A stretch of DNA of 64,000 nt, taken from NCBI GenBank assembly GCA_021774735.1, contig JAJFIS010000041.1, positions 1 to 64,000 on the forward strand. Direction: 5' to 3'. This document shows, piece by piece, positions 1-64,000 of this stretch. A model generated the notes under the pieces. The model was not told the DNA's origin, searched no databases, and was given only the letters and a program-made list of their open reading frames with translations. Source of the stretch: Alphaproteobacteria bacterium (lineage in GTDB: Bacteria > Pseudomonadota > Alphaproteobacteria > Sphingomonadales > Kordiimonadaceae). The position numbers and the translations under genes are program-made. Every line of letters starts with the position of its first letter. Positions within the stretch are counted from its first letter, which is position 1.

Positions 1-1
1 A

Positions 2-91
2 AAGTGGACAATGGCCCCCAGAGTGTGGAAGCAGGCCATGAACCAATTCGCCGTCCTGTTCCATGACCGTTTTCCAACATCAATATATTGA
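2..91 (+). CDS. C-terminal end of IS256-family-like transposase (partial)
   Basis: Frame 2 from the window edge encodes 29 residues, beginning KWTMAPRVWKQAMNQF and ending with a TGA at 89-91. The pattern KWTM..xxW....NQFA.LF.DR is that seen at the extreme C-terminus of IS256/mutator-type DDE transposases. The catalytic domain lies upstream, outside the window. The stop codon falls inside a perfect palindrome (71-100). With only 29 residues visible, the family call is a judgement from the motif. Confidence 0.55.
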   Translation, partial: KWTMAPRVWKQAMNQFAVLFHDRFPTSIY

Positions 92-100
92 TGTTGGAAA
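71..100. repeat. Perfect 30-bp palindrome spanning the transposase stop codon
   Basis: TTTCCAACATCAATA followed by its exact reverse complement, with no spacer, occupies 71-100. It could be a cruciform, an operator for a dimeric regulator or an IS-internal 3' hairpin limiting read-through into the array. No T-run follows on the + strand, so it is not a canonical intrinsic terminator. Its position just inside the IS end suggests it belongs to the element. Confidence 0.85.
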
Positions 101-157
101 TATAACCAAATGGTCACTTACACGGAATTTAGGACACTACCGTGGCTTATAGAAATT

Positions 158-721
158 GCCATAGCTTCCCTTCCGACACGGTTATGCTATGGTGATACTT
201 ATGCAATAAGCTATACGAGCGGAGCCATAGCTTCCCTTCCGACACGGTTATGCTATGGTATTAACACAAGTAACAGTGACTTCTGCTGGGCCATAGCTTC
301 CCTTCCGACACGGTTATGCTATGGTACTTGGGAGGGCGACCATAGGCTTGTTGTGGCCATAGCTTCCCTTCCGACACGGTTATGCTATGGTCCAAGTCTC
401 CCCGAAGAAAAAAGGTTTCCGGCCATAGCTTCCCTTCCGACACGGTTATGCTATGGTCTCATCAGCAGCGACAAACGAGCCTGCACCGCCATAGCTTCCC
501 TTCCGACACGGTTATGCTATGGTTCATGACCTTCAATGGGCAGGGTTGGAACAGCCATAGCTTCCCTTCCGACACGGTTATGCTATGGTAAACCCGAGGG
601 AGCGGTCTATGTCGGGCGCGCCATAGCTTCCCTTCCGACACGGTTATGCTATGGTTTAATTCAATAAAATATGCCTTGCCCTTACGCCATAGCTTCCCTT
701 CCGACACGGTTATGCTATGGT
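158..721 (+). CRISPR. Type II-C CRISPR array, 9 repeats and 8 spacers
   Basis: Nine identical 36-bp repeats start at 158, 224, 290, 356, 422, 488, 554, 620 and 686, an exact 66-bp period leaving eight 30-bp spacers. The repeat begins GCCATAGCTTCCCTTCC and ends CGGTTATGCTATGGT; its two ends are partly complementary (CCATAGC/GCTATGG). By comparison with Neisseria-type II-C repeats the + strand is the crRNA sense. The tracrRNA gene at about 5125-5230 agrees, since its anti-repeat pairs with this strand. Each repeat ends in TGCTATGGT, an extended -10-like element, so each spacer may have its own promoter. No repeat is degenerate. The left edge is cut close by an insertion sequence. I found no spacer matching elsewhere in the window by eye. 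Confidence 0.98.
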
Positions 722-737
722 AGATTTCTGGTAAAGG

Positions 738-795
738 TCTGAAAATAAAAGAAAAAGGCTGAATGGTTTAAAATAATACAAGCTGTTCAGCCTTT
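738..795 (-). terminator. Rho-independent terminator of the cas operon
   Basis: Read on the minus strand, AAAGGCTGAA (795-786) and TTCAGCCTTT (763-754) form a perfect 10-bp stem with a 22-nt loop, followed by a T-rich run (TTTTTCTTTTATTTT). The stem overlaps the last codons of cas2. It would stop cas9-cas1-cas2 transcripts before they run antisense into the CRISPR array, which is transcribed toward them. Confidence 0.75.
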
Positions 796-1097
796 GTTTC
801 TTCGTTATTTTTGCGTGTTCCGACAAGAATTTTCATCCGTTCATACTGCTTATCCGTTATTTTTAACGACCTTACGCTGCCTTCTGATGGCAAAATATTG
901 TCTAAACGGCGTAAATGTTTTTCGACTCGGTCCTTACCGTTACAAATACGAGCGTAGACAGAATATTGTATCATCATATAGCCATCTTTCAAAAGAAAAT
1001 TACGAAAGCGAGAGGCCGTCTTGCGCTCTGATTTCGTGTGAGTTGGTAAGTCATAGAAAACAAAGAGCCACATAAATCTATCCTTTGTTGCACTCAT
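768..1097 (-). CDS. cas2: CRISPR-associated endonuclease Cas2, type II
   Basis: 109 residues, the usual Cas2 length. The N-terminal strand carries the conserved FVFYDLP motif with the family Asp, followed by a ferredoxin-like fold pattern (RFRNFLLKDGYMMIQYSVY). Cas2 forms the structural core of the Cas1-Cas2 spacer-integration complex. The ATG overlaps the cas1 stop by 4 nt, implying translational coupling. It is the last gene of the operon; the terminator stem lies in its final codons. The order cas9-cas1-cas2 with no fourth gene defines subtype II-C. Confidence 0.96.
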   Translation of the reverse strand: MSATKDRFMWLFVFYDLPTHTKSERKTASRFRNFLLKDGYMMIQYSVYARICNGKDRVEKHLRRLDNILPSEGSVRSLKITDKQYERMKILVGTRKNNEETKAEQLVLF

Positions 1098-1999
1098 GTT
1101 TCTTCCCCTAGAGTAAAACCGACAAGCGGCAAAAGCGCAGGGCTTTTATTTTCCATGGCGCTCATCAGGCCTGCAGCCATTTTATCGCATACACTAGCGA
1201 GGGTATGGGTCTCTTCATCCATCTTACATAACCATGTGCCAGCCCCTGCCAAATGCTGGCGACATTCGATAGACAAGCTGTCCCCTTCATCCAATAAGCC
1301 CTGACCTTTCATTTCAAAAACATGGTGATCGACAAAGGGGCGAAAAACCTCCATCAGGTCATCCGTCAGGTTAAAAGCATTCAGTTCATTGCAATGATGC
1401 AACCCAAAAGCAGGCATAAGGCCATAAGCAACCTGCGCCCGCGCAACATAGGCCCGTATAACCGCATAGCCATAATTAAGTGCTGCATTGACAAGGTCAG
1501 TATCGCCACGCCTAAAACCTTTACCCATTAAGCGTTGCCAGTAATAACGCGCGGCTTGGGCTTCTATATTGCTTGGGTCGCCAGGCTTAACGTGATTGGC
1601 GAGGGCAATAAGGCGTTTGGCTTTCCTTCCCGATATCTTTAAACAGGCCGCTTGATTAGAGATTTTTGATTGAATGACCCTTTGCCATAATCGTTTTTTT
1701 AGCGCCTCAGAGCAAGACTGTTGAATATAAGCGACGCGGCTTTGTCGGCTATGGGCATGAAAGGGCAGCATCAAACCATTTGGCATATGGCTTTTATCAC
1801 AGGTGATAACCGCCACCCCTTGATCTTGCGCATATGACAATAAGCTTGCGTTCAAGCTTATTTGTGGTGATTCTAATATAAGGGCGATCACATCCTCAAG
1901 CGGCAAGCTATATGTGCCATCTTCATTTTCAAGCTGTAATTGCCCGTTGACCAGTCTAAGCTTCGCTGGGTTTTGGATGAGAATTGTGCGCCACGCCAA
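1094..1999 (-). CDS. cas1: CRISPR-associated endonuclease Cas1, type II
   Basis: Integrase subunit of the spacer-acquisition complex. The natural N-terminus appears to be the TTG codon at 1999, giving (M)AWRTILIQNPAKL, which matches the usual Cas1 opening; AAGGAG lies 7 nt upstream (2012-2007). That gives 301 residues. An ATG at 2083 would add 28 residues without family similarity. Likely metal ligands are the Glu in NIEAQAARYYW, the His in AFGLHHCNELN and an Asp in the following DLMEVFRPFVDH segment. The start and its SD lie inside the end of cas9, a 44-nt overlap; the 3' end overlaps cas2 by 4 nt. Confidence 0.95.
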   Translation of the reverse strand: MAWRTILIQNPAKLRLVNGQLQLENEDGTYSLPLEDVIALILESPQISLNASLLSYAQDQGVAVITCDKSHMPNGLMLPFHAHSRQSRVAYIQQSCSEALKKRLWQRVIQSKISNQAACLKISGRKAKRLIALANHVKPGDPSNIEAQAARYYWQRLMGKGFRRGDTDLVNAALNYGYAVIRAYVARAQVAYGLMPAFGLHHCNELNAFNLTDDLMEVFRPFVDHHVFEMKGQGLLDEGDSLSIECRQHLAGAGTWLCKMDEETHTLASVCDKMAAGLMSAMENKSPALLPLVGFTLGEET

Positions 2000-4900
2000 G
2001 TCTTGTCTCCTTGCCAACTTTATATTTATTGCCGAAATAATCCACGCTATATTTTTCAAAGGAAAGCAGGGTTTTAACGCCAACGCTTTCTATGCCGTCA
2101 CCTTTTTTGCCGAAAGATGGGTCTCGGTCATGAGCCTTAACCGTGATTGCACCTGTTCCTCGATGCGTTCCTCCATAATATGCAAAATATTCATCTTTCT
2201 TGCTTTTGATAAACAGCAGATCATTTTTACAAAGGGAGAAGAGAAAATTATCAATTTCCATGACTTCCCATTCCTCTTCAGGTTTGTATGCAATGATAGC
2301 TTTATTCGGCAGTTCACCACTTACAAAATGATGGACATAAATAGGTACGAGGAAATATTTACCGTTCTTTTGAAAAACATCCACGCGCACCATATCGCCG
2401 TTGCTGGCAAGACCGCCATTTATCTCGATACCTGATTTCTCTGTCGTCTCTACCCGCACTGAATTAATGCGAGGCCCCTGTTTGGCGGGGTCATTGGTCG
2501 GCATATGGACAGGTTCTGCAAAGGCTTTTTGGGGGTCCCCTTTATGGCTATCCAACCGTTCTTTTAAAACCGTATAGAGCTTACTATTGCGCTCTTTATC
2601 TACCATTTTCTCCAACATTGCAGGCTTCAAATCTCCAACTTTGATACGCTGAATGATTTTACCGTCACTTTTGCGAATGCTTCGGATCGTTTCCTGATGC
2701 GCTGGACCCGTAATTTTCCGTGCAGGCATGCGCGATACAAAAATAGCATCGCGGGCGGCCTCCGCAACCTTTCTAAAGCCTTCCCAAGGCAAGGGTGGTA
2801 AGGCTCGCTTTTCAGGGTTTTTGCGCCGGGCTTCATATTTATTCCAGTGCGTTAATTTTTGCACCATGCTTTGGGTAGAACAAGCAATAACAATGGCGTC
2901 CAGTGCATGATGCTTATCATTGCGACGGTCTTTATCAGGAAAACCCCAGGCACCACGCAAATGGGCCGTCAACGCCCCATTGCGAGTTTGCACACGGTTG
3001 CCCTCACCTAAATCCAGCGATTGCTCAATATGATTTTTAAGTAGTTTGGCAATATAGCGTGTATCATTCAAGGCACGCTCTTTCCACTTTTCAGCTTTTT
3101 CTGCGTCAAAATGCGCTGTTAACAAATTATCGGATTTGGCTTTAGGTAGGCCTTTTGCAATAGCCTCCAACTGCTCTAACGGCCTGCCCTGCTTTTCAAA
3201 ATATTCCACAGGTGTATCGTTGCGTTTCATCTGATTTTCGTCTGTGCAACACAACACTTTGTTCATATAACTATCATTCCATGACCTGCTGTACGGCAAT
3301 ATATGATCAATTTGAGTTGCCGTTGGGTCGCGTAGCATCCGATGATCAATATAAACACCTGAATAGGGACAAAATCCCTTTTGTTCTTTCCATAGACGAT
3401 ATTTTAAAATATCTCCGCCGCGCACATTATCAGGCTCTATTCCCAATATTTCTGCCGCATGTTTTTTGGCATCTTCACGGTATGCCTGATATTTTTTCTG
3501 CTCTCGTTCTTTATCTTTACGATCTTTGAAAGAACGCCCTGCCTCCCGCGCCATTTCAACGATGATTGTCTCAGGCATGCCGTATTGACGAATAACCGCA
3601 TTAATGACCTTGCGCGTTTGTGCCAGTGCGCGGTTTACAACAGGATTGCGCACATCTTCAAAAGGAGGTATTTTTGTGAGGCCCTTATTATCTTTTCCGC
3701 TGTGATCATAGCCTGCTTTTTTGCAAGCTTTATCATAGGTTAGCCCCTGTTGCATGAACGGTAAAATCGCACGAACAACTTTCAATGACAAATCAATCGT
3801 TTTGCTAAAATTAGTGACCGTCAGTAATGATTGGATTTGATCTTCATGCAGATTAAGCGGCGCAAATAAGTCTCTGATTTCTTGTTCGCTCTCATAAAAA
3901 GATAATATATGTGCTATTTCATCAAGAATAATACGCTTAGAGCCAATCCATTGTTGCCAATCAATATCACTGCCGGAGGCAAGCTTGTCTTTCAGTGTTT
4001 GATATCCCGGCAAACGCAGCCAGACGGACCTTTCCGCTCTGTCCCGTATTTTTTCCCATGTGTCGTCCGCATCATTTACTTTACGGTAACTCATGTTAAA
4101 CCGCATATCGTCTGTTAGCGCCAACGCTTTACGGGCCTGTTTGAAGCTCACACCGCTTTTATTTTTATGAGCTAAATCGGCAAGTTTATTTTTTTCATCT
4201 TGGGATAACTCTCGTTCAATACTGTTAATATCGCGTATTTTAGTATTATTCAGCTTTGACCAAAGCACAAAAAGCTCGGCGCTATAAGCAAATTTAGGGG
4301 CGCGTCTTTCGGATGGCTCTAAAGTACAATACCCCACCATTTTAATAGAGGATTGTAAGTCACGCTGGCAAAAGGCAATACCGCTGCCCTCTAATGTATA
4401 TTTCTTATCTGCCTCACCATTGCCAGCGTAAGCATGTTCCAGCTCTTTTGTGGCTTTGATGTTACTAAATAACCGTTGGGCAGTGAATATTGCTCTCACT
4501 TCTTGACGCAACAAATCACGCGTTACAAAATTATCGTAAGAACCATGACCATTACGCTGCTTATCCTGAGTAGCTAAGTAAGCACCAACAGTGTTTTCAC
4601 CACTGCGCACCATAGCTTCTTGTAATTCTATAGCACCACTTAAGGCCTTTTTACCTTCGGTATCATTCGCCTCTGCCCCTTTTCGATTTGACTGATAGCC
4701 ACGACGTTTTGCGATGTGAAAAAATACGCGAGCAAACTCTGCATCTGTCAAAATACGTTCGAGTGATTCTTTACGTAAGTCCCACGGAGACTTCTGGTGG
4801 CCTTTTGCATCAATAGCATTAACATTCTCAAAACCATGTTCAGCAAGTAAACGTCGAATAGCTCTTTTACGTTGCGACCGTCTACCTGTCACTCTACGCA

Positions 4901-5066
4901 TACCACGTTTGGTACGGCGCGGTTCAGCAAGCGATGCCCCTGTTTTCGGGTTTTCCGCCGCTTCAAAAATATGCGCACCAGAACAGACTACTCGTTGCGC
5001 ATTTAAATCAACACCTGCAAATCCCACTGATGCTATCCCAATATCAACCCCAAGATTATATGGCAT
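1956..5066 (-). CDS. cas9: CRISPR-associated endonuclease Cas9, compact type II-C
   Basis: RNA-guided DNA endonuclease, 1036 residues, in the short II-C size class (Neisseria and Parvibaculum enzymes are of similar length). Visible in order: RuvC-I with Asp8 in GVDIGIASVG; an Arg-rich bridge helix (about 49-75); an alpha-helical recognition lobe (about 80-480); RuvC-II with Glu504 in IIVEMAREAG; the HNH domain with Asp587-His588 in QIDHILPYSRS and Asn611; RuvC-III with His719-His720 and Asp723 in NDKHHALDAIV; then a wedge/PAM-interacting region to the end. All catalytic residues are present, so it should cut both strands. ATG start with AGGAGGG 7-8 nt upstream (5080-5074). First gene of the cas9-cas1-cas2 operon. 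The PAM cannot be read from sequence. Confidence 0.98.
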   Translation of the reverse strand: MPYNLGVDIGIASVGFAGVDLNAQRVVCSGAHIFEAAENPKTGASLAEPRRTKRGMRRVTGRRSQRKRAIRRLLAEHGFENVNAIDAKGHQKSPWDLRKESLERILTDAEFARVFFHIAKRRGYQSNRKGAEANDTEGKKALSGAIELQEAMVRSGENTVGAYLATQDKQRNGHGSYDNFVTRDLLRQEVRAIFTAQRLFSNIKATKELEHAYAGNGEADKKYTLEGSGIAFCQRDLQSSIKMVGYCTLEPSERRAPKFAYSAELFVLWSKLNNTKIRDINSIERELSQDEKNKLADLAHKNKSGVSFKQARKALALTDDMRFNMSYRKVNDADDTWEKIRDRAERSVWLRLPGYQTLKDKLASGSDIDWQQWIGSKRIILDEIAHILSFYESEQEIRDLFAPLNLHEDQIQSLLTVTNFSKTIDLSLKVVRAILPFMQQGLTYDKACKKAGYDHSGKDNKGLTKIPPFEDVRNPVVNRALAQTRKVINAVIRQYGMPETIIVEMAREAGRSFKDRKDKEREQKKYQAYREDAKKHAAEILGIEPDNVRGGDILKYRLWKEQKGFCPYSGVYIDHRMLRDPTATQIDHILPYSRSWNDSYMNKVLCCTDENQMKRNDTPVEYFEKQGRPLEQLEAIAKGLPKAKSDNLLTAHFDAEKAEKWKERALNDTRYIAKLLKNHIEQSLDLGEGNRVQTRNGALTAHLRGAWGFPDKDRRNDKHHALDAIVIACSTQSMVQKLTHWNKYEARRKNPEKRALPPLPWEGFRKVAEAARDAIFVSRMPARKITGPAHQETIRSIRKSDGKIIQRIKVGDLKPAMLEKMVDKERNSKLYTVLKERLDSHKGDPQKAFAEPVHMPTNDPAKQGPRINSVRVETTEKSGIEINGGLASNGDMVRVDVFQKNGKYFLVPIYVHHFVSGELPNKAIIAYKPEEEWEVMEIDNFLFSLCKNDLLFIKSKKDEYFAYYGGTHRGTGAITVKAHDRDPSFGKKGDGIESVGVKTLLSFEKYSVDYFGNKYKVGKETRLGVAHNSHPKPSEA

Positions 5067-5088
5067 TGCTCAACCCTCCTAAAATTTC

Positions 5089-5118
5089 TTGACAAGTAGT
5101 AAGAACATATTTTATTGT
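5089..5118 (+). promoter_or_regulatory. Predicted tracrRNA promoter
   Basis: A consensus -35 TTGACA lies at 5089-5094 and a -10-like TATTGT at 5113-5118, separated by 18 bp. Transcription would start near 5125, just before the anti-repeat. The element lies between the divergent cas9 start (5066) and the tracrRNA, so the cas9 promoter probably overlaps it on the other strand. Confidence 0.6.
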
Positions 5119-5124
5119 AATTTA

Positions 5125-5230
5125 CAACTTATAGCATAACCGTGTCGGAATCGTTGTTATGGTAAGGTATCGAAAGATACCGCAAAGTTTCTGCCCCTAG
5201 CTGGTTTACCATCTAGGGGCATCTTTTATT
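5125..5230 (+). ncRNA. tracrRNA of the type II-C system
   Basis: ATAGCATAACCGTGTCGGAA at 5131-5150 is an exact 20-base match to the reverse complement of the CRISPR repeat. After a short mismatched bulge, the segment TCGTTGTTATGGT re-pairs with the repeat's 5' end (CCATAGC, using G-U pairs), the usual lower-stem/bulge/upper-stem duplex. Next come TAAGGTATCGAAAGATACC, a 6-bp hairpin with a GAAA loop, a short linker, and a 9-bp hairpin TGCCCCTAG...CTAGGGGCA (5192-5221) followed by TCTTTTATTT. Order and linker sequences closely resemble the Neisseria meningitidis tracrRNA. It is on the array strand, opposite cas9. The exact 5' end is inferred from the promoter. Confidence 0.93.
5192..5229 (+). 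terminator. Intrinsic terminator forming the tracrRNA 3' hairpin
   Basis: TGCCCCTAG (5192-5200) pairs with CTAGGGGCA (5213-5221), with GGT/ACC able to extend pairing inside the loop, followed by TCTTTTATTT. In Neisseria-type tracrRNAs the corresponding hairpin is both the Cas9-bound 3' structure and the transcription terminator. Confidence 0.85.
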
Positions 5231-5527
5231 TCTGGCTTGATACATGACGAGCCCTTTTTCCAATGAAGCGGCGATAAATAGTAAAGCCCATGAAAACTTA
5301 AATGATTACAGAGCTACCAAAGCATGAGGTTAGCCACTCTAGCCTTTTGATATTAATGATATATGTTAGTCCTGCAGGGCGGGCCAATAATAGAGGACAA
5401 GCGACAGAAATGTGGCCTGTCCTTTATTGTATTTAGACTATTTTTTAGCGCTCCCACCGTTGCATACGGCAGATAATAGCCCTAGGATAAGATTGATAAT
5501 TCACTGAGTATAAAGGCCCATTTTTCT
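5231..5527. other. Intergenic region, no gene seen
   Basis: No coding frame or CRISPR-like repeat was seen between the tracrRNA terminator and pmbA. The only structure is a weak 6-bp inverted repeat AGGACA (5394-5399)/TGTCCT (5418-5423) with an 18-nt loop, followed by TTATT. The pmbA promoter should lie in the last 100 bases, but no convincing -35/-10 pair could be chosen. Confidence 0.5.
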
Positions 5528-6862
5528 ATGGAAACGCTAAATCTGTTATCCGACCTTATTGAAGCCGCACAAAAAGCGGGGGCGGACAGCGCCGATGCCG
5601 TCGCCGTTGAAGCTATAAGCCGCAGTGTGAGCTGGCGCGAGGGCAAGCTGGAAGACGCGGAAGGCAGCGAGGGCCAAGACATTGGCCTGCGGGTGCTCAT
5701 CGGTAAGCGCCAAGCGATGGTATCGACCAGTGACCGCAGCCCGGATAGCCTGAAGCAGCTGGTGACGCGCACCATAGAAATGGCCAAAGCCGTGCCCGAG
5801 GATCCATACTGTGGCCTAGCTGATAGTGCCCTGCTACACACTGGCCCAAACGCTGAGCTGGAACTGGCGGATAGTTCTGACGTAGACACCGATACCCTGA
5901 AAAGTTGGGCTGCAGAGGCCGAAGATGCCGCCCGGGCGGTGAACGGCGTTACCAATTGCGACGGTGCTGGGGCATCTGCTGGCAGCTGGGGCATTACACT
6001 GGCGACCACTGGCGGCTTTGCTGGGCATTATCGCGGCACCAGCTTTTCTACCTCTATATCCGCCGTGGCGGGCAGTGGCACGGGCATGGAGCGCGACTAT
6101 GATTATTCGAGCGCTAGATTTATTAGCGACCTCGATAGCCCTGCCACCATTGGCCACAATGCTGGAACCCGCGCGGTGAAACGCTTGAACCCTGAAAAGC
6201 TATCCAGTGGCACTATGCCAGTGATATTTGACCCCCGGGTGTCCAACAGCCTGCTCGGCCATTTTGCTGGGGCGATATCCGGTACCTCTGTTGCACGAGG
6301 CAGCAGCTTCCTGCGTGATAAAATGGGAGCACAAATATTTGGCTCCGACATTGATATTATCGATGACCCTTTCATTGTTCGCGGGCTTAAAAGCCGCCCC
6401 TTTGACGGTGAAGGTGTGACAGTGAATACTAAAAAATTAGTGGACGCTGGTGTTCTGACCAGCTGGACCCTAAATAGTGCTACCGCCCAGCAGCTTGATT
6501 TGCAGACCACAGGCCATGCCAGCCGAGGCACCTGTAACGCCCCCGGCATTGGCCTCAGCAATTTCTATATGGCGGCAGGGGATATAACTTTAAGCGAGCT
6601 GATGGCAGATATTAAAGACGGCATTTATATAACCGAGCTTATTGGCATGGGGGTTAACCCAGTGACCGGTGATTATAGCCGAGGGGCTGCTGGTTTCCGC
6701 ATTCAAAACGGCATATTGACCCACCCTGTCAGTGAAATAACCATTGCTGGAAACTTAATGGATATGTTTGCCCGTGCAATTCCTGCAAATGATCTCGCTT
6801 TTAAATACGGGGTTAACGCTCCATCGATTAGAATTAATGACATGATGGTCGCGGGCGGTTAA
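5528..6862 (+). CDS. pmbA: TldE/PmbA-family metallopeptidase subunit
   Basis: 444 residues, full length for the PmbA (TldE) subunit of the TldD/TldE protease. In well-studied bacteria this cytoplasmic complex degrades unfolded or leader-containing peptides such as microcin B17 precursor, with the catalytic metal in TldD. Family signatures include the N-terminal GADSADAVAVE segment, REGKLEDAEGSEGQDIGLRV near residue 40, and GISGTSVARGSSF..KMGAQIF in the C-terminal half. No HExxxH motif is visible, as expected for the E subunit; tldD is not in the window. The ATG lacks a strong SD. Probably the first gene of a short + strand run with the phosphatase-family gene 36 bp downstream. Confidence 0.9.
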   Translation: METLNLLSDLIEAAQKAGADSADAVAVEAISRSVSWREGKLEDAEGSEGQDIGLRVLIGKRQAMVSTSDRSPDSLKQLVTRTIEMAKAVPEDPYCGLADSALLHTGPNAELELADSSDVDTDTLKSWAAEAEDAARAVNGVTNCDGAGASAGSWGITLATTGGFAGHYRGTSFSTSISAVAGSGTGMERDYDYSSARFISDLDSPATIGHNAGTRAVKRLNPEKLSSGTMPVIFDPRVSNSLLGHFAGAISGTSVARGSSFLRDKMGAQIFGSDIDIIDDPFIVRGLKSRPFDGEGVTVNTKKLVDAGVLTSWTLNSATAQQLDLQTTGHASRGTCNAPGIGLSNFYMAAGDITLSELMADIKDGIYITELIGMGVNPVTGDYSRGAAGFRIQNGILTHPVSEITIAGNLMDMFARAIPANDLAFKYGVNAPSIRINDMMVAGG

Positions 6863-6898
6863 GCTTAACGACAATGACAAGATGAAGGGCCCAAGCTG

Positions 6899-7762
6899 GT
6901 GATATTTGAGGGAAGCAACGAAGATTTGATGTGCCCCTGGACGTTGGATGATGATGAATTTCTGATAAAGAATGTAACACTGGAAGCAGGCCGTATCGCC
7001 CTTGATTATTTTATGCGCAACTGCGCAAAATGGGAAAAATCCCCCAATAATCCGGTGAGCGAAGCCGACCTAGCAGTTGATGATTTTCTGCGCACCACTT
7101 TAATGCAAAACAGAACTGGTTATGGTTGGCTATCAGAAGAAACAATGGACCGACCTGAACGGCTCAGCCGAGGCCGGGTATGGATTGTTGACCCCATTGA
7201 TGGCACCAGAGCTTTCCTGCAAGACGGTGATGATTGGTGCATATCAGTTGCCTTAGTACAAAATAGACGCCCGGTGATTGCCGCGCTCTATGCCCCTGTT
7301 AAAAATGCTTTTTATTTTGCTCGCATAGGGTGTGGAGCAACCAAAAATGACTATCCCATTAAAGTGACTGAAACTAACGAGTTAGACAAGGTTCGCATGA
7401 TGGGCATGCCCGATGCCTTTAAAAACAAAACTCTTTGGCCCGACCCGTGGCCAGATGACATGTACTGTGAACGGGTGAATAGTATCGCTCTTAGGATGGC
7501 ACAAGTTGCTGATGGTCAATTTGATTGCTGCGTAACGCTACGGCCAAAAAATGATTGGGATGTGGCCGCCGCTGACCTTATCGTGCAGGAAGCCGGCGGA
7601 GTGGTTACTACAGGTTACGGCGGGCAACTTGAATTTAATCATGAAAAGCCTATGCACAAGCACATAGTTGCTACAACACCTACCTTACAGGAACCTGTTT
7701 TGGATAAGGTAATACCTGCTCTTGGTCAATGGCGCAGTAAATTTACTTCGGTCGCGCCTTAG
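6899..7762 (+). CDS. Inositol monophosphatase-family protein (CysQ/IMPase-like)
   Basis: 287 residues with the three signatures of Mg2+/Li+-sensitive phosphatases: SEE at 79-81, DPIDGT at 98-103 and WDVAAADLIVQEAGG near residue 220. The family dephosphorylates inositol phosphates or 3'(2'),5'-bisphosphate nucleotides. In alphaproteobacteria this subfamily is often annotated as a 3'(2'),5'-bisphosphate nucleotidase, which would recycle PAP from sulfate activation, but substrate cannot be fixed from the motifs. The chosen start is GTG at 6899; an ATG 10 codons on (6929) is equally defensible. It follows pmbA closely. Confidence 0.85.
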   Translation: MIFEGSNEDLMCPWTLDDDEFLIKNVTLEAGRIALDYFMRNCAKWEKSPNNPVSEADLAVDDFLRTTLMQNRTGYGWLSEETMDRPERLSRGRVWIVDPIDGTRAFLQDGDDWCISVALVQNRRPVIAALYAPVKNAFYFARIGCGATKNDYPIKVTETNELDKVRMMGMPDAFKNKTLWPDPWPDDMYCERVNSIALRMAQVADGQFDCCVTLRPKNDWDVAAADLIVQEAGGVVTTGYGGQLEFNHEKPMHKHIVATTPTLQEPVLDKVIPALGQWRSKFTSVAP

Positions 7763-7803
7763 AAGTTAAGAACTCGTTAAGTAATCGCTACTTATAGTAT
7801 AGA

Positions 7804-9975
7804 GTGGATTGGTTATTAATCTTTGTTCAATTAGTAGGACTTTTTGTGTTTTCAGCTTCTAAATGGTTCACCATTATCAAAGCAGGGTTCCTCTTTTCCC
7901 TGTTTTTTTTGGCACTTCCTGCAAATGCAAAACTTTCAGATGCTGAACTTATAAAAGTTGAAGCATTGTTAGAGCGGGTAGTTGCGCTGAAACACCTCGA
8001 AATTGCGAATGTCCTTGAACAACTTAAGGAACAAGCTAAAACGACAAAAGACCCCATTTTTAGGGCCGAATTATACCAAAGAGGCCTGCAATATGCAGTC
8101 GCCCTTGACCAAGAAGATCTAATCCGCAACTTTGCTAATTTACTGGCACATCAGGCGGAATTAAACGGCAACTCAAGTCAGCTAATGATTGCACGTCTTG
8201 ATCTCATTTATGCTGATGCACTTGCAGGTCAAATGGAAGAGAGTGGGGAAAAATTAAAGCAAGCCTTTGAGGCCACCACCAGTAAAGAACTTGAAGATGT
8301 TAGAGTGCATGCAACGATCCTGCTCGGTCTTATTGGTGCAAACCTTGGTCAAAATTATGAACATATCCAAAACCTAAAAGCGATAAAAGAATTGATACCT
8401 AGATCGGCCCAAGGAGATGCAGAACGTATGCTCCTTCATGTCAGCCTTGCCTATTTAAGCTTAGAGATTAAGTCTTTAGATGAAGTCATCACTAATTATA
8501 CAATTAGCTTGGATATTGCAGAGCTCAACAACTTAGGTGTTGACCGTGACACCATGCTTTATAATGTAGCTTTTTCCCTATTGGGCCACCAGCACGCAGA
8601 AAAGTCTCGGGCTTATTTCAACGAGCTATTGAAAATGGCCGATGAAAGTGGGGTCGAGGAAAATAAATTTTTTGCATGGTATGGCCTTGCACTTGCTTGG
8701 TACAGTGATGGCAACTATGAAAAATCTCATGAAGCTGCTGATATCGCTCTAAATAATTTTGATGGTCCCATGCGGTTCAATCTCAAACTATTACAGCATC
8801 AAGCAATTAATTTGACCCGACTAGGAAATGTTGGTGCCGCTAAGCAATTACTTGAAGATGTAGTAGCATTGCAAAAGAAATTTCCATATCTCGCTTCCCC
8901 CGAAGTGAATTCACAACAAAAAAAAGCGAATGGAGAGATCCTTATTGCAGAAGGTAATTTCTCTGAAGGCATGCATCTGATCGACCAATATCATCAAGAA
9001 AACCTGACATTGATGCGAGACCGAGTGAACCGTGATGTTCTTTTCCTGCGTAGCCACCATGCCGCATCCTTGAATGAAGAAAAAGCAAAACAGTCGCTTA
9101 CAGTTGCTCAGGTAAAACTACAACAGCAAACTTTATACGCCAGTTTGGCATTCGCCACACTATTAATGGTGGCCATTGTTATGCAGGTTAAAAACAGCCG
9201 GGCCTTAAAAGTTAGTACCCTGCAAGCACGCAGAGCAAATAAAGCTAAATCTGAATTCCTTGCCGTTATGTCTCATGAACTCAGAACGCCCCTAAATGCG
9301 GTCATTGGTTTTTCAGATATCATGAAAAATGAAACATCAGGACCACTAGGTAACCCACAATATAAAGAATATGTTAATGTCATCCATGAAAGTGGCTCAC
9401 ATTTACTTCATATTATTAATGACATTTTAGATTTGGCTAAAATCGAATCTGGTCATGTAGAAATCAACGATTCTCATGTTGATTTAAAAAGGCAGATTGA
9501 GGAAACCATGCGCCTAATGTCTGCTCGTGCTAAGGCTAGGCATATTACCCTTACCAAAGACATTTCCGTGACATTGCCCGAAGTAAATACCGATGATCGC
9601 TTAATGAAGCAAATGCTCTTAAATTTAGCCAGCAATGCAGTTAAATTTACACCTGACGGCGGCTCTGTAGGGTTTATAGCTAATCAAATGGCAGATGAGA
9701 CGATCCAAATTGAAATTGTTGATAGCGGTATCGGAATGGACCCTAAGGATATCACCCGGGCACTGCGGCCATTCGAACAAGTTCAATCGGCTTTTACACG
9801 TAACCAACAGGGCACAGGGCTTGGTTTGCCCCTTGTGAAAAGTCAAATAGAACTTATGGGTGGCACCCTTGATATACTATCAAAGTTAGGGGAAGGTACC
9901 CGTGCCATTTTAACGCTACCCGCAGAGCGCATCATTTCCCCGGAAGACAATCCCGATAGCGAAATGTGGATATAA
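7804..9975 (+). CDS. Membrane histidine kinase with periplasmic TPR-like sensor
   Basis: 723 residues. A signal-like hydrophobic segment ending ALPANA is followed by a long helical region (about 60-430) with TPR-like spacing, then one membrane segment at about 443-461. The cytoplasmic part holds HisKA with phosphoacceptor His491 (MSHELRTPLNAVIGF) and a HATPase_c domain with N box (NLASNAVKF), G1 (DSGIGMD) and G2 (GTGLGLPL). There is no receiver and no adjacent response regulator, so its partner is unknown. The extracytoplasmic TPR region probably senses through a protein partner. GTG start at 7804 with little SD support; the true start may be slightly downstream. Confidence 0.88.
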   Translation: MDWLLIFVQLVGLFVFSASKWFTIIKAGFLFSLFFLALPANAKLSDAELIKVEALLERVVALKHLEIANVLEQLKEQAKTTKDPIFRAELYQRGLQYAVALDQEDLIRNFANLLAHQAELNGNSSQLMIARLDLIYADALAGQMEESGEKLKQAFEATTSKELEDVRVHATILLGLIGANLGQNYEHIQNLKAIKELIPRSAQGDAERMLLHVSLAYLSLEIKSLDEVITNYTISLDIAELNNLGVDRDTMLYNVAFSLLGHQHAEKSRAYFNELLKMADESGVEENKFFAWYGLALAWYSDGNYEKSHEAADIALNNFDGPMRFNLKLLQHQAINLTRLGNVGAAKQLLEDVVALQKKFPYLASPEVNSQQKKANGEILIAEGNFSEGMHLIDQYHQENLTLMRDRVNRDVLFLRSHHAASLNEEKAKQSLTVAQVKLQQQTLYASLAFATLLMVAIVMQVKNSRALKVSTLQARRANKAKSEFLAVMSHELRTPLNAVIGFSDIMKNETSGPLGNPQYKEYVNVIHESGSHLLHIINDILDLAKIESGHVEINDSHVDLKRQIEETMRLMSARAKARHITLTKDISVTLPEVNTDDRLMKQMLLNLASNAVKFTPDGGSVGFIANQMADETIQIEIVDSGIGMDPKDITRALRPFEQVQSAFTRNQQGTGLGLPLVKSQIELMGGTLDILSKLGEGTRAILTLPAERIISPEDNPDSEMWI

Positions 9976-10013
9976 CTGCTGCAACTGATTTTGATTTTAA
10001 CCAACCTCATCAA

Positions 10014-10700
10014 TTAGAAATGCTGGCGCAGACCAAATATTACAGCACCAGAAGCGATTGCATTACGAGAAGAACTGTCTTCATAACTAATCGTGAATTC
10101 TGTATTTTTTACAAAAACTGAAACACCTGTAGACCAATCCCATAGATTTTTTCGCCCACTTCGTACGTCATAACCCAGATGAGTGAGAAGGGTAATTGAA
10201 GGCATTGTGGGAACAGGTATTTCGCCATCAAAATAGCCATAAAAAGTATCATTATCAGGTGAGGACCAACGACCATTAGGGGCCCATGCAACACCCATTT
10301 TTGCAAAAAGCAGGCCATAATCTCTGGCAATCGACGCTTGAAATTCTGGGAATATGCGCTCCCTTGGCCCCCCGACTAAACTTCCAACTTCAACAGAAAA
10401 GTCATAGATATAACTTCCGGATTCTTTGCCCCATCCGACAAAGAAATCACCTTTAAAGTTACGGTCATCAGGATCATCAACACTTGAGACTATAATGCCG
10501 CCATAAAGGCCATTGTTATAATAAATACTTAGGCTGCCAAATGCAGAAATATCCTTATCTGATAAGCTAAATCCGCGGTCCCGGTAATCACTTATAAAAC
10601 CAACAGAACCACCTAGGTCATAGTTCTTATCATCATCGGCCTTTAGTGCTGAGCTCGAAGCCAGCAACAAAATCATAAGGCTGATATTAATTATTTTCAT
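10014..10700 (-). CDS. TorF-family putative outer-membrane porin
   Basis: 228 residues with a cleavable signal peptide (MKIINISLMILLLASSSALKA) and alternating beta-strand sequence ending in a C-terminal Phe, as in outer-membrane barrels. The opening of the mature part (GGSVGFISDYRDRGFSLSD) is the signature of the TorF/Gcw_chp family of putative porins. The ligand is unknown. Its ATG overlaps the 3' end of the M23 gene by 14 nt and has GGAGCG upstream within that gene, so the two are co-expressed. It converges with the kinase gene, with 38 bp between the stops. Confidence 0.82.
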   Translation of the reverse strand: MKIINISLMILLLASSSALKADDDKNYDLGGSVGFISDYRDRGFSLSDKDISAFGSLSIYYNNGLYGGIIVSSVDDPDDRNFKGDFFVGWGKESGSYIYDFSVEVGSLVGGPRERIFPEFQASIARDYGLLFAKMGVAWAPNGRWSSPDNDTFYGYFDGEIPVPTMPSITLLTHLGYDVRSGRKNLWDWSTGVSVFVKNTEFTISYEDSSSRNAIASGAVIFGLRQHF

Positions 10701-11538
10701 CTACTATCGCTCCAGATTTTTCATCACTAATACCAATTGCAAGCCCTGGGTCAAGCCTTACATTCAACCAATTCATCCGCCAATCTACATGGGGGCCACT
10801 AGCACGACCCTTGGCACCTATGGTTCCTATCGGGTCTCCTTGATCAATTATATCACCCTCTTTAACTATTACCGTATCCATATGGAAAAGGGTTGACGTG
10901 ACGCCGTGCCCATGGTCGATAATTACGATGCCGCCTTCAAGCAAAAAATCACTTGCCGCCAATCGCACAATGCCCGTGGCCGGTGCCCTTACAGGCGTCC
11001 CAACATCATTGGCAATATCAAGACCGTAATGAGGACTACGTGGTTTACCGTTTAAAATGCGCTGGGAACCATAAACGCCAGATATGCGCCCTTCAGCCGG
11101 GCGTAAAAAAACCGCGCGCCAATATTGATCTGCTGAAACGACGGCACGGCCAGCTGCAACACGCCCATTCTCAATGGCACGGCGCTTTTTCCATCCATCC
11201 GGTACCGTCACCGTTTTGGGTGGCAATCCATTCACCCGCTCAATTTGATACGCCCTAGATTCAAACAATAATTGCTTTTTAACGTCCTCGTGACCCGGGC
11301 GTTTTATAAGCAGTTCAGCGCTTAATTGGTCGCGGGCTATGCCAAAAACCGTCATTCCATTTGCAGCCACCATGACCTCACGCCCATCTAACCATATTTT
11401 GTCCGATGGCATAAGCTGACACAAAACAAGGGCCCCTTGTTGCGCGCCGTTGCCGCAAGTTTCCCTATCCTGCTCCAGCGCGTGGACAGATGCGATTGAT
11501 CCGGAAAAAAACAGTATAGCGGCTAATAGTATCTTCAT
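10687..11538 (-). CDS. M23-family peptidase (LytM domain), secreted
   Basis: About 283 residues. The start is taken at the ATG at 11538, which has GGAG 6 nt upstream and opens a clean signal peptide (MKILLAAILFFSGSIASVHA). A LytM domain occupies the C-terminal half: HYGLDIAND supplies the first His and Asp ligands, IIDHGHGVTSTLFHMD matches the mid-domain strand, and GPHVDWRMNW stands where the usual HxH is found. In that last motif the second His is replaced by Asp. This variant is common in proteobacterial homologues, some of which may be activators rather than hydrolases. Likely role: envelope or peptidoglycan remodelling. Co-transcribed with the TorF porin. Confidence 0.85.
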   Translation of the reverse strand: MKILLAAILFFSGSIASVHALEQDRETCGNGAQQGALVLCQLMPSDKIWLDGREVMVAANGMTVFGIARDQLSAELLIKRPGHEDVKKQLLFESRAYQIERVNGLPPKTVTVPDGWKKRRAIENGRVAAGRAVVSADQYWRAVFLRPAEGRISGVYGSQRILNGKPRSPHYGLDIANDVGTPVRAPATGIVRLAASDFLLEGGIVIIDHGHGVTSTLFHMDTVIVKEGDIIDQGDPIGTIGAKGRASGPHVDWRMNWLNVRLDPGLAIGISDEKSGAIVDENN

Positions 11539-11593
11539 GAAAATCTCCATATAGGCAAACACCCCAAAAAGAAGGCAGAAAAAGGGCTAAAGA

Positions 11594-13057
11594 TTAAAAG
11601 AGCGTCCCTTGGGGGTCATTTAGAAGCGTCTTTTCTTTTTGCTTAGATTTTATTTTAGGCGCTTTATTGCTTGGTTGGGTTAGCCGGGTGGGGTCAGAGC
11701 CACTATCTACTTTAGCGCCTATGGCACCATCCCTGAATGTGATAGTTAGACCATCGCCCTGCTGCAGACCAGCCCGCTGAGTAACCGCTTTGCCGTTTGG
11801 ACTGCTTACCAAAGCGAAGCCTCGGTCAAGAATACGTTCAAAAGACAGGCTCTCTAACATCCTTGTCGTTGCGGACAGACTATCGCTGTACGGCTTCATC
11901 ATGCGGCTTGATACACCTTTAAGCCTTGCCCCAACGACATTGAATGACTGCTGACTATGCGCCAACTTTTGCTGCACTGTCTGGTGACTTAGCTTGCCCG
12001 ACAGCCGTCCGAAGGACGCTTCTTTTGCGCTCAGTGCCTGCGAAAGGCCCCTTGGTAATCGCGCCGTTAGCTCGTCCATTTTCTGCATAGCTAAACCAAG
12101 AATATCTTTCGGTGTCGGCAAGGCGCGGGATAATAACCGTAAATTATCACTACGCTGCGAAACCATCGCTAGCGCTTGGCGGTCTAATCGTTGTTCAAGA
12201 TCTGAAATTGTAAACTGCAAATCCCGCCGTACTGGCACTGCGAGCTCAGCGGCCGCTGTCGGGGTCGGTGCCCGCATGTCAGCGACTAAATCAAGCAGGC
12301 TATTATCGGTCTCATGGCCCACAGCAGATATAAGCGGTATCTGGCTATCAGCGGCAGCCCGAATGACCACCTCTTCATTAAAGGCCCAAAGGTCTTCAAC
12401 CGACCCGCCACCGCGCGCTACAATAAGCAGGTCAGGCTTTGGCATGGGACTATTTTCTTCAAGGGCATTAAAGCCATTTATGGCATCGGCTATCTGGTCT
12501 TTAGCAGCATCCCCCTGCACCAACACAGGCCATACAATAACAGTACGTGGGAAACGATCTTCCAAGCGATGCAAAATGTCGCGAATAACAGCACCGGTGG
12601 GCGATGTAATGACGCCAATAACATTGGGTAGAAAGGGTATAGTTTGTTTACGTTCTGCAGCGAAAAGGCCTTCTGCTGCCAGTGCTGCCTTGCGTTTTTC
12701 CAATAGGGCCATCAAAGCCCCTTCACCCGCGGGTTCCATCCGGTCGATAACCATTTGGTATTTGGAGCGAGCGGGATAGGTGGTCAATTTGCCCGAGCAA
12801 ACTACTTCAAGACCATCTTCTGGTACAAAATTTAACTTAGACGCCGACCCGCGCCACATAACGCCGTCCAGTACTGCGCTATCATCCTTCAAGGCCATAT
12901 AGACATGGCCACTAGCGGCCCGTTTAACCCCAGAAAGCTCTGCGCGCACCCGGACATAGTCAAAGCCTTGCTCTACCGTGCGCTTGAGCGCCCCCGATAG
13001 TTCAGAAACCGTATATTCAGTAGCATTGTTTGACTGTTCAGCTTCATCAAGCGTCAT
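11594..13057 (-). CDS. xseA: Exodeoxyribonuclease VII large subunit
   Basis: 487 residues from the ATG at 13057; a TTG-initiated extension to 13108 is less likely. Domains: N-terminal OB-fold (TVSELSGALKRTVEQGF...VRAELSG), the catalytic region with PNVIGVITSPTGAVIRDI and DLLIVARGGGSVEDLWAFNEE (about 130-260), a long coiled-coil region (about 270-400) and a C-terminal segment with RGFALVSSPNGKAV. With the small subunit XseB (not in this window) it degrades single-stranded DNA in mismatch and recombination repair. Divergent from purD, with a shared 143-bp promoter region. Confidence 0.96.
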   Translation of the reverse strand: MTLDEAEQSNNATEYTVSELSGALKRTVEQGFDYVRVRAELSGVKRAASGHVYMALKDDSAVLDGVMWRGSASKLNFVPEDGLEVVCSGKLTTYPARSKYQMVIDRMEPAGEGALMALLEKRKAALAAEGLFAAERKQTIPFLPNVIGVITSPTGAVIRDILHRLEDRFPRTVIVWPVLVQGDAAKDQIADAINGFNALEENSPMPKPDLLIVARGGGSVEDLWAFNEEVVIRAAADSQIPLISAVGHETDNSLLDLVADMRAPTPTAAAELAVPVRRDLQFTISDLEQRLDRQALAMVSQRSDNLRLLSRALPTPKDILGLAMQKMDELTARLPRGLSQALSAKEASFGRLSGKLSHQTVQQKLAHSQQSFNVVGARLKGVSSRMMKPYSDSLSATTRMLESLSFERILDRGFALVSSPNGKAVTQRAGLQQGDGLTITFRDGAIGAKVDSGSDPTRLTQPSNKAPKIKSKQKEKTLLNDPQGTLF

Positions 13058-13200
13058 TTTTAATTTGCTTTCAATAATTACATAGCAATGGGCCTGATAT
13101 TTACGCAATCATCCTTGCCCGAACTTTCAGCTATGTTACAAGGGGCCGCAGGCAACGACAAGCGCTTCAATTGGCAGACACTAAAAAAAGGTATGCTCAC

Positions 13201-14481
13201 ATGAATATATTAGTGATTGGATCTGGTGGCCGTGAACATGCTTTGGCGTGGAAAATAGCGAAAAGCCCACTGCTTGATACCCTGTTTTGCGCTCCCGGCA
13301 ACGGCGGTACTGAGGATATTGCCCGTTCCGTTTCACTCGACCCATCTGATCATGCGGCGGTAATTAACTTTTGTGAACAAAACTCCATTGGCCTTGTGGT
13401 TGTCGGCCCTGAAGCACCTTTGGTGGAAGGGCTAGTGGACGCGCTGGACGCAGCGAGAATACCTGCTTTCGGCCCCTCAGCCGCCGCCGCACAATTGGAA
13501 GGCTCAAAGGGTTTCACCAAGGATATTTGTGCAAAATATAATATTCCAACCGCCGCCTATGAACGCTTCACTTCACCAGAGCCCGCCAAAGCCTATATCC
13601 GGGCCGAGGGTGCGCCCATAGTTATCAAAGCGGACGGATTGGCGGCCGGTAAAGGTGTCATCATTGCAAAGACTGTCAAAGAGGCTGAAGCTGCAATCGA
13701 CCATATGTTCGATGGTGAATTCGGCGCTGCGGGCGCTGAGGTGGTGGTGGAAGCTTTCATGGAAGGGGAAGAGGCCAGCTTTTTTGCCCTGTTAGACGGC
13801 GAAAACATCATGCCGCTCGCCACGGCCCAAGACCACAAACAAGTTTATGATGGCGACAAAGGGCCAAACACTGGCGGCATGGGGGCTTACAGCCCTGCCC
13901 CGGCGATGACCCCTGATATGTGCCAAATAGTCATGGATAAAATCATCAAACCCACGGCCCAAGCCATGAAAGATATGGGCGCGCCCTTTAAGGGTGTATT
14001 GTTCGCTGGGCTGATGATTACCGATGATGGCCCACAGTTGATCGAGTATAATGTCCGCTTTGGTGACCCCGAATGCCAAGTGCTGATGCTACGCTTAAAA
14101 AGCGACATTGTGCCTTTGTTATTTGCTTCTGCCTGTGGCGGCCTTAATGAATTAAAGCCGGAATGGGATACAGATACGGCGTTAACCGTTGTTCTCGCCA
14201 GCAATGGCTACCCGGGCTCCTACAAAAAAGGCACCTTGATTAAAGGGCTAGATTTAGCGGCAAAAATTGAAGGAGTGACGATATTTCATGCTGGTACTGC
14301 CATGCAGGATGGTACGTTATTAGCAGTTGGAGGCCGTGTTCTGAATGTTACAGCACGTGCTAAATCAGTTAGCACTGCTAAAGACCGTGCCTACCAAGCG
14401 CTTGAAGCTATCAATTGGCCGGGTGGCTTTTGCCGCAAAGATATTGGGTGGCGCGCTATCGCACGAGAGATGAAAAAATAG
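13201..14481 (+). CDS. purD: Phosphoribosylamine-glycine ligase (GARS)
   Basis: 426 residues from the ATG at 13201, which gives the canonical [18 protein letters not shown] start and has AAGG about 9 nt upstream. An upstream in-frame TTG at 13171 would add ten unconserved residues. ATP-grasp enzyme of purine synthesis joining glycine to 5-phosphoribosylamine. Visible features: the N-terminal GSGGREHA loop, [12 protein letters not shown] (ATP binding), the [10 protein letters not shown] segment, [22 protein letters not shown], and the metal site [10 protein letters not shown] single gene. Confidence 0.97.
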
Positions 14482-14553
14482 CATTAGGCTTCATCTCACC
14501 CCATAATGCTACCATCTTATCTCATATAACTACCGCCAATATATTTATGTCTT

Positions 14554-14655
14554 AAGATTAATCTTTAAGAAATATTTTTAGCAATAAAGTCTTGAATATC
14601 TATATCAGCATGATATATATAAAAGTGATATAAATGATCGATCCAAAAAGGATCG
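14554..14655 (+). promoter_or_regulatory. Candidate promoter and operator of the RND efflux operon
   Basis: Upstream of the adaptor gene lie a perfect 12-bp palindrome AAGATTAATCTT (14554-14565), a possible -35 TTGAAT (14592-14597) with an AT-rich -10 region (TATATATAAA, 14614-14623), and a hairpin CGATCC-AAAAA-GGATCG (14639-14655) in what would be the 5' leader, 20 nt before the start. The palindrome could bind a local repressor, but no regulator gene is adjacent. Motif reading only. Confidence 0.35.
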
Positions 14656-14675
14656 GCACGACACGCGAGGAAAAA

Positions 14676-15890
14676 ATGAATAGATTTATGAAGATTGCTG
14701 CTCCTGTAGCAGTTATTGCCGTCAGTGTTGCCGCGATTTCAGCACTAGGTGCCAATAAACCCGTCCCTGAAAAAAAAGAAATTGACAACAGGCCTGTTTC
14801 CCTTTTTGTAACTGAGGTTCGCCAAGAAAAATTTGCGCTGAGCGTTACAACGCAAGGCGAAGTGCGCCCACGGGATGAAATTCAACTGGTGCCACAGGTT
14901 TCTGGCCGTGTTGTTCACGTTGCTGACAACTTCGGTGAAGGTGGCAGCGTTTCGCCCGGTGGTTTGCTGGTTAAAATTGACGATTCTAATTATAAGCTTG
15001 CGGTTACCCGCGCGGAAGCCCGCGTTGCTGAAAGTGGTGTTCGACTAGAGCAAGAATTGGCCGATGCCCGCATTAAAGCAAAACAGTGGAAAGACTGGGT
15101 CCAAGACGGCGAGCCAACACCGCTAGCACTTAACAAGCCACAGGTCGCGGAAGCACAAGCTAAACTACGCGCAGCTCAGGCTGATCTCGCTGAAGCCAAA
15201 CTGAACCTTGATCGCACCCGCATCACCGTGCCTTTCCAAGGTCGTATCCGCGAAAAAAATGTTGGCTTAGGCCAGATTGCATCTGCTGGTCAATCACTCG
15301 GCGTTGCCTATGCTACTGATCTGGTTGAAGTGCGCTTACCGATGTCAGACGAGCAGATGGGTGACCTCGGCCTGCCTGTTGGTTATCAGTCTGGCGCCTA
15401 TACGCAAGGCCCTAAGGTTACTTTCAGTGCCACGTTTGGCGGGGTTGAACAACATTGGACCGGCTATATTGTTCGCACTGACGCTGCTGTTGATAGCAGC
15501 ACACGCCTATTTTATGCTACCGCACAGTTAAAAGACCCCTATGGTATCGGTGCATCAAATGGTCAGCCGATGGCGGTTGGCTTGTTTGTTAACGCCAACA
15601 TCAAAGGCCGCGACGTGCAAGACGCACTCATTATCCCTCGCGCTGCACTGCGTGGTAAAAATAGCGTTTATGTGGTTGGAGGCGACAACAAACTGCAAAT
15701 CCGCACTGTTACAGTGGTGTCAACAACATCCGACAACGTCATTATCGGTGAAGGCCTAAAGATGGGTGAGAAAGTCGTAACTTCATCGGTCCGCTCGGCA
15801 GTTGCTGGCATGGATGTCACCCCAATAGCTAAGAACAAAAATGTTGCTGATGCAGAAGATGATGTTTCTGCCGCTTCAGACGCCAGCTAA
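14676..15890 (+). CDS. RND efflux periplasmic adaptor (membrane fusion protein)
   Basis: 404 residues from the ATG at 14676 (GAGG 7-8 nt upstream); the 14634 ATG lacks an SD. An N-terminal membrane anchor (IAAPVAVIAVSVAAISAL) is followed by a barrel-sandwich half (VTTQGEVRPRDEIQLVPQVSGRV), a coiled-coil hairpin (about 120-190, rich in AEAxxxLxxAQADLAEAKLNLDRTRI), the second lipoyl half (VPFQGRIREKNVGLGQ) and the beta-barrel/membrane-proximal domains. It links the inner-membrane pump encoded 11 bp downstream to an outer-membrane channel; no TolC-like gene is nearby. Substrate unknown. Confidence 0.92.
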   Translation: MNRFMKIAAPVAVIAVSVAAISALGANKPVPEKKEIDNRPVSLFVTEVRQEKFALSVTTQGEVRPRDEIQLVPQVSGRVVHVADNFGEGGSVSPGGLLVKIDDSNYKLAVTRAEARVAESGVRLEQELADARIKAKQWKDWVQDGEPTPLALNKPQVAEAQAKLRAAQADLAEAKLNLDRTRITVPFQGRIREKNVGLGQIASAGQSLGVAYATDLVEVRLPMSDEQMGDLGLPVGYQSGAYTQGPKVTFSATFGGVEQHWTGYIVRTDAAVDSSTRLFYATAQLKDPYGIGASNGQPMAVGLFVNANIKGRDVQDALIIPRAALRGKNSVYVVGGDNKLQIRTVTVVSTTSDNVIIGEGLKMGEKVVTSSVRSAVAGMDVTPIAKNKNVADAEDDVSAASDAS

Positions 15891-15901
15891 GGGGAAATAT
15901 C

Positions 15902-18900
15902 ATGCAAAACAAAGAGCATTTCACCTTTGGTGGGAGTGATAGAGGGCCGATCGCTTGGTTCGCCCGAAACACCGTAGCCGCAAACTTGTTGATGATAGGC
16001 ATATTCTTTGCAGGCATCATTGGCTTTACAAGCATGGAACGGGAAATGAGCCCGACCATTCAAATACCGCTCATTGAAGTATTTGTTTCTTGGCCTGGTG
16101 CCGCTCCGCAAGAGATTGAAGAGCAGATTGTATCCCGTATTGAGGAATCTGTAAGTGATCTTGATAATATTGACTGGATTAGATCAATATCTCGGGAAAG
16201 TAATGGCCGAGTAGTTATTCTAGCGAATTTAGACGCTGATATTATCCAATTAATGAATGACATCAAGACCCGCGTAGAAAGCATTCCGTCCTTCCCTCGG
16301 GATATGGAACCACCGAATGTTGCCCAGCGTATTCAACGCAATGAATTCATGCGTGTGGCATTACACGGCGACTTAAGCGAACGAAAACTAAAAAGATTAG
16401 CCGAAAAATTGCGCCTAGAAGTCGCAAATCTTGAAGGTGTTTCGCTGGTGCAATTGTTCGGCACGCGGCGTGAAGAAATAGCCATTGAGGTAAGTGAGGA
16501 AGCATTGCGCCGTTATGGCCTCAGCTTCACGGATGTTGCAAACGCGGTCCGTGCTAGCAGCATCAATTTATCATCCGGCTCTGTACGCACAAATACTGGT
16601 GAATTAAATCTTAGTGTTCGCAACCAAGCCGATACAGCAGAAGACTTTGCCAATATTATCATTCGCCAAACGCCAGACGGCGGTGTGCTGCGCATCGGCG
16701 ATGTTGCTACTGTCAACGATGGATTTGAAGATGAAGAAATTTTGGCGACCTTGAACGGTGAGCCATCAGTTCTCATTCAAATGATGACAACCGAGACTAT
16801 GGATGTCGTAACTGCCTCTAATTCGGTACGTGCGTGGCTCAAAGAACGCGAAAAAACTCTGCCTGCAGGTGCCAAACTCACGCTATGGAATGATAACGCC
16901 GTTGAATTCAAGGGCCGAATGAGCACTATTGGCTGGTCTGCATTTTTAGGACTTCTTCTTGTCATGGCCGTTCTTCTGTTATCTCTGCGCCCCAAGGTGG
17001 CCGTGTGGGTTACCATCGGCATTGCGACGGCTTATGCAGGGGCTTTTATCCTGCTGCCATCGCTTGATATATCGCTGAATATGCTGTCCACCTTCGCCTT
17101 TCTATTAGTGCTAGGGATTGTCGTTGATGATGCCATTGTGGTCGGAGAAAATATCCACACCGAGAGCCATTATCAGAAAAAACCCATTGATGCGGCAACC
17201 ATTGGCACACAGATGGTGGCAAAACCGGTAGTATTCGCTGTATTGACCACCATCATTGCTTTCCTTCCTTGGGTTTTTCTAAGCGGTCCTGTGACCGAAT
17301 ATACCCGGCAAATAACTTGGGTGGTTATCACTGCACTTTCTTTCTCGCTGATCGAATCTATGTTCATTTTACCTGCGCACTTATCCAAGATGAAACCAAG
17401 AAAACATCTTGGCCGCTTTAGCCGCTTTCAGAAGAAAATTGCTGATGGCATAACCAATGTAGCAGAAAACCGCTACCGCCGCATTGGCCAATGGAGCATT
17501 AGAAATCGCTATATTACCTTTGCCGTCTTCATGGGCATCTTATTTATTGGCATATCTGGTCTATTCAGTAATGGTTATGTGAAAACAGGCTTTCAGCCAG
17601 AAATTGAAAGCGATGAGATCAACATTAATGTTGTGATGCCTGATGGCGCCCCTTATAGCCGGGCACTGGAAGTACTTGACCAGCTACAAACTGCTGAGAT
17701 TAAGCTGATTGATGAATATAAAAAAGCATCCGACAATGAGATCGAAATCGTTGAAAATTGGTACACCCGTTCGCGCCGCGACAGTGTTATCGCTATCGTT
17801 AAGCTCGCGCCGCCGGAACTACGTGACAATGTTTCTGCCAAAGAAATTGCCCTACGACTGCGCGAATTAATCGGTGAAATACCTGATGCAGAAGAAGTGT
17901 CGGTGAATTATAAGCTGGATAATAACGATCCCGGCCTTCAGTTCACCATCAATCATCCAACCGATATGGATATTTTGATGGCGGCGACTGAAGACTTCAA
18001 AAAGCAGCTACGCACCTATGACAGTGTCATTGACGTTCGGGATAACTTGGAAGCCGCTACCCAAGAGCTTCGCATGTCGCTACTGCCCGGTGCGGAAAAA
18101 CTTGGCTTCACGCTCGCTGATGTGTCGCGCCAAGTGCGCAATGCCTATTTTGGCGCAGAATCACAGCGCCTAGCCCGCAACGGTCAAGACGTCAAGGTGA
18201 TGGTGCGATACCCGCGTTCAACGCGCTATAATATGGAAAGCCTCAAGCATTTCCGCCTGCGTACTGCTGATGGCCGTGAAGTCCCCCTAACATCGGTTGT
18301 CTCGCTTGAATTTGCTCCGGGGATCAATTCTATTATCCACTGGGACCGCAAATGTGCTGCCATTGTTAGCGCTGACCTGACCGAAGAAGTGCGTGATGAC
18401 ATCATGGAAGATTTAGATGAAAATTTCTTCCCAGAATGGAAAAAGCGTTACCCTGGCATCGATAATGGCGCTATCGGCCAAGCTGAAGGACAAAAGCGTT
18501 TCTTTAAGGATCTGTTCGGCCTATATGCCCTCGCCTTATTTGCCATGTATGCCATGTTAGCTATCGGCTTTAAAAGCTACAGCCAACCCATATTGATCAT
18601 GATCTCAATACCCTTCGCCTTTCTTGGGGCCGTTCTTGGTCACTTTATGATGGGTGAGGTCATGGCCATCTTCAGCTATTTTGGCATAGCAGCTGCTGCA
18701 GGCGTAGTGATCAATGATAACCTTGTGCTTGTAGATTACTGCAACAAATTGCGTGCTAAAGGCATCGGCGTTTATGATGCCATCGTTGAAGCTGGTGTCG
18801 CCCGTTTCCGGCCGATTTTGTTAACTACAGTCACGACCATAGTTGGACTGGTGCCAATGATGTTAGAGCGCTCCATTCAAGCTGCCTTCTTGCAGCCCGT

Positions 18901-19084
18901 GGTAATTGCGCTGGCATTTGGTGTTTTCATTGCCTTCTTCGTCACCTTACTTTTGGTGCCAGCGATGTATGCAATTGGCGCAGACATTGGTGCCATGACG
19001 TTGCGCCTGAAAAACCGGATATTGGGTCGCCCACGGGATTATAATCCAAACGCACCTGCCGGCGACGAAACACCGGCTGAGTAA
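15902..19084 (+). CDS. RND-family efflux transporter permease
   Basis: 1060 residues, typical of AcrB/MexB-type pumps. The start has AGGGGA 6-7 nt upstream. Twelve membrane segments are predicted with two large periplasmic loops. The first transmembrane bundle includes the conserved acidic pair in GIVVDDAIVVGENI, used for proton coupling; the second carries GVVINDNLVLVDYCN. The opening PIAWFARNTVAANLLMIG and FTSMEREMSPTI resemble the alphaproteobacterial group whose function is mostly unassigned. Forms a drug or metabolite exporter with the upstream adaptor. The operon ends at a strong terminator. Confidence 0.94.
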   Translation: MQNKEHFTFGGSDRGPIAWFARNTVAANLLMIGIFFAGIIGFTSMEREMSPTIQIPLIEVFVSWPGAAPQEIEEQIVSRIEESVSDLDNIDWIRSISRESNGRVVILANLDADIIQLMNDIKTRVESIPSFPRDMEPPNVAQRIQRNEFMRVALHGDLSERKLKRLAEKLRLEVANLEGVSLVQLFGTRREEIAIEVSEEALRRYGLSFTDVANAVRASSINLSSGSVRTNTGELNLSVRNQADTAEDFANIIIRQTPDGGVLRIGDVATVNDGFEDEEILATLNGEPSVLIQMMTTETMDVVTASNSVRAWLKEREKTLPAGAKLTLWNDNAVEFKGRMSTIGWSAFLGLLLVMAVLLLSLRPKVAVWVTIGIATAYAGAFILLPSLDISLNMLSTFAFLLVLGIVVDDAIVVGENIHTESHYQKKPIDAATIGTQMVAKPVVFAVLTTIIAFLPWVFLSGPVTEYTRQITWVVITALSFSLIESMFILPAHLSKMKPRKHLGRFSRFQKKIADGITNVAENRYRRIGQWSIRNRYITFAVFMGILFIGISGLFSNGYVKTGFQPEIESDEININVVMPDGAPYSRALEVLDQLQTAEIKLIDEYKKASDNEIEIVENWYTRSRRDSVIAIVKLAPPELRDNVSAKEIALRLRELIGEIPDAEEVSVNYKLDNNDPGLQFTINHPTDMDILMAATEDFKKQLRTYDSVIDVRDNLEAATQELRMSLLPGAEKLGFTLADVSRQVRNAYFGAESQRLARNGQDVKVMVRYPRSTRYNMESLKHFRLRTADGREVPLTSVVSLEFAPGINSIIHWDRKCAAIVSADLTEEVRDDIMEDLDENFFPEWKKRYPGIDNGAIGQAEGQKRFFKDLFGLYALALFAMYAMLAIGFKSYSQPILIMISIPFAFLGAVLGHFMMGEVMAIFSYFGIAAAAGVVINDNLVLVDYCNKLRAKGIGVYDAIVEAGVARFRPILLTTVTTIVGLVPMMLERSIQAAFLQPVVIALAFGVFIAFFVTLLLVPAMYAIGADIGAMTLRLKNRILGRPRDYNPNAPAGDETPAE

Positions 19085-19103
19085 TATTGACGCATAGAAT
19101 AAG

Positions 19104-19133
19104 AAAAGGGAGGCCCCTAAGCCTCCCTTTTTT
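19104..19133. terminator. Bidirectional rho-independent terminator
   Basis: AAAAGGGAGGC (19104-19114) and GCCTCCCTTTT (19121-19131) form an 11-bp stem with a 6-nt loop. T-runs occur on both strands, so it can terminate both the RND operon (+) and the converging SDR gene (-, stop at 19156). Confidence 0.92.
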
Positions 19134-19155
19134 AATACCTAAATACTTTTACTGG

Positions 19156-19989
19156 TCAGCTATCAATGATAGCTTTTCTTCGCCTCAAAGCCATGCGGCC
19201 AATGCGGCTATTTCCCCACACTGGGAACCAGCGATTTAGCCGGTCCGCCCATTTTGCATCATTGCCCACCAAAATACGACTTTTGCCATTAGCCACGCCG
19301 CTGCGGATAATATCTGCGGCCTTCTCAGGTGGCATAACAAGGAATTTATCAAATTCTAATTTCATCTTTTCTTCAATGCCGGGCGCAAACTGTGAATTAG
19401 ACCGTGCTTTTTTGGCAATATTTGTCGCAACCCCACCCGGGTGAACGCTGTGCACCTGAACATTGCTATCTAACAGCTCCATGCGCAGCGATTCCGTAAA
19501 GCCCCTGACCGCATGCTTGGCGGCGCAGTAAGCACTGTTGCTGGCAACCCCAATTAACCCAAACAAGGATGACACATTGACAATATGCCCCGCGCCGACC
19601 TCCTGCATATGCGGCAAGAAAGCTTTTGTGCCATGCACCACACCCCAGAAATTAATATCCATGAGCCATTTAAAATCTTCATAGCTTGTTGCGTCAACAT
19701 CAGCGGCCAGCGCCACCCCGGCGTTATTAAACACCACATCAACGCCGCCAAGCACATCCAATGTTTCTTTAGCCAGCGCCTCAACGGCATCGCGGTCTGC
19801 TACATCAAGTTTGTGGATATGAACACTGCCCGCGCCCTTGCAGAGCGATTCCGTTTCGGCCAAATGCTGCATATTGACGTCAGACAACATCAGATGACAG
19901 CCATCCGCTGCACAAGCCACCGCCAGCGCCCTGCCCATGCCCGATGCTGCACCCGTGATAAAAACTCGCTTACCTTTGAAAAAATCCAC
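19156..19989 (-). CDS. Short-chain dehydrogenase/reductase
   Basis: 277 residues from a GTG at 19989 preceded by GGAAAA; the open frame extends to 20109 into the upstream gene without similarity. Classical SDR: TGAASGMGRALA (Rossmann glycine motif, about 10-21), NNAG, catalytic Ser in VNVSSLFG and YCAAK with catalytic Tyr and Lys. The acidic residue after the second strand (LSDVN) suggests NAD(H) preference. Substrate unknown. It follows the membrane glycosyltransferase by 19 bp and may act on lipid or sugar intermediates of that cluster. Confidence 0.88.
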   Translation of the reverse strand: MDFFKGKRVFITGAASGMGRALAVACAADGCHLMLSDVNMQHLAETESLCKGAGSVHIHKLDVADRDAVEALAKETLDVLGGVDVVFNNAGVALAADVDATSYEDFKWLMDINFWGVVHGTKAFLPHMQEVGAGHIVNVSSLFGLIGVASNSAYCAAKHAVRGFTESLRMELLDSNVQVHSVHPGGVATNIAKKARSNSQFAPGIEEKMKLEFDKFLVMPPEKAADIIRSGVANGKSRILVGNDAKWADRLNRWFPVWGNSRIGRMALRRRKAIIDS

Positions 19990-20008
19990 TAAATTTTCCA
20001 ATCTACCG

Positions 20009-21724
20009 TTATCTGCTGCCGTATATATCTTGAATGTCATAAGGCATTTCAGGCTTATATAAATTCTTGCCCCAACGTAGGAGCAAATGCCCGCCCTCAT
20101 GCACTCCAAAGTTCACTACATGCTCACCAGCGTCAAGAAAAATGGCATCGCCAATCGCAACCCATTTACCGTCTATCAACGCTGCACCTCTTCCTTCCAA
20201 CACATAGTCGCCAGAGATTGAAACTATAAAACCAGTTGAGCCTTTAACTATGTCTTGGTCGAATAAAATCCCCGGAACATATACCGGGCCCCAGTGATGG
20301 ATGTAGGTCGCTTTTAAAATGTCCTTATCATTGGACAACAGCTGATACTGCTCCATAACAGTATCATTAATCCCGTTCATGAAAGCAAATGCGGGGCTGT
20401 TCAAAAGCAAAAATTGGGGTTGGCGCTCAGTAATGACATTCCCGTAAACAGGCTGACCAGCAGCGCGGTAGCTCTCTAGCCCCCATGTGCTCAGAAAAGG
20501 CCCGACTTTGGGAAAGCTGGAAACCATTGAATTACGATCGATATAAGTGACAGGCTCAGGGAATATTTTATGAATTTCAGCGAGGAGCTGGCGTTGGTCA
20601 TCAGCTGTTATGCCTTGGGTTGGCAAAATAATCGCCTTGGAAATAACCGATGCCATCATCACTAACATCGCAGCAATGACCGCAATTGTCTGTAATGCTC
20701 GCCGCAAAAGACTTCGGATTTTAGTCCAACCAAAAGCCACGATCACTATGGCCGGTGCCATCATGAAAGGATAAAAATAAGCAAAGGCATTACGGTATAT
20801 AAAAATCGCACCAAGCGGCAAAATCATAGCTGCTATGGCCCACCAATTATACCCAAGCTCTTGCCGTGTTGATTTTGAAAGAATATTGACACAACCGACA
20901 AATAATATCAGCCAGAGAAAGACATCGCTCAGCAAAGTATAGACCAGCACATCAAACCTCGGAAATAGGCCATTTGGCCACACAGTTTTATTAAAACTGC
21001 CTGTCACCATTTGGGATGCGGCTACATCTGCTGGCATAGTGGCGCTGTGCCAAAGATAGATAATAGTAATCGCTAGAAGTGTCGACCCGCCAAACCAGAA
21101 GGTTGCTATTAGGCCTTTTTTGAATTCATTCGTCAAAAGCAGCAGGAACATAACGGCAAATATGGGCAAATATATCGCCGCTTTAATGGTGACCATAGCT
21201 GCCACGCCAACAAGCAAACCAGCAAACACAAGGCGTCTTATGGTGAAATCCCGCAGGAACAGCTGATATAAGGCGCCTATGAGTAAAATAGTGACGATGG
21301 GGTCCGTTCTAAAACTTGACCCCACCAGAAGACTGAAAGAAAAACTGCTATAAGCCAGCACCGCAAGCAAGCCGGCTTGCCGGTCCACCACACGCCGGCA
21401 GAGGCCATAAATAAGCCAAACCGTTCCCCCTTGCAGCGCCAGCATGACAATACGAGCAGCAATTATCTGATCGACCTCATTAGCTGATACCAAAGACAGC
21501 CACTGGAAAAAATGCACATGGAGGGTTTGCAGGTGGCTTACGAGGCTACCCGCGCGTGCTTCATAAACCTGTGACAAAAAATAAAATTCATCCCAGCTAA
21601 TATTTAGATAGGATACAACGAGAAACCGTGCCGCAAATGTTGAGAAGATTAGTAGAATGAGCGCCTTTTCAATAAGACTGAAAGGGACGTGTTGACCTCT
21701 CACCGCAGTATTGTGGTCAATCAT
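20009..21724 (-). CDS. GT39/ArnT-like membrane glycosyltransferase
   Basis: 571 residues from the ATG at 21724. A GT-C-type polytopic protein with about ten hydrophobic segments. The first periplasmic loop after TM1 carries an acidic motif (ISWDEFYFL), the position of the catalytic Asp in dolichyl- or polyprenyl-phosphate-sugar glycosyltransferases. The C-terminal roughly 150 residues are a soluble domain. It probably transfers a sugar from polyprenyl phosphate to an envelope acceptor. The 8-nt overlap with the upstream GT2 gene, which would make the lipid-linked donor, supports a two-step system. Confidence 0.82.
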   Translation of the reverse strand: MIDHNTAVRGQHVPFSLIEKALILLIFSTFAARFLVVSYLNISWDEFYFLSQVYEARAGSLVSHLQTLHVHFFQWLSLVSANEVDQIIAARIVMLALQGGTVWLIYGLCRRVVDRQAGLLAVLAYSSFSFSLLVGSSFRTDPIVTILLIGALYQLFLRDFTIRRLVFAGLLVGVAAMVTIKAAIYLPIFAVMFLLLLTNEFKKGLIATFWFGGSTLLAITIIYLWHSATMPADVAASQMVTGSFNKTVWPNGLFPRFDVLVYTLLSDVFLWLILFVGCVNILSKSTRQELGYNWWAIAAMILPLGAIFIYRNAFAYFYPFMMAPAIVIVAFGWTKIRSLLRRALQTIAVIAAMLVMMASVISKAIILPTQGITADDQRQLLAEIHKIFPEPVTYIDRNSMVSSFPKVGPFLSTWGLESYRAAGQPVYGNVITERQPQFLLLNSPAFAFMNGINDTVMEQYQLLSNDKDILKATYIHHWGPVYVPGILFDQDIVKGSTGFIVSISGDYVLEGRGAALIDGKWVAIGDAIFLDAGEHVVNFGVHEGGHLLLRWGKNLYKPEMPYDIQDIYGSR

Positions 21725-22667
21725 CAAGGCTGGAAAGTTCCTGCTTACGGGCTTTTTCGAGAGTTATTTCAATCAATTGCCGGTTAAAGTTGATAATATC
21801 TGCCACCAGCCCAACGATGAAAGCGGCAAAGCCCATCAATAATAATGTACCACCTAGCACCAAGGATTGGATATGCCCTGCCCCACCAACGGTGAAATAA
21901 GCATACATAAAACGCAATACTGGCAGCATTCCGATTAATGTAAGAACCGCGCCCAATGCAAAGAAGAAACGCAGCGGCCGGTACATGACATACATGCGCA
22001 GCATGGTCGCAAGTTGCTGCGTTATAAACTGTGGAATATTACGGAAAAGTCTAGATTCCCTTGTCTTCTTGTTAGTTTTTACCGGCACCGCGACCACAGA
22101 AATTTGTTTCTTACCCGCCTGAATTAGCATCTCGGTGGTATAGCTAAAGGAAGAAACTATATTAATTCGAAGTGCAGCTTCCCTGGAAATGGCCCGAAAT
22201 CCACTAACCGCATCATCAACATTCACCCCCGACAGATTGCGCACTACCCTGCTACCAAGGTTTTGCAACAGCTTTTTGATGGGAGAAAAATGCTCCACCC
22301 GTTGTGTGTTACGATCCCCAACGACCAATTCGGCCTCACCCTTAAGGATCGGTTGAACAAGCTTGGCAATATCAGCACCGCAATATTGGTTATCCCCATC
22401 GGTGTTAACAACGATATCGGCCCCACGTTTTAGACATTCTTCCAAACCACGCGCAAAAGAACGCGCAAGGCCCAAATTATGAGCATTCTCAACAATATGG
22501 TCGACACCAATTTGCGAAGCAACTTCAGTGGTTTTATCACTTGACCCATCATCAATGATCAATATTTCGACCACATCAATACCGTCAATGCGCCGTGGAA
22601 TATCCGCCACTGTTGCAGGCAGTGTCTCTTCTTCATTAAAGCAGGGTATCTGCACAATTAACTTCAT
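21717..22667 (-). CDS. GT2 glycosyltransferase, polyprenyl-phosphate sugar synthase type
   Basis: 316 residues. The N-terminal GT-A domain shows IPCFNEEETL, LIIDDGSSDKT, NTDGDNQY (a DxD-like motif) and VSGFRAISR. Two C-terminal hydrophobic segments (about 235-290) anchor it in the membrane, as in DPM1/GtrB-like enzymes that load a sugar from a nucleotide donor onto polyprenyl phosphate. GAGGGA precedes the ATG. Overlapping the ArnT-like gene, it probably supplies that enzyme's lipid-linked donor. Confidence 0.88.
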   Translation of the reverse strand: MKLIVQIPCFNEEETLPATVADIPRRIDGIDVVEILIIDDGSSDKTTEVASQIGVDHIVENAHNLGLARSFARGLEECLKRGADIVVNTDGDNQYCGADIAKLVQPILKGEAELVVGDRNTQRVEHFSPIKKLLQNLGSRVVRNLSGVNVDDAVSGFRAISREAALRINIVSSFSYTTEMLIQAGKKQISVVAVPVKTNKKTRESRLFRNIPQFITQQLATMLRMYVMYRPLRFFFALGAVLTLIGMLPVLRFMYAYFTVGGAGHIQSLVLGGTLLLMGFAAFIVGLVADIINFNRQLIEITLEKARKQELSSLDD

Positions 22668-22709
22668 TGTTATCCCTCAAAATGTGCTAAGCGATAGGTC
22701 TATTTAAAC

Positions 22710-24011
22710 TTAATCATCTTTATAAACTTTTCCGCCCTTCATAACAAAATCGACATTTAACAACACGGAAATATCCTTAAGCGGCGATGCTTTCAGGGCA
22801 ATAATGTCGGCATATTTTCCCACTTCAATGGTGCCAAGCTTATCCGACATATCAATCAGGTCAGCGGCGTTCACTGTAGCGGAAACCAATATTGCCATCT
22901 CTGACATACCGGCCTTAAACATCAACACCGCTTCTTCTGCATTGGTGCCGTGCTTGGAGACACCACTGTCGGTACCATAAGCAATTTTAACCCCTGCTTT
23001 ATGGGATGCCTTAAAATGCTCGGTCATATCCGCTCCAACGCGGATCGCTTTTTTGCGAATTGCGGGTGACATAAAATTGGTGGTTTTTGCCAGAGCAACA
23101 ACCGTATCCCCAGCCAGCAGTGTAGGAACCAGATAAGCACCTGTTTTCTTAAATAATCTGATTGATTCAGCATTGGCATAGGAACCATGCTCAATAGAAT
23201 CGACCCCCGCACGCAGGGCCGCATTAATGCCTTCTGCGGCGTGGGCATGGGCGGCCACTTTACGGCCCAGTGAATGGGCTGTATCCATCACCTCACGCAA
23301 TTCATCATCGGTCATTTGCTGGCCGGTGCCCGTGTTGGTATCAGACAGCACACCGCCCGTTGCCGTAATTTTGATTAAATCAGCACCAAATTTAATTGCT
23401 CGGCGCACCGCACGGCGGCAATCGTAAGGGCCATCACATATTGTTTTGGAGGTGTATTTGTTGAGCAGATCAGGCCGCATACCGTCCACATCCCCGTGAC
23501 CACCCGTAACAGCAACACCGCCAGAAGCAATGATACGCGGACCATCAATCCAGCCCCGTGCTACACCATCCCGAAGCGCGTATATTTGCTCGGGCAATGC
23601 GCCAAGATTACGCACTGTCGTAAAGCCAGAAAGTAATGTTTTCCGAGCATAGTCAACGCTTTGCATAGCAATATCAGCATTTGACTGACGCAGAGTTAGG
23701 CTGTCATTATTCGGCCCAAGTTCTCCCTGCAAGTGCACATGCATATCCATCATTCCAGGCATGACAAAACTGTCTTTCAGGTCAATCAGAGCTGCGCCTT
23801 TGGCAATTTCACTAGGATCAATATAGCCTTTTCTAACTTCTAAAATCCGGCCATCCGAAATAACAATGGAACGCTCCTGAAGCGGCTTTTTACCGGGAAC
23901 CGCGAGTAACTCACCCGCATGAATTACCACAACATCTGCCTGTGCAAATGATGCAGTTGTAAGACCCAAAGTCACTAAGGCTGCAGCCAATAACTTTATA
24001 ATGAATTTCAT
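22710..24011 (-). CDS. Secreted amidohydrolase-family metallohydrolase
   Basis: 433 residues with a signal peptide (about 1-25, ending SFAQA). The amidohydrolase barrel follows: HVHLQG (first two metal-ligand His), KITATGG (probable metal-bridging Lys), AHAHAAEG and SIEHGS (His ligands) and YGTDSGV (catalytic Asp). Closest in pattern to the imidazolonepropionase-like/Xaa-Pro dipeptidase subgroup of periplasmic amidohydrolases, often acting on dipeptides or cyclic amides. AAGGG lies upstream of the ATG. Same strand as the glycosyltransferases (42-bp gap) and DUF3108 gene; no functional link is evident. Confidence 0.88.
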   Translation of the reverse strand: MKFIIKLLAAALVTLGLTTASFAQADVVVIHAGELLAVPGKKPLQERSIVISDGRILEVRKGYIDPSEIAKGAALIDLKDSFVMPGMMDMHVHLQGELGPNNDSLTLRQSNADIAMQSVDYARKTLLSGFTTVRNLGALPEQIYALRDGVARGWIDGPRIIASGGVAVTGGHGDVDGMRPDLLNKYTSKTICDGPYDCRRAVRRAIKFGADLIKITATGGVLSDTNTGTGQQMTDDELREVMDTAHSLGRKVAAHAHAAEGINAALRAGVDSIEHGSYANAESIRLFKKTGAYLVPTLLAGDTVVALAKTTNFMSPAIRKKAIRVGADMTEHFKASHKAGVKIAYGTDSGVSKHGTNAEEAVLMFKAGMSEMAILVSATVNAADLIDMSDKLGTIEVGKYADIIALKASPLKDISVLLNVDFVMKGGKVYKDD

Positions 24012-24094
24012 TTTATACCCTTCCCAATGATCAATTTTTACAGCATGTCACTTTATTAAGGTAAAGCAAGCAGAAGCTGTCATTAGTATAAATG

Positions 24095-25036
24095 TTAATT
24101 TGCAGAACTACTTTCATATAGCGCCGCAAGTGGCTTACTAGTTTTAAAATCTGACATATACATTTTCACCAGCCCCCAGTCTGAATGAAAGCGGGCCTTC
24201 ACAGGCACCATAAGGTCTGACCCTTCTAGTGGCGCAAACCATACACGCATGCGCTTATCTTTTTGTTTACGCTTCGACTTTTTCTTCTTCAAGGCTTTAG
24301 CTTGACGCTTTTCCCTACGTTTCTTTTCCTTTTCCGTTTCTATACGGAAACCAGCTTTCATCTTGAATGAAATGATGCATTCTTGGGCAGTCCCACTGTA
24401 AGCCATATGTTTGCTAGATTTAACCGGCGTTATCATTGGCATGCATTCAAGCGTTTGTTCATACACCGCACGGCCATCAAAAACATTTTTGCTAGATCGC
24501 CCGTCGTCGCTTAATCTCCACGGTGCTTGCATGAAGCTGACCATAATAGACAGTGGATCAGGGCCAGTTTGCAAGTTGGTCGGTACAGGTTCACGATTAT
24601 CTTTTTCCAAGTCTTTCTCTGGCCAGTCAAATCGACTATTCGCCAGCAACCCTTCAGGGCCATAATTTAATTCAGTAGTGAAACTGTCACCACCCCACAC
24701 GCCATCCTGCAGGTAATATTCCGGCCGCACCGCCCCTTTTAATATCCTACCCCTAGACCGAACATCAGACGTACCCTTTTCAAAAAGCCTCAGCGGCCCT
24801 TTGGTGACAAAATCAGCATGAATATCATAACCCTTATTGTCTAAAAGCAAGCTGGTATTACTTTTACCAATGACGAAACCTTTCCAGATAAATTTAAATT
24901 CGGCTGATAGTTTTGACCCCTCAGAAAAATATAAAATGTCTGCAACGGGTTCCTTGTCCGCAGCAAAAATAGTGCCCGACAAAAACAAAGCCATCAGGGC
25001 ACTTGTTCCAGCCACCCTTAAACGCTCCAACAACAT
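24095..25036 (-). CDS. DUF3108-family periplasmic protein with a basic insertion
   Basis: About 313 residues from the ATG at 25036, which opens a signal peptide (LMALFLSGTIFAA); the frame extends to 25129. The body has DUF3108 features: an opening beta strand (AEFKFIWKGFVIGKS), VRPEYYLQDG, DPLSIM, a YEQTLECM segment and a final VPVKARFHSDWGLVKMYMSDF. An unusual run between about 230 and 260 is almost all Lys/Arg/Glu (EKEKKRREKRQAKALKKKK and on). Function of DUF3108 is unknown. Divergent from the MaoC gene. Confidence 0.78.
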   Translation of the reverse strand: MLLERLRVAGTSALMALFLSGTIFAADKEPVADILYFSEGSKLSAEFKFIWKGFVIGKSNTSLLLDNKGYDIHADFVTKGPLRLFEKGTSDVRSRGRILKGAVRPEYYLQDGVWGGDSFTTELNYGPEGLLANSRFDWPEKDLEKDNREPVPTNLQTGPDPLSIMVSFMQAPWRLSDDGRSSKNVFDGRAVYEQTLECMPMITPVKSSKHMAYSGTAQECIISFKMKAGFRIETEKEKKRREKRQAKALKKKKSKRKQKDKRMRVWFAPLEGSDLMVPVKARFHSDWGLVKMYMSDFKTSKPLAALYESSSAN

Positions 25037-25136
25037 TTTTTGATCACATAAAATTGTCCGCACTCCAATCCCTCTTGACCTATAGATCCCTCGATTGCAC
25101 AGTAAACGCTGAAGAAAGCATCGAGGCAAATCAAAA

Positions 25137-25595
25137 ATGTTTAAAGTTTTTTACGAAGACGTCATTATTGGCACTAAATCAAAATTAGGTACTACAGAAT
25201 TTACCGAGGCAGACATCATAGAATTTGCCACAAATTATGACCCTCAACGCTTTCATCTTGATGATGAATTTGCCAAATCAACGCCTTTTGGTGGCCTCTG
25301 TGCCAGTGGTTGGCATACTTGCGCCAAAGTCATGCGCGTTATAGTCGATAATATGCAGGAAACAGGCTTTGCCTGTGTTGGCTCACCCGGAATTGATAAA
25401 TTACGCTGGATCAAACCCGTTTTTCCTGGGGATGTATTAACGATTGAAAATGAGATTATCAAAAAACGCACCAGCAGCTCTAGGCCAAATATTGGGCTGG
25501 TATCGCTTTCATGCCGCGCCTACAATCAGCATAATGAATTGGTCCTTGAATTCAACAACCCCGTGATGGTGCTTCGCTCAACTGCCACACAGTGA
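25137..25595 (+). CDS. MaoC-family (R)-specific enoyl-CoA hydratase-like protein
   Basis: 152 residues, a single hot-dog domain. The hydratase-2 motif is clear: ATNYDPQRFHLDDEFAKST then FGGLCASGWHT, where the Asp/His pair of such motifs activates water. Likely substrate is an enoyl-CoA from fatty-acid or branched-chain metabolism. AGGC lies about 11 nt upstream of the ATG. A small secreted protein gene follows by 21 bp. Confidence 0.88.
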   Translation: MFKVFYEDVIIGTKSKLGTTEFTEADIIEFATNYDPQRFHLDDEFAKSTPFGGLCASGWHTCAKVMRVIVDNMQETGFACVGSPGIDKLRWIKPVFPGDVLTIENEIIKKRTSSSRPNIGLVSLSCRAYNQHNELVLEFNNPVMVLRSTATQ

Positions 25596-25616
25596 ATAAC
25601 TATTAAGAGATAAATA

Positions 25617-26027
25617 ATGCTTAAAAATATTACCTATTTTGCTTTTGCTTTTATAATAGTGAATGGGCCATTGGCCAATGCTCAAGAGACAATAATGCCG
25701 ATTAACCCTATTGCGGCATCTGAGCAAATTTTACTTCTTATGTGTATGGAAAATCCCGGTGCTACTACAGAACGTTGCAGCTGTGAAATGACAGAAATTA
25801 AAAAAAGAACTGGCGCGAATTACCCCATGTTCATCCATACATCAGCTGCTGGCTTTAATGATGACCCTGAACTACTGGCCTTGGTTATGAAAAAATACGG
25901 CATTGATGCAAACGACCCAATTTCATTGACTAATTTTTTAAAAGTCACTAACAAACTTGCCGCACAATACCCGGAGATTAAAGCTATTTGTGAAGCAACC
26001 ACCGTGAAACCAGCCCCCACCGATTGA
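25617..26027 (+). CDS. Secreted protein of unknown function
   Basis: 136 residues. A signal peptide (MLKNITYFAFAFIIVNGPLANA) precedes a short helical domain with a Cys cluster (MCMENPG...RCSCEM) and another Cys near the end (AICEATT); two disulfides are plausible in the periplasm. No family recognised. It may be co-transcribed with the MaoC gene, 21 bp upstream. Confidence 0.6.
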   Translation: MLKNITYFAFAFIIVNGPLANAQETIMPINPIAASEQILLLMCMENPGATTERCSCEMTEIKKRTGANYPMFIHTSAAGFNDDPELLALVMKKYGIDANDPISLTNFLKVTNKLAAQYPEIKAICEATTVKPAPTD

Positions 26028-26111
26028 TTTGACTACGACACAGGCTGTTATGATTGGAAATAGTAATTTCATAGCTTTAGACACTATGACTTGATTATTT
26101 AACCCGCATAA

Positions 26112-27449
26112 CTAGCCACGCTGAAAATCATAGACATTACCGATTTGCAAAATGGATGTTAGCTCATCAAGGGCGGTGAAGCTTTCACGCATCAAGCTCG
26201 CATCCGCCAAGTCTTCAACAGCTAGGCGGTCGCGGTAATGCCTGTGCGCCCAAGCTGAAAGTGTCTCATGTTGCCCGTCATCCATCATGACATTAGCGCC
26301 GAGTTCCGCTAAGTTATCATCCGACAAAACCACCCGCAGGCGCAAGCAAGCCGGGCCCCCGCCATTGCGCATACTTTGGCGCACTTCCATATATTCTGCA
26401 TGGTTTATCGGTCCATCTGATGCAATCACCTTAGCAACATAGCCTTTAGTGGTCAGGATATTTTCAGCTTCGCTTGGTAAAATAAGCGTCATGCCTTCAC
26501 GCTTCGGCATTGAGAGCAGCTGGCTATTAAATAAATAGCTTTGCACCGCATCCGCGAGCGGCACCTCAGCTTCTCTAACGCGGATAAACTGCATGGGTGT
26601 CTCGCCCATGGTTGTTTGAATGTCGGCTTCCACCTGTGCTGGGTTTTCAAAAGCCATTTCATGGTAGAAAAAGACAGTACGGTTACTGACCCCCATTACA
26701 TCATTATGAAAAGCACCCGCGTTAATGGCGGCTGGATGTTGCTTGGCAAAGACAGTGCGGGCAGGGTCAAGCCCATGTTGGCGCGCTATGGCTTGGCTGG
26801 CTTCCAGCGTTTGCCGACCCGGAAATGTCAGGTCTTTCGCTTTCGCAAAAGCAGGTTGCCCATAAACAAACAACGCCGCACCGCGCGCGCCATATGTCGC
26901 ACAAAAACGGTTATGATTAGCAGCCCCCTCGTCACCCATATGAGTGCCACCGGCTAGTGCGTCATGGTGGGTAAAGCTATTACCTTCAGGGAAAATAGCT
27001 TTCAAAATCCGCCCGGTTGTTGGCCACTCGATGGAGCGGTGATACATGCTGGCGAGATTGGCGGGGGTGAAATGTGTGCGGCCATCGGCTGTGTCGGAGG
27101 CGGGAGAAACGGTGGCTGCATTGGCGGTCCACATGGCGGACGCAGACATGATATTCGCCACCAATTCGGGCGAGCTAGACCAGGCAGCTGCCAGCATTTC
27201 TTCATCGCTACCGGTAAAGCCTAGCCCATGCAACGTGCTCAGATGCGGCCGGTCATGGGGTGGTAGAACAGCTTGCTTCATGCCCAACCCAGCAAGATGT
27301 TGCATTTTACCAAGGCCCTGCAACACGCCTTTCAGCGGGTTAGAGACCTTGCCTTGATTGCTGGTCGCCGCCAAATTGCCAAAGCTTAACCCGGCATAAT
27401 TATGGGTGGGGCCAACAAGACCATCAAAATTAACTTCATGCCACTGCAT
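26112..27449 (-). CDS. astB: N-succinylarginine dihydrolase
   Basis: 445 residues from the second of two adjacent ATGs (AAGGA then 6 nt). The N-terminus (EVNFDGLVGPTHNYAGLS) is diagnostic of AstB, a guanidine-modifying pentein-fold hydrolase that converts N2-succinylarginine to succinylornithine, releasing ammonia and CO2. Also visible: HNDVMGVSN with a catalytic His, and NGGGPACLRLRV near the C-terminus with the nucleophilic Cys. Third step-gene of an ast operon, 9 bp after astD. Confidence 0.96.
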   Translation of the reverse strand: MQWHEVNFDGLVGPTHNYAGLSFGNLAATSNQGKVSNPLKGVLQGLGKMQHLAGLGMKQAVLPPHDRPHLSTLHGLGFTGSDEEMLAAAWSSSPELVANIMSASAMWTANAATVSPASDTADGRTHFTPANLASMYHRSIEWPTTGRILKAIFPEGNSFTHHDALAGGTHMGDEGAANHNRFCATYGARGAALFVYGQPAFAKAKDLTFPGRQTLEASQAIARQHGLDPARTVFAKQHPAAINAGAFHNDVMGVSNRTVFFYHEMAFENPAQVEADIQTTMGETPMQFIRVREAEVPLADAVQSYLFNSQLLSMPKREGMTLILPSEAENILTTKGYVAKVIASDGPINHAEYMEVRQSMRNGGGPACLRLRVVLSDDNLAELGANVMMDDGQHETLSAWAHRHYRDRLAVEDLADASLMRESFTALDELTSILQIGNVYDFQRG

Positions 27450-27458
27450 CATATTTCC

Positions 27459-28943
27459 TTAGCTATTTGCATCATAATTCAGATCTAAGCCCACGGGAGG
27501 TGCCGTAACAGCTACCTTATTTTCAGCCTGCTCGATACTGGCGACAGGGTAAGCGCAATAATCAGCGGCATAATAAGCGCTAGGCCGGTGGTTGCCTGAC
27601 CATCCCGGACCGCCGAAAGGTGCTGTACTGGCGGCCCCCGTTAATTGCTGGTTCCAGTTAACGATACCGGCGCGAACCCGGGGATAAAAATAGTCATAAC
27701 AAGCGCGGTCGTCACTAAGTAAGCCTGCGGCCAAGCCAAAGCGCGTATTGCCCGCCTCCTCAACTGCATCCTCAAAAGTTTCTGTTCTGATCAACTGCAA
27801 GAGAGGGCCAAAAATTTCTTCGTCTAGCCGATTTTCAATATTGGTTACATCCATCAGCCCGGGGCTCAAAAAAGCGTCCCCTCTACTTAGACAGGTCACG
27901 GGCTTCAGCAGCATACCACCTTTAACCAGTAGTTTCGCCTGTGCATCCATTACAGCTTGTGCTGCTTCAGTGCTTATCACCGGCCCCATGAAAGGCGGGA
28001 CATCATCATCCCATGCCCCAACACGGATGCGCTCCATCGCTTGGAGCAATGCAGAAATGAAGGCATCGCCCTCAGCGCCCGCTGGCACTATAAGACGCCT
28101 CGCACAAGTGCAGCGCTGCCCGCTAGTGATGAAGGCTGATAATATTGTTAGCGTTGCGGCAGCGTCTAAGTCATCAACCTTATGAACAATCAGCGCATTA
28201 TTGCCGCCCATTTCCAGCGCTTGAATAATCTCTGGCCTATCCGCCAGTTGCCGTGCGATTGCCCGGCCCGTTTCGGCACTGCCGGTGAACAGAAGGCCGT
28301 TGATGGCATCGCTGCTAGCTAGCGCTATACCTGCGTCCCGCGCCCCTTGCACCAAATTCAACACACCATCGGGCAAGCCACTTTCTTGCCACAAGCGAAC
28401 CATCAGCTCAGCCACCGCAGGGGTTTGTTCACTGGGTTTAAATACCACCGTATTTCCTGCCATTAAAGCGGGTACAATATGGCCGTTGGGCAAATGACCA
28501 GGGAAATTATAAGGCCCAAAAACCGCCATAACCCCGTGGGGACGATGACTTAGCTTGGAGCGCAACAGGCCGGTAACGCTTTCACGCGAGCCTGTACGCT
28601 CATCGTAGGCTTTCGCGGATATGGCTATCTTGCCCGCCATTGCACCGACTTCACCCATAGCATCCCACAGCGGCTTGCCGGTTTCCTGTGAGATTAGCTC
28701 AGCCAAGGCCACTTTATGCTCAACTAATAAGCTTTGGTATTTTTCAATTATTGCCATACGGTCTTTAAGCGATGTCAGCGACCAAGCTTCAAAAGCTCTT
28801 ACTGCCACCGCGACCGCAGCATTCACTTGGCCCAGAGAAGCTTCTAAACCCTGCCATATAACCTCACATGATGCTGGGCAATGAGAGGTCAGTTCTGACC
28901 CCTCACCTGCCTGCCATTTGCCACCAATGAAATGTGTGCTCAT
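27459..28943 (-). CDS. astD: Succinylglutamate-semialdehyde dehydrogenase
   Basis: 494 residues, aldehyde-dehydrogenase superfamily. Visible: PYNFPGHLPNGH, NAD-binding FTGSAETGRAIA, catalytic Glu in ALEMGGNNA, and catalytic Cys in SGQRCTCARRL. GTASTAPFGG and NHRPSAYYAADYCAYP are typical of AstD. It oxidises N-succinylglutamate 5-semialdehyde in the arginine succinyltransferase pathway. The start codon overlaps the astA stop by 4 nt. Confidence 0.96.
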   Translation of the reverse strand: MSTHFIGGKWQAGEGSELTSHCPASCEVIWQGLEASLGQVNAAVAVAVRAFEAWSLTSLKDRMAIIEKYQSLLVEHKVALAELISQETGKPLWDAMGEVGAMAGKIAISAKAYDERTGSRESVTGLLRSKLSHRPHGVMAVFGPYNFPGHLPNGHIVPALMAGNTVVFKPSEQTPAVAELMVRLWQESGLPDGVLNLVQGARDAGIALASSDAINGLLFTGSAETGRAIARQLADRPEIIQALEMGGNNALIVHKVDDLDAAATLTILSAFITSGQRCTCARRLIVPAGAEGDAFISALLQAMERIRVGAWDDDVPPFMGPVISTEAAQAVMDAQAKLLVKGGMLLKPVTCLSRGDAFLSPGLMDVTNIENRLDEEIFGPLLQLIRTETFEDAVEEAGNTRFGLAAGLLSDDRACYDYFYPRVRAGIVNWNQQLTGAASTAPFGGPGWSGNHRPSAYYAADYCAYPVASIEQAENKVAVTAPPVGLDLNYDANS

Positions 28944-29989
28944 ATACTATCTCTCGATCTGACCAAATTATTATCGAGCGGAGCACATAAAATTTCATCC
29001 CCGGCTGAAACCCTAAGCACTTCAGCTGCTTTTTCTGGCAACCACAGCCCGCTGTTAGTATCCACGACATTTGTAAGCACCACACAAAAATCCTTCAGCG
29101 AGGCATTGCAAACCAAATGGTCGGCTTTTTGCCCCTCCCCCGCGACCGTACCTGCCAGTGGGCCACCAAAGGAGTTCCGCACTGTAGTAATGGCGCTCTT
29201 ATGTACTTCTAAAGCTGGTCCACCGTCAAAAATATCAACGGCCCCAGCGAAGTGAAACCCTTCCTTTTCCAGCAAATTTATCGCGGCGCGCGCTTTATCA
29301 TGGGGTTTGCCAATAACATCCCTTGCTGACTGCGGTAAAAGCCCAGTGTAAATCGGGAATTTGGGCATCATATCCGAAATAAATTGGCTATTGCCCCGAC
29401 CATTAATCTCGTCGGCCTCTTTAAAATCCATACCAAAGAAATGCCTGCCTACTGCATCCCAAAAAGGTGACTGCTCATTTTCGTCCACCCAACCACGAAT
29501 TTCAGATATTATGGTCTCTGAAAAACGATCAGAATGCGCTGCGAGCAGCAAATAACGTGCCTTGGCAAGAAAGCGGCCATTGGTGCCGCCTCTATATTCA
29601 GGGTCCAAGAACAATGTGGCTATTTCACTGGCTCCTACATAGTCGTTTGAAAGCTGCAACATTTCCGTATCGACCCGCATTTCAGGCCTATGACTAACTT
29701 GGGTCAGATGAAAAAGGCGATAACTATAAAAAGGTTTATCAAGCCCAACCCCCGCCACAAGGGCACTTGTGCCGATAACTTTGCCATTTTCCAAGTCTTC
29801 AAGAACCAGAAAATAGGTGTGTTTTTGGTCCAAGCCATCTTTACTAGCAAAGGCCCCAATAGATGCTTCTATTTTCTCGTTTAGAGCATCCCTGTCCGGC
29901 GGTAATGTTGTTAATCCAGTGCCAGCCTTGATGGCCATAGCATATAAGCCATCTATATCGCGGGCCTCTACCTGCCTTATTACTTTCAC
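28940..29989 (-). CDS. astA: Arginine N-succinyltransferase
   Basis: 349 residues from a GTG with AAGGA 7 nt upstream. It matches AstA throughout: RQVEARDIDGLYAMA, TTLPPDR, a GNAT-like core with SEIATLFLDPEYRGGTNGRFLAK, and SRFGMDFKEAD-type sequence (here FFGMDFKEADEING). It transfers succinate from succinyl-CoA to arginine, committing it to catabolism. First ast gene after the M20 hydrolase. Confidence 0.96.
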   Translation of the reverse strand: MKVIRQVEARDIDGLYAMAIKAGTGLTTLPPDRDALNEKIEASIGAFASKDGLDQKHTYFLVLEDLENGKVIGTSALVAGVGLDKPFYSYRLFHLTQVSHRPEMRVDTEMLQLSNDYVGASEIATLFLDPEYRGGTNGRFLAKARYLLLAAHSDRFSETIISEIRGWVDENEQSPFWDAVGRHFFGMDFKEADEINGRGNSQFISDMMPKFPIYTGLLPQSARDVIGKPHDKARAAINLLEKEGFHFAGAVDIFDGGPALEVHKSAITTVRNSFGGPLAGTVAGEGQKADHLVCNASLKDFCVVLTNVVDTNSGLWLPEKAAEVLRVSAGDEILCAPLDNNLVRSRDSI

Positions 29990-30026
29990 ATCATTGTCCT
30001 TCCATGCGCTTTAGCGTCTTGTTATT

Positions 30027-31295
30027 TTAGCTATGCTCCGCTTCTAAGATGGGATCAAGATAGCCTTTAGAATAAGCGTATAAAATAGTGGCGGAAAGCG
30101 TCGCACGTTCAACAAAGCTATCAGTGCATACAAATTCTTGGGCACTATGAATTTCGCCGCCGCGCACCCCGAGCGTATCCACATTCGGCAAGCCCGCAGC
30201 GGCTAAGTTATTACCCTCGCAGCATCCACCCGTCGCTACATAATTAACATCAACACCCCAAAGCGCACCACATTCCTTAATCGCATCCATCAACAGTTGC
30301 CCCGCAGGTGTGATGGCCTTTGGTGGGCGATTAATGCCGCCGTGCAAACGGACTTCAATGCCCTCTTGATTTTGCCACGGGGCAATAATGTCGGCGATTT
30401 TCGCTTCGAACCAAGCCACATCTGCGGGTTTATTCAAGCGGACGTTAAAGCGGCACTGTGCCAAGTCTGGAACAATATTTGGGGCCACACCGCCGGACAA
30501 TACCGCAGGGTTAACGGTCAGTCCCGGGCGTTCTCCGCTCAGGGCCGCGAGCGCGCCGATAATTTCGCTGAGCACCACAACAGCATTGCGGCCTTTGCTA
30601 AACTCTCTACCCGCATGGGCTGAGCGGCCTCTCACAACAACGGTATAATTACCGCTGCCCTTGCGCGCACCCGCCAAGGTGCCATCCGCTAAGGCCGGCT
30701 CGAACGTCAGACCAATTTGTGCTTTTTGGGCGCGCTCTGCCAAAATGGGCGCGGAGCCGATTGACCCTGTTTCTTCGTCAGGAGATAATAATACTTCCCA
30801 GCCAAGTGAGCCTGCTGCGTCTGATGCTTCAAATGCCATCAGGGCATACAACATCACTAGAATTCCACCCTTCATGTCAGCGACACCGGGCCCATTTAAA
30901 ATGTTCGCTTCAAGCCACTTTGGATTTTGGAAAGCATGATCAGGTGGAAAAACCGTATCAAAGTGACCCGTCAATAATATTCTGCGATTTGCACCGGGGT
31001 TATTACGGATCAATATGGAGCGCCCAACAGGTATCTCTTCTATATTACCATCAAGGCCAACACGCTCAAGCGGGGTTAGATCGATAAAAGAAATATCCGC
31101 TTTCAGAGGAGCGAAAGCATGAACAATTTCTTGCTCCATCAAGGCAAGCCCTTTGATGTTGCCGCTGCCACTATTGATGGCTGACCAGCGCATGACTGTG
31201 TCGATCATTACCTTCTCTTGACCCTTTAAAGCCTCTAAGGGTTTTGACAGCCCATGAAAGCTTTCTTTTATCAATTTGAAACCTGTTTCAGACAT
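30027..31295 (-). CDS. M20-family metallohydrolase associated with the ast operon
   Basis: 422 residues with the M20 di-zinc signatures: GHFDTVFP (first His/Asp), GPGVADMKGG (bridging Asp), SPDEETGSIGS (catalytic Glu pair), a dimerisation insert (about 185-300), and a final His in GGEIHSAQEFV. Closest in style to glutamate carboxypeptidase/acetylornithine-deacetylase relatives. Position at the head of astA-astD-astB, with no astE in the window, suggests it may remove the succinyl group from succinylglutamate; that is inference from context. Confidence 0.87.
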   Translation of the reverse strand: MSETGFKLIKESFHGLSKPLEALKGQEKVMIDTVMRWSAINSGSGNIKGLALMEQEIVHAFAPLKADISFIDLTPLERVGLDGNIEEIPVGRSILIRNNPGANRRILLTGHFDTVFPPDHAFQNPKWLEANILNGPGVADMKGGILVMLYALMAFEASDAAGSLGWEVLLSPDEETGSIGSAPILAERAQKAQIGLTFEPALADGTLAGARKGSGNYTVVVRGRSAHAGREFSKGRNAVVVLSEIIGALAALSGERPGLTVNPAVLSGGVAPNIVPDLAQCRFNVRLNKPADVAWFEAKIADIIAPWQNQEGIEVRLHGGINRPPKAITPAGQLLMDAIKECGALWGVDVNYVATGGCCEGNNLAAAGLPNVDTLGVRGGEIHSAQEFVCTDSFVERATLSATILYAYSKGYLDPILEAEHS

Positions 31296-31517
31296 CCCGC
31301 ACTCATGTTCTTTTCTACCGTAATATATAACACCTTAGTATCATAAGGCCAGTGAGGAGTGATCAAACCTCAGTTTATCGCATGGGGGAGGCATATCACC
31401 GCAGAATTGGCCCGATCAATAAGTTTACTGCTTACTCTATTACGAGTTCCAATGGGTAGAAACCGTGCCAGAAAAGAGCATAGATCATGGAATTAACGAC
31501 AGAAAAACGAGGATAAT

Positions 31518-32225
31518 ATGAAAGCCCTAATAGTAGACGCAGAAGAAATATATAGAGTCTCCCTAAAAGAAATTGTATCGGTCTCTGGTGCCTTCACAAG
31601 CATTATTGAAGCCGATAACGAACATGACTTTCTAACCCATACTGCCAAAGAGCGGCAGTTAGATCTCATCATCATCCATCCCAAATCCCTTGGCCAAGGT
31701 GGCGATAGTTTTCTCTCCCTAGCTCAGCGACTGTACCCCACTGCCAGCATTATCGCCTTTGAGAACACTCGTGATAGCAGCATGCCCATAAATAGCGATA
31801 ATCCAAATGTAGTTAAACTTTTGCGCAATGCATCAATTGAAAAAGTTTATCACACCATTCGCCAATTGATGAATATTGACCAGAGCAAATCAAGAGCTGA
31901 GGAGGTGGGCGCGCCCAATATCCGTATAGCAATAGATGATGCACAGCCAAAATCTGCCATTACGCTCTGCAGTGACGCTGATTTGGATCGTCTGTCCTTT
32001 CGCCAACGACAAATTTTGGAGATGGCCGCTGATGGCTTGCCTAACAAGGAAATTGCTGCGCGCTTAACGATTGCAGAAGGTACCGTGAAGGCGCATATGC
32101 ATGCGATTTTTAAGGTGCTTGGTGTTTCAAATCGCACCCAAGCTGTTATCCGCTTTGGCGCAGTTGGAAAGCATTCATCCTATACTGTTAATCAGCGTGC
32201 AGTTGCAACATCAGCTCTACAGTGA
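31518..32225 (+). CDS. LuxR-family regulator with a degenerate receiver domain
   Basis: 235 residues; GAGGA lies 5-6 nt upstream. The N-terminal about 120 residues resemble a response-regulator receiver, with acidic residues near the start (VDAEE). The strand that should end in the phosphoacceptor Asp reads LDLIIIHPKS, with His in that place, so phosphorylation in the usual way is unlikely. The C-terminal LuxR helix-turn-helix (about 155-215) is intact: LSFRQRQILEMAADGLPNKEIAARLTIAEGTVKAHM in the family pattern. Its 3' end overlaps the converging mmsB by 9 nt. Divergent from the M20/ast operon, it is a candidate regulator of arginine catabolism. Confidence 0.86.
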   Translation: MKALIVDAEEIYRVSLKEIVSVSGAFTSIIEADNEHDFLTHTAKERQLDLIIIHPKSLGQGGDSFLSLAQRLYPTASIIAFENTRDSSMPINSDNPNVVKLLRNASIEKVYHTIRQLMNIDQSKSRAEEVGAPNIRIAIDDAQPKSAITLCSDADLDRLSFRQRQILEMAADGLPNKEIAARLTIAEGTVKAHMHAIFKVLGVSNRTQAVIRFGAVGKHSSYTVNQRAVATSALQ

Positions 32226-33107
32226 GCCATCGAGCATTTTCATAATGCCGGAGAAATCTACACCGCCGTGCCCCTGATCGTTCATGGTGGTGTAGATATC
32301 TTTGGCATGTTCACCGAGCGGTGTATTTGCGCCTGATGTTTCAGACGCTTCCATCGCCAACCTTAAATCTTTCAGCATTAGCGCCGTGGCAAAGCCCGCT
32401 TTATAGTCATTATTGGCAGGCGATGTGGGCACGGGTCCGGGCACCGGGCAATAGCTGGTAAGCGACCAGCTTTGGCCAGATGCTGCCGATGTAATATCAA
32501 ACAATATTTGGTCTTCTAACCCCAATTTTCGACCAAGATTAAAAGCTTCACAGGTACCAATCATTGAAATAGCCAACAGCATATTATTGCAAATTTTTGC
32601 CGCCTGACCGTTGCCCGCTTGGCCTGCGTGAACGATCTTTGCCCCCATGGGGTCCAAAATTGGGGCCGCCCGGTCAAAGGCCGTTACTGTACCGCCGACC
32701 ATGAAAGCAAGCGTGCCCGCTGCTGCCCCCGTTACGCCGCCAGAAACCGGCGCATCAACCATGTCAAACCCGCGCTCAGCCGCCGCAGCCGCCACCTCAC
32801 GAGCGGATGCCACATCAATGGTTGAGCTATCAATGAAGAGCGTGCCAGCTTTTGCATGTTCAAATACACCACCCTCGCCCAAATATACATTTTTCACAAT
32901 GGTGCCAGATGGCAGCATGGTCACAACCACATCGGCTTTCACGACCGCATCTTTGATGCTTGGGCAGCCATGACCGCCCGCTTCCATCAGCTTCGCCACA
33001 AAGTCTGGGTTTAAGTCCGTTCCAAAAACATCGAAATTTGCTTTCAACAAATTAAAGGCCATGGGAAGCCCCATATTCCCTAGGCCGATAAAGGCGATAG
33101 ATGTCAT
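32217..33107 (-). CDS. mmsB: 3-hydroxyisobutyrate dehydrogenase
   Basis: 296 residues. NAD-binding GLGNMGLPMAFNLLKA at the N-terminus, substrate motif DAPVSGGVTGAAAGTL, and catalytic Lys in GQAAKICNN. It oxidises 3-hydroxyisobutyrate to methylmalonate semialdehyde in valine catabolism. SD GAGGA precedes the ATG. Last gene of a three-gene valine operon with the hydrolase and acyl-CoA dehydrogenase; it overlaps the converging LuxR gene by 9 nt. Confidence 0.95.
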   Translation of the reverse strand: MTSIAFIGLGNMGLPMAFNLLKANFDVFGTDLNPDFVAKLMEAGGHGCPSIKDAVVKADVVVTMLPSGTIVKNVYLGEGGVFEHAKAGTLFIDSSTIDVASAREVAAAAAERGFDMVDAPVSGGVTGAAAGTLAFMVGGTVTAFDRAAPILDPMGAKIVHAGQAGNGQAAKICNNMLLAISMIGTCEAFNLGRKLGLEDQILFDITSAASGQSWSLTSYCPVPGPVPTSPANNDYKAGFATALMLKDLRLAMEASETSGANTPLGEHAKDIYTTMNDQGHGGVDFSGIMKMLDGSL

Positions 33108-33125
33108 GACTAAATCCTCTCAAAC

Positions 33126-34190
33126 TTACAGGTTAAGCTCTGTATCATTGGGTAATGGTTCAAAATATTGTTCAATGTCTGCGGTGGAAACCCCCTCTAA
33201 ACTGGCTGGCGACCATTTTGGGGAGCGATCTTTATCGACCAAAATCGCCCGCACACCTTCAAAAAAATCATGGCCTTCAACGCAGCGATTGACCATACGA
33301 AATTCCATTTTCATATTCTCGCGGAACCCAAGCCCAATACCCCGGTTCAGCTGCGCGTGGGTTAGCTTCAAGGATGTCGGTGAATGGCGCAGCATAATGT
33401 CCCGCTGCTTTAGCGCCCAATCAGATTTGTCAATTTCCAAGCTCGTTATGATAGACTCAACGCTGCTTTGCCAAAAATGCTCGTCGATTTGGTCCAACAC
33501 ATTAGCGATAGGGGCATTTTCCGGGTCACGGTGAAATCCATCAAGAATTTTAGCCACAGATGCTTCACCCGAGATATCGGCACCCGCGAGTGCCTCAACA
33601 GCGGCCTCAGTTTGATCAGAGGCAATAATATGGGTTGCCATGCCGATAGCATAAAGGTCATCAGCCTTCATGCGCGCACCTGTTAGCGCCAAATACATCC
33701 CCACTTCACCGGGCAGTCGCGGCAGAAAATAACCACCGCCGACATCAGGGAACAGGCCAAGCGCCGTTTCTGGCATAGCAAAAAGGGTCTTTTCGCTTGC
33801 CACCCAAAAATCACCCGGCACCGAAATACCAACGCCGCCACCCATGGTGATGCCATCAACAAAGCTAATGTAGGGTTTAGGATATTCAGCGATGGTTATA
33901 TTCATGATATATTCGTCGTGAAAGAAATCACGCCATTCACTGGTTCCCGCCCGCTTGGATTTGGTTACGCTGAGCACATCACCGCCAGCGCAAAAGGCTT
34001 TATCGCCTGCGCCGACAATCACTACTGCCTTAACGGATGGATCCTTCGCCCACTCATTCAGGGCTTCTGTAACGGCCACACACATGGCATGGGTCAAGCT
34101 GTTCAGGGCAGTTGGACGATTAAGCGTTATCAGGCCGATGCCACCTCGCTGCTCGCATAATACATCCTCAAAATCTGTGTCTATCGTCAC
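33126..34190 (-). CDS. 3-hydroxyisobutyryl-CoA hydrolase
   Basis: 354 residues, crotonase fold, longer than enoyl-CoA hydratases as expected for HIBYL-CoA hydrolase. Oxyanion-hole motifs: AFCAGGDV and DGITMGGGVGIS; MPETALGLFPDVGGGYFL is characteristic of this subfamily. GTG start with AAGGA 8 nt upstream, four bases after the dehydrogenase stop. It supplies 3-hydroxyisobutyrate to MmsB. Confidence 0.93.
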   Translation of the reverse strand: MTIDTDFEDVLCEQRGGIGLITLNRPTALNSLTHAMCVAVTEALNEWAKDPSVKAVVIVGAGDKAFCAGGDVLSVTKSKRAGTSEWRDFFHDEYIMNITIAEYPKPYISFVDGITMGGGVGISVPGDFWVASEKTLFAMPETALGLFPDVGGGYFLPRLPGEVGMYLALTGARMKADDLYAIGMATHIIASDQTEAAVEALAGADISGEASVAKILDGFHRDPENAPIANVLDQIDEHFWQSSVESIITSLEIDKSDWALKQRDIMLRHSPTSLKLTHAQLNRGIGLGFRENMKMEFRMVNRCVEGHDFFEGVRAILVDKDRSPKWSPASLEGVSTADIEQYFEPLPNDTELNL

Positions 34191-34194
34191 GCCG

Positions 34195-35334
34195 TCAATC
34201 CTTCAACAAAGCACGGGCGATAATAACCCGCATAATTTCATTGGTGCCCTCAAGTATCTGGTGGACGCGCAAGTCGCGCAGCAAGCGCTCAATGGGGTAA
34301 TCTTGCAAATAACCATAACCCCCATGCAGTTGCAGGGCTTGGTCAACGACCTTAAAGCCGATATCGGTGGTAAAGCGCTTGGCCATCGCCGCCGCTGTTG
34401 AGGCATCATGAGTGTCGCTACTTACCTTATAAGCGGCGCTATAGAGCATCAACCGCGCAGCTTCCAACTCGGTAGCCATGTCGGCAAGTGTAAACTGGGT
34501 TGCTTGAAAGTCTGCGATAGCTTTGCCAAACTGTTTGCGCTCCTTGGTATATTGGATCGCTTCATTCAGTGCTCGCTGCGCCCCGCCAAGTGAGCAAGCG
34601 GCAATGTTTAACCGGCCCCCATCGAGGCCTTTCATGGCGATCTTAAAGCCGTCACCCTCGCAGCCGATCAAATTTTCAGCCGGTATACGGCAATCATCAA
34701 AATTTAGCGCGGCGGTGGGCTGCGAATGCCAACCCATCTTGCGCTCTTGCGCGCCGTAACTTAGCCCGTCTGTGCCCTTTTCGACGACAAAACAGCTGAT
34801 GCCCCGCGCCCCATCGTTGCTGGTGCGGGCCATAACCACATATATGTCAGACGTGCCACCACCGGATATAAAAGCTTTATTGCCGTTTAAAATATAACTA
34901 TCCCCGTCACGCACAGCGCTCATTTTCAGCGCCGCCGCATCAGAGCCCGCCTCCGGTTCAGTTAGGCAATAGCTTGCCATTGTTTCCAGCGATGCCAGAG
35001 ACGGCATCCATTTGCTGCGTTGGGCTTCATCCCCAAAAGCATCAATCATCCAACTCGCCATATTATGGATCGATATCATCGCCGCCGTAGACGGGCATCC
35101 CATGCTTAACTGCTCGAATATCAGCACCGACTCTACTCGCCTTAAGCCAACGCCGCCCATGTCTTCACCCACATAAATACCACCAAAGCCAAGAGCCCCT
35201 GCCATGCGAGCCACATCAGCGGGCCAATATTTCTCCGCGTCCCATTTTTCGGCGTTAGGGGAAATATGGTCACTCGTGAAAGCAGCTGCCATATTCTGAA
35301 TAGCGCTTTGATCTTCGGTAAGTTCAAAATTCAT
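34195..35334 (-). CDS. Acyl-CoA dehydrogenase, probably isobutyryl-CoA dehydrogenase
   Basis: 379 residues, the usual length. FAD-binding YCLTEPEAGSDAA and a C-terminal LRVHQILEGTNEIMR carrying the short/branched-chain catalytic Glu. AGGGG precedes the ATG. Context (HIBYL-CoA hydrolase and MmsB directly downstream) points to isobutyryl-CoA, the valine intermediate, as substrate. It passes electrons to ETF. Confidence 0.93.
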   Translation of the reverse strand: MNFELTEDQSAIQNMAAAFTSDHISPNAEKWDAEKYWPADVARMAGALGFGGIYVGEDMGGVGLRRVESVLIFEQLSMGCPSTAAMISIHNMASWMIDAFGDEAQRSKWMPSLASLETMASYCLTEPEAGSDAAALKMSAVRDGDSYILNGNKAFISGGGTSDIYVVMARTSNDGARGISCFVVEKGTDGLSYGAQERKMGWHSQPTAALNFDDCRIPAENLIGCEGDGFKIAMKGLDGGRLNIAACSLGGAQRALNEAIQYTKERKQFGKAIADFQATQFTLADMATELEAARLMLYSAAYKVSSDTHDASTAAAMAKRFTTDIGFKVVDQALQLHGGYGYLQDYPIERLLRDLRVHQILEGTNEIMRVIIARALLKD

Positions 35335-35704
35335 ATCGGACCCCTGATTACCTAAATTTATCTACGAGCTTAAGCCTACTTCTTAGCATAAGATTTACCT
35401 GAAAGATTATGGTAAAACCAGATATTTCCTGTCCCAACCCCTATGCTTTTATACACAGCAGAGATACCCACGAGTATGAGGTAATGCTCTGTCTACAACC
35501 GCAGAAAAGATCTTTCTCTGATTGCTCCGGCGTTTCTACACCACTATAGAGTTAAATGCATATCGAACTTTCTCTCATCGAGGTGCGGCTTTTTACACAA
35601 AAATGCTCAGTAAAGCTCATTTGGCCATAAAAGCTTATTTGAATTGACGATACCCCTATATGAGCTCCACTATGCCTGCACATAAAATATTGGGAGGGAC
35701 ACAG
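35335..35704. other. Intergenic region between divergent genes; imperfect direct repeat
   Basis: No gene seen in 370 bases between the acyl-CoA dehydrogenase (-) and the S10 peptidase (+). Near the peptidase, AAAGCTCATTTG (35612-35623) recurs as AAAGCTTATTTG (35630-35641), a 12-base direct repeat with one mismatch at an 18-bp pitch. This may be a pair of regulator sites. Promoters for both genes must lie here, but no convincing -35/-10 was selected. Confidence 0.4.
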
Positions 35705-37228
35705 ATGAAACAAATTATAACAGCAATTCTGATTAGTCTATTCGCCGTGATCGGCGTGAGTGCCGACAATCCAGACAAAAAATCGAAAAAAGATACATTC
35801 ACCCTTGATAAGCCAGCCCACTTTGAGACCCAGCATTCAGGCAGCTTTAATGGTACAAAAATATCCTACAAAGCCATCGCAGGCGATACCTTCATCCGCG
35901 ACGAAAATGGCAATCCAACAGCGACTTTTTTCTCGACCGCTTATATTAAAGACGGCGTTAAGGATAGCAGCACAAGACCTGTCACCTTCATCTTTAACGG
36001 CGGCCCCGGCAGTGCCAGCATGTGGCTGCATATGGGGGTTTTTGGCCCGCGCCGGGTGGACATTCCAAGCGACCCAGCGGATGATGGCTCCCCGCCATAC
36101 AAAGTTGAAAATAATATCGACACGCTGCTCGACGTTAGTGACTTGGTTTTCATTGACCCCATGGGCACGGGTCTAACCCGCCCCCTAAATGGCGCTGACC
36201 CCAAGAAACATTGGGGTGTGATGGAAGACGGCAAGTCAGTCGCAACCTTCATTCGTACATGGGTGGACAATAACGAGCGCTGGAACAGCCCCAAATTTAT
36301 CGCCGGGGAAAGCTATGGCACGGTGCGCTCAGCAGTTGTCAGTGATATTCTCACCAACCAAATGGGCATGGGGCTTAATGGCATCATCCTTATTTCAGCG
36401 GTTTTAGACTACCAGAACAGCCGCATCCAAGAAGGCAGCCTGATGTCTTATGTTTCCTTCCTGCCCAGCTTTGCTGCCACCGCATGGTACCATGATGCTT
36501 TGCCAAACAAGCCTGAGAATTTAGAAGTGTTTTTGGATGAAGTGCGCGACTTTGCCCGCACTGAATATTTGAATGTTTTGGTCAAAGGCAACCGAGCGAC
36601 ATTGGCTGAAAACTCAGCCATTACCGACAAGCTACATGGCTATACGGGTTTGAAGAAAAGCTTCCTGAAGGCGTCCAATAACCGCATTCATGTGTTTCGC
36701 TTTTTCAAAGAACTTTTGCGCGACAAAGGCTTGGTCGTTGGCCGCATTGACAGCCGCTATACGGGCACCGAGCGTGAAGCTGCAGGTGAAGTTTTCAAAG
36801 GCGATCCATTTTTTGCCGCTGTCGGCAATGCTTACACCACCGGCATGAACGAGCATTTGCGCAAATTCTTGGGCGTGAAGCTTGAAAAGCGCCGCTATAA
36901 CAGCAATGCCCGCGCCATGAAGGGTTGGGACTGGAATTGGCTGATGACCAAAAAGCCGCAGAATGGTGGCCGCTTCATCAATGTCATTCCGATACTCGGC
37001 AAAGCCATGCGCAATAACCCCGATATGCATGTGCTGGTCACCAGCGGCTATTATGATTTCGCGACGCCTTTCTTCGGCGCTGAAAATGCTCTGGCGGAAG
37101 AAGATATCGTCAAAGATCAACTTCATTTCACTTATTATGAAGCCGGTCACATGATGTATCTGCATGATGCATCACGGGCTAAGTTCCTCGATGACATCAG
37201 GGCTTTCATGCAAGACAGGCTTCGGTAA
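35705..37228 (+). CDS. S10-family serine carboxypeptidase, secreted
   Basis: 507 residues from the ATG at 35705, which has GGGAGG about 8 nt upstream and opens a signal peptide (MKQIITAILISLFAVIGVSA). Alpha/beta-hydrolase with FNGGPGSASMWLHMG (oxyanion hole), nucleophile in AGESYG (Ser about 203), Asp in SGYYDFATP (about 451) and His in YEAGHMMYL (about 481). It removes C-terminal residues from peptides in the periplasm or medium, consistent with a peptide-feeding lifestyle shared with the S9 peptidase at 52 kb. Confidence 0.93.
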   Translation: MKQIITAILISLFAVIGVSADNPDKKSKKDTFTLDKPAHFETQHSGSFNGTKISYKAIAGDTFIRDENGNPTATFFSTAYIKDGVKDSSTRPVTFIFNGGPGSASMWLHMGVFGPRRVDIPSDPADDGSPPYKVENNIDTLLDVSDLVFIDPMGTGLTRPLNGADPKKHWGVMEDGKSVATFIRTWVDNNERWNSPKFIAGESYGTVRSAVVSDILTNQMGMGLNGIILISAVLDYQNSRIQEGSLMSYVSFLPSFAATAWYHDALPNKPENLEVFLDEVRDFARTEYLNVLVKGNRATLAENSAITDKLHGYTGLKKSFLKASNNRIHVFRFFKELLRDKGLVVGRIDSRYTGTEREAAGEVFKGDPFFAAVGNAYTTGMNEHLRKFLGVKLEKRRYNSNARAMKGWDWNWLMTKKPQNGGRFINVIPILGKAMRNNPDMHVLVTSGYYDFATPFFGAENALAEEDIVKDQLHFTYYEAGHMMYLHDASRAKFLDDIRAFMQDRLR

Positions 37229-37287
37229 GAAAACAAATGGCCTATAGATGGACCTGCACCCACAGACATAACCATGAGGATCACACC

Positions 37288-37587
37288 ATGAAACGCATTA
37301 TAACTTTCACAGCCTTAGCAATTTTTGGCCTGAGTAGCATATCCATGGCCCAACAAGGGGCTACGATGCCCTTGAAGCGCGTGAAAATAGCAAAAGATAT
37401 TAACGCCAGCTTGGTTTGCTACCAAGAAGGCAAGGTCATCCTTGAGATAAGCGATCTTTCTTCCCTAAATCCTGATAGCAATCGAGGCATATTCACTATC
37501 CAAGTCCATACGCATAAAGGTGCCCGACATACCCTCTTCATCGGGGCAAATACTAGCTGCCATATCACTGAAACCAAGAAGAAGTAG
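37288..37587 (+). CDS. Small secreted protein of unknown function
   Basis: 99 residues from the ATG at 37288 (GAGGA 7-8 nt upstream); the frame is open from 37237. Signal peptide MKRIITFTALAIFGLSSISMA, then a short beta-rich domain with two Cys (SLVCYQEG and TSCHITE) and a basic tail. No family recognised. It follows the S10 peptidase by 59 bp and may be co-transcribed. It converges with the HSD10-like gene. Confidence 0.55.
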   Translation: MKRIITFTALAIFGLSSISMAQQGATMPLKRVKIAKDINASLVCYQEGKVILEISDLSSLNPDSNRGIFTIQVHTHKGARHTLFIGANTSCHITETKKK

Positions 37588-37599
37588 AGCTGCCCGCCC

Positions 37600-38364
37600 T
37601 TATTTGGGTGCCATGCGGATAGCGCCGTCTAGACGGATGGTTTCGCCGTTGATATAAGCATTTTCAACTATATGCGCCGCGAGTGAGCCATATTCTTTTG
37701 GGTCACCAAGCCGCGCGGGGTTCGGCACACTTTTCGACAGCGCTGCCACAGCGTCTTCCGGCAAGCCTTGGAACAGAGGCGTTTGAAACAGTCCCGGCGC
37801 GATGGTGTTAACCCGGATGCCATCCCGGGCAAGGTCGCGGGCGATAGGCAAGGTCATGCCAACTACACCGCCCTTAGAGGCTGAATAAGCCGCTTGGCCA
37901 ATTTGTCCGTCATAAGCGGCAACAGAGGCTGTGTTAATGATAACGCCGCCTTCTTCGCTGCCATCCAAGCGCCCTGCCGCGCACATGCGCTCCGCTGCAA
38001 TGCGGATGCAATTAAAAGTACCGCCAAGATTGATATTGATAACTTTTTGGAACAGCTCAAGCGTATGGGCACCGTCGCGGCCAACGGTTTTCACCGCTAC
38101 GGCAATGCCGGCGCAGTTAACCAGAACCCGGGTGGTGCCATGAGCCGCTTCTGCGGCATCGAAGCCTGCGATAACGTCTGCTTCATCAGCCACATTAACC
38201 CGGCAGAAAAGTCCCCCAATAGCGGCGGCATGGGACGCACCCAATTCTTCGTTCAGATCAAAGATCGTAACCTTCGCCCCTAACAAGGCCAGCTTTGCCG
38301 CAGTAGCGCCGCCAAGGCCCGATGCACCGCCCGTAACAACAACTCCAAGGTCCTTCACGTCCAT
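37600..38364 (-). CDS. HSD10-like 3-hydroxyacyl-CoA dehydrogenase (SDR)
   Basis: 254 residues. Rossmann TGGASGLGGATA, NAD-favouring FDLNEE after strand 2, NCAGIAVAVKT, catalytic NTASVAAYDGQIGQAAYSASK, and the C-terminal NGETIRLDGAIRMAPK. All are typical of type-2 3-hydroxyacyl-CoA (2-methyl-3-hydroxybutyryl-CoA) dehydrogenases. The isoleucine-degradation role fits the nearby valine genes. Located 96 bp downstream of korB. Confidence 0.92.
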   Translation of the reverse strand: MDVKDLGVVVTGGASGLGGATAAKLALLGAKVTIFDLNEELGASHAAAIGGLFCRVNVADEADVIAGFDAAEAAHGTTRVLVNCAGIAVAVKTVGRDGAHTLELFQKVININLGGTFNCIRIAAERMCAAGRLDGSEEGGVIINTASVAAYDGQIGQAAYSASKGGVVGMTLPIARDLARDGIRVNTIAPGLFQTPLFQGLPEDAVAALSKSVPNPARLGDPKEYGSLAAHIVENAYINGETIRLDGAIRMAPK

Positions 38365-38405
38365 AACAATATCCTTTAAATCTTTGATTAAACAAGGGCA
38401 CAGGC

Positions 38406-38431
38406 GGGCTTAATTGCCCACACTTAAGCCC
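38406..38431. repeat. Inverted repeat 3' of korB
   Basis: GGGCTTAA (38406-38413) pairs with TTAAGCCC (38424-38431) around a 10-nt loop, 29 bp after the korB stop. On the minus strand no T-run follows, so it is a 3' stem-loop or weak terminator rather than a clear intrinsic one. Confidence 0.4.
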
Positions 38432-38459
38432 AAAAAATATCTATTTTTACTATATTAAA

Positions 38460-39482
38460 TTAAACGGTCCAAGTCTGGCCCCGGTGCATAATGTCCTTAA
38501 GCGTCACACCACTGTTCGCCACAGCCGCAACTTGGTCATTAACGGCAATATCATAGCTAACATCAGCCGGGTTATCATAAAGAACGCCCATGGCCACCGG
38601 CATGCCGTCGCCAAATCCAACTTCACAGATCATCCGCGCCATCATCAGATTGCCGCTGTCATGGACCAAAATATCAGCCTCTGTAACCCCATTCTCGCCG
38701 ATAGTGACGGCTTCCAAATGCATGGTCTTAGGGTTAAAGATGATGCCTTTATCACCCTCTTTGCCATAAATCATCGGCGCGCCGTGCTCGAGCAGCAATT
38801 GGCGGTCCTTCACGACAGATTTCTCCGTCAGGTCCGACCATGCATCATCATTATAAACTAGACAATTTTGCAAAATTTCAACGAAGGCCGCGCCTTTGAA
38901 GTTTTTCGCCGCAGCAAAAACGCCCGGCATATGCTTCTGTGCCGTATCAACGGTGCGGGCTACAAAGCGAGCACCGGAACCAAGGGCAAAGCTGATGGGG
39001 TTCAAGGCTGGATCAATCGACCCCATCGGCGTTGACGGCGTTTTCATGCCCGGCTCGGACGTTGGGCTATATTGGCCCTTAGTTAGGCCGTAAATTTTAT
39101 TATTAAATAGCAAGATATTGATATCAACATTGCGCCGCAGCACATGCAGCATATGATTGCCGCCGATGGACAGGCCATCCCCGTCGCCCGTTATCATCCA
39201 AACGTCTAGCTCAGGGTTGGTAATTTTAAGCCCCGTTGCCACGGCAGGCGCGCGGCCATGAATGGTGTGGAAACCATAAGTGTCCATATAATATGGGAAG
39301 CGTGACGAGCAGCCAATGCCCGAAACGAAAACGGTGTTTTCCTTTGTCGCGCCAAGTTCCGGCAGGGTCCGCTGCATGCATTTCAAAATCGCATAATCAC
39401 CGCAGCCTGGGCACCAACGCACCTCTTGGTCACTGGTAAAGTCTTTGATGGTTAGTTTCTTTTCTGGGATAATTTCATTCAT
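38460..39482 (-). CDS. korB: 2-oxoacid:ferredoxin oxidoreductase subunit beta
   Basis: 340 residues from the ATG at 39482 (GAGGGG upstream). TPP-binding subunit: RWCPGCGDYAIL near the N-terminus, GIGCSSRFPYYM, GDGDGLSIGGNHM and LLFNNKIYGLTKGQYSPT. With KorA it decarboxylates 2-oxoglutarate (most likely) to succinyl-CoA, reducing ferredoxin. Located 11 bp after korA. The two-subunit form without a separate ferredoxin subunit is known from aerobic bacteria. Confidence 0.94.
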   Translation of the reverse strand: MNEIIPEKKLTIKDFTSDQEVRWCPGCGDYAILKCMQRTLPELGATKENTVFVSGIGCSSRFPYYMDTYGFHTIHGRAPAVATGLKITNPELDVWMITGDGDGLSIGGNHMLHVLRRNVDINILLFNNKIYGLTKGQYSPTSEPGMKTPSTPMGSIDPALNPISFALGSGARFVARTVDTAQKHMPGVFAAAKNFKGAAFVEILQNCLVYNDDAWSDLTEKSVVKDRQLLLEHGAPMIYGKEGDKGIIFNPKTMHLEAVTIGENGVTEADILVHDSGNLMMARMICEVGFGDGMPVAMGVLYDNPADVSYDIAVNDQVAAVANSGVTLKDIMHRGQTWTV

Positions 39483-39493
39483 GTCCTGTCCCC

Positions 39494-41350
39494 TCAAGCT
39501 GCAGCTTCAGCGCCAGCGCGGGCGCGAATAACGTCAAGAATTTCTTCAATTTTAAACGGCATACCGGAAACCTTATTCAGTGGTTCAGCATCGACCAGAT
39601 AAACATCGCGCAGCACGGTTTTTAGCTGCCCCTTGTTCATTTCTGGCACCACAATATGTTTAAAACCACCCAGCATCGCGCCTAAGTTCGCTGGGAACGG
39701 GAACAGATGGCGGATCTGCACATGCGCCACATCAATGCCTTCGCTGCGGGCAATTTTCACCGCCTCCGATATCGGCCCAAAGGTTGAACCCCAACCGACG
39801 ACCGCCAAGGGGCTGTTTGCTGTGCCCTGCTCTATAATTTGGTCAGCGATATCATCTGCTATGCCGCTAATTTTATCGGCGCGCACATCGGTCATCTTCT
39901 GGTGGTTATCGGCGTCATAACTAATATGGCCAGTGTCATAATCTTTCTCGATACCGCCAATGCGGTGTTCACAGCCCTTCGTGCCCGGTATCGCCCAATT
40001 ACGCGCTAATGTCTTGGCATCACGCGCATAGGGGTTGAAGCCTTCTTCGTCTGGCCCTGCTTTAAAGTTAACTTTGAAATCTGCGTAGCTATCCAGATCA
40101 GGTAATTTCCACGGCTCAGCGGCATTGCCAATGAAGCCATCGGTGAGCAGCATGACCGGGGTCATATATTTAACTGCCAAACGGCAAGCTTCAATCGCGG
40201 TATCAAAACAGTCCGCTGGAGAGCGCGTTGCCAGCACTGGCATCGGTGCATCACCATTGCGGCCATAAATGGCTTGGTACAGATCTGACTGCTCGGTTTT
40301 TGTCGGCAGGCCAGTGGAAGGACCACCGCGCTGGCTGTTGACAATAACCAGCGGTAATTCGGTCGATATGGCAAGGCCCATGGCCTCCCCCTTCAGCGCG
40401 ATGCCGGGGCCACTTGAGCTGGTAATACCAAGTGCACCGCCGTAAGCCGCACCAAGGGCCGCGCAAACCGCCGCAATTTCGTCTTCGGCTTGGAAGGTGA
40501 TAACACCCAGTTCTTTAAGGCTGGAAAGCGTATGCAATATAGGCGACGCTGGTGTAATGGGGTAGGAACCAAGCATAATTTTCAGCCCCGCGAGCTCGCC
40601 GCCCTTAACAAGGCCCCAACTTATAGCTTGTGCGCCTGTAACAGTACGGTACAAGCCACTTTCCACCGGGGCGGCGCCAATTTGGTAGCGCTTGACCGAA
40701 GAGCTAAGTTCTGCTGTTTCGCCGAACGCATGGCCTGCGTTAAGCGCTGCCACATTGGCTGCCGCAATATTGGGTAGCTTGGCGAATTTATTTTCCAGCC
40801 AGTCCGCGATAGGTTTACGGCTGCGGCTAAACATCCAAAGCATCAGGCCGAGCGTCCACATATTCTTGGACCGCAGACCATCTTTATTGGACAGGCCAAA
40901 TGGCTTCACAGCCTCTTGGGTCATGCGGGAAATATCAAGTTCAATGACCTGAAAATCTTCAAGGCCATCGCCTTCCAGTGGGTTACTCTCATAGCCAGCT
41001 TTGGCAAGGTTCCGTTTGGTGAAAGTGCCTGTATCCACAACCAGCGTGCCGCCCTTGCGGAGAAAATCTATATTCACTTTTAATGCCGCTGGGTTCATCG
41101 CCACCAAAACATCCGGCTGGTCGCCCACTGTTTTAATCGCCCGAGCGCCAAAATTAATCTGAAAAGCGGATACGCCGAAGGTGGTGCCAACGGGCGCGCG
41201 GATTTCAGCAGGAAAGTCAGGGAAGGTCGAAAGGTCACTGCCCGCAAGTGCAGTTGAGCTGGTAAACTGAGAACCCGTAAGCTGCATACCATCGCCGCTA
41301 TCCCCGGCGAAGCGTACAACAGCTGATTCTAGAATTTGCGTATCTGACAT
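39494..41350 (-). CDS. korA: 2-oxoacid:ferredoxin oxidoreductase subunit alpha (gamma-alpha fusion)
   Basis: 618 residues, a fusion of a gamma domain (about 1-190; RFAGDSGDGMQLTGS, FPAEIRAPVG) and the alpha subunit (about 220-610; GSYPITPASPILH, AEDEIAAVCAALGAAYGG, TSSSGPGIALKGEAMG). AAGGA lies 9 nt upstream of the ATG. Fused KorA with KorB is the form found in aerobic alphaproteobacteria and Magnetococcus-type organisms, where it can replace or supplement 2-oxoglutarate dehydrogenase. Specificity for 2-oxoglutarate versus branched-chain oxoacids is inferred. Confidence 0.94.
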   Translation of the reverse strand: MSDTQILESAVVRFAGDSGDGMQLTGSQFTSSTALAGSDLSTFPDFPAEIRAPVGTTFGVSAFQINFGARAIKTVGDQPDVLVAMNPAALKVNIDFLRKGGTLVVDTGTFTKRNLAKAGYESNPLEGDGLEDFQVIELDISRMTQEAVKPFGLSNKDGLRSKNMWTLGLMLWMFSRSRKPIADWLENKFAKLPNIAAANVAALNAGHAFGETAELSSSVKRYQIGAAPVESGLYRTVTGAQAISWGLVKGGELAGLKIMLGSYPITPASPILHTLSSLKELGVITFQAEDEIAAVCAALGAAYGGALGITSSSGPGIALKGEAMGLAISTELPLVIVNSQRGGPSTGLPTKTEQSDLYQAIYGRNGDAPMPVLATRSPADCFDTAIEACRLAVKYMTPVMLLTDGFIGNAAEPWKLPDLDSYADFKVNFKAGPDEEGFNPYARDAKTLARNWAIPGTKGCEHRIGGIEKDYDTGHISYDADNHQKMTDVRADKISGIADDIADQIIEQGTANSPLAVVGWGSTFGPISEAVKIARSEGIDVAHVQIRHLFPFPANLGAMLGGFKHIVVPEMNKGQLKTVLRDVYLVDAEPLNKVSGMPFKIEEILDVIRARAGAEAAA

Positions 41351-41550
41351 TCAATCAATCCTTATGTCCAAAACTCATTTGGAACTTTTATAGCGTCCAA
41401 CTTGCCCCATTGCCAGTCAAGTCGATAAATTCGAACTTTATTTGGCGCTATGCCGCATGGATAACAAGCAGTTTTTTCTTATGCCATACATCAAGAATTT
41501 TCAACATAACCATTTTGTGAATTTCATCAGCTCAGTTTACTTACTGAAAT

Positions 41551-42063
41551 TTAAAAATTAACTTTGCCGTGAATTAAGGCGTCAATATCGTTTGAATCTA
41601 TACATAAATATGCTTGTTCTGGTCCATCACCATGTCCGTCTGACCAAGGGCGCATACCATCATGAGAAACCCAAAGAATCATTTTAGTCAGATCCCATTC
41701 TTCCTCACCAACGAGAACCGCATTTAGTATCCTATCTGGAAATTTGGCATTAAAAGATAGAAAAATACCGAGTAAAAGATGGATAGATGAAACAAATGTC
41801 TCATCAAGCTTACCAAGAACGTCAACACGGTTTGCATTGGCCTCTCGCGCTACCATATCACCTTCCGGTTTATAGTTTTTATCGAAGCAAGTGAGAAAAG
41901 ATATTGATGATGCCCCTTCCCACATATTTTCACGCATAATGTAAATACCATTCTCCAACAAATCGAACTCATGGCCATCTTTCGCTACGCCAGGCTTCAG
42001 TGGAAAATCTTGCTCCTTAAAATGTTTATTCCAATAACGAGTAAATATACGATTACATTTCAT
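41551..42063 (-). CDS. Orphan accessory protein, possibly immunity-related
   Basis: 170 residues, preceded by a strong SD (AGGAGGATAGTC before the ATG). Soluble, mixed composition, acidic, no signal peptide or membrane segment; FDLLENGIYIMRENMWEG and LICLD-like strands suggest a compact alpha/beta fold. No family recognised. It is third in a row of small same-strand genes after a decayed toxin-like gene, and base composition is AT-richer than the flanks. An immunity role is inferred from position only. Confidence 0.6.
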   Translation of the reverse strand: MKCNRIFTRYWNKHFKEQDFPLKPGVAKDGHEFDLLENGIYIMRENMWEGASSISFLTCFDKNYKPEGDMVAREANANRVDVLGKLDETFVSSIHLLLGIFLSFNAKFPDRILNAVLVGEEEWDLTKMILWVSHDGMRPWSDGHGDGPEQAYLCIDSNDIDALIHGKVNF

Positions 42064-42203
42064 GACTATCCTCCTGACAACATTCTTAAGCCTTTATCAA
42101 TCGCCTTTTGAAAATTTGGATCTTTAGTTAAGGCGCGCAATTAAACTTGATGATTTTCTTTTGCTAGATAAATTTCTAAGAATCTTTAGCTTTATGTCGC
42201 GTA

Positions 42204-42554
42204 TTATCCCAACTCCAACTTATATACATCCATTTTTGAAATTTTATCTGGCCAAGGATCAGTATAAGTATAACCTTCAATTGATTCCAGGTAGCCATTT
42301 TTAACGTAAAATAAATATCCAGAATCAATCGTGGAATTTAACATAGCCCCCACTTCACCGCCTATATGAGTTTCGTGACATTTTCCAACTTTTAAATTGG
42401 CGTTTTCGGCAAGTTCGGTAATAAATCCAACACCACTATACCACCTATCAATCGCTCTTATGCCATCAAAAACTCTAGCTTCGTTATTCAAATCTACCCC
42501 AATATTTTTTAAATGTTGAAGCAAAACAGCTTTTTCAATTTCATTAATTTTCAT
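42204..42554 (-). CDS. Small accessory protein, immunity-like
   Basis: 116 residues, with AGGAG 6 nt before the ATG. The pattern YSGVGFITEL...HIGGEVGAML...GYLFYVKNGYLESIEGYTYTDPWP resembles a widespread small family, usually called hypothetical, with a GvGF strand and an EGYTYxxPWP motif. Members often sit in polymorphic-toxin immunity arrays. Second of three small genes behind the toxin remnant. Function not established. Confidence 0.62.
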   Translation of the reverse strand: MKINEIEKAVLLQHLKNIGVDLNNEARVFDGIRAIDRWYSGVGFITELAENANLKVGKCHETHIGGEVGAMLNSTIDSGYLFYVKNGYLESIEGYTYTDPWPDKISKMDVYKLELG

Positions 42555-42718
42555 GGCACTCCTTTTGGTGCAAATGCAGTAGACACATTTACTATGTCAT
42601 CGCTATTCAGTATCCAACAAGTCAAGCCTAACCCCATTATGGATAATGAACCTACTTGAATTACTCTTTATCCCTAGAGTTCCAAGTGTTTAATATAGAG
42701 TGAAATGGGAAATTTTTA

Positions 42719-43192
42719 TCACTCTAATTTTTGAAGGACAAAATCCAAGCCTTGAACTGGAATTACATAGCCCACGCCACAATCAATAAAGACAGAATCG
42801 AATGGGGTCTCCCCATAATACCAGCCTTCCTTATAGGCAACAAACTTGTCAAAAATTAATGGCACATGGCTGGGTACAGGTTTATTTGTCAGCAAATCTA
42901 TTGGGATTTTTTTAGCTAACACTTTACAAATCACACAATGGGTAGCGTCTGCTGTAGGCGACCAAACCCTTGAGCTGGAGCCATTACAATCCGCACCTTC
43001 CCCATAGACTCGGAGAAAGACTTGTGCCTCTGGAGGCAGACTACATTCTACTATCATTTCCCAATTGGATTGCAGCCAGTCATCTAAGTATGAATCAGTT
43101 TTAGCGAAACTCGCGATTTTAGTGATATCTGCCCATGCGGCTGTAATAACTGCTCGATAACAGTTGATTGCATTAGTAACGTTATTTTTCAC
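42719..43192 (-). CDS. Probable immunity protein of the adjacent toxin remnant
   Basis: 157 residues from a GTG at 43192 that abuts the TAG stop of the toxin-like tail (43195-43193) with no intervening base; the SD (GAGGAAAA) lies inside that tail. Such coupling is typical of contact-dependent or RHS toxin/immunity pairs. The protein is soluble with several Cys (IVECSL, ADCNG, HCVICKV, IDCGVG) and no signal peptide. No family recognised; the role is inferred from the junction. Confidence 0.6.
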   Translation of the reverse strand: MKNNVTNAINCYRAVITAAWADITKIASFAKTDSYLDDWLQSNWEMIVECSLPPEAQVFLRVYGEGADCNGSSSRVWSPTADATHCVICKVLAKKIPIDLLTNKPVPSHVPLIFDKFVAYKEGWYYGETPFDSVFIDCGVGYVIPVQGLDFVLQKLE

Positions 43193-43830
43193 CTACTTTT
43201 CCTCAATCTTATCTTCGGCGCGCTTTAATATTTCTCTCTCCAGATCAGTTGGTTCCCGTTTCTTACCTTTTGTACCAGGTATAGGGTCCTCAAACTTCTT
43301 AGGCGTTTTACTTCCCTCTGGAGCCTTTGGATGTTCATTCGGTACTTTTTCTTTTACTCTTTCATTAGTTATATCAGTTACAGTGCCATCCTAGTGTTCA
43401 ATTTCTACGCCTTTTTCCATCGGACCGGTATTCGTCATAAGATTATTTGCCACATAAGTATACAGATTTGACGTCGCTGAGCTAACCGTCTGTTTTGCAT
43501 TTTCTGATCTGATGTGCTAATTGGGGCGGCTTGGAGGTCGAGGATTATCAATCGCTTGGGGATGTGGGGAACAGGGTCCACGACTGGACCACGTAAGCTG
43601 AGTGATGTTACGGCTGAAAACACGTAAACTGGAGGTCGGCGCGGTAGTAATATAGCCCTGCGTGTCCTCCGCTACGCCCCATTCAGATTCGCAAACAGCG
43701 TCATAGCGCCGCGTGGTATATTAAACGGTGCTTGCGCTTAGTCTACTGCCGTGAAGAACGGATAGTCGCCTTCGCTAGCTGCATCCTGTATGCCGTCATG
43801 GGCATCAGTGAGATAGAATAAAATGTGAAA
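43193..43830 (-). pseudogene. Decayed RHS/polymorphic-toxin-like C-terminal region
   Basis: On the minus strand, the last frame reads DGTVTDITNERVKEKVPNEH and on to LERE-ILKRAEDKIEEK with a TAG at 43195-43193; it has no start codon and is preceded in frame by another TAG (43393-43391). Before that TAG the same frame reads SSATSNLYTYVANNLM, which recalls the NLYxYVxNNP junction between RHS core and toxin tip. Further upstream, coherent protein-like stretches appear in other frames (YDAVCESEWGVAEDTQGYIT; FYLTDAHDGIQDAASEGDY), as expected after frameshifts. No complete open frame exists between 43193 and mobA. The RHS assignment rests on one short motif and gene order. The left limit is approximate. 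Confidence 0.5.
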
Positions 43831-43974
43831 ACAACCAAAAGCCCATACTGAATGAAAGCTTGTGCTTGGTATTCGGTAGTATCCGTCTATAAAGTGTAGT
43901 GGCAATAGCTACTTAAGGCAGAGTTAAAATAAAAGCGGGGTTAAATGGTTTCATCTAAGGAAGAAAAGCATCAT

Positions 43975-44535
43975 ATGCCATCTACAACAACCCTGATTTT
44001 AGCCGGTGGCAAGTCCCGCCGCATGGGAAGCCGAGACAAAAGTTTTATAAAGTGGCAGGGACAACCACTAATTCTTCAAACGCTAGAATTCGCCCGCGCT
44101 CAAACCGAAGTAATTTTCATCAGTAGCAATCGCCCCGCAGATATTTATGACGCTCTTGGCGCAGATGCTATTTTACCGGACCCTGAAGGCTTGGATCATG
44201 CGGGACCGCTCGCGGGCATTCTTGCTGGGCTGGAATATGGCGCGACTGATTGGCTATTTACCCTGCCTGTTGATACCCCCGACTTACCAGCTGATTTACT
44301 GCCTGCCCTAATGCGGTCTGTTGAAGTGAATAATGCCGCAATTGCTGTCGCTTCCTTCTGTGGCAATTGCCAGCAGGTTATTGGCCTTTGGCACCGCTCG
44401 ATTGCGCCATTGCTGCGGGATTATCTCGAAAATGGCGAGCGACGGGTTATGCCCTTCATCCGCAATAACTGCGCTGACATCGTTGAATTTGACCATAGGG
44501 CGAAAAATATGAACCGCCCTGAAGATTTCGAATAA
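43975..44535 (+). CDS. mobA: Molybdenum cofactor guanylyltransferase
   Basis: 186 residues from the ATG at 43975, which gives the standard start before TTTLILAGGKSRRMGSRDKS, the nucleotide-binding loop; an ATG at 43945 lies ten codons upstream and has no family match. Other MobA motifs: GPLAGILAGLEY and TLPVDTPDLP (metal-binding Asp). It adds GMP to molybdopterin to form the bis-MGD cofactor of DMSO-reductase-family enzymes. No molybdoenzyme gene is nearby. AAGGAAG lies upstream. Confidence 0.93.
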   Translation: MPSTTTLILAGGKSRRMGSRDKSFIKWQGQPLILQTLEFARAQTEVIFISSNRPADIYDALGADAILPDPEGLDHAGPLAGILAGLEYGATDWLFTLPVDTPDLPADLLPALMRSVEVNNAAIAVASFCGNCQQVIGLWHRSIAPLLRDYLENGERRVMPFIRNNCADIVEFDHRAKNMNRPEDFE

Positions 44536-44620
44536 GCATATTTCGAATAAACACATATATTGCAATATATTAGGCATGCCCCTAGGGTTCAGAAAATAAA
44601 GCCACTGGAACAGAAAATAT

Positions 44621-45526
44621 ATGGACGGCATCGACCTCGTAATCATAGAACTTCAGCCCGGCACCCAAACGGTTTTGGCCATCACTCTTGCTATCATGAT
44701 GTTAGGGGTCGCGCTTGGGCTTAAGCCAGAGCATTTTGCCTTTATTCGCACATCTCCGCTGCGCGTGGTCAAAGGGGCGCTTACCCAAATGATTGGTCTG
44801 CCGCTGCTGACCCTTGGCTTTATATATGTATGGGATATGCCAGCAAGTGTGGCGTTAGGCATGATTATCGTCGCCTGCTGCCCCGGCGGCAATGTTTCGA
44901 ACGTGCTGACCAAAGTTAGTGGAGGCAACACAGCCTATTCCGTGTCTCTAACCACAGTTTCCAGCGTTTTGGCCCCGCTTTATACGCCTTTTGCCATATT
45001 ATTTTGGTCCAGTATTTATGCCCCAACCAACGCCCTAATAGACTCGATTGACTTGAATGCTGGAATGTTTTTACTGCAAACCAGCTTGATATTGCTATTG
45101 CCGCTTATTACCGGCATGCTAACCGCCCAATATTATCCAAAGTTAGCAGCTAAATTAAACATTTGGCTAACTCGTTTTTCCGTCTTCATTATCTTTTTAC
45201 TCATTGTGGTTGGCTTAAGCACTAATTGGCATTTAATTATCCTATATGGTGCTATAATTCTACCTATCGTAATATTGCATAATAGCGCATCTTTTCTGCT
45301 TGGCTGGGGAGCCGGTGTAACATTGCTCGATGACAAATTATCAGCGAGAGCTTTAACCTTTGAAGTTGGCATTCAAAATAGCGGCTTGGGGCTGGTGATT
45401 TTACTCAGCCAATTTGAAGGGCTTGGCGGCGCCGCGCTGATCATTAGCACATGGGGTATCTGGCATTTTGTCGGCGGCTTCACAGCCATTGGCCTTTACA
45501 ACTGGTCAGACCGTAAAACCGCCTAA
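44621..45526 (+). CDS. BASS-family (bile acid:sodium symporter) transporter
   Basis: 301 residues, about nine or ten hydrophobic segments. The family motifs CCPGGNVSNVLTKVSGGN and FEVGIQNSGLG mark the two crossing helices that hold Na+ and substrate. Bacterial members carry varied organic anions; substrate here is unknown. It lies 85 bp after mobA and converges with the flavin oxidoreductase, 19 bp between stops. Confidence 0.9.
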   Translation: MDGIDLVIIELQPGTQTVLAITLAIMMLGVALGLKPEHFAFIRTSPLRVVKGALTQMIGLPLLTLGFIYVWDMPASVALGMIIVACCPGGNVSNVLTKVSGGNTAYSVSLTTVSSVLAPLYTPFAILFWSSIYAPTNALIDSIDLNAGMFLLQTSLILLLPLITGMLTAQYYPKLAAKLNIWLTRFSVFIIFLLIVVGLSTNWHLIILYGAIILPIVILHNSASFLLGWGAGVTLLDDKLSARALTFEVGIQNSGLGLVILLSQFEGLGGAALIISTWGIWHFVGGFTAIGLYNWSDRKTA

Positions 45527-45545
45527 GTCATATTACCGCGCCCGT

Positions 45546-46649
45546 TTAAGCCAAGCTGCCCAGCATTTCTTTGGTATAGTTATTCAGGCTATCCATTTCG
45601 CCCGCTTGCACTTTGTTTGCCCAATCTGGGTTGGCTATAAGCGCGCGCCCTACGGCGACAAGGTCAAACTCACCAGCGTTTAAGCGCTCATAAAGTCCGT
45701 CCAGGCTAGCAGTTTTGCCTTCGCCCATCTCGTTTGAGCCTTCGACGATGAAATCATCATCCAACCCTACGCTGCCAACTGTCATGGTTGGTACGCCTGT
45801 TAGCTTTTTCGCCCAGCCAGCAAGGTTTAAATTACTGCCTTCAAATTCTGGCTGCCAAAAACGCCGCGTACTGCAATGCAGAATATCAGTTCCTGCATCA
45901 ATGATCGGGCCAAGGAAAGCTTCCATTTCATCAGGGTTCGTCACCAGTTGCGCGACATAGTCTTGTTGTTTCCACTGTGACCAACGGAAGCAAATAGGGA
46001 AATCAGCGCCAACAGCCGCGCGAACAGCCTTGATGACCTCTAAGCCAAACCGCGACCGGCCTGCAAGGTCCCCACCCCATTTGTCAGAACGGACATTGGT
46101 GCCATCCCAGAAAAATTGATCAATTAAATAGCCATGAGCCCCGTGGATTTCCACGCCGTCAAAGCCGCATGCTTTTGCGTCTGATGCTGCCTTGGCATAA
46201 GCCGCGATACAGTCAGCGATATCTTCTTCCGTCATCACATGGCCGGTTACTTTACCCGCTTTTGCCATGCCAGAGGGGCCATAGCCCGGCACTGATGGGT
46301 CAGGCTCGACGCCCGGACGGCGAATGGCACCGACATGCCAAATTTGGGGGAATATCTTTCCGCCCTCACCGTGAACAGCTTCCACAACCTGTTTCCAGCC
46401 TTTAAGCGCATCATCACCCGCAATCGCTGGCACATTCGGGTACCCATTGGCTGCAGGGTGGCCAATATAGGTTCCCTCGGTAATGATTAGCCCCACACCA
46501 CCCGCCGCACGACGCCGATAATATTCGACATTTTTCGGTCCCGGTGCATTGCCGGGGGACATCATCCGGGTCATTGGTGCCATAACAACACGGTTAGACA
46601 GGTCGATGCCACCACCGCTAAAAGGGGTGAACAAGGGATTATTGGTCAT
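45546..46649 (-). CDS. Old yellow enzyme-family NADH:flavin oxidoreductase
   Basis: 367 residues from the second ATG (46649), which has GGAG 9 nt upstream; the first ATG is at 46658. FMN TIM barrel: NRVVMAPMTRMMS, the substrate-binding pair in EIHGAHGYLIDQFFWDGTN, RSDKWGGDLAGRSRF and ICFRWSQW. It reduces activated C=C bonds of enones or nitro compounds; physiological substrate unknown. The hemolysin III gene lies 42 bp upstream on the same strand. Confidence 0.92.
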   Translation of the reverse strand: MTNNPLFTPFSGGGIDLSNRVVMAPMTRMMSPGNAPGPKNVEYYRRRAAGGVGLIITEGTYIGHPAANGYPNVPAIAGDDALKGWKQVVEAVHGEGGKIFPQIWHVGAIRRPGVEPDPSVPGYGPSGMAKAGKVTGHVMTEEDIADCIAAYAKAASDAKACGFDGVEIHGAHGYLIDQFFWDGTNVRSDKWGGDLAGRSRFGLEVIKAVRAAVGADFPICFRWSQWKQQDYVAQLVTNPDEMEAFLGPIIDAGTDILHCSTRRFWQPEFEGSNLNLAGWAKKLTGVPTMTVGSVGLDDDFIVEGSNEMGEGKTASLDGLYERLNAGEFDLVAVGRALIANPDWANKVQAGEMDSLNNYTKEMLGSLA

Positions 46650-46691
46650 GAAAGTCATCTCCGAAAATTAAGAACAAAACATAAAATATCT

Positions 46692-47351
46692 TTATAAAAC
46701 ATAGCCGTAAATGGAAATAAAGGCGAAGCCAGAGGCCACAACTACCATTACATGCCAAATCGCGTGGGTATATTTAATCGATTTAGCGGCATAAATAAAG
46801 GCCCCAATGGTGTAACAAATGCCAGAAGCTGCCAACCAAAAGAAGCCAGCGCCGGGCAGCAATTCATATAACCATTTCATCACAACCACCCCGCCCCAGC
46901 CCATGGCAAGATAAATACTCAGCGATAACCATTTAAACTGATGCTGTTTGTCCACCAAAAACATAACAATTTTAAAGGCAACACCAAAAGCAGCCACCGA
47001 CCACATAGATATCAGCAGCATCATACCAACATCAGGGGCCAAAATAAGCAGGGCATAGGGCGAATAGGACCCAGCAATCATCAAGTAAATTGCTGCGTGA
47101 TCGAGCATCTTTAAAAAAGGCTGAAAAGGGGACTTGTATGCAGCATGATAGAGGGTGCTGGTCATAAACATCAATATCATGCCAAACCCGAACAAACCCG
47201 CAGCAAGCAGTGCATCCGGGTGGCTTGACCCAGCGGCTTTTGCGCCCAATAACACTAACGCAACGATACTGAACAGCACCCCGGCACCGTGGCTAAGCAC
47301 ATGCAGTATTTCTTCACCAATGCTATACTCTCGAACGACTTTCGCTGACAT
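46692..47351 (-). CDS. Hemolysin III/TrhA-family membrane protein
   Basis: 219 residues from the ATG at 47351 (AAGG 8 nt upstream); the frame extends to 47390. Seven membrane segments. PAQR/hemolysin III metal-site residues are visible: ILHVLSHG, STLYHAAYKS, LDHAAIYLMIAGSYSPY and HAIWHVMVV. In other bacteria the family affects membrane energetics or lipid homeostasis; hemolytic activity is not implied. Divergent from the autotransporter gene. Confidence 0.9.
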   Translation of the reverse strand: MSAKVVREYSIGEEILHVLSHGAGVLFSIVALVLLGAKAAGSSHPDALLAAGLFGFGMILMFMTSTLYHAAYKSPFQPFLKMLDHAAIYLMIAGSYSPYALLILAPDVGMMLLISMWSVAAFGVAFKIVMFLVDKQHQFKWLSLSIYLAMGWGGVVVMKWLYELLPGAGFFWLAASGICYTIGAFIYAAKSIKYTHAIWHVMVVVASGFAFISIYGYVL

Positions 47352-47507
47352 AGTGAGACCTTTACCCTTTAAGGTTTTGAATATATTCAATCATGGTTGT
47401 TTCTGCCAACGTGATTAAATTCAAACTTTATTTACAAAATTTGATTTGACCCACTAAAGCTTTTCGCGGTTGAATATGCATCAAGAATATTTGATTGGGA
47501 ACAAAAT

Positions 47508-49889
47508 ATGAAAAATGCTGTAAAATACTTATCAATCTCATTACTTATTTTGCTAGGCTTATCTGCTTGTGGTGGTGGCAGTTCAGTGTCAAATATTTCA
47601 CCTAATGCTAACGTAACACCACCCCCTCCTCCACCACCTCCTCCTGTAGATCCTGATATTTTTAGAACAGCAGAATTCAATGCCAACTGGGCCTTGGAAG
47701 CTATTAATGCTGCAGAAGCCTATGCCAAAGGCTTCACCGGAGAGGGCGTAACCATTGGCTTTGTTGACTTTAACTTTGATTTAGCTACTTCTGAGCTGAA
47801 TGTGGACGCCCGAAGCCTTGGGGCTGATGCAGATATAGTTGCTATTTATGAAGCGCAAATCGGTGAGGAAGCTTCTTCTAGCCCCCATGGTCATGCGGTT
47901 GCAGTAACAGCTGCTGGCATCAAAAATGATATTGATACACACGGCGTTGCTTTTGATTCTAATGTGTTATTAGTAGACTTCTTTTCAGGCGTAAACAGCC
48001 GGACGATAATCCAAAACAATGTCACAAATACACTATCTGACCCTTGGACATGGCTGGTCAACAATGGTGCAAGAATAGTAAATAAATCTCTCGGGTTTGA
48101 TGAAGATGATTTCATTTCCAACCCACCGCAGGTTTCGCAAAGATTCATTGTAGACTTCGACACTAATGTCGTTTTCGCCGGAGGACTTCTTGTAACATCC
48201 GGTGGAAATAATAGTGACAATGAGCCATCCCTGTCTAATCTTGAAGCACTGCAAAGGTTACGCAATGCTGGTTTTCTTAACTCTGGTCCCGGCGCGATGA
48301 TTATGGTTGGGGCCGTTGACAAGAACAATGTGATCGCAGATTTCTCTGACCATGCCGGATCCGGCGATAGTAGAAATCATTTTATGGTGGCACCGGGTGT
48401 TGATGTCATATTTCCTTACTCAAATGAAAATGGGCCGGGCTTGTTCGTAGGAAGTGGCACCAGTTTTGCGGCACCTCTTGTTTCTGGTGCAGCTGCCGTA
48501 TTAATGGAGCGCTGGCCATCCCTGACAGCAAGAGACATTAGAAATATCCTTTTTGAGACAGCAACTGACTTAGGCGAGGCGGGGGTTGATGCAGTTTATG
48601 GTCATGGGCTTCTAAACTTGAATGCGGCATTGTCCCCATCAGGCAATACTACTGTTGCGGTTAGAACGGTTGGGAATAGCTTAAATGTTTCTCCTTTAAG
48701 CCTAGCCATTGTCTCTGGCGGCGCTATGGGAGATGCCATCAGGTTAAGCGATGCGCTTTCAAACACTATGATAACCGATAAGTTTAAGCGTGACTTTGCT
48801 GTTGATTTATCATCAGCCATAACTTTCCAAAATAACCACATTGTGGTCGGAAATAAACTCTCTGCCCGGCAAAATTGGCAGAGCCAAAACCTAATTCAAA
48901 GCCGAAACCTCACGGTACAATTCGGATTTTCCTATGACCAACACCGCCGTGCAATTCTACCTTTTTTATCTCAGGCTGAACAAAATTTAGAACCATCACC
49001 CAATTATTCATTTGAACTTGCTGGATCAAAAGGAAACCTAGAATGGCGGTTAGGTCGTGGCAGCAGTTTAAGTGCATCCATGAAAAATACTTTTGACACA
49101 GCTGGATCAAACCGCGATTGGTCATTAACAGACCATAATTCCATAATGCCAGAAGCCCAGAACAATAACTTTATCATTATTGGCACACCTATAGGTAAAA
49201 ATGACCAAATCTCATTTGGAATAGCATATGGCCAAGATGATAGTGACCAACTCAACACCCAAATAGCGGTGACAGCAGAGAGATCCACATTAACCTCATC
49301 CCTTCGCTATGATAGATATAGTGATAATTTCGATTTAAATGTATCAGTGGGTTTAATGCAGGAAAAAGGTAGTCTGCTTGGCACCAAAACCAATGGTGCC
49401 ATTTCTTTTGGTGAGGCTGCTTACAGTGAGTGGTTGTCGTTAGGTGTTACATGGCACAGTACAGCCAAGATGCAGATCAGCGCTAATGTTATGGGCGTGA
49501 CAAGTCAATCTCAGCATAACAGCACAGGCCTAATTGAGGATGTATCAGGCTTGTTCAGTAGCCGCATTTCCTTTGACATATCTTATCAGGGCTTATTCCA
49601 TCAAACTGATCAGATGTATTTTTCTATATTTCAACCACTTCGAATTGAACAAGGTTATGCGACCTTGGTGAATGGTGCGGGCTTAAACCCTGTAACCGGT
49701 GAAATTCTATTTCAAGCACAGAAAGTATCTCTGGCACCCTCTGGCCGTGAGAAAGCCATAGAGGCTGGTTACTCTCGGCAGTTTGCAGGTTGGACAGCAG
49801 AAGCGCGCGTTGCCTATAGATTCCAAGCGGGACATATCATCAATCAAAATGATCTGGCATCACTGTTATACTTATCTAGGCGATTCTAA
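47508..49889 (+). CDS. Subtilisin-type (S8) autotransporter protease with lipobox
   Basis: 793 residues. The signal ends in a lipobox LSAC with Cys21, followed by a run of nine prolines (38-46). The S8 domain (about 55-380) has the full triad: Asp87 in GFVDFNFD, His127 in SSPHGHAVAV and Ser319 in GSGTSFAAPLVSG. A linker and a C-terminal autotransporter-like beta-barrel (about 520-793) end in Phe (LYLSRRF). It should be a cell-surface or released protease. Lipid-modified autotransporters are a known minority. Its 3' end overlaps the converging methyltransferase-like gene by 4 nt. Confidence 0.9.
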   Translation: MKNAVKYLSISLLILLGLSACGGGSSVSNISPNANVTPPPPPPPPPVDPDIFRTAEFNANWALEAINAAEAYAKGFTGEGVTIGFVDFNFDLATSELNVDARSLGADADIVAIYEAQIGEEASSSPHGHAVAVTAAGIKNDIDTHGVAFDSNVLLVDFFSGVNSRTIIQNNVTNTLSDPWTWLVNNGARIVNKSLGFDEDDFISNPPQVSQRFIVDFDTNVVFAGGLLVTSGGNNSDNEPSLSNLEALQRLRNAGFLNSGPGAMIMVGAVDKNNVIADFSDHAGSGDSRNHFMVAPGVDVIFPYSNENGPGLFVGSGTSFAAPLVSGAAAVLMERWPSLTARDIRNILFETATDLGEAGVDAVYGHGLLNLNAALSPSGNTTVAVRTVGNSLNVSPLSLAIVSGGAMGDAIRLSDALSNTMITDKFKRDFAVDLSSAITFQNNHIVVGNKLSARQNWQSQNLIQSRNLTVQFGFSYDQHRRAILPFLSQAEQNLEPSPNYSFELAGSKGNLEWRLGRGSSLSASMKNTFDTAGSNRDWSLTDHNSIMPEAQNNNFIIIGTPIGKNDQISFGIAYGQDDSDQLNTQIAVTAERSTLTSSLRYDRYSDNFDLNVSVGLMQEKGSLLGTKTNGAISFGEAAYSEWLSLGVTWHSTAKMQISANVMGVTSQSQHNSTGLIEDVSGLFSSRISFDISYQGLFHQTDQMYFSIFQPLRIEQGYATLVNGAGLNPVTGEILFQAQKVSLAPSGREKAIEAGYSRQFAGWTAEARVAYRFQAGHIINQNDLASLLYLSRRF

Positions 49890-51274
49890 GCATCATGAGA
49901 ATATTTTTGCCGCAATTTCTTCCACCACGGCGGCGTATAAGATTTTGCCACATTTGCTGAGTAGCGGGTGAAAGGCAAAATCCATGGCACCCAACGGAAA
50001 ATACCATTGCGGTCAATCCATTCAGCGTAAGCCACATATTCAGGGTAGTGCGACAAATGCCGCTCTTCGGTTTTGGCCCGCATATAATAAATGAAATTAA
50101 CCCCTAGAAGCATCAAACAATTACGCAGAACCGATGCCCCATCAACATTGGTAATGAACGGGATAGAGATGAGCCACCAACTGATATTTTTAGACACATA
50201 AGCTGGATGCTTGGTTAGCCGGTAAACGCCTGTCGTGGTTAAGCCACGATATGTCATGTTGGAAAAACGATACCCCAAACTGACCGTAGCCAGCACATAA
50301 ACGACGATGCAAACAACAATCGCCAATCCCCAAGAAACGTAAAGATAAGGAGTGTCCTTCAGCCACATCCCCCAATAACCACCATCATCATAGGTAAAAT
50401 AGCTCCGCATGAAAACCCCGGTCCAAAGGGGTGGATAGCACATTATGCATACGACCCACCCCAGAAGGGATGGCTCACTGGAGCGAATGTCAGCGTCAAA
50501 AAGTTTCAACGTTAAAACATAGCCAACTGCTGCGAAAACAACATCCATGGTATAAAGCACGATGAAGAGCAAATCATATATTTGATTGAACTCCTCGGGA
50601 ACAGAAGCATTCTCTTTGGCTAAAAACAGGCCAATATCATCTAGGAGAAAAATGGCCATTAAAGCCATGAAAAAACCTTTGATGATCCATGAGCGGCCAT
50701 GTTCAGCCAAGGTTACTTTACAAATTTTTTCGCGCGCATCTGTTGACCAAATGGAAAGAACCAAAAGGCCCATATGCCAATAGCCATCTTCTGGGTTCTT
50801 CATGCGGCGGTCTGTATAGGCCACATAAAAAGGGGCCACGATTAAACATAAAGGAACCACTATCCACAGCATTTGCCAAAAGCGATCATACCAAGAGCCA
50901 TATTCGGGCAAAAGCCAATAGACAAAGCCAAGGGCTGAATAGGTAGCGATCAAACCAATCATCTTTATGAATATGCGGTGACTGCGTATGCCGCCATTTT
51001 GCTCCGATGGCTCAAGGCGTTTTTTCTTGGCGACAACCTTGATGATGTCATACGCCAGCATAGGAACAGCACAAACCAACATGAGCGCAAATGTGATCCA
51101 AACCGGCGCACTAATATTTACATTTAAGAAAGCGGACAAATCTTCCGCACGCATTTGTAGGGCTGTGGCATTTTTAACAATAAAATATAATACGCCCAGA
51201 AACAACAATCCACCCAACATGTTAGGCCAAAATGGTATTTCAGATTTTGGACATTTATCGTCCTTTACATGCAT
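49886..51274 (-). CDS. Membrane protein with C-terminal isoprenylcysteine methyltransferase-like domain
   Basis: 462 residues from the ATG at 51274 (AGGGG 8-9 nt upstream); a GTG at 51283 is possible. About ten membrane segments. The last about 130 residues follow the ICMT/PEMT pattern: GVYRLTKHPAYVSKNISWW (SAM-binding region) and MRAKTEERHLSHYPEYVAYAEW. The N-terminal two-thirds is a polytopic extension that I do not recognise, roughly doubling the size of ordinary bacterial ICMT-like proteins. Likely a lipid or small-molecule methyltransferase. Confidence 0.78.
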   Translation of the reverse strand: MHVKDDKCPKSEIPFWPNMLGGLLFLGVLYFIVKNATALQMRAEDLSAFLNVNISAPVWITFALMLVCAVPMLAYDIIKVVAKKKRLEPSEQNGGIRSHRIFIKMIGLIATYSALGFVYWLLPEYGSWYDRFWQMLWIVVPLCLIVAPFYVAYTDRRMKNPEDGYWHMGLLVLSIWSTDAREKICKVTLAEHGRSWIIKGFFMALMAIFLLDDIGLFLAKENASVPEEFNQIYDLLFIVLYTMDVVFAAVGYVLTLKLFDADIRSSEPSLLGWVVCIMCYPPLWTGVFMRSYFTYDDGGYWGMWLKDTPYLYVSWGLAIVVCIVVYVLATVSLGYRFSNMTYRGLTTTGVYRLTKHPAYVSKNISWWLISIPFITNVDGASVLRNCLMLLGVNFIYYMRAKTEERHLSHYPEYVAYAEWIDRNGIFRWVPWILPFTRYSANVAKSYTPPWWKKLRQKYSHDA

Positions 51275-51531
51275 CCACCGCACCCCTATTCATTACATTC
51301 ACCCATTAATCAATGTGGACTATAGCTGAATTTCCAGCGATACCAACTATCTTGATTATTGAGGCCTTCTCCAAACACTTATCAACAGGATAGCCATAAT
51401 GCTGTATAGAGCTCAAATTATTTGTCATCGCAAATTTCAGTGTTATGCTCCAACCCAACTGACGGTCAGATGCTTTACAAAGCTCGAATGTTAAAACGCA
51501 GCACAGCATGCAATTACAGAAAGACAGACCC

Positions 51532-51909
51532 ATGATTGGATATATCACCTTAGGTACCAACAATTTTGATAAGGCTGCGGCTTTTTATGATGCCTTGCTC
51601 GCTGAGCTTGGCGCAGGGCGCATGATGGAAGGTGATGATTTCATCGCTTGGACGCCCGCACCTGGGCAAGCGGCTTTGTCTATCATCAAACCTCATGACA
51701 AAAAACCTGCAACAAGTGGTAATGGCACTATGGTTGCGCTGGCCGCTAGCTCGCCTGAAATGGTTGACAAAATATATGCCAAAGCCATTGAATTGGGTGC
51801 CACCTGTGAAGGGGCTGCTGGCCCACGCGGTGATACATTCTACGCTGGATATTTCCGTGACGTTGACGGAAATAAGCTCAATGTTTTTTGCATGACCCAA
51901 CCCTCATAA
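51532..51909 (+). CDS. VOC (glyoxalase/bleomycin-resistance) family protein
   Basis: 125 residues from the ATG at 51532, the usual VOC start (MIGYITLGTNNFDKAAAFYDALL); an ATG at 51508 would add eight residues. Two beta-alpha-beta-beta-beta modules, with GDTFYAGYFRDVDGNKLNVF at the end carrying the acidic metal-ligand position. Activity unknown; the subfamily is commonly called glyoxalase-like. Confidence 0.87.
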   Translation: MIGYITLGTNNFDKAAAFYDALLAELGAGRMMEGDDFIAWTPAPGQAALSIIKPHDKKPATSGNGTMVALAASSPEMVDKIYAKAIELGATCEGAAGPRGDTFYAGYFRDVDGNKLNVFCMTQPS

Positions 51910-51919
51910 AAAAATCGAA

Positions 51920-51949
51920 ACCGATTGGACACATATGTGTCTGATCGGT
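51920..51949. repeat. Near-palindromic 30-nt hairpin between VOC and S9 genes
   Basis: ACCGAT-TG-GACACATATGTGTC-TG-ATCGGT: a 14-bp palindrome extended by six paired bases on each side across a symmetric 2x2 internal loop, starting 11 nt after the VOC stop. Flanking GAAA and GTTTC can lengthen the stem. It may terminate the VOC transcript (no strong T-run follows) or act as an operator for the peptidase gene. Confidence 0.55.
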
Positions 51950-52002
51950 GTTTCATCGCACAAACCCTTATTCCCGGCAAACTATTAGCGACGGAGACAT
52001 CC

Positions 52003-54324
52003 ATGACCCGCAGTCTATTTTTAGCACCAAAAATATTTACGGCAAGCTTAGTGATATTTTTAATTTCGGCCTGTAGTAAAAATATAAATGCATCGCATAT
52101 GCCCACGCCAGAAAGCTTGGATAGGCCGGAACAAAGCTTATTAACGCTCGACCGTATCTATAATAGTAGTGAATTTCGTGGTGAACGCTTCCGTTCAACC
52201 CGTTGGCTAAAGGATGGCAGTGGCTATACCCTTACGGAGAAGTCAGCCTTGGTTGAAGGTGGGCGCGATGTGGTGCGCTATAACCCTAAAACGGGTGAAA
52301 AAGATATCCTGATCGACGCCGCAGACCTTATCCCTGTGGGTAAGGATAAGCCAATTTCGGTCAGCAGTTTTGCGTGGTCTGACGATGGTAGCAAAGCCTT
52401 GATTTATACGAATAGCAAACGCGTTTGGCGACGCAACACCCAAGGTGATTACTGGATATTAGACATTGAAAATAAAGTTTTCCGCCAACTTGGAGAAGGC
52501 TTTCCAGCCTCATCCCTTATGTTCGCAAAATTTTCCCCTGATGGAACGCGGGTTGCTTACGTTCAAAAAACAGGACGTAAAATTCATGATATTTACGTTG
52601 AAAATATAGACAGCGGTGAAAAAACCCGCCTGACCAATGATGGCTCAGAGCTTATCATCAATGGTACGTTTGATTGGGTTTACGAGGAAGAATTTGGCCT
52701 GCGTGATGGTTTCCGTTGGTCACCGGACGGCACTAAAATCGCCTATTGGCAACTAGACACTTCAGGTGTTCGCGATTTTACTTTGATGAATAATACCGAC
52801 AGTCTGTACCCGAAAGTCACCACCTTCAGCTATCCCAAAGTGGGTGAAACCAACCCTGCCGCCCGCCTCGGCGTTGTCGCAGCAACTGGCGGCAATACAG
52901 AATGGATGAATATTGAAGGGGACCCACGCAATAACTATATCGCCTGGATGGATTGGGCCGCAAATAGCGACGAACTTATCGTTCAACAGCTAAACCGCAG
53001 GCAAAATACCAACACCCTATTGATGGTGAATGCTGGCGATGGCTCTGCTAAAAATATTTTAACCGACCAAGATGCCGCATGGCTTGACCCTGTAACCGAT
53101 TTCAAATGGTTTGAAGGCGGAAACGAATTTCTCTGGGTCAGTGAAAATAATGGGTGGCGTCAAGTGTTCCGCGTCAGCCGCGACGGTAAAGCCAAAAAGC
53201 TGATAACCGCAGGTAACTATGACGTAGTTCGCATTCGCCGCATTGATATGGAAGGCGGTTATATTTACTTTGATGCTTCGCCGGATGACCCGCAGCGTAT
53301 GTATTTATACCGCACGGCTCTGGACGGCAATCAACCCGCTGAGCGCTTAACACCGAGCAATGAGCGTGGTACCCACCGTTATTCCATTAGCCATGACAGC
53401 AAATGGGCCTTTCACTTTTTCTCAGCCCGTGACAAAGCCCAACAAATTGAAATGGTTAGCCTGCCCGACCATGCGGTTCTACGCAATTTTGTCACTAACG
53501 AAAAACAGCAAGCAGCTTACGATGCTATCCCCAAAGGCAAGCAAGAGTTTTTCCAAGTTACCTTGGATGATGGGCAGCAGCTAGAAGGCTTCATGCGCTT
53601 TCCGCCAGACTTTGACCCTGCCAAAAAATACCCTGTTATATTCTTTGTGTACGGCGAACCTGCGGGCATGACCGCTAATGACCGTTGGAATGGTAATAAT
53701 ATGCTTTGGCACATTATGATGACCCAAAAGGGTTATATTTTTGCCACCATCGACAATCGCGGCCAACCCACCCCCAAAGGTCGAGCATGGCGCAAATCAA
53801 TCTACCGTAAACTTGGCCTAATAAATGTTGATGACCAAGCGTCAGCGGCCAAAAAGCTATTAGCGGAACGGCCCTATATGGACCCCACCCGCATTGGCAT
53901 TTGGGGGCATTCCGGCGGTGGCACCTCCACCCTGCATGCGCTTTTCCGCCACGGTGATGTTTTCTCGGTTGGTGTTGCTCGCGCGCCCGTGCCAGACCTC
54001 CGGCTATATGACACAATCTACCAAGAGCGTTATTCCGGCATACTGCCCGAAGATGCTGACTATTATGAAAAAGCGGCGGCAATAACTTATGCGGACCAGC
54101 TAAAAGGCAAGCTGCTGCTCGTGCATGGTACCGGCGATGATAATGTTCACTATCAAGGCAGCGAGCGTTTGGCGAACAAGCTCATTGAACATAATATTCA
54201 GTTTGACTTTATGGCTTACCCCAACCGCACCCACGGCATTAGAGAAGGAAAGAACACCACACGGCATCTAATGCGATTGCAGACAGAGTTTTTTCTGAAA
54301 AATTTACCCGCCGGAGGGCGATGA
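52003..54324 (+). CDS. S9-family prolyl oligopeptidase (DPP-IV type), lipoprotein
   Basis: 773 residues from the ATG at 52003 (GGAG 7-8 nt upstream); the frame is open from 51925. The signal ends LISAC, a lipobox. A DPP-IV-type beta-propeller (about 60-510) carries the WVYEEEFGLRDGFRWSPDG segment, whose Glu residues bind the substrate amino terminus. The catalytic alpha/beta-hydrolase domain has Ser637 in WGHSGGGTS, Asp712/713 in HGTGDDNVH and His744 in NRTHGI. It releases N-terminal dipeptides, probably X-Pro, at the cell envelope. A single gene. Confidence 0.94.
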   Translation: MTRSLFLAPKIFTASLVIFLISACSKNINASHMPTPESLDRPEQSLLTLDRIYNSSEFRGERFRSTRWLKDGSGYTLTEKSALVEGGRDVVRYNPKTGEKDILIDAADLIPVGKDKPISVSSFAWSDDGSKALIYTNSKRVWRRNTQGDYWILDIENKVFRQLGEGFPASSLMFAKFSPDGTRVAYVQKTGRKIHDIYVENIDSGEKTRLTNDGSELIINGTFDWVYEEEFGLRDGFRWSPDGTKIAYWQLDTSGVRDFTLMNNTDSLYPKVTTFSYPKVGETNPAARLGVVAATGGNTEWMNIEGDPRNNYIAWMDWAANSDELIVQQLNRRQNTNTLLMVNAGDGSAKNILTDQDAAWLDPVTDFKWFEGGNEFLWVSENNGWRQVFRVSRDGKAKKLITAGNYDVVRIRRIDMEGGYIYFDASPDDPQRMYLYRTALDGNQPAERLTPSNERGTHRYSISHDSKWAFHFFSARDKAQQIEMVSLPDHAVLRNFVTNEKQQAAYDAIPKGKQEFFQVTLDDGQQLEGFMRFPPDFDPAKKYPVIFFVYGEPAGMTANDRWNGNNMLWHIMMTQKGYIFATIDNRGQPTPKGRAWRKSIYRKLGLINVDDQASAAKKLLAERPYMDPTRIGIWGHSGGGTSTLHALFRHGDVFSVGVARAPVPDLRLYDTIYQERYSGILPEDADYYEKAAAITYADQLKGKLLLVHGTGDDNVHYQGSERLANKLIEHNIQFDFMAYPNRTHGIREGKNTTRHLMRLQTEFFLKNLPAGGR

Positions 54325-54484
54325 TTTAACAAGCGGATTGTTACGACACTACAATTTATAAACATGAAATAAAGAAGTAAAATTAATGGATTATGGAAGT
54401 TTATCACTTTCTTAAGGCTTCATACGCATACTTACACTCAATAATAGAAACTGAATATTTCTAACCAAATATCTGGGTAATAAA

Positions 54485-56011
54485 ATGCTATCTGCTTTTA
54501 GGGGATCCAACCGCCGTATTTTGCTTTGTCTGATTGTTCTTTTAGGCATCAGCACACCAGCTTTGGCTGAAAATATTCATATTATTTTCTTTTCAAGACT
54601 TCCAAACATGGAAAAGTCAAATACCAATGCCGGTCTCGCAAGTGCCGCAGGTTTCATAAATGCTCAAAGAGTTATCCACCCTGATTTATTTGTTTTTCAT
54701 GGTGGCGAATCTCTCTCCCCATCCATTTTATCCTCAATGGACCGTGGGGCCCATATGATTGGTTTGCTCAATGACATGGAAATTGATGCTATGTCGGTCG
54801 GCAAGCGTGAATTTACTTACGGCGAAGACAATCTAATTCAACGGGCCAGTGAGGCCTTGTTTCCTTTAATGACTTCTAATCTCATTGACGCGGCAACTAG
54901 ACAACCTTTTACAGGTATCTCGATTGGTGAACTCATGTCTACTGCTAACACAAATATAGGCATTCTGGGCATTACATCACCCACAGTAACTGTTGACTAT
55001 ATGGCGGTGAGAACCAGTGTTTTGCCCCATATCGAACAAACCGTTTTAAATGCCAATCGCTTGCGCCGAGAAGGAGCAGAAATCGTCATACTGATGGCTG
55101 ATTTCCATGATCAAGCTTTTTTGAATTTGCTTAAAGACGGCACTGTTGACTTAATTTTAGGAACAGACTCCAAAGAAAATTCCATCTTAGAGGTTGGCGC
55201 AGGCCTTTATGTTCAGCAAGGCAAAGACCCAAATTATTTTTTTAGTATTGAAATTGATATAGACGTCGATAGCCGAAGTAATCAAAGAAGGTCATCAATA
55301 AAAGCTAGATCCGTTAACATTATGGACCATGCCCCTGACGAACTTGTTGAACAGGAAATTCAGACGCATGTTGCTTCTCTTATATCCTTGCTCAACAAGC
55401 CGATTGTAAAGTCAACATCCACACTTGATACCCGCCGCACCGTTGTTCGCACACTGGAAAGTGCATTTGCAAATCTATTAACAGACAGCATGCGCGAAGC
55501 TGTGAGTGCTGACATCGCCTTAATAAACGGCGGCAGTATACGTGGGAATACCACATATCCAGCAGGCCACATACTTACGCGCCGTGACATCCAAGCAGAA
55601 TTACCTTTTCGTAATACAGTGACCAAAAGCGAGATCACTGGTCAGCAAATCCTTGATGCTATGAAAGCCAGTTATCGCTGCAAAATACTCGAAAACGGAT
55701 GTTTTCTGCATGGATCTAATATCATAGTGCAATATAATGTCGATAAAGATATTGAAGACCCTAATTTTTTAAATATTTCGATTAGTGGGAAACCCATAGA
55801 TAAAGAAAAGATATATACATTAGCAACCACAGATTTTTTATCCAGCGGCGGTGATGGGCTAACAACTTTAATGTCATCAGTTGCATTAATCCCACCAAAT
55901 AGACAGTTGTTAACCCGTGATATTCTTGTCCAATATCTTCTAGACAGAACATCTATCAGTCCCAAAATTGAAGGACGCATTCTATTCAACGATGACAAAC
56001 CTGATCAATGA
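54485..56011 (+). CDS. UshA-like 5'-nucleotidase family protein with degenerate metal site
   Basis: 508 residues with a signal peptide ([13 protein letters not shown]). The fold follows UshA: N-terminal metallophosphatase domain (about 30-290) and C-terminal 5'-nucleotidase domain (about 320-500; [25 protein letters not shown]). The metal motifs are lost: FFSRLP replaces TNDxHG near 35-40, GGES replaces GGD near 73-76, GKREF replaces GNHEF at 106-110, and ADFHDQ and GTDSKE replace the later His motifs. It is probably not a phosphatase but may still bind a nucleotide or another ligand. The stop falls just before or within the start region of the hybrid kinase, suggesting a sensor pair. Confidence 0.8.
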
Positions 56012-58760
56012 TACAATAATCAATATGAGCATAGAGCAACACCCAAATAATACATACGACACGGATCACAATCGTTCTTTGCTGAGCGGGGTGACGGTCA
56101 AGGTTTTTATAAGTCTATTATTTCTTATGCTTATTGGTGCTTCCGTAATTGGTCTAGCGCTGAGCTATATGTCCCAGTTTAGCGACAATATGGCCAAATT
56201 ATCTGGCGTACATATGCAACAAGCAACGATTAGTGCTGAGGTTTCTACAAACTTACTTCGGGCTACAGGTCATATATCAAAACTAGCTAATGCCGAAAGC
56301 CAAGCCGCCAGGCGTGAAACTATGGAGCAAATCCATGGATCCCTTAACGAAGTAAAAGACCAAATTAAAAAAATTTCCACGGTGGATGGCGCAGAAACAT
56401 TGGATGCCCTTATTCTAACTCTCAGTTCATCCTTTGATGGTTTGAACCAACAAATTTCCGAATATATTGATATTCGAACTCGGCAAAAAAATATCATCCA
56501 AGGAATACAAAACACCCTCATAGTGCACGATATTGATAAAGCCAATTTGAACCCAGAACAGAGTATCGAATTTGACAAGTGGCAAGGTAAATATGACGCA
56601 ATAATACTTGATATTTTCAAAAATCAAAATGTTTCACGCTTAAGACAAATTCGGTCACTTGAACGAGCCACCAAAAAACATTTCACTAATCCAGACCCTC
56701 TTTGTGACTGTCTACCGCCTGAAATGATACACCAGTTCAACCAAAAAGAAGCAGCCTTGAAAGTCTTGATCATTGGTAAGGATGGATATTTCGCATCTAA
56801 AATTCAGTCCATTCGAATGGCGGGTAAAGTTAGAGGCCTTGCAAATCAAACCACCACCCTTAGCGCTGAATTGCTCCGTTTCTCCCGCAAAATATATCTT
56901 GAAAAAAGTGACCTTGCCGCGACTGATGCAACAAACATAAATAGCTCCTTAAAAGAACAATTACAGTTTACAGCCATTGGGGCACTTTTGAGCTTGTTAA
57001 CAGCTATTGGCGTCATAATTTATTTCAGTAAATTTTTGGTGACAAGATTACAGCTGTTAAACATGCAGGTTCTAGGTCGGGTTGGCGGCAATACTGAAGA
57101 TATTACGATCAGTGGCAATGATGAAATTTCCGATATTGCGCGATCCTTCAGTTATTTTATTTCAGAGATTGATTCAAAACATAAAGACCTTCTTGAGGCC
57201 AAGGACCATGCAGAGCGGGCCACAAAATCAAAGTCTGAATTTTTAGCCACCATGAGCCATGAAATCCGCACCCCCATGAATGGCATCATCGGCATGTCTA
57301 CCCTATTGTCTGATACCAAGCTCGATAAAGAGCAAAACCATCTCGTTGAAACGGTTCAATCTTCATCCTATGCTCTTTTGCAAATCATCAATGACGTGTT
57401 GGACTTTTCCAAAATTGAAGCTGGAAAATTTAACCTTCAATTCCAAAAAAGCGATTTATCAAAAACAGTCGATAATGTGTTTGAGCTTTTAATCGAGTCT
57501 GCGCGCAAAAAGAACTTGAAACTTGCAACAATCATCTCACCCGATGTACCACAAACGATAGTTACAGACGGCGGGCGCTTACGCCAAGTTCTACTAAACC
57601 TTGTTGGTAATGCAATTAAATTCACCAACAAAGGCGGGGTGTTGCTAGAAATAAAGACCAAGAGTGATCTGAAACTTGGCTCGAAATATTTAGAATTTTC
57701 TGTGACTGACACTGGAGTAGGCATCTCTCAGGAGAATATAGACTCCATATTTGAGCGCTTTACCCAAGAAGATTCAGCTAATAACAGGCAATTTGGCGGC
57801 TCCGGCCTTGGCCTGACTATTTCACAGTCTCTGGTCAACATGATGGGTGGTGAAATGAATGTCGAATCCTTTAAAGATTTCGGGAGCCGCTTTTGGTTCA
57901 CATTGTCCTTGGAAAAAACGCAATTATATAATCAACCGGAATGGTCAAAACAATATCTTCAAGATTTACAAGGCACTAAGGCGCTCTTATTCGTCAGCTG
58001 CCCGACCAATTCTTTAGCATTATCACACCAATTAAATGCTTTTGGTATGGTACCATCAGCGGCATATATGAATGATGCATCATTAGGGTTTGATGGTTCG
58101 AACGACTATAATGTTATGATCTTTGATTCAATAACAGCAAACCATTTCAAAAAAGAAATTAAACAATATTGTTTAGAGAATGAAAGAAATCGTTCTCGGA
58201 TGATATTAGTTGCTGAGAAGAACAAAACAACAGATCTCATCCTTAATGATCTATTTGATGCAGTAATATTTGAGCCACTATTGGTCTTTAAAGTCTTACC
58301 TGCCATCTTAGCGCAACCAGAGCCAGAAAGCTCTAGTTTGGTGTCTATGTCAAAACCAAGAAGGTCAACTGATGCTCATAATATTCTTGTAGCAGAGGAT
58401 AACCCCGTAAACAGAATGTTGGTCTCCAAACTTTTAGACAGATTAGGCTGTCGTTATAGTTTGGCTGAAAATGGGCTAGACGCTGTAAAACTTGCCGAGG
58501 AAGATAATTTCGACCTTATTTTAATGGACATACAAATGCCAAAAATGGATGGCTTTGAGGCAACCAAAGTCATCAGAGAAAGCAAGCATGCCAACGCCTC
58601 AATACCCATCATTGCTATTACAGCGAATGCCTTAGAAGGCGATAAAGAGCGCTGTATCAAAGAAGGCATGGATGACTATATCCCTAAACCAATTCAGGTA
58701 GAATCTTTTTATAAGACTTTAAACACTTGGGCATCTATTAGCCATTCAGGTCAACAATAA
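55992..58760 (+). CDS. Hybrid sensor histidine kinase with pseudo-receiver and receiver
   Basis: About 922 residues; start uncertain (ATG 55992 overlapping the upstream stop, or ATG 56025, neither with a good SD). Order: TM1 (about 37-60), periplasmic helical sensor (about 60-320), TM2 (about 325-346), HAMP-like linker, HisKA with His423 ([16 protein letters not shown]), HATPase_c ([24 protein letters not shown]), a first receiver-like domain without clear phosphoacceptor (about 655-775), and a C-terminal receiver with Asp846 ([14 protein letters not shown]) and VAEDNPVN. The output may pass to a phosphotransfer protein elsewhere. The upstream periplasmic UshA-like protein is a plausible input. 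Confidence 0.9.
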
Positions 58761-58794
58761 GCAGCACTGAAATATATTATGTCTATGACAGTAG

Positions 58795-59985
58795 TTAAAG
58801 GCCTAGCTCCAGTTTAACCTTACCAAAAGCTGCAATTGCATGGTCCAAATCATCACGGCTTAAGGCTGCTGACATTTGGGTTCTAATCCGCGCGCGGCCA
58901 TCGGGAACAACGGGGAAGGAAAAAGCCACGACATAAACCCCGTGCTGTAGCATTGCTTCAGCGAAATTAGCGGCAAGCGTGGCATCATAGAGCATGATCG
59001 GTACAATTGCATGCTCGCCATCCAGCAAATCAAAACCATGGCTTTCCAATCCAGCGCGAAAATAACGCGTGTTTTCCATCAATTTATCGCGTAACTCAGA
59101 GCTAACCATAACCAATTCTATAGCCTTCAAAGCCCCTGCAACAACAGGCGGAGCCACAGTGTTAGAGAATAAGTAGGGCCGACTGCGCTGGCGCAACAGA
59201 TCAATGATTTCCTTGCGCCCGGATGTATAGCCCCCGCTGGCGCCGCCAAGGGCTTTGCCAAGCGTTCCAGTGGTTATGTCAATGCGGTCCATACAGCCAC
59301 GATATTCATGGGTGCCGCGCCCACCTTTGCCTATAACACCCGTGGCATGCGCATCATCAAAATGAACAAGGGCCCCATATTTATCCGCCAGGTCACATAT
59401 TTTATCGAGCTGGGCGATATAACCATCCATGGAAAAAACGCCGTCGGTGGATATCAACTTAAAGCGCGCGCCGCCCGCATCCGCCGCCTGTAATTGCGCT
59501 TCCAAATCCGCCATATCATTATTCTTGTAACGAAACCGCTTAGCTTTGCAAAGTCGCACACCATCGATGATGCTGGCATGGTTCAGCGCATCAGAAATAA
59601 CCGCATCTTCCGGGCCTAAGATGGTCTCAAACAGGCCACCATTGGCATCAAAACAACTAGGGTATAAAATCGTGGCTTCAGTGCCCAGAAATTCTGTAAG
59701 TTTATGCTCTAAGTCTTTATGCAGGGTCTGAGTGCCGCAAATGAAGCGTACAGAAGCCATGCCGTATCCCCAATTTTCAAGGCCCTCTTTGGCTGCAGCA
59801 TTCACCTCTGGGTGTTGGGCAAGCCCAAGATAGTTATTAGCACATAAATTAAGCAGCTTCTGCCCCGTAGAAACACCAACCGTTGCCCCTTGAGGGCTAG
59901 TGATTTCACGCTCATTTTTGTAAAGCCCCGCATCGCGGACTTCGCTCAGTTTATCACTGATATGCTGTTGAAATTTGCCGTACAT
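58795..59985 (-). CDS. kbl: 2-amino-3-ketobutyrate CoA ligase
   Basis: 396 residues, alpha-oxoamine synthase (PLP fold type I). Motifs: [44 protein letters not shown], and the PLP-Lys in [15 protein letters not shown]. It cleaves 2-amino-3-ketobutyrate with CoA to glycine and acetyl-CoA. GAGGGA precedes the ATG; 12 bp after tdh, the usual kbl-tdh threonine-degradation pair. Confidence 0.97.
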
Positions 59986-59997
59986 TTATCTATTCCC

Positions 59998-61026
59998 TCA
60001 TTGGTCCCAGTTCAGGATAACCTTGCTGGCCTCACCCTTGTTCATCAAATCGAAGCCCTGCTCAAAATCGCTATATTTTAAACGATGGGTAATAACAGGC
60101 GCGATGTCCAAACCCATCTCAATCATCACCGACATTTTATACCAAGTTTCATACATTTCACGGCCATAGATGCCTTTTAAAGTCAGCATATTAAATATAA
60201 CCGTGTTCCAATCGATCACCGTATCATCCGCAGGAAGGCCCAATATGGAGACCTTGCCGCCGTGACACATATTGGCCAGCAAACTACGAAAAGCTTCCGG
60301 GTTGCCGGACATTTCAAGCCCCACATCAAAGCCCTCAAACATGCCAAGGGATTTTTGAACGTCTTCAATGGTTTCACGGCGAACATCAACTGTGCGCGTC
60401 GCTCCCAATTTTTTAGCTAGCTCAAGCCTAGACGGAATAACATCAGTAATAACCACATGACGAGCGCCTGCATGTTTGCACACCGCCGCCGCCATAGCGC
60501 CAATAGGGCCAGCGCCAGTTATCAGCACATCTTCACCCAGCATATCCCACTGAAGGGCCGTGTGAACCGCATTGCCCAAAGGATCAAAAAGCGCTGCTAT
60601 GTCCAGATCAATGCCATCCCGGTGCAGCCAAACATTAGACATGGGCAAGCTAACATATTCTGCAAATGCCCCAGGTCGATTAACCCCGATACCGGATGTA
60701 TGGGCACAAAGATGCCGCCTGCCCGCCATACAATTGCGGCAACGCCCACAAACCACATGGCCTTCACCGGATACCAATTGGCCAATTTCAAAGTCATTAA
60801 CATTGGATCCAATCGCAACAACCTCACCGACAAATTCATGACCCACAACCATGGGGACGGGGATGGTCTTCTGGGCCCAATCATCCCAGTTATAGATATG
60901 CATATCAGTGCCACAAATGGCGGTTCGCCGCACTTTTATTAATACGTCATTGATACCCATTTCAGGCGTCGGTACATCCGCGAGCCACAGTCCTTTTTTC
61001 GCATGCTGTTTTACTAAAGCTTTCAT
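59998..61026 (-). CDS. tdh: L-threonine 3-dehydrogenase
   Basis: 342 residues, zinc-dependent medium-chain dehydrogenase. Catalytic zinc site: [14 protein letters not shown] and GHEFVGEV; structural zinc Cys cluster in [15 protein letters not shown]; Rossmann [12 protein letters not shown]. It oxidises threonine to 2-amino-3-ketobutyrate with NAD+, feeding Kbl. AAGGA precedes the ATG. First gene of the tdh-kbl operon. Confidence 0.97.
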
Positions 61027-61158
61027 GGCTTATCCTTCTGGATATTCTTCGCCCCTCAAAGAGCTTTTCTTTTCCTTTAACGCCAAACAATAACGCTAAG
61101 CAAGCTTAAAACCAAATTGAAAACTGCATTGCGCCACCGCTGATAAATAACATGAAAT

Positions 61159-61172
61159 TGAAAAGCTTTTCA
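61159..61172. promoter_or_regulatory. 14-bp palindrome upstream of the ATPase gene
   Basis: TGAAAAGCTTTTCA is a perfect palindrome between divergent tdh and the AAA ATPase. It could be an operator for either. The site is short and AT-rich, so chance is possible. Confidence 0.3.
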
Positions 61173-61257
61173 CTTGGTAACAGCTAGTTAATAACCAGCA
61201 TCTATTGTATGTAAGAGAACACATTCCCAAACTAGCTTACGGCAAAGGACATAATAT

Positions 61258-63773
<2,516 letters not shown>

Positions 63774-63782
63774 ATTGTACGA

Positions 63783-64000
63783 ATGATGGAAAAATCAACA
63801 TATCAAGCCCTTAGCATGGCCAATCGTATCGTTGTCAAGATAGGCTCAAGCTTACTAGTTGACGCAGCGTCTGCTACTGCCAAAAAAGCGTGGTTAGCCG
63901 CGCTCGCCGAAGATATCACATCACTACGCAGCACCGGCAAAGAAATTATCATTGTATCCTCAGGTGCCATCGCTCTTGGCTCTGGCGCTATGGGACTGCA
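63783..64000 (+). CDS. proB: Glutamate 5-kinase, N-terminal part (runs off the window)
   Basis: About 72 codons are visible from an ATG at 63783 or the next at 63786. They encode the ProB opening: [16 protein letters not shown] (ATP-binding strand and loop), then [18 protein letters not shown], the SSGA substrate/phosphate motif. It phosphorylates glutamate for proline synthesis. The frame is open to the window end. Confidence 0.93.

What the first reader, a model, noticed from the sequence alone, without database searches (positions are those of the whole stretch)
158..5230. Complete compact type II-C CRISPR-Cas9 system with all parts in 5 kb
Array, cas2, cas1, a 1036-aa cas9 with all RuvC and HNH catalytic residues, and a tracrRNA gene are all present and intact. 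All nine repeats are identical and all spacers are 30 bp, with no repeat decay. The tracrRNA and array face one way and the cas genes the other. A small Cas9 from an environmental alphaproteobacterium may have its own PAM.
Basis: partly seen in the sequence, partly recalled or inferred. Interest (0 to 1): 0.75.

Follow-up and report, generated by a model that had tools for sequence, protein, structure and literature searches.

The report
CRISPR-Cas9 locus split by insertion sequence
This is an ordinary small bacterial CRISPR-Cas9 immune system, but its array is longer than the window shows because a mobile element has cut its oldest spacer in two, and the whole locus lies between a transfer-RNA gene and a duplicated tRNA end, which suggests it arrived as mobile DNA.

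Summary
Cas9, Cas1 and Cas2 match the curated type II models, carry every catalytic residue checked, and have relatives with the same layout in five other genomes. It is a genuine type II-C system.

It is not complete in 5 kb. The window starts at a contig end. A tenth identical repeat lies at the end of another contig (C44). The two ends are halves of one IS256-family element with matching 8-bp target duplications (GTGGCTTA), and removing it restores an exactly 30-bp spacer. The array therefore has 10 repeats and 9 spacers, with the cas-distal, presumably oldest, spacer split. This has been seen before in Flavobacterium psychrophilum.

Beyond that repeat is a tRNA-Arg(UCU) gene with a group I intron. 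Its last 20 nt recur at 5368-5387, just past the tracrRNA, like attachment sites of an integrated island. Cas proteins are 80-90% identical to a system in another family, while IlvD and PmbA are only 74% and 52%, so transfer is likely.

The PAM was not recovered. A key PAM-reading residue is His here but Asp in four relatives, which predicts a PAM shift.

The parts
1..141 (+). right end of an IS256-family element (end of its transposase gene plus terminal repeat); the rest of the element is missing from the assembly
   Evidence: frame reads ...VWKQAMNQFAVLFHDRFPTSIY; PF00872 Transposase_mut on the longer copies; eight right ends and eight left ends of the element in the genome
142..149 (+). 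8-bp target-site duplication GTGGCTTA; its partner is at L009:10113-10120 (contig C44)
142..157 (+). 3' part of the interrupted first spacer; rejoined spacer TATACATAAAATCAGTGGCTTATAGAAATT is exactly 30 bp
158..721 (+). CRISPR repeats 2-10 (36 bp, all identical) and spacers 2-9 (30 bp); repeat 1 is at C44:51062-51097
768..1097 (-). cas2 (109 aa)
   Evidence: TIGR01573 90.4 bits, cut-off 24.5; 90% identical to the G027 homologue
1094..1999 (-). cas1; most likely start is the TTG at 1999, overlapping cas9
   Evidence: TIGR03639 279 bits, cut-off 120; catalytic E/H/E align with solved type II Cas1
1956..5066 (-). cas9, 1036 aa, NmeCas9-like
   Evidence: TIGR01865 728 bits, cut-off 100; best solved chains are NmeCas9; D8, E504, D587, H588, N611, H720, D723 conserved
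5089..5118 (+). candidate tracrRNA promoter TTGACA-18 nt-TATTGT
   Evidence: consensus match only
5128..5228 (+). tracrRNA: anti-repeat 5131-5165, stem GGTATCGAAAGATACC, terminator hairpin about 5192-5221
   Evidence: duplex with repeat -49 kcal/mol; stem kept by two-sided changes in relatives
5368..5387 (+). 20-nt copy of the 3' end of tRNA-Arg(UCU), attR-like; the intact tRNA is at L009:9564-9911 on C44
   Evidence: exact 20-nt match, chance about 5e-9 in this region; tRNA single copy

Best explanation
A genuine, probably working type II-C CRISPR-Cas9 locus gained by horizontal transfer and lodged at a tRNA-Arg(UCU) gene. Each repeat ends in an extended -10-like element and so probably starts its own short pre-crRNA reading towards cas2. 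The divergently placed tracrRNA pairs with the repeat, RNase III trims the duplex, and Cas9 cuts matching DNA; Cas1-Cas2 add spacers at the cas2-side repeat. Later an IS256-family element inserted in the cas-distal, oldest spacer. Because promoters sit in the repeats, only that spacer should be lost and the other eight should still be read. Shown here: gene and RNA anatomy, catalytic residues, the IS insertion with its duplication, the tRNA-end duplication, and excess similarity to a system in another family. Inferred: expression, processing, cleavage, direction of spacer acquisition, and integration by a tRNA-directed recombinase.
For: Profiles and solved homologues. Catalytic residues. Repeat/anti-repeat duplex and covarying tracrRNA stem. 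Same architecture in G027, G015, G063, L040 and L041. IS: 8 left and 8 right ends; 8-bp duplications pair six of the eight, including C44-C36; exact 30-bp spacer on rejoining. tRNA-end duplication. Transfer: Cas9/Cas1/Cas2 81/80/90% identical to G027, but IlvD 74% and PmbA 52%; homology block stops at the tracrRNA terminator. Literature: repeat promoters and last-repeat acquisition in II-C (PMC12080349); an IS256-split II-C array with both parts transcribed (PMC10309648).
Against: No expression data. No convincing protospacer for any spacer tested, so interference is not supported by target evidence. The C44-C36 join is inferred, not read across. No integrase lies between the two tRNA ends, and no empty site was found in relatives. 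Repeat-borne promoters have a weak -35 and the consensus scan did not list them.
Confidence: 0.85

Rival explanations
1. Contigs C44 and C36 carry two separate array fragments, or an assembly artefact, and the window array is complete with nine repeats.
For: No sequence crosses the gap; the IS is multicopy.
Against: Matching 8-bp duplication, an exactly 30-bp rejoined spacer, an identical repeat and IS halves in the right orientation. No contig carries both an IS left and right end, which argues against cargo between two copies.
Confidence: 0.05
2. The locus was inherited vertically; similarity to G027 reflects slow evolution of the cas genes.
For: Both genomes belong to the same order.
Against: Cas9 is more alike (81%) than IlvD (74%) and PmbA (52%). 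Of the same-family genomes sampled only one has a full-length homologue, at 38%. The genomic contexts differ.
Confidence: 0.1
3. The 20-nt tRNA end at 5368 is left over from another element and the CRISPR locus arrived by homologous or illegitimate recombination.
For: No integrase between the repeats; other relatives of the system show no tRNA by ARAGORN near them.
Against: Between the two tRNA ends only the CRISPR-Cas locus, its flanks and the IS are found. A type II-C locus beside tRNA-Gly is known in Bordetella pseudohinzii (PMC4624362).
Confidence: 0.3
4. The system is defunct, with the IS insertion as the first sign of decay.
For: Insertion into the array; no targets found.
Against: All cas frames and catalytic residues intact, ten identical repeats, intact tracrRNA; an IS256-split array in F. 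psychrophilum is transcribed (PMC10309648).
Confidence: 0.12

Closest known systems
Neisseria meningitidis type II-C CRISPR-Cas9 (NmeCas9)
   Same: cas9-cas1-cas2 only; 36-bp repeats and 30-bp spacers (own knowledge for Neisseria); divergent tracrRNA upstream of cas9; best-scoring solved Cas9 chains
   Different: distant in sequence; Q981 and N1029 equivalents are Ala; shorter protein (1036 vs 1082 aa)
Type II-C system of genome G027 (unnamed, same order, other family)
   Same: Cas9 81%, Cas1 80%, Cas2 90% identical; repeat differs at 2 of 36 bases; tracrRNA nearly identical
   Different: 34 repeats, no IS, next to a glucose-6-phosphate isomerase-like gene and not a tRNA; Asp instead of His at the H1024 position
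Flavobacterium psychrophilum CN46 type II-C locus
   Same: IS256-family element inside the array with target duplication; both parts of the array transcribed (PMC10309648)
   Different: Bacteroidota system with 46-bp repeats, and a further IS982 near cas9
Bordetella pseudohinzii type II-C locus
   Same: horizontally gained II-C locus with small Cas9 beside a tRNA gene (PMC4624362)
   Different: tRNA-Gly; no tRNA-end duplication appeared in the passages read

Membership tests
CRISPR-Cas type II | Cas9 with RuvC and HNH nuclease domains | tested here: met
   TIGR01865 728 bits; HNH_4 and RuvC_III above cut-off; catalytic residues aligned
CRISPR-Cas type II | tracrRNA with anti-repeat | tested here: met
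   repeat duplex -49 kcal/mol, terminator, covariation in six loci
CRISPR-Cas subtype II-C | only cas9, cas1 and cas2 (no csn2, no cas4) | tested here: met
   no other ORF of note between array and tracrRNA; next genes on both sides are not cas genes by inspection
CRISPR-Cas subtype II-C | array transcribed from promoters in the repeats | tested here: inconclusive
   extended -10-like repeat ends conserved in most of six loci, but no RNA data and no strong -35
CRISPR-Cas subtype II-C | RNA-guided DNA cleavage with a PAM | not testable with these tools
   no protospacer recovered
IS256 family | Mutator-type transposase and 8-bp target duplications | tested here: met
   PF00872 220 bits; 8-bp duplications in six pairs
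tRNA-integrated genomic island | direct repeat of the tRNA 3' end at both borders | tested here: met
   20-nt exact duplication
tRNA-integrated genomic island | integrase gene inside the island | tested here: not met
   none between the two repeats apart from the unassembled IS

The most novel reading that the evidence does not exclude
The type II-C locus is a minimal cassette without its own integrase that moves between tRNA attachment sites by a recombinase supplied in trans, and its Cas9 has switched PAM class (position 5 from C to A/G) from its close relatives through an Asp-to-His change.
Probability: 0.15. Interest if true: 0.6.

Novelty: new member of a known kind. Interest (0 to 1): 0.36.

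Why it matters
It adds a small Cas9 from a lineage without a solved close relative. Against its 81%-identical partner it offers a clean natural test of the PAM rule seen among Nme orthologues (His gives R, Asp gives C at position 5). The IS inside the oldest spacer gives a second, unrelated case for asking whether repeat-borne promoters shield an array from insertion damage. The tRNA-end duplication suggests how such loci move.

Tried and rejected
Spacers against phages, plasmids, own genome and about 400 genomes of the order: only chance-level matches. Exact 20-nt 3' ends of seven spacers in IMG/VR: one hit (L109:4030-4049, spacer 2), with most of the remaining 10 nt mismatched; by my estimate about 0.1 such hits per spacer are expected by chance, so no PAM was drawn from it. 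Arrays of G027, L041 and G015 against phages: nothing. A decayed extra repeat upstream of the C44 repeat (TTGCTATGGA, 30 bp before it): 13 of 36 matches in register and local score not above shuffles, rejected. Empty site in relatives: no tRNA near pmbA in any of the 29 other genomes examined and the left-hand neighbour gene is absent from the family. Integrase at tRNA-Arg(UCU) in relatives: none recognised by eye within 1.5 kb. Rfam found no family in the window. Composite transposon: no contig carries both a left and a right IS end.

Full report
Observation. The window is the first 64 kb of contig C36 of a 51-contig, 2.78-Mb genome. Nine identical 36-bp repeats, GCCATAGCTTCCCTTCCGACACGGTTATGCTATGGT, lie at 158-721 with eight 30-bp spacers. 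On the other strand are cas2 (768-1097), cas1 and cas9 (1956-5066, 1036 aa). All three exceed curated cut-offs: Cas9 TIGR01865 728 bits, Cas1 TIGR03639 279 bits, Cas2 TIGR01573 90 bits. Cas1 most likely starts at the TTG at 1999, where homology to solved type II Cas1 begins.

Catalysis. Against solved NmeCas9 chains and four relatives, D8, E504, D587, H588, N611, H720 and D723 are all present. The catalytic Glu, His and Glu of Cas1 align with solved chains 5xvn and 4zkj.

tracrRNA. The anti-repeat at 5131-5165 pairs with the repeat at -49 kcal/mol. It is followed by a short stem and a GC-rich terminator hairpin. In six related loci the predicted consensus has 11 pairs, five of which keep pairing through changes on both sides in at least one sequence. 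A TTGACA-18-TATTGT promoter-like site lies just upstream.

The array is split. A tenth identical repeat lies at C44:51062-51097, 162 bases from the end of that contig. The following bases run into the start of a transposase; the window's first 141 bases are the end of the same element. The genome holds eight left and eight right ends of it, most at contig ends. Longer copies match PF00872 Transposase_mut, and 8-bp duplications are as expected of IS256 elements (own knowledge). Comparing the duplications pairs six left ends with six right ends; C44 and C36 share GTGGCTTA. Rejoining the flanks gives TATACATAAAATCAGTGGCTTATAGAAATT, exactly 30 bp. The array thus has ten repeats and nine spacers.

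What the insertion should do. In type II-C systems each repeat carries its own promoter and new spacers enter at the last repeat (PMC12080349). Here the repeat ends in TGCTATGGT, and five relatives end in TGCTATGAT, TGATATAAT, TGCTATGAT, GGCTATGAT and TGATATGCT, most of them extended -10-like. The split spacer is then the oldest, and only it should be lost. An IS256 element inside a II-C array, with both parts still transcribed, has been reported in F. psychrophilum CN46 (PMC10309648), so the event is not new in kind. Natural IS insertions into CRISPR-Cas loci are reported from many hosts (PMC10359306).

Upstream of the first repeat on C44 are an 18-bp perfect hairpin and a small hairpin in the 30 nt before the repeat. 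These resemble two of the three devices proposed to silence the extra repeat in II-C arrays (PMC12080349). This is a resemblance, not a test.

tRNA borders. Next on C44 is a tRNA gene split by a group I intron (RF00028, 69.8 bits). Removing 271 nt (L009:9599-9869) gives a good tRNA-Arg(UCU). It is single copy by its 3' end. Its last 20 nt recur exactly at window 5368-5387, about 150 bp past the tracrRNA (chance about 5e-9), followed by a strong hairpin that could be the tRNA's original terminator. Between the two copies lie only the CRISPR-Cas locus, its flanks and the IS. This is the usual mark of integration at a tRNA 3' end, but there is no integrase and no empty site was found. A II-C locus next to tRNA-Gly is known in Bordetella pseudohinzii (PMC4624362).

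Transfer. The closest system, in G027 of another family in the same order, is 81/80/90% identical in Cas9/Cas1/Cas2, and the DNA homology ends at the tracrRNA terminator. IlvD and PmbA are 74% and 52% identical between the two genomes. Of the same-family genomes sampled, only one other has a full-length homologue, at 38%. The neighbourhoods differ. Horizontal transfer is the best reading.

PAM. No target gave a usable PAM. Of four NmeCas9 PAM residues (Q981, H1024, T1027, N1029; PMC9433092) this protein has Ala926, His968, Thr971 and Ala973. Four relatives, including the 81%-identical one, have Asp in place of His968. Among closer Nme orthologues His goes with A/G and Asp with C at PAM position 5 (PMC9433092). 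The prediction is N4R here and N4C in the relatives; it is inference at a larger evolutionary distance than the published set.

Verdict. Novelty: new member of a known kind.

Noticed in passing
L009:9564-9911 (contig C44): tRNA-Arg(UCU) gene interrupted in the anticodon loop by a 271-nt group I intron; several genomes of the same family have an uninterrupted version.
   Followed up: partly
contig ends of G000 (L076-L091): Eight copies of an IS256-family element account for many contig breaks; two left and two right ends have unmatched 8-bp flanks, suggesting rearrangement or loss at those copies.
   Followed up: partly
L009:9949-9991: 18-bp perfect inverted repeat (terminator-like, without a long T run) between the tRNA and the first CRISPR repeat.
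   Followed up: no
L109:4030-4049: Viral contig with an exact 20-nt match to the 3' end of spacer 2 in a small ORF near structural-looking genes; the rest of the spacer does not match, chance level.
   Followed up: partly
L009:8133-9383: 416-aa protein next to the tRNA with no homologue in 29 other genomes of the family.
   Followed up: no
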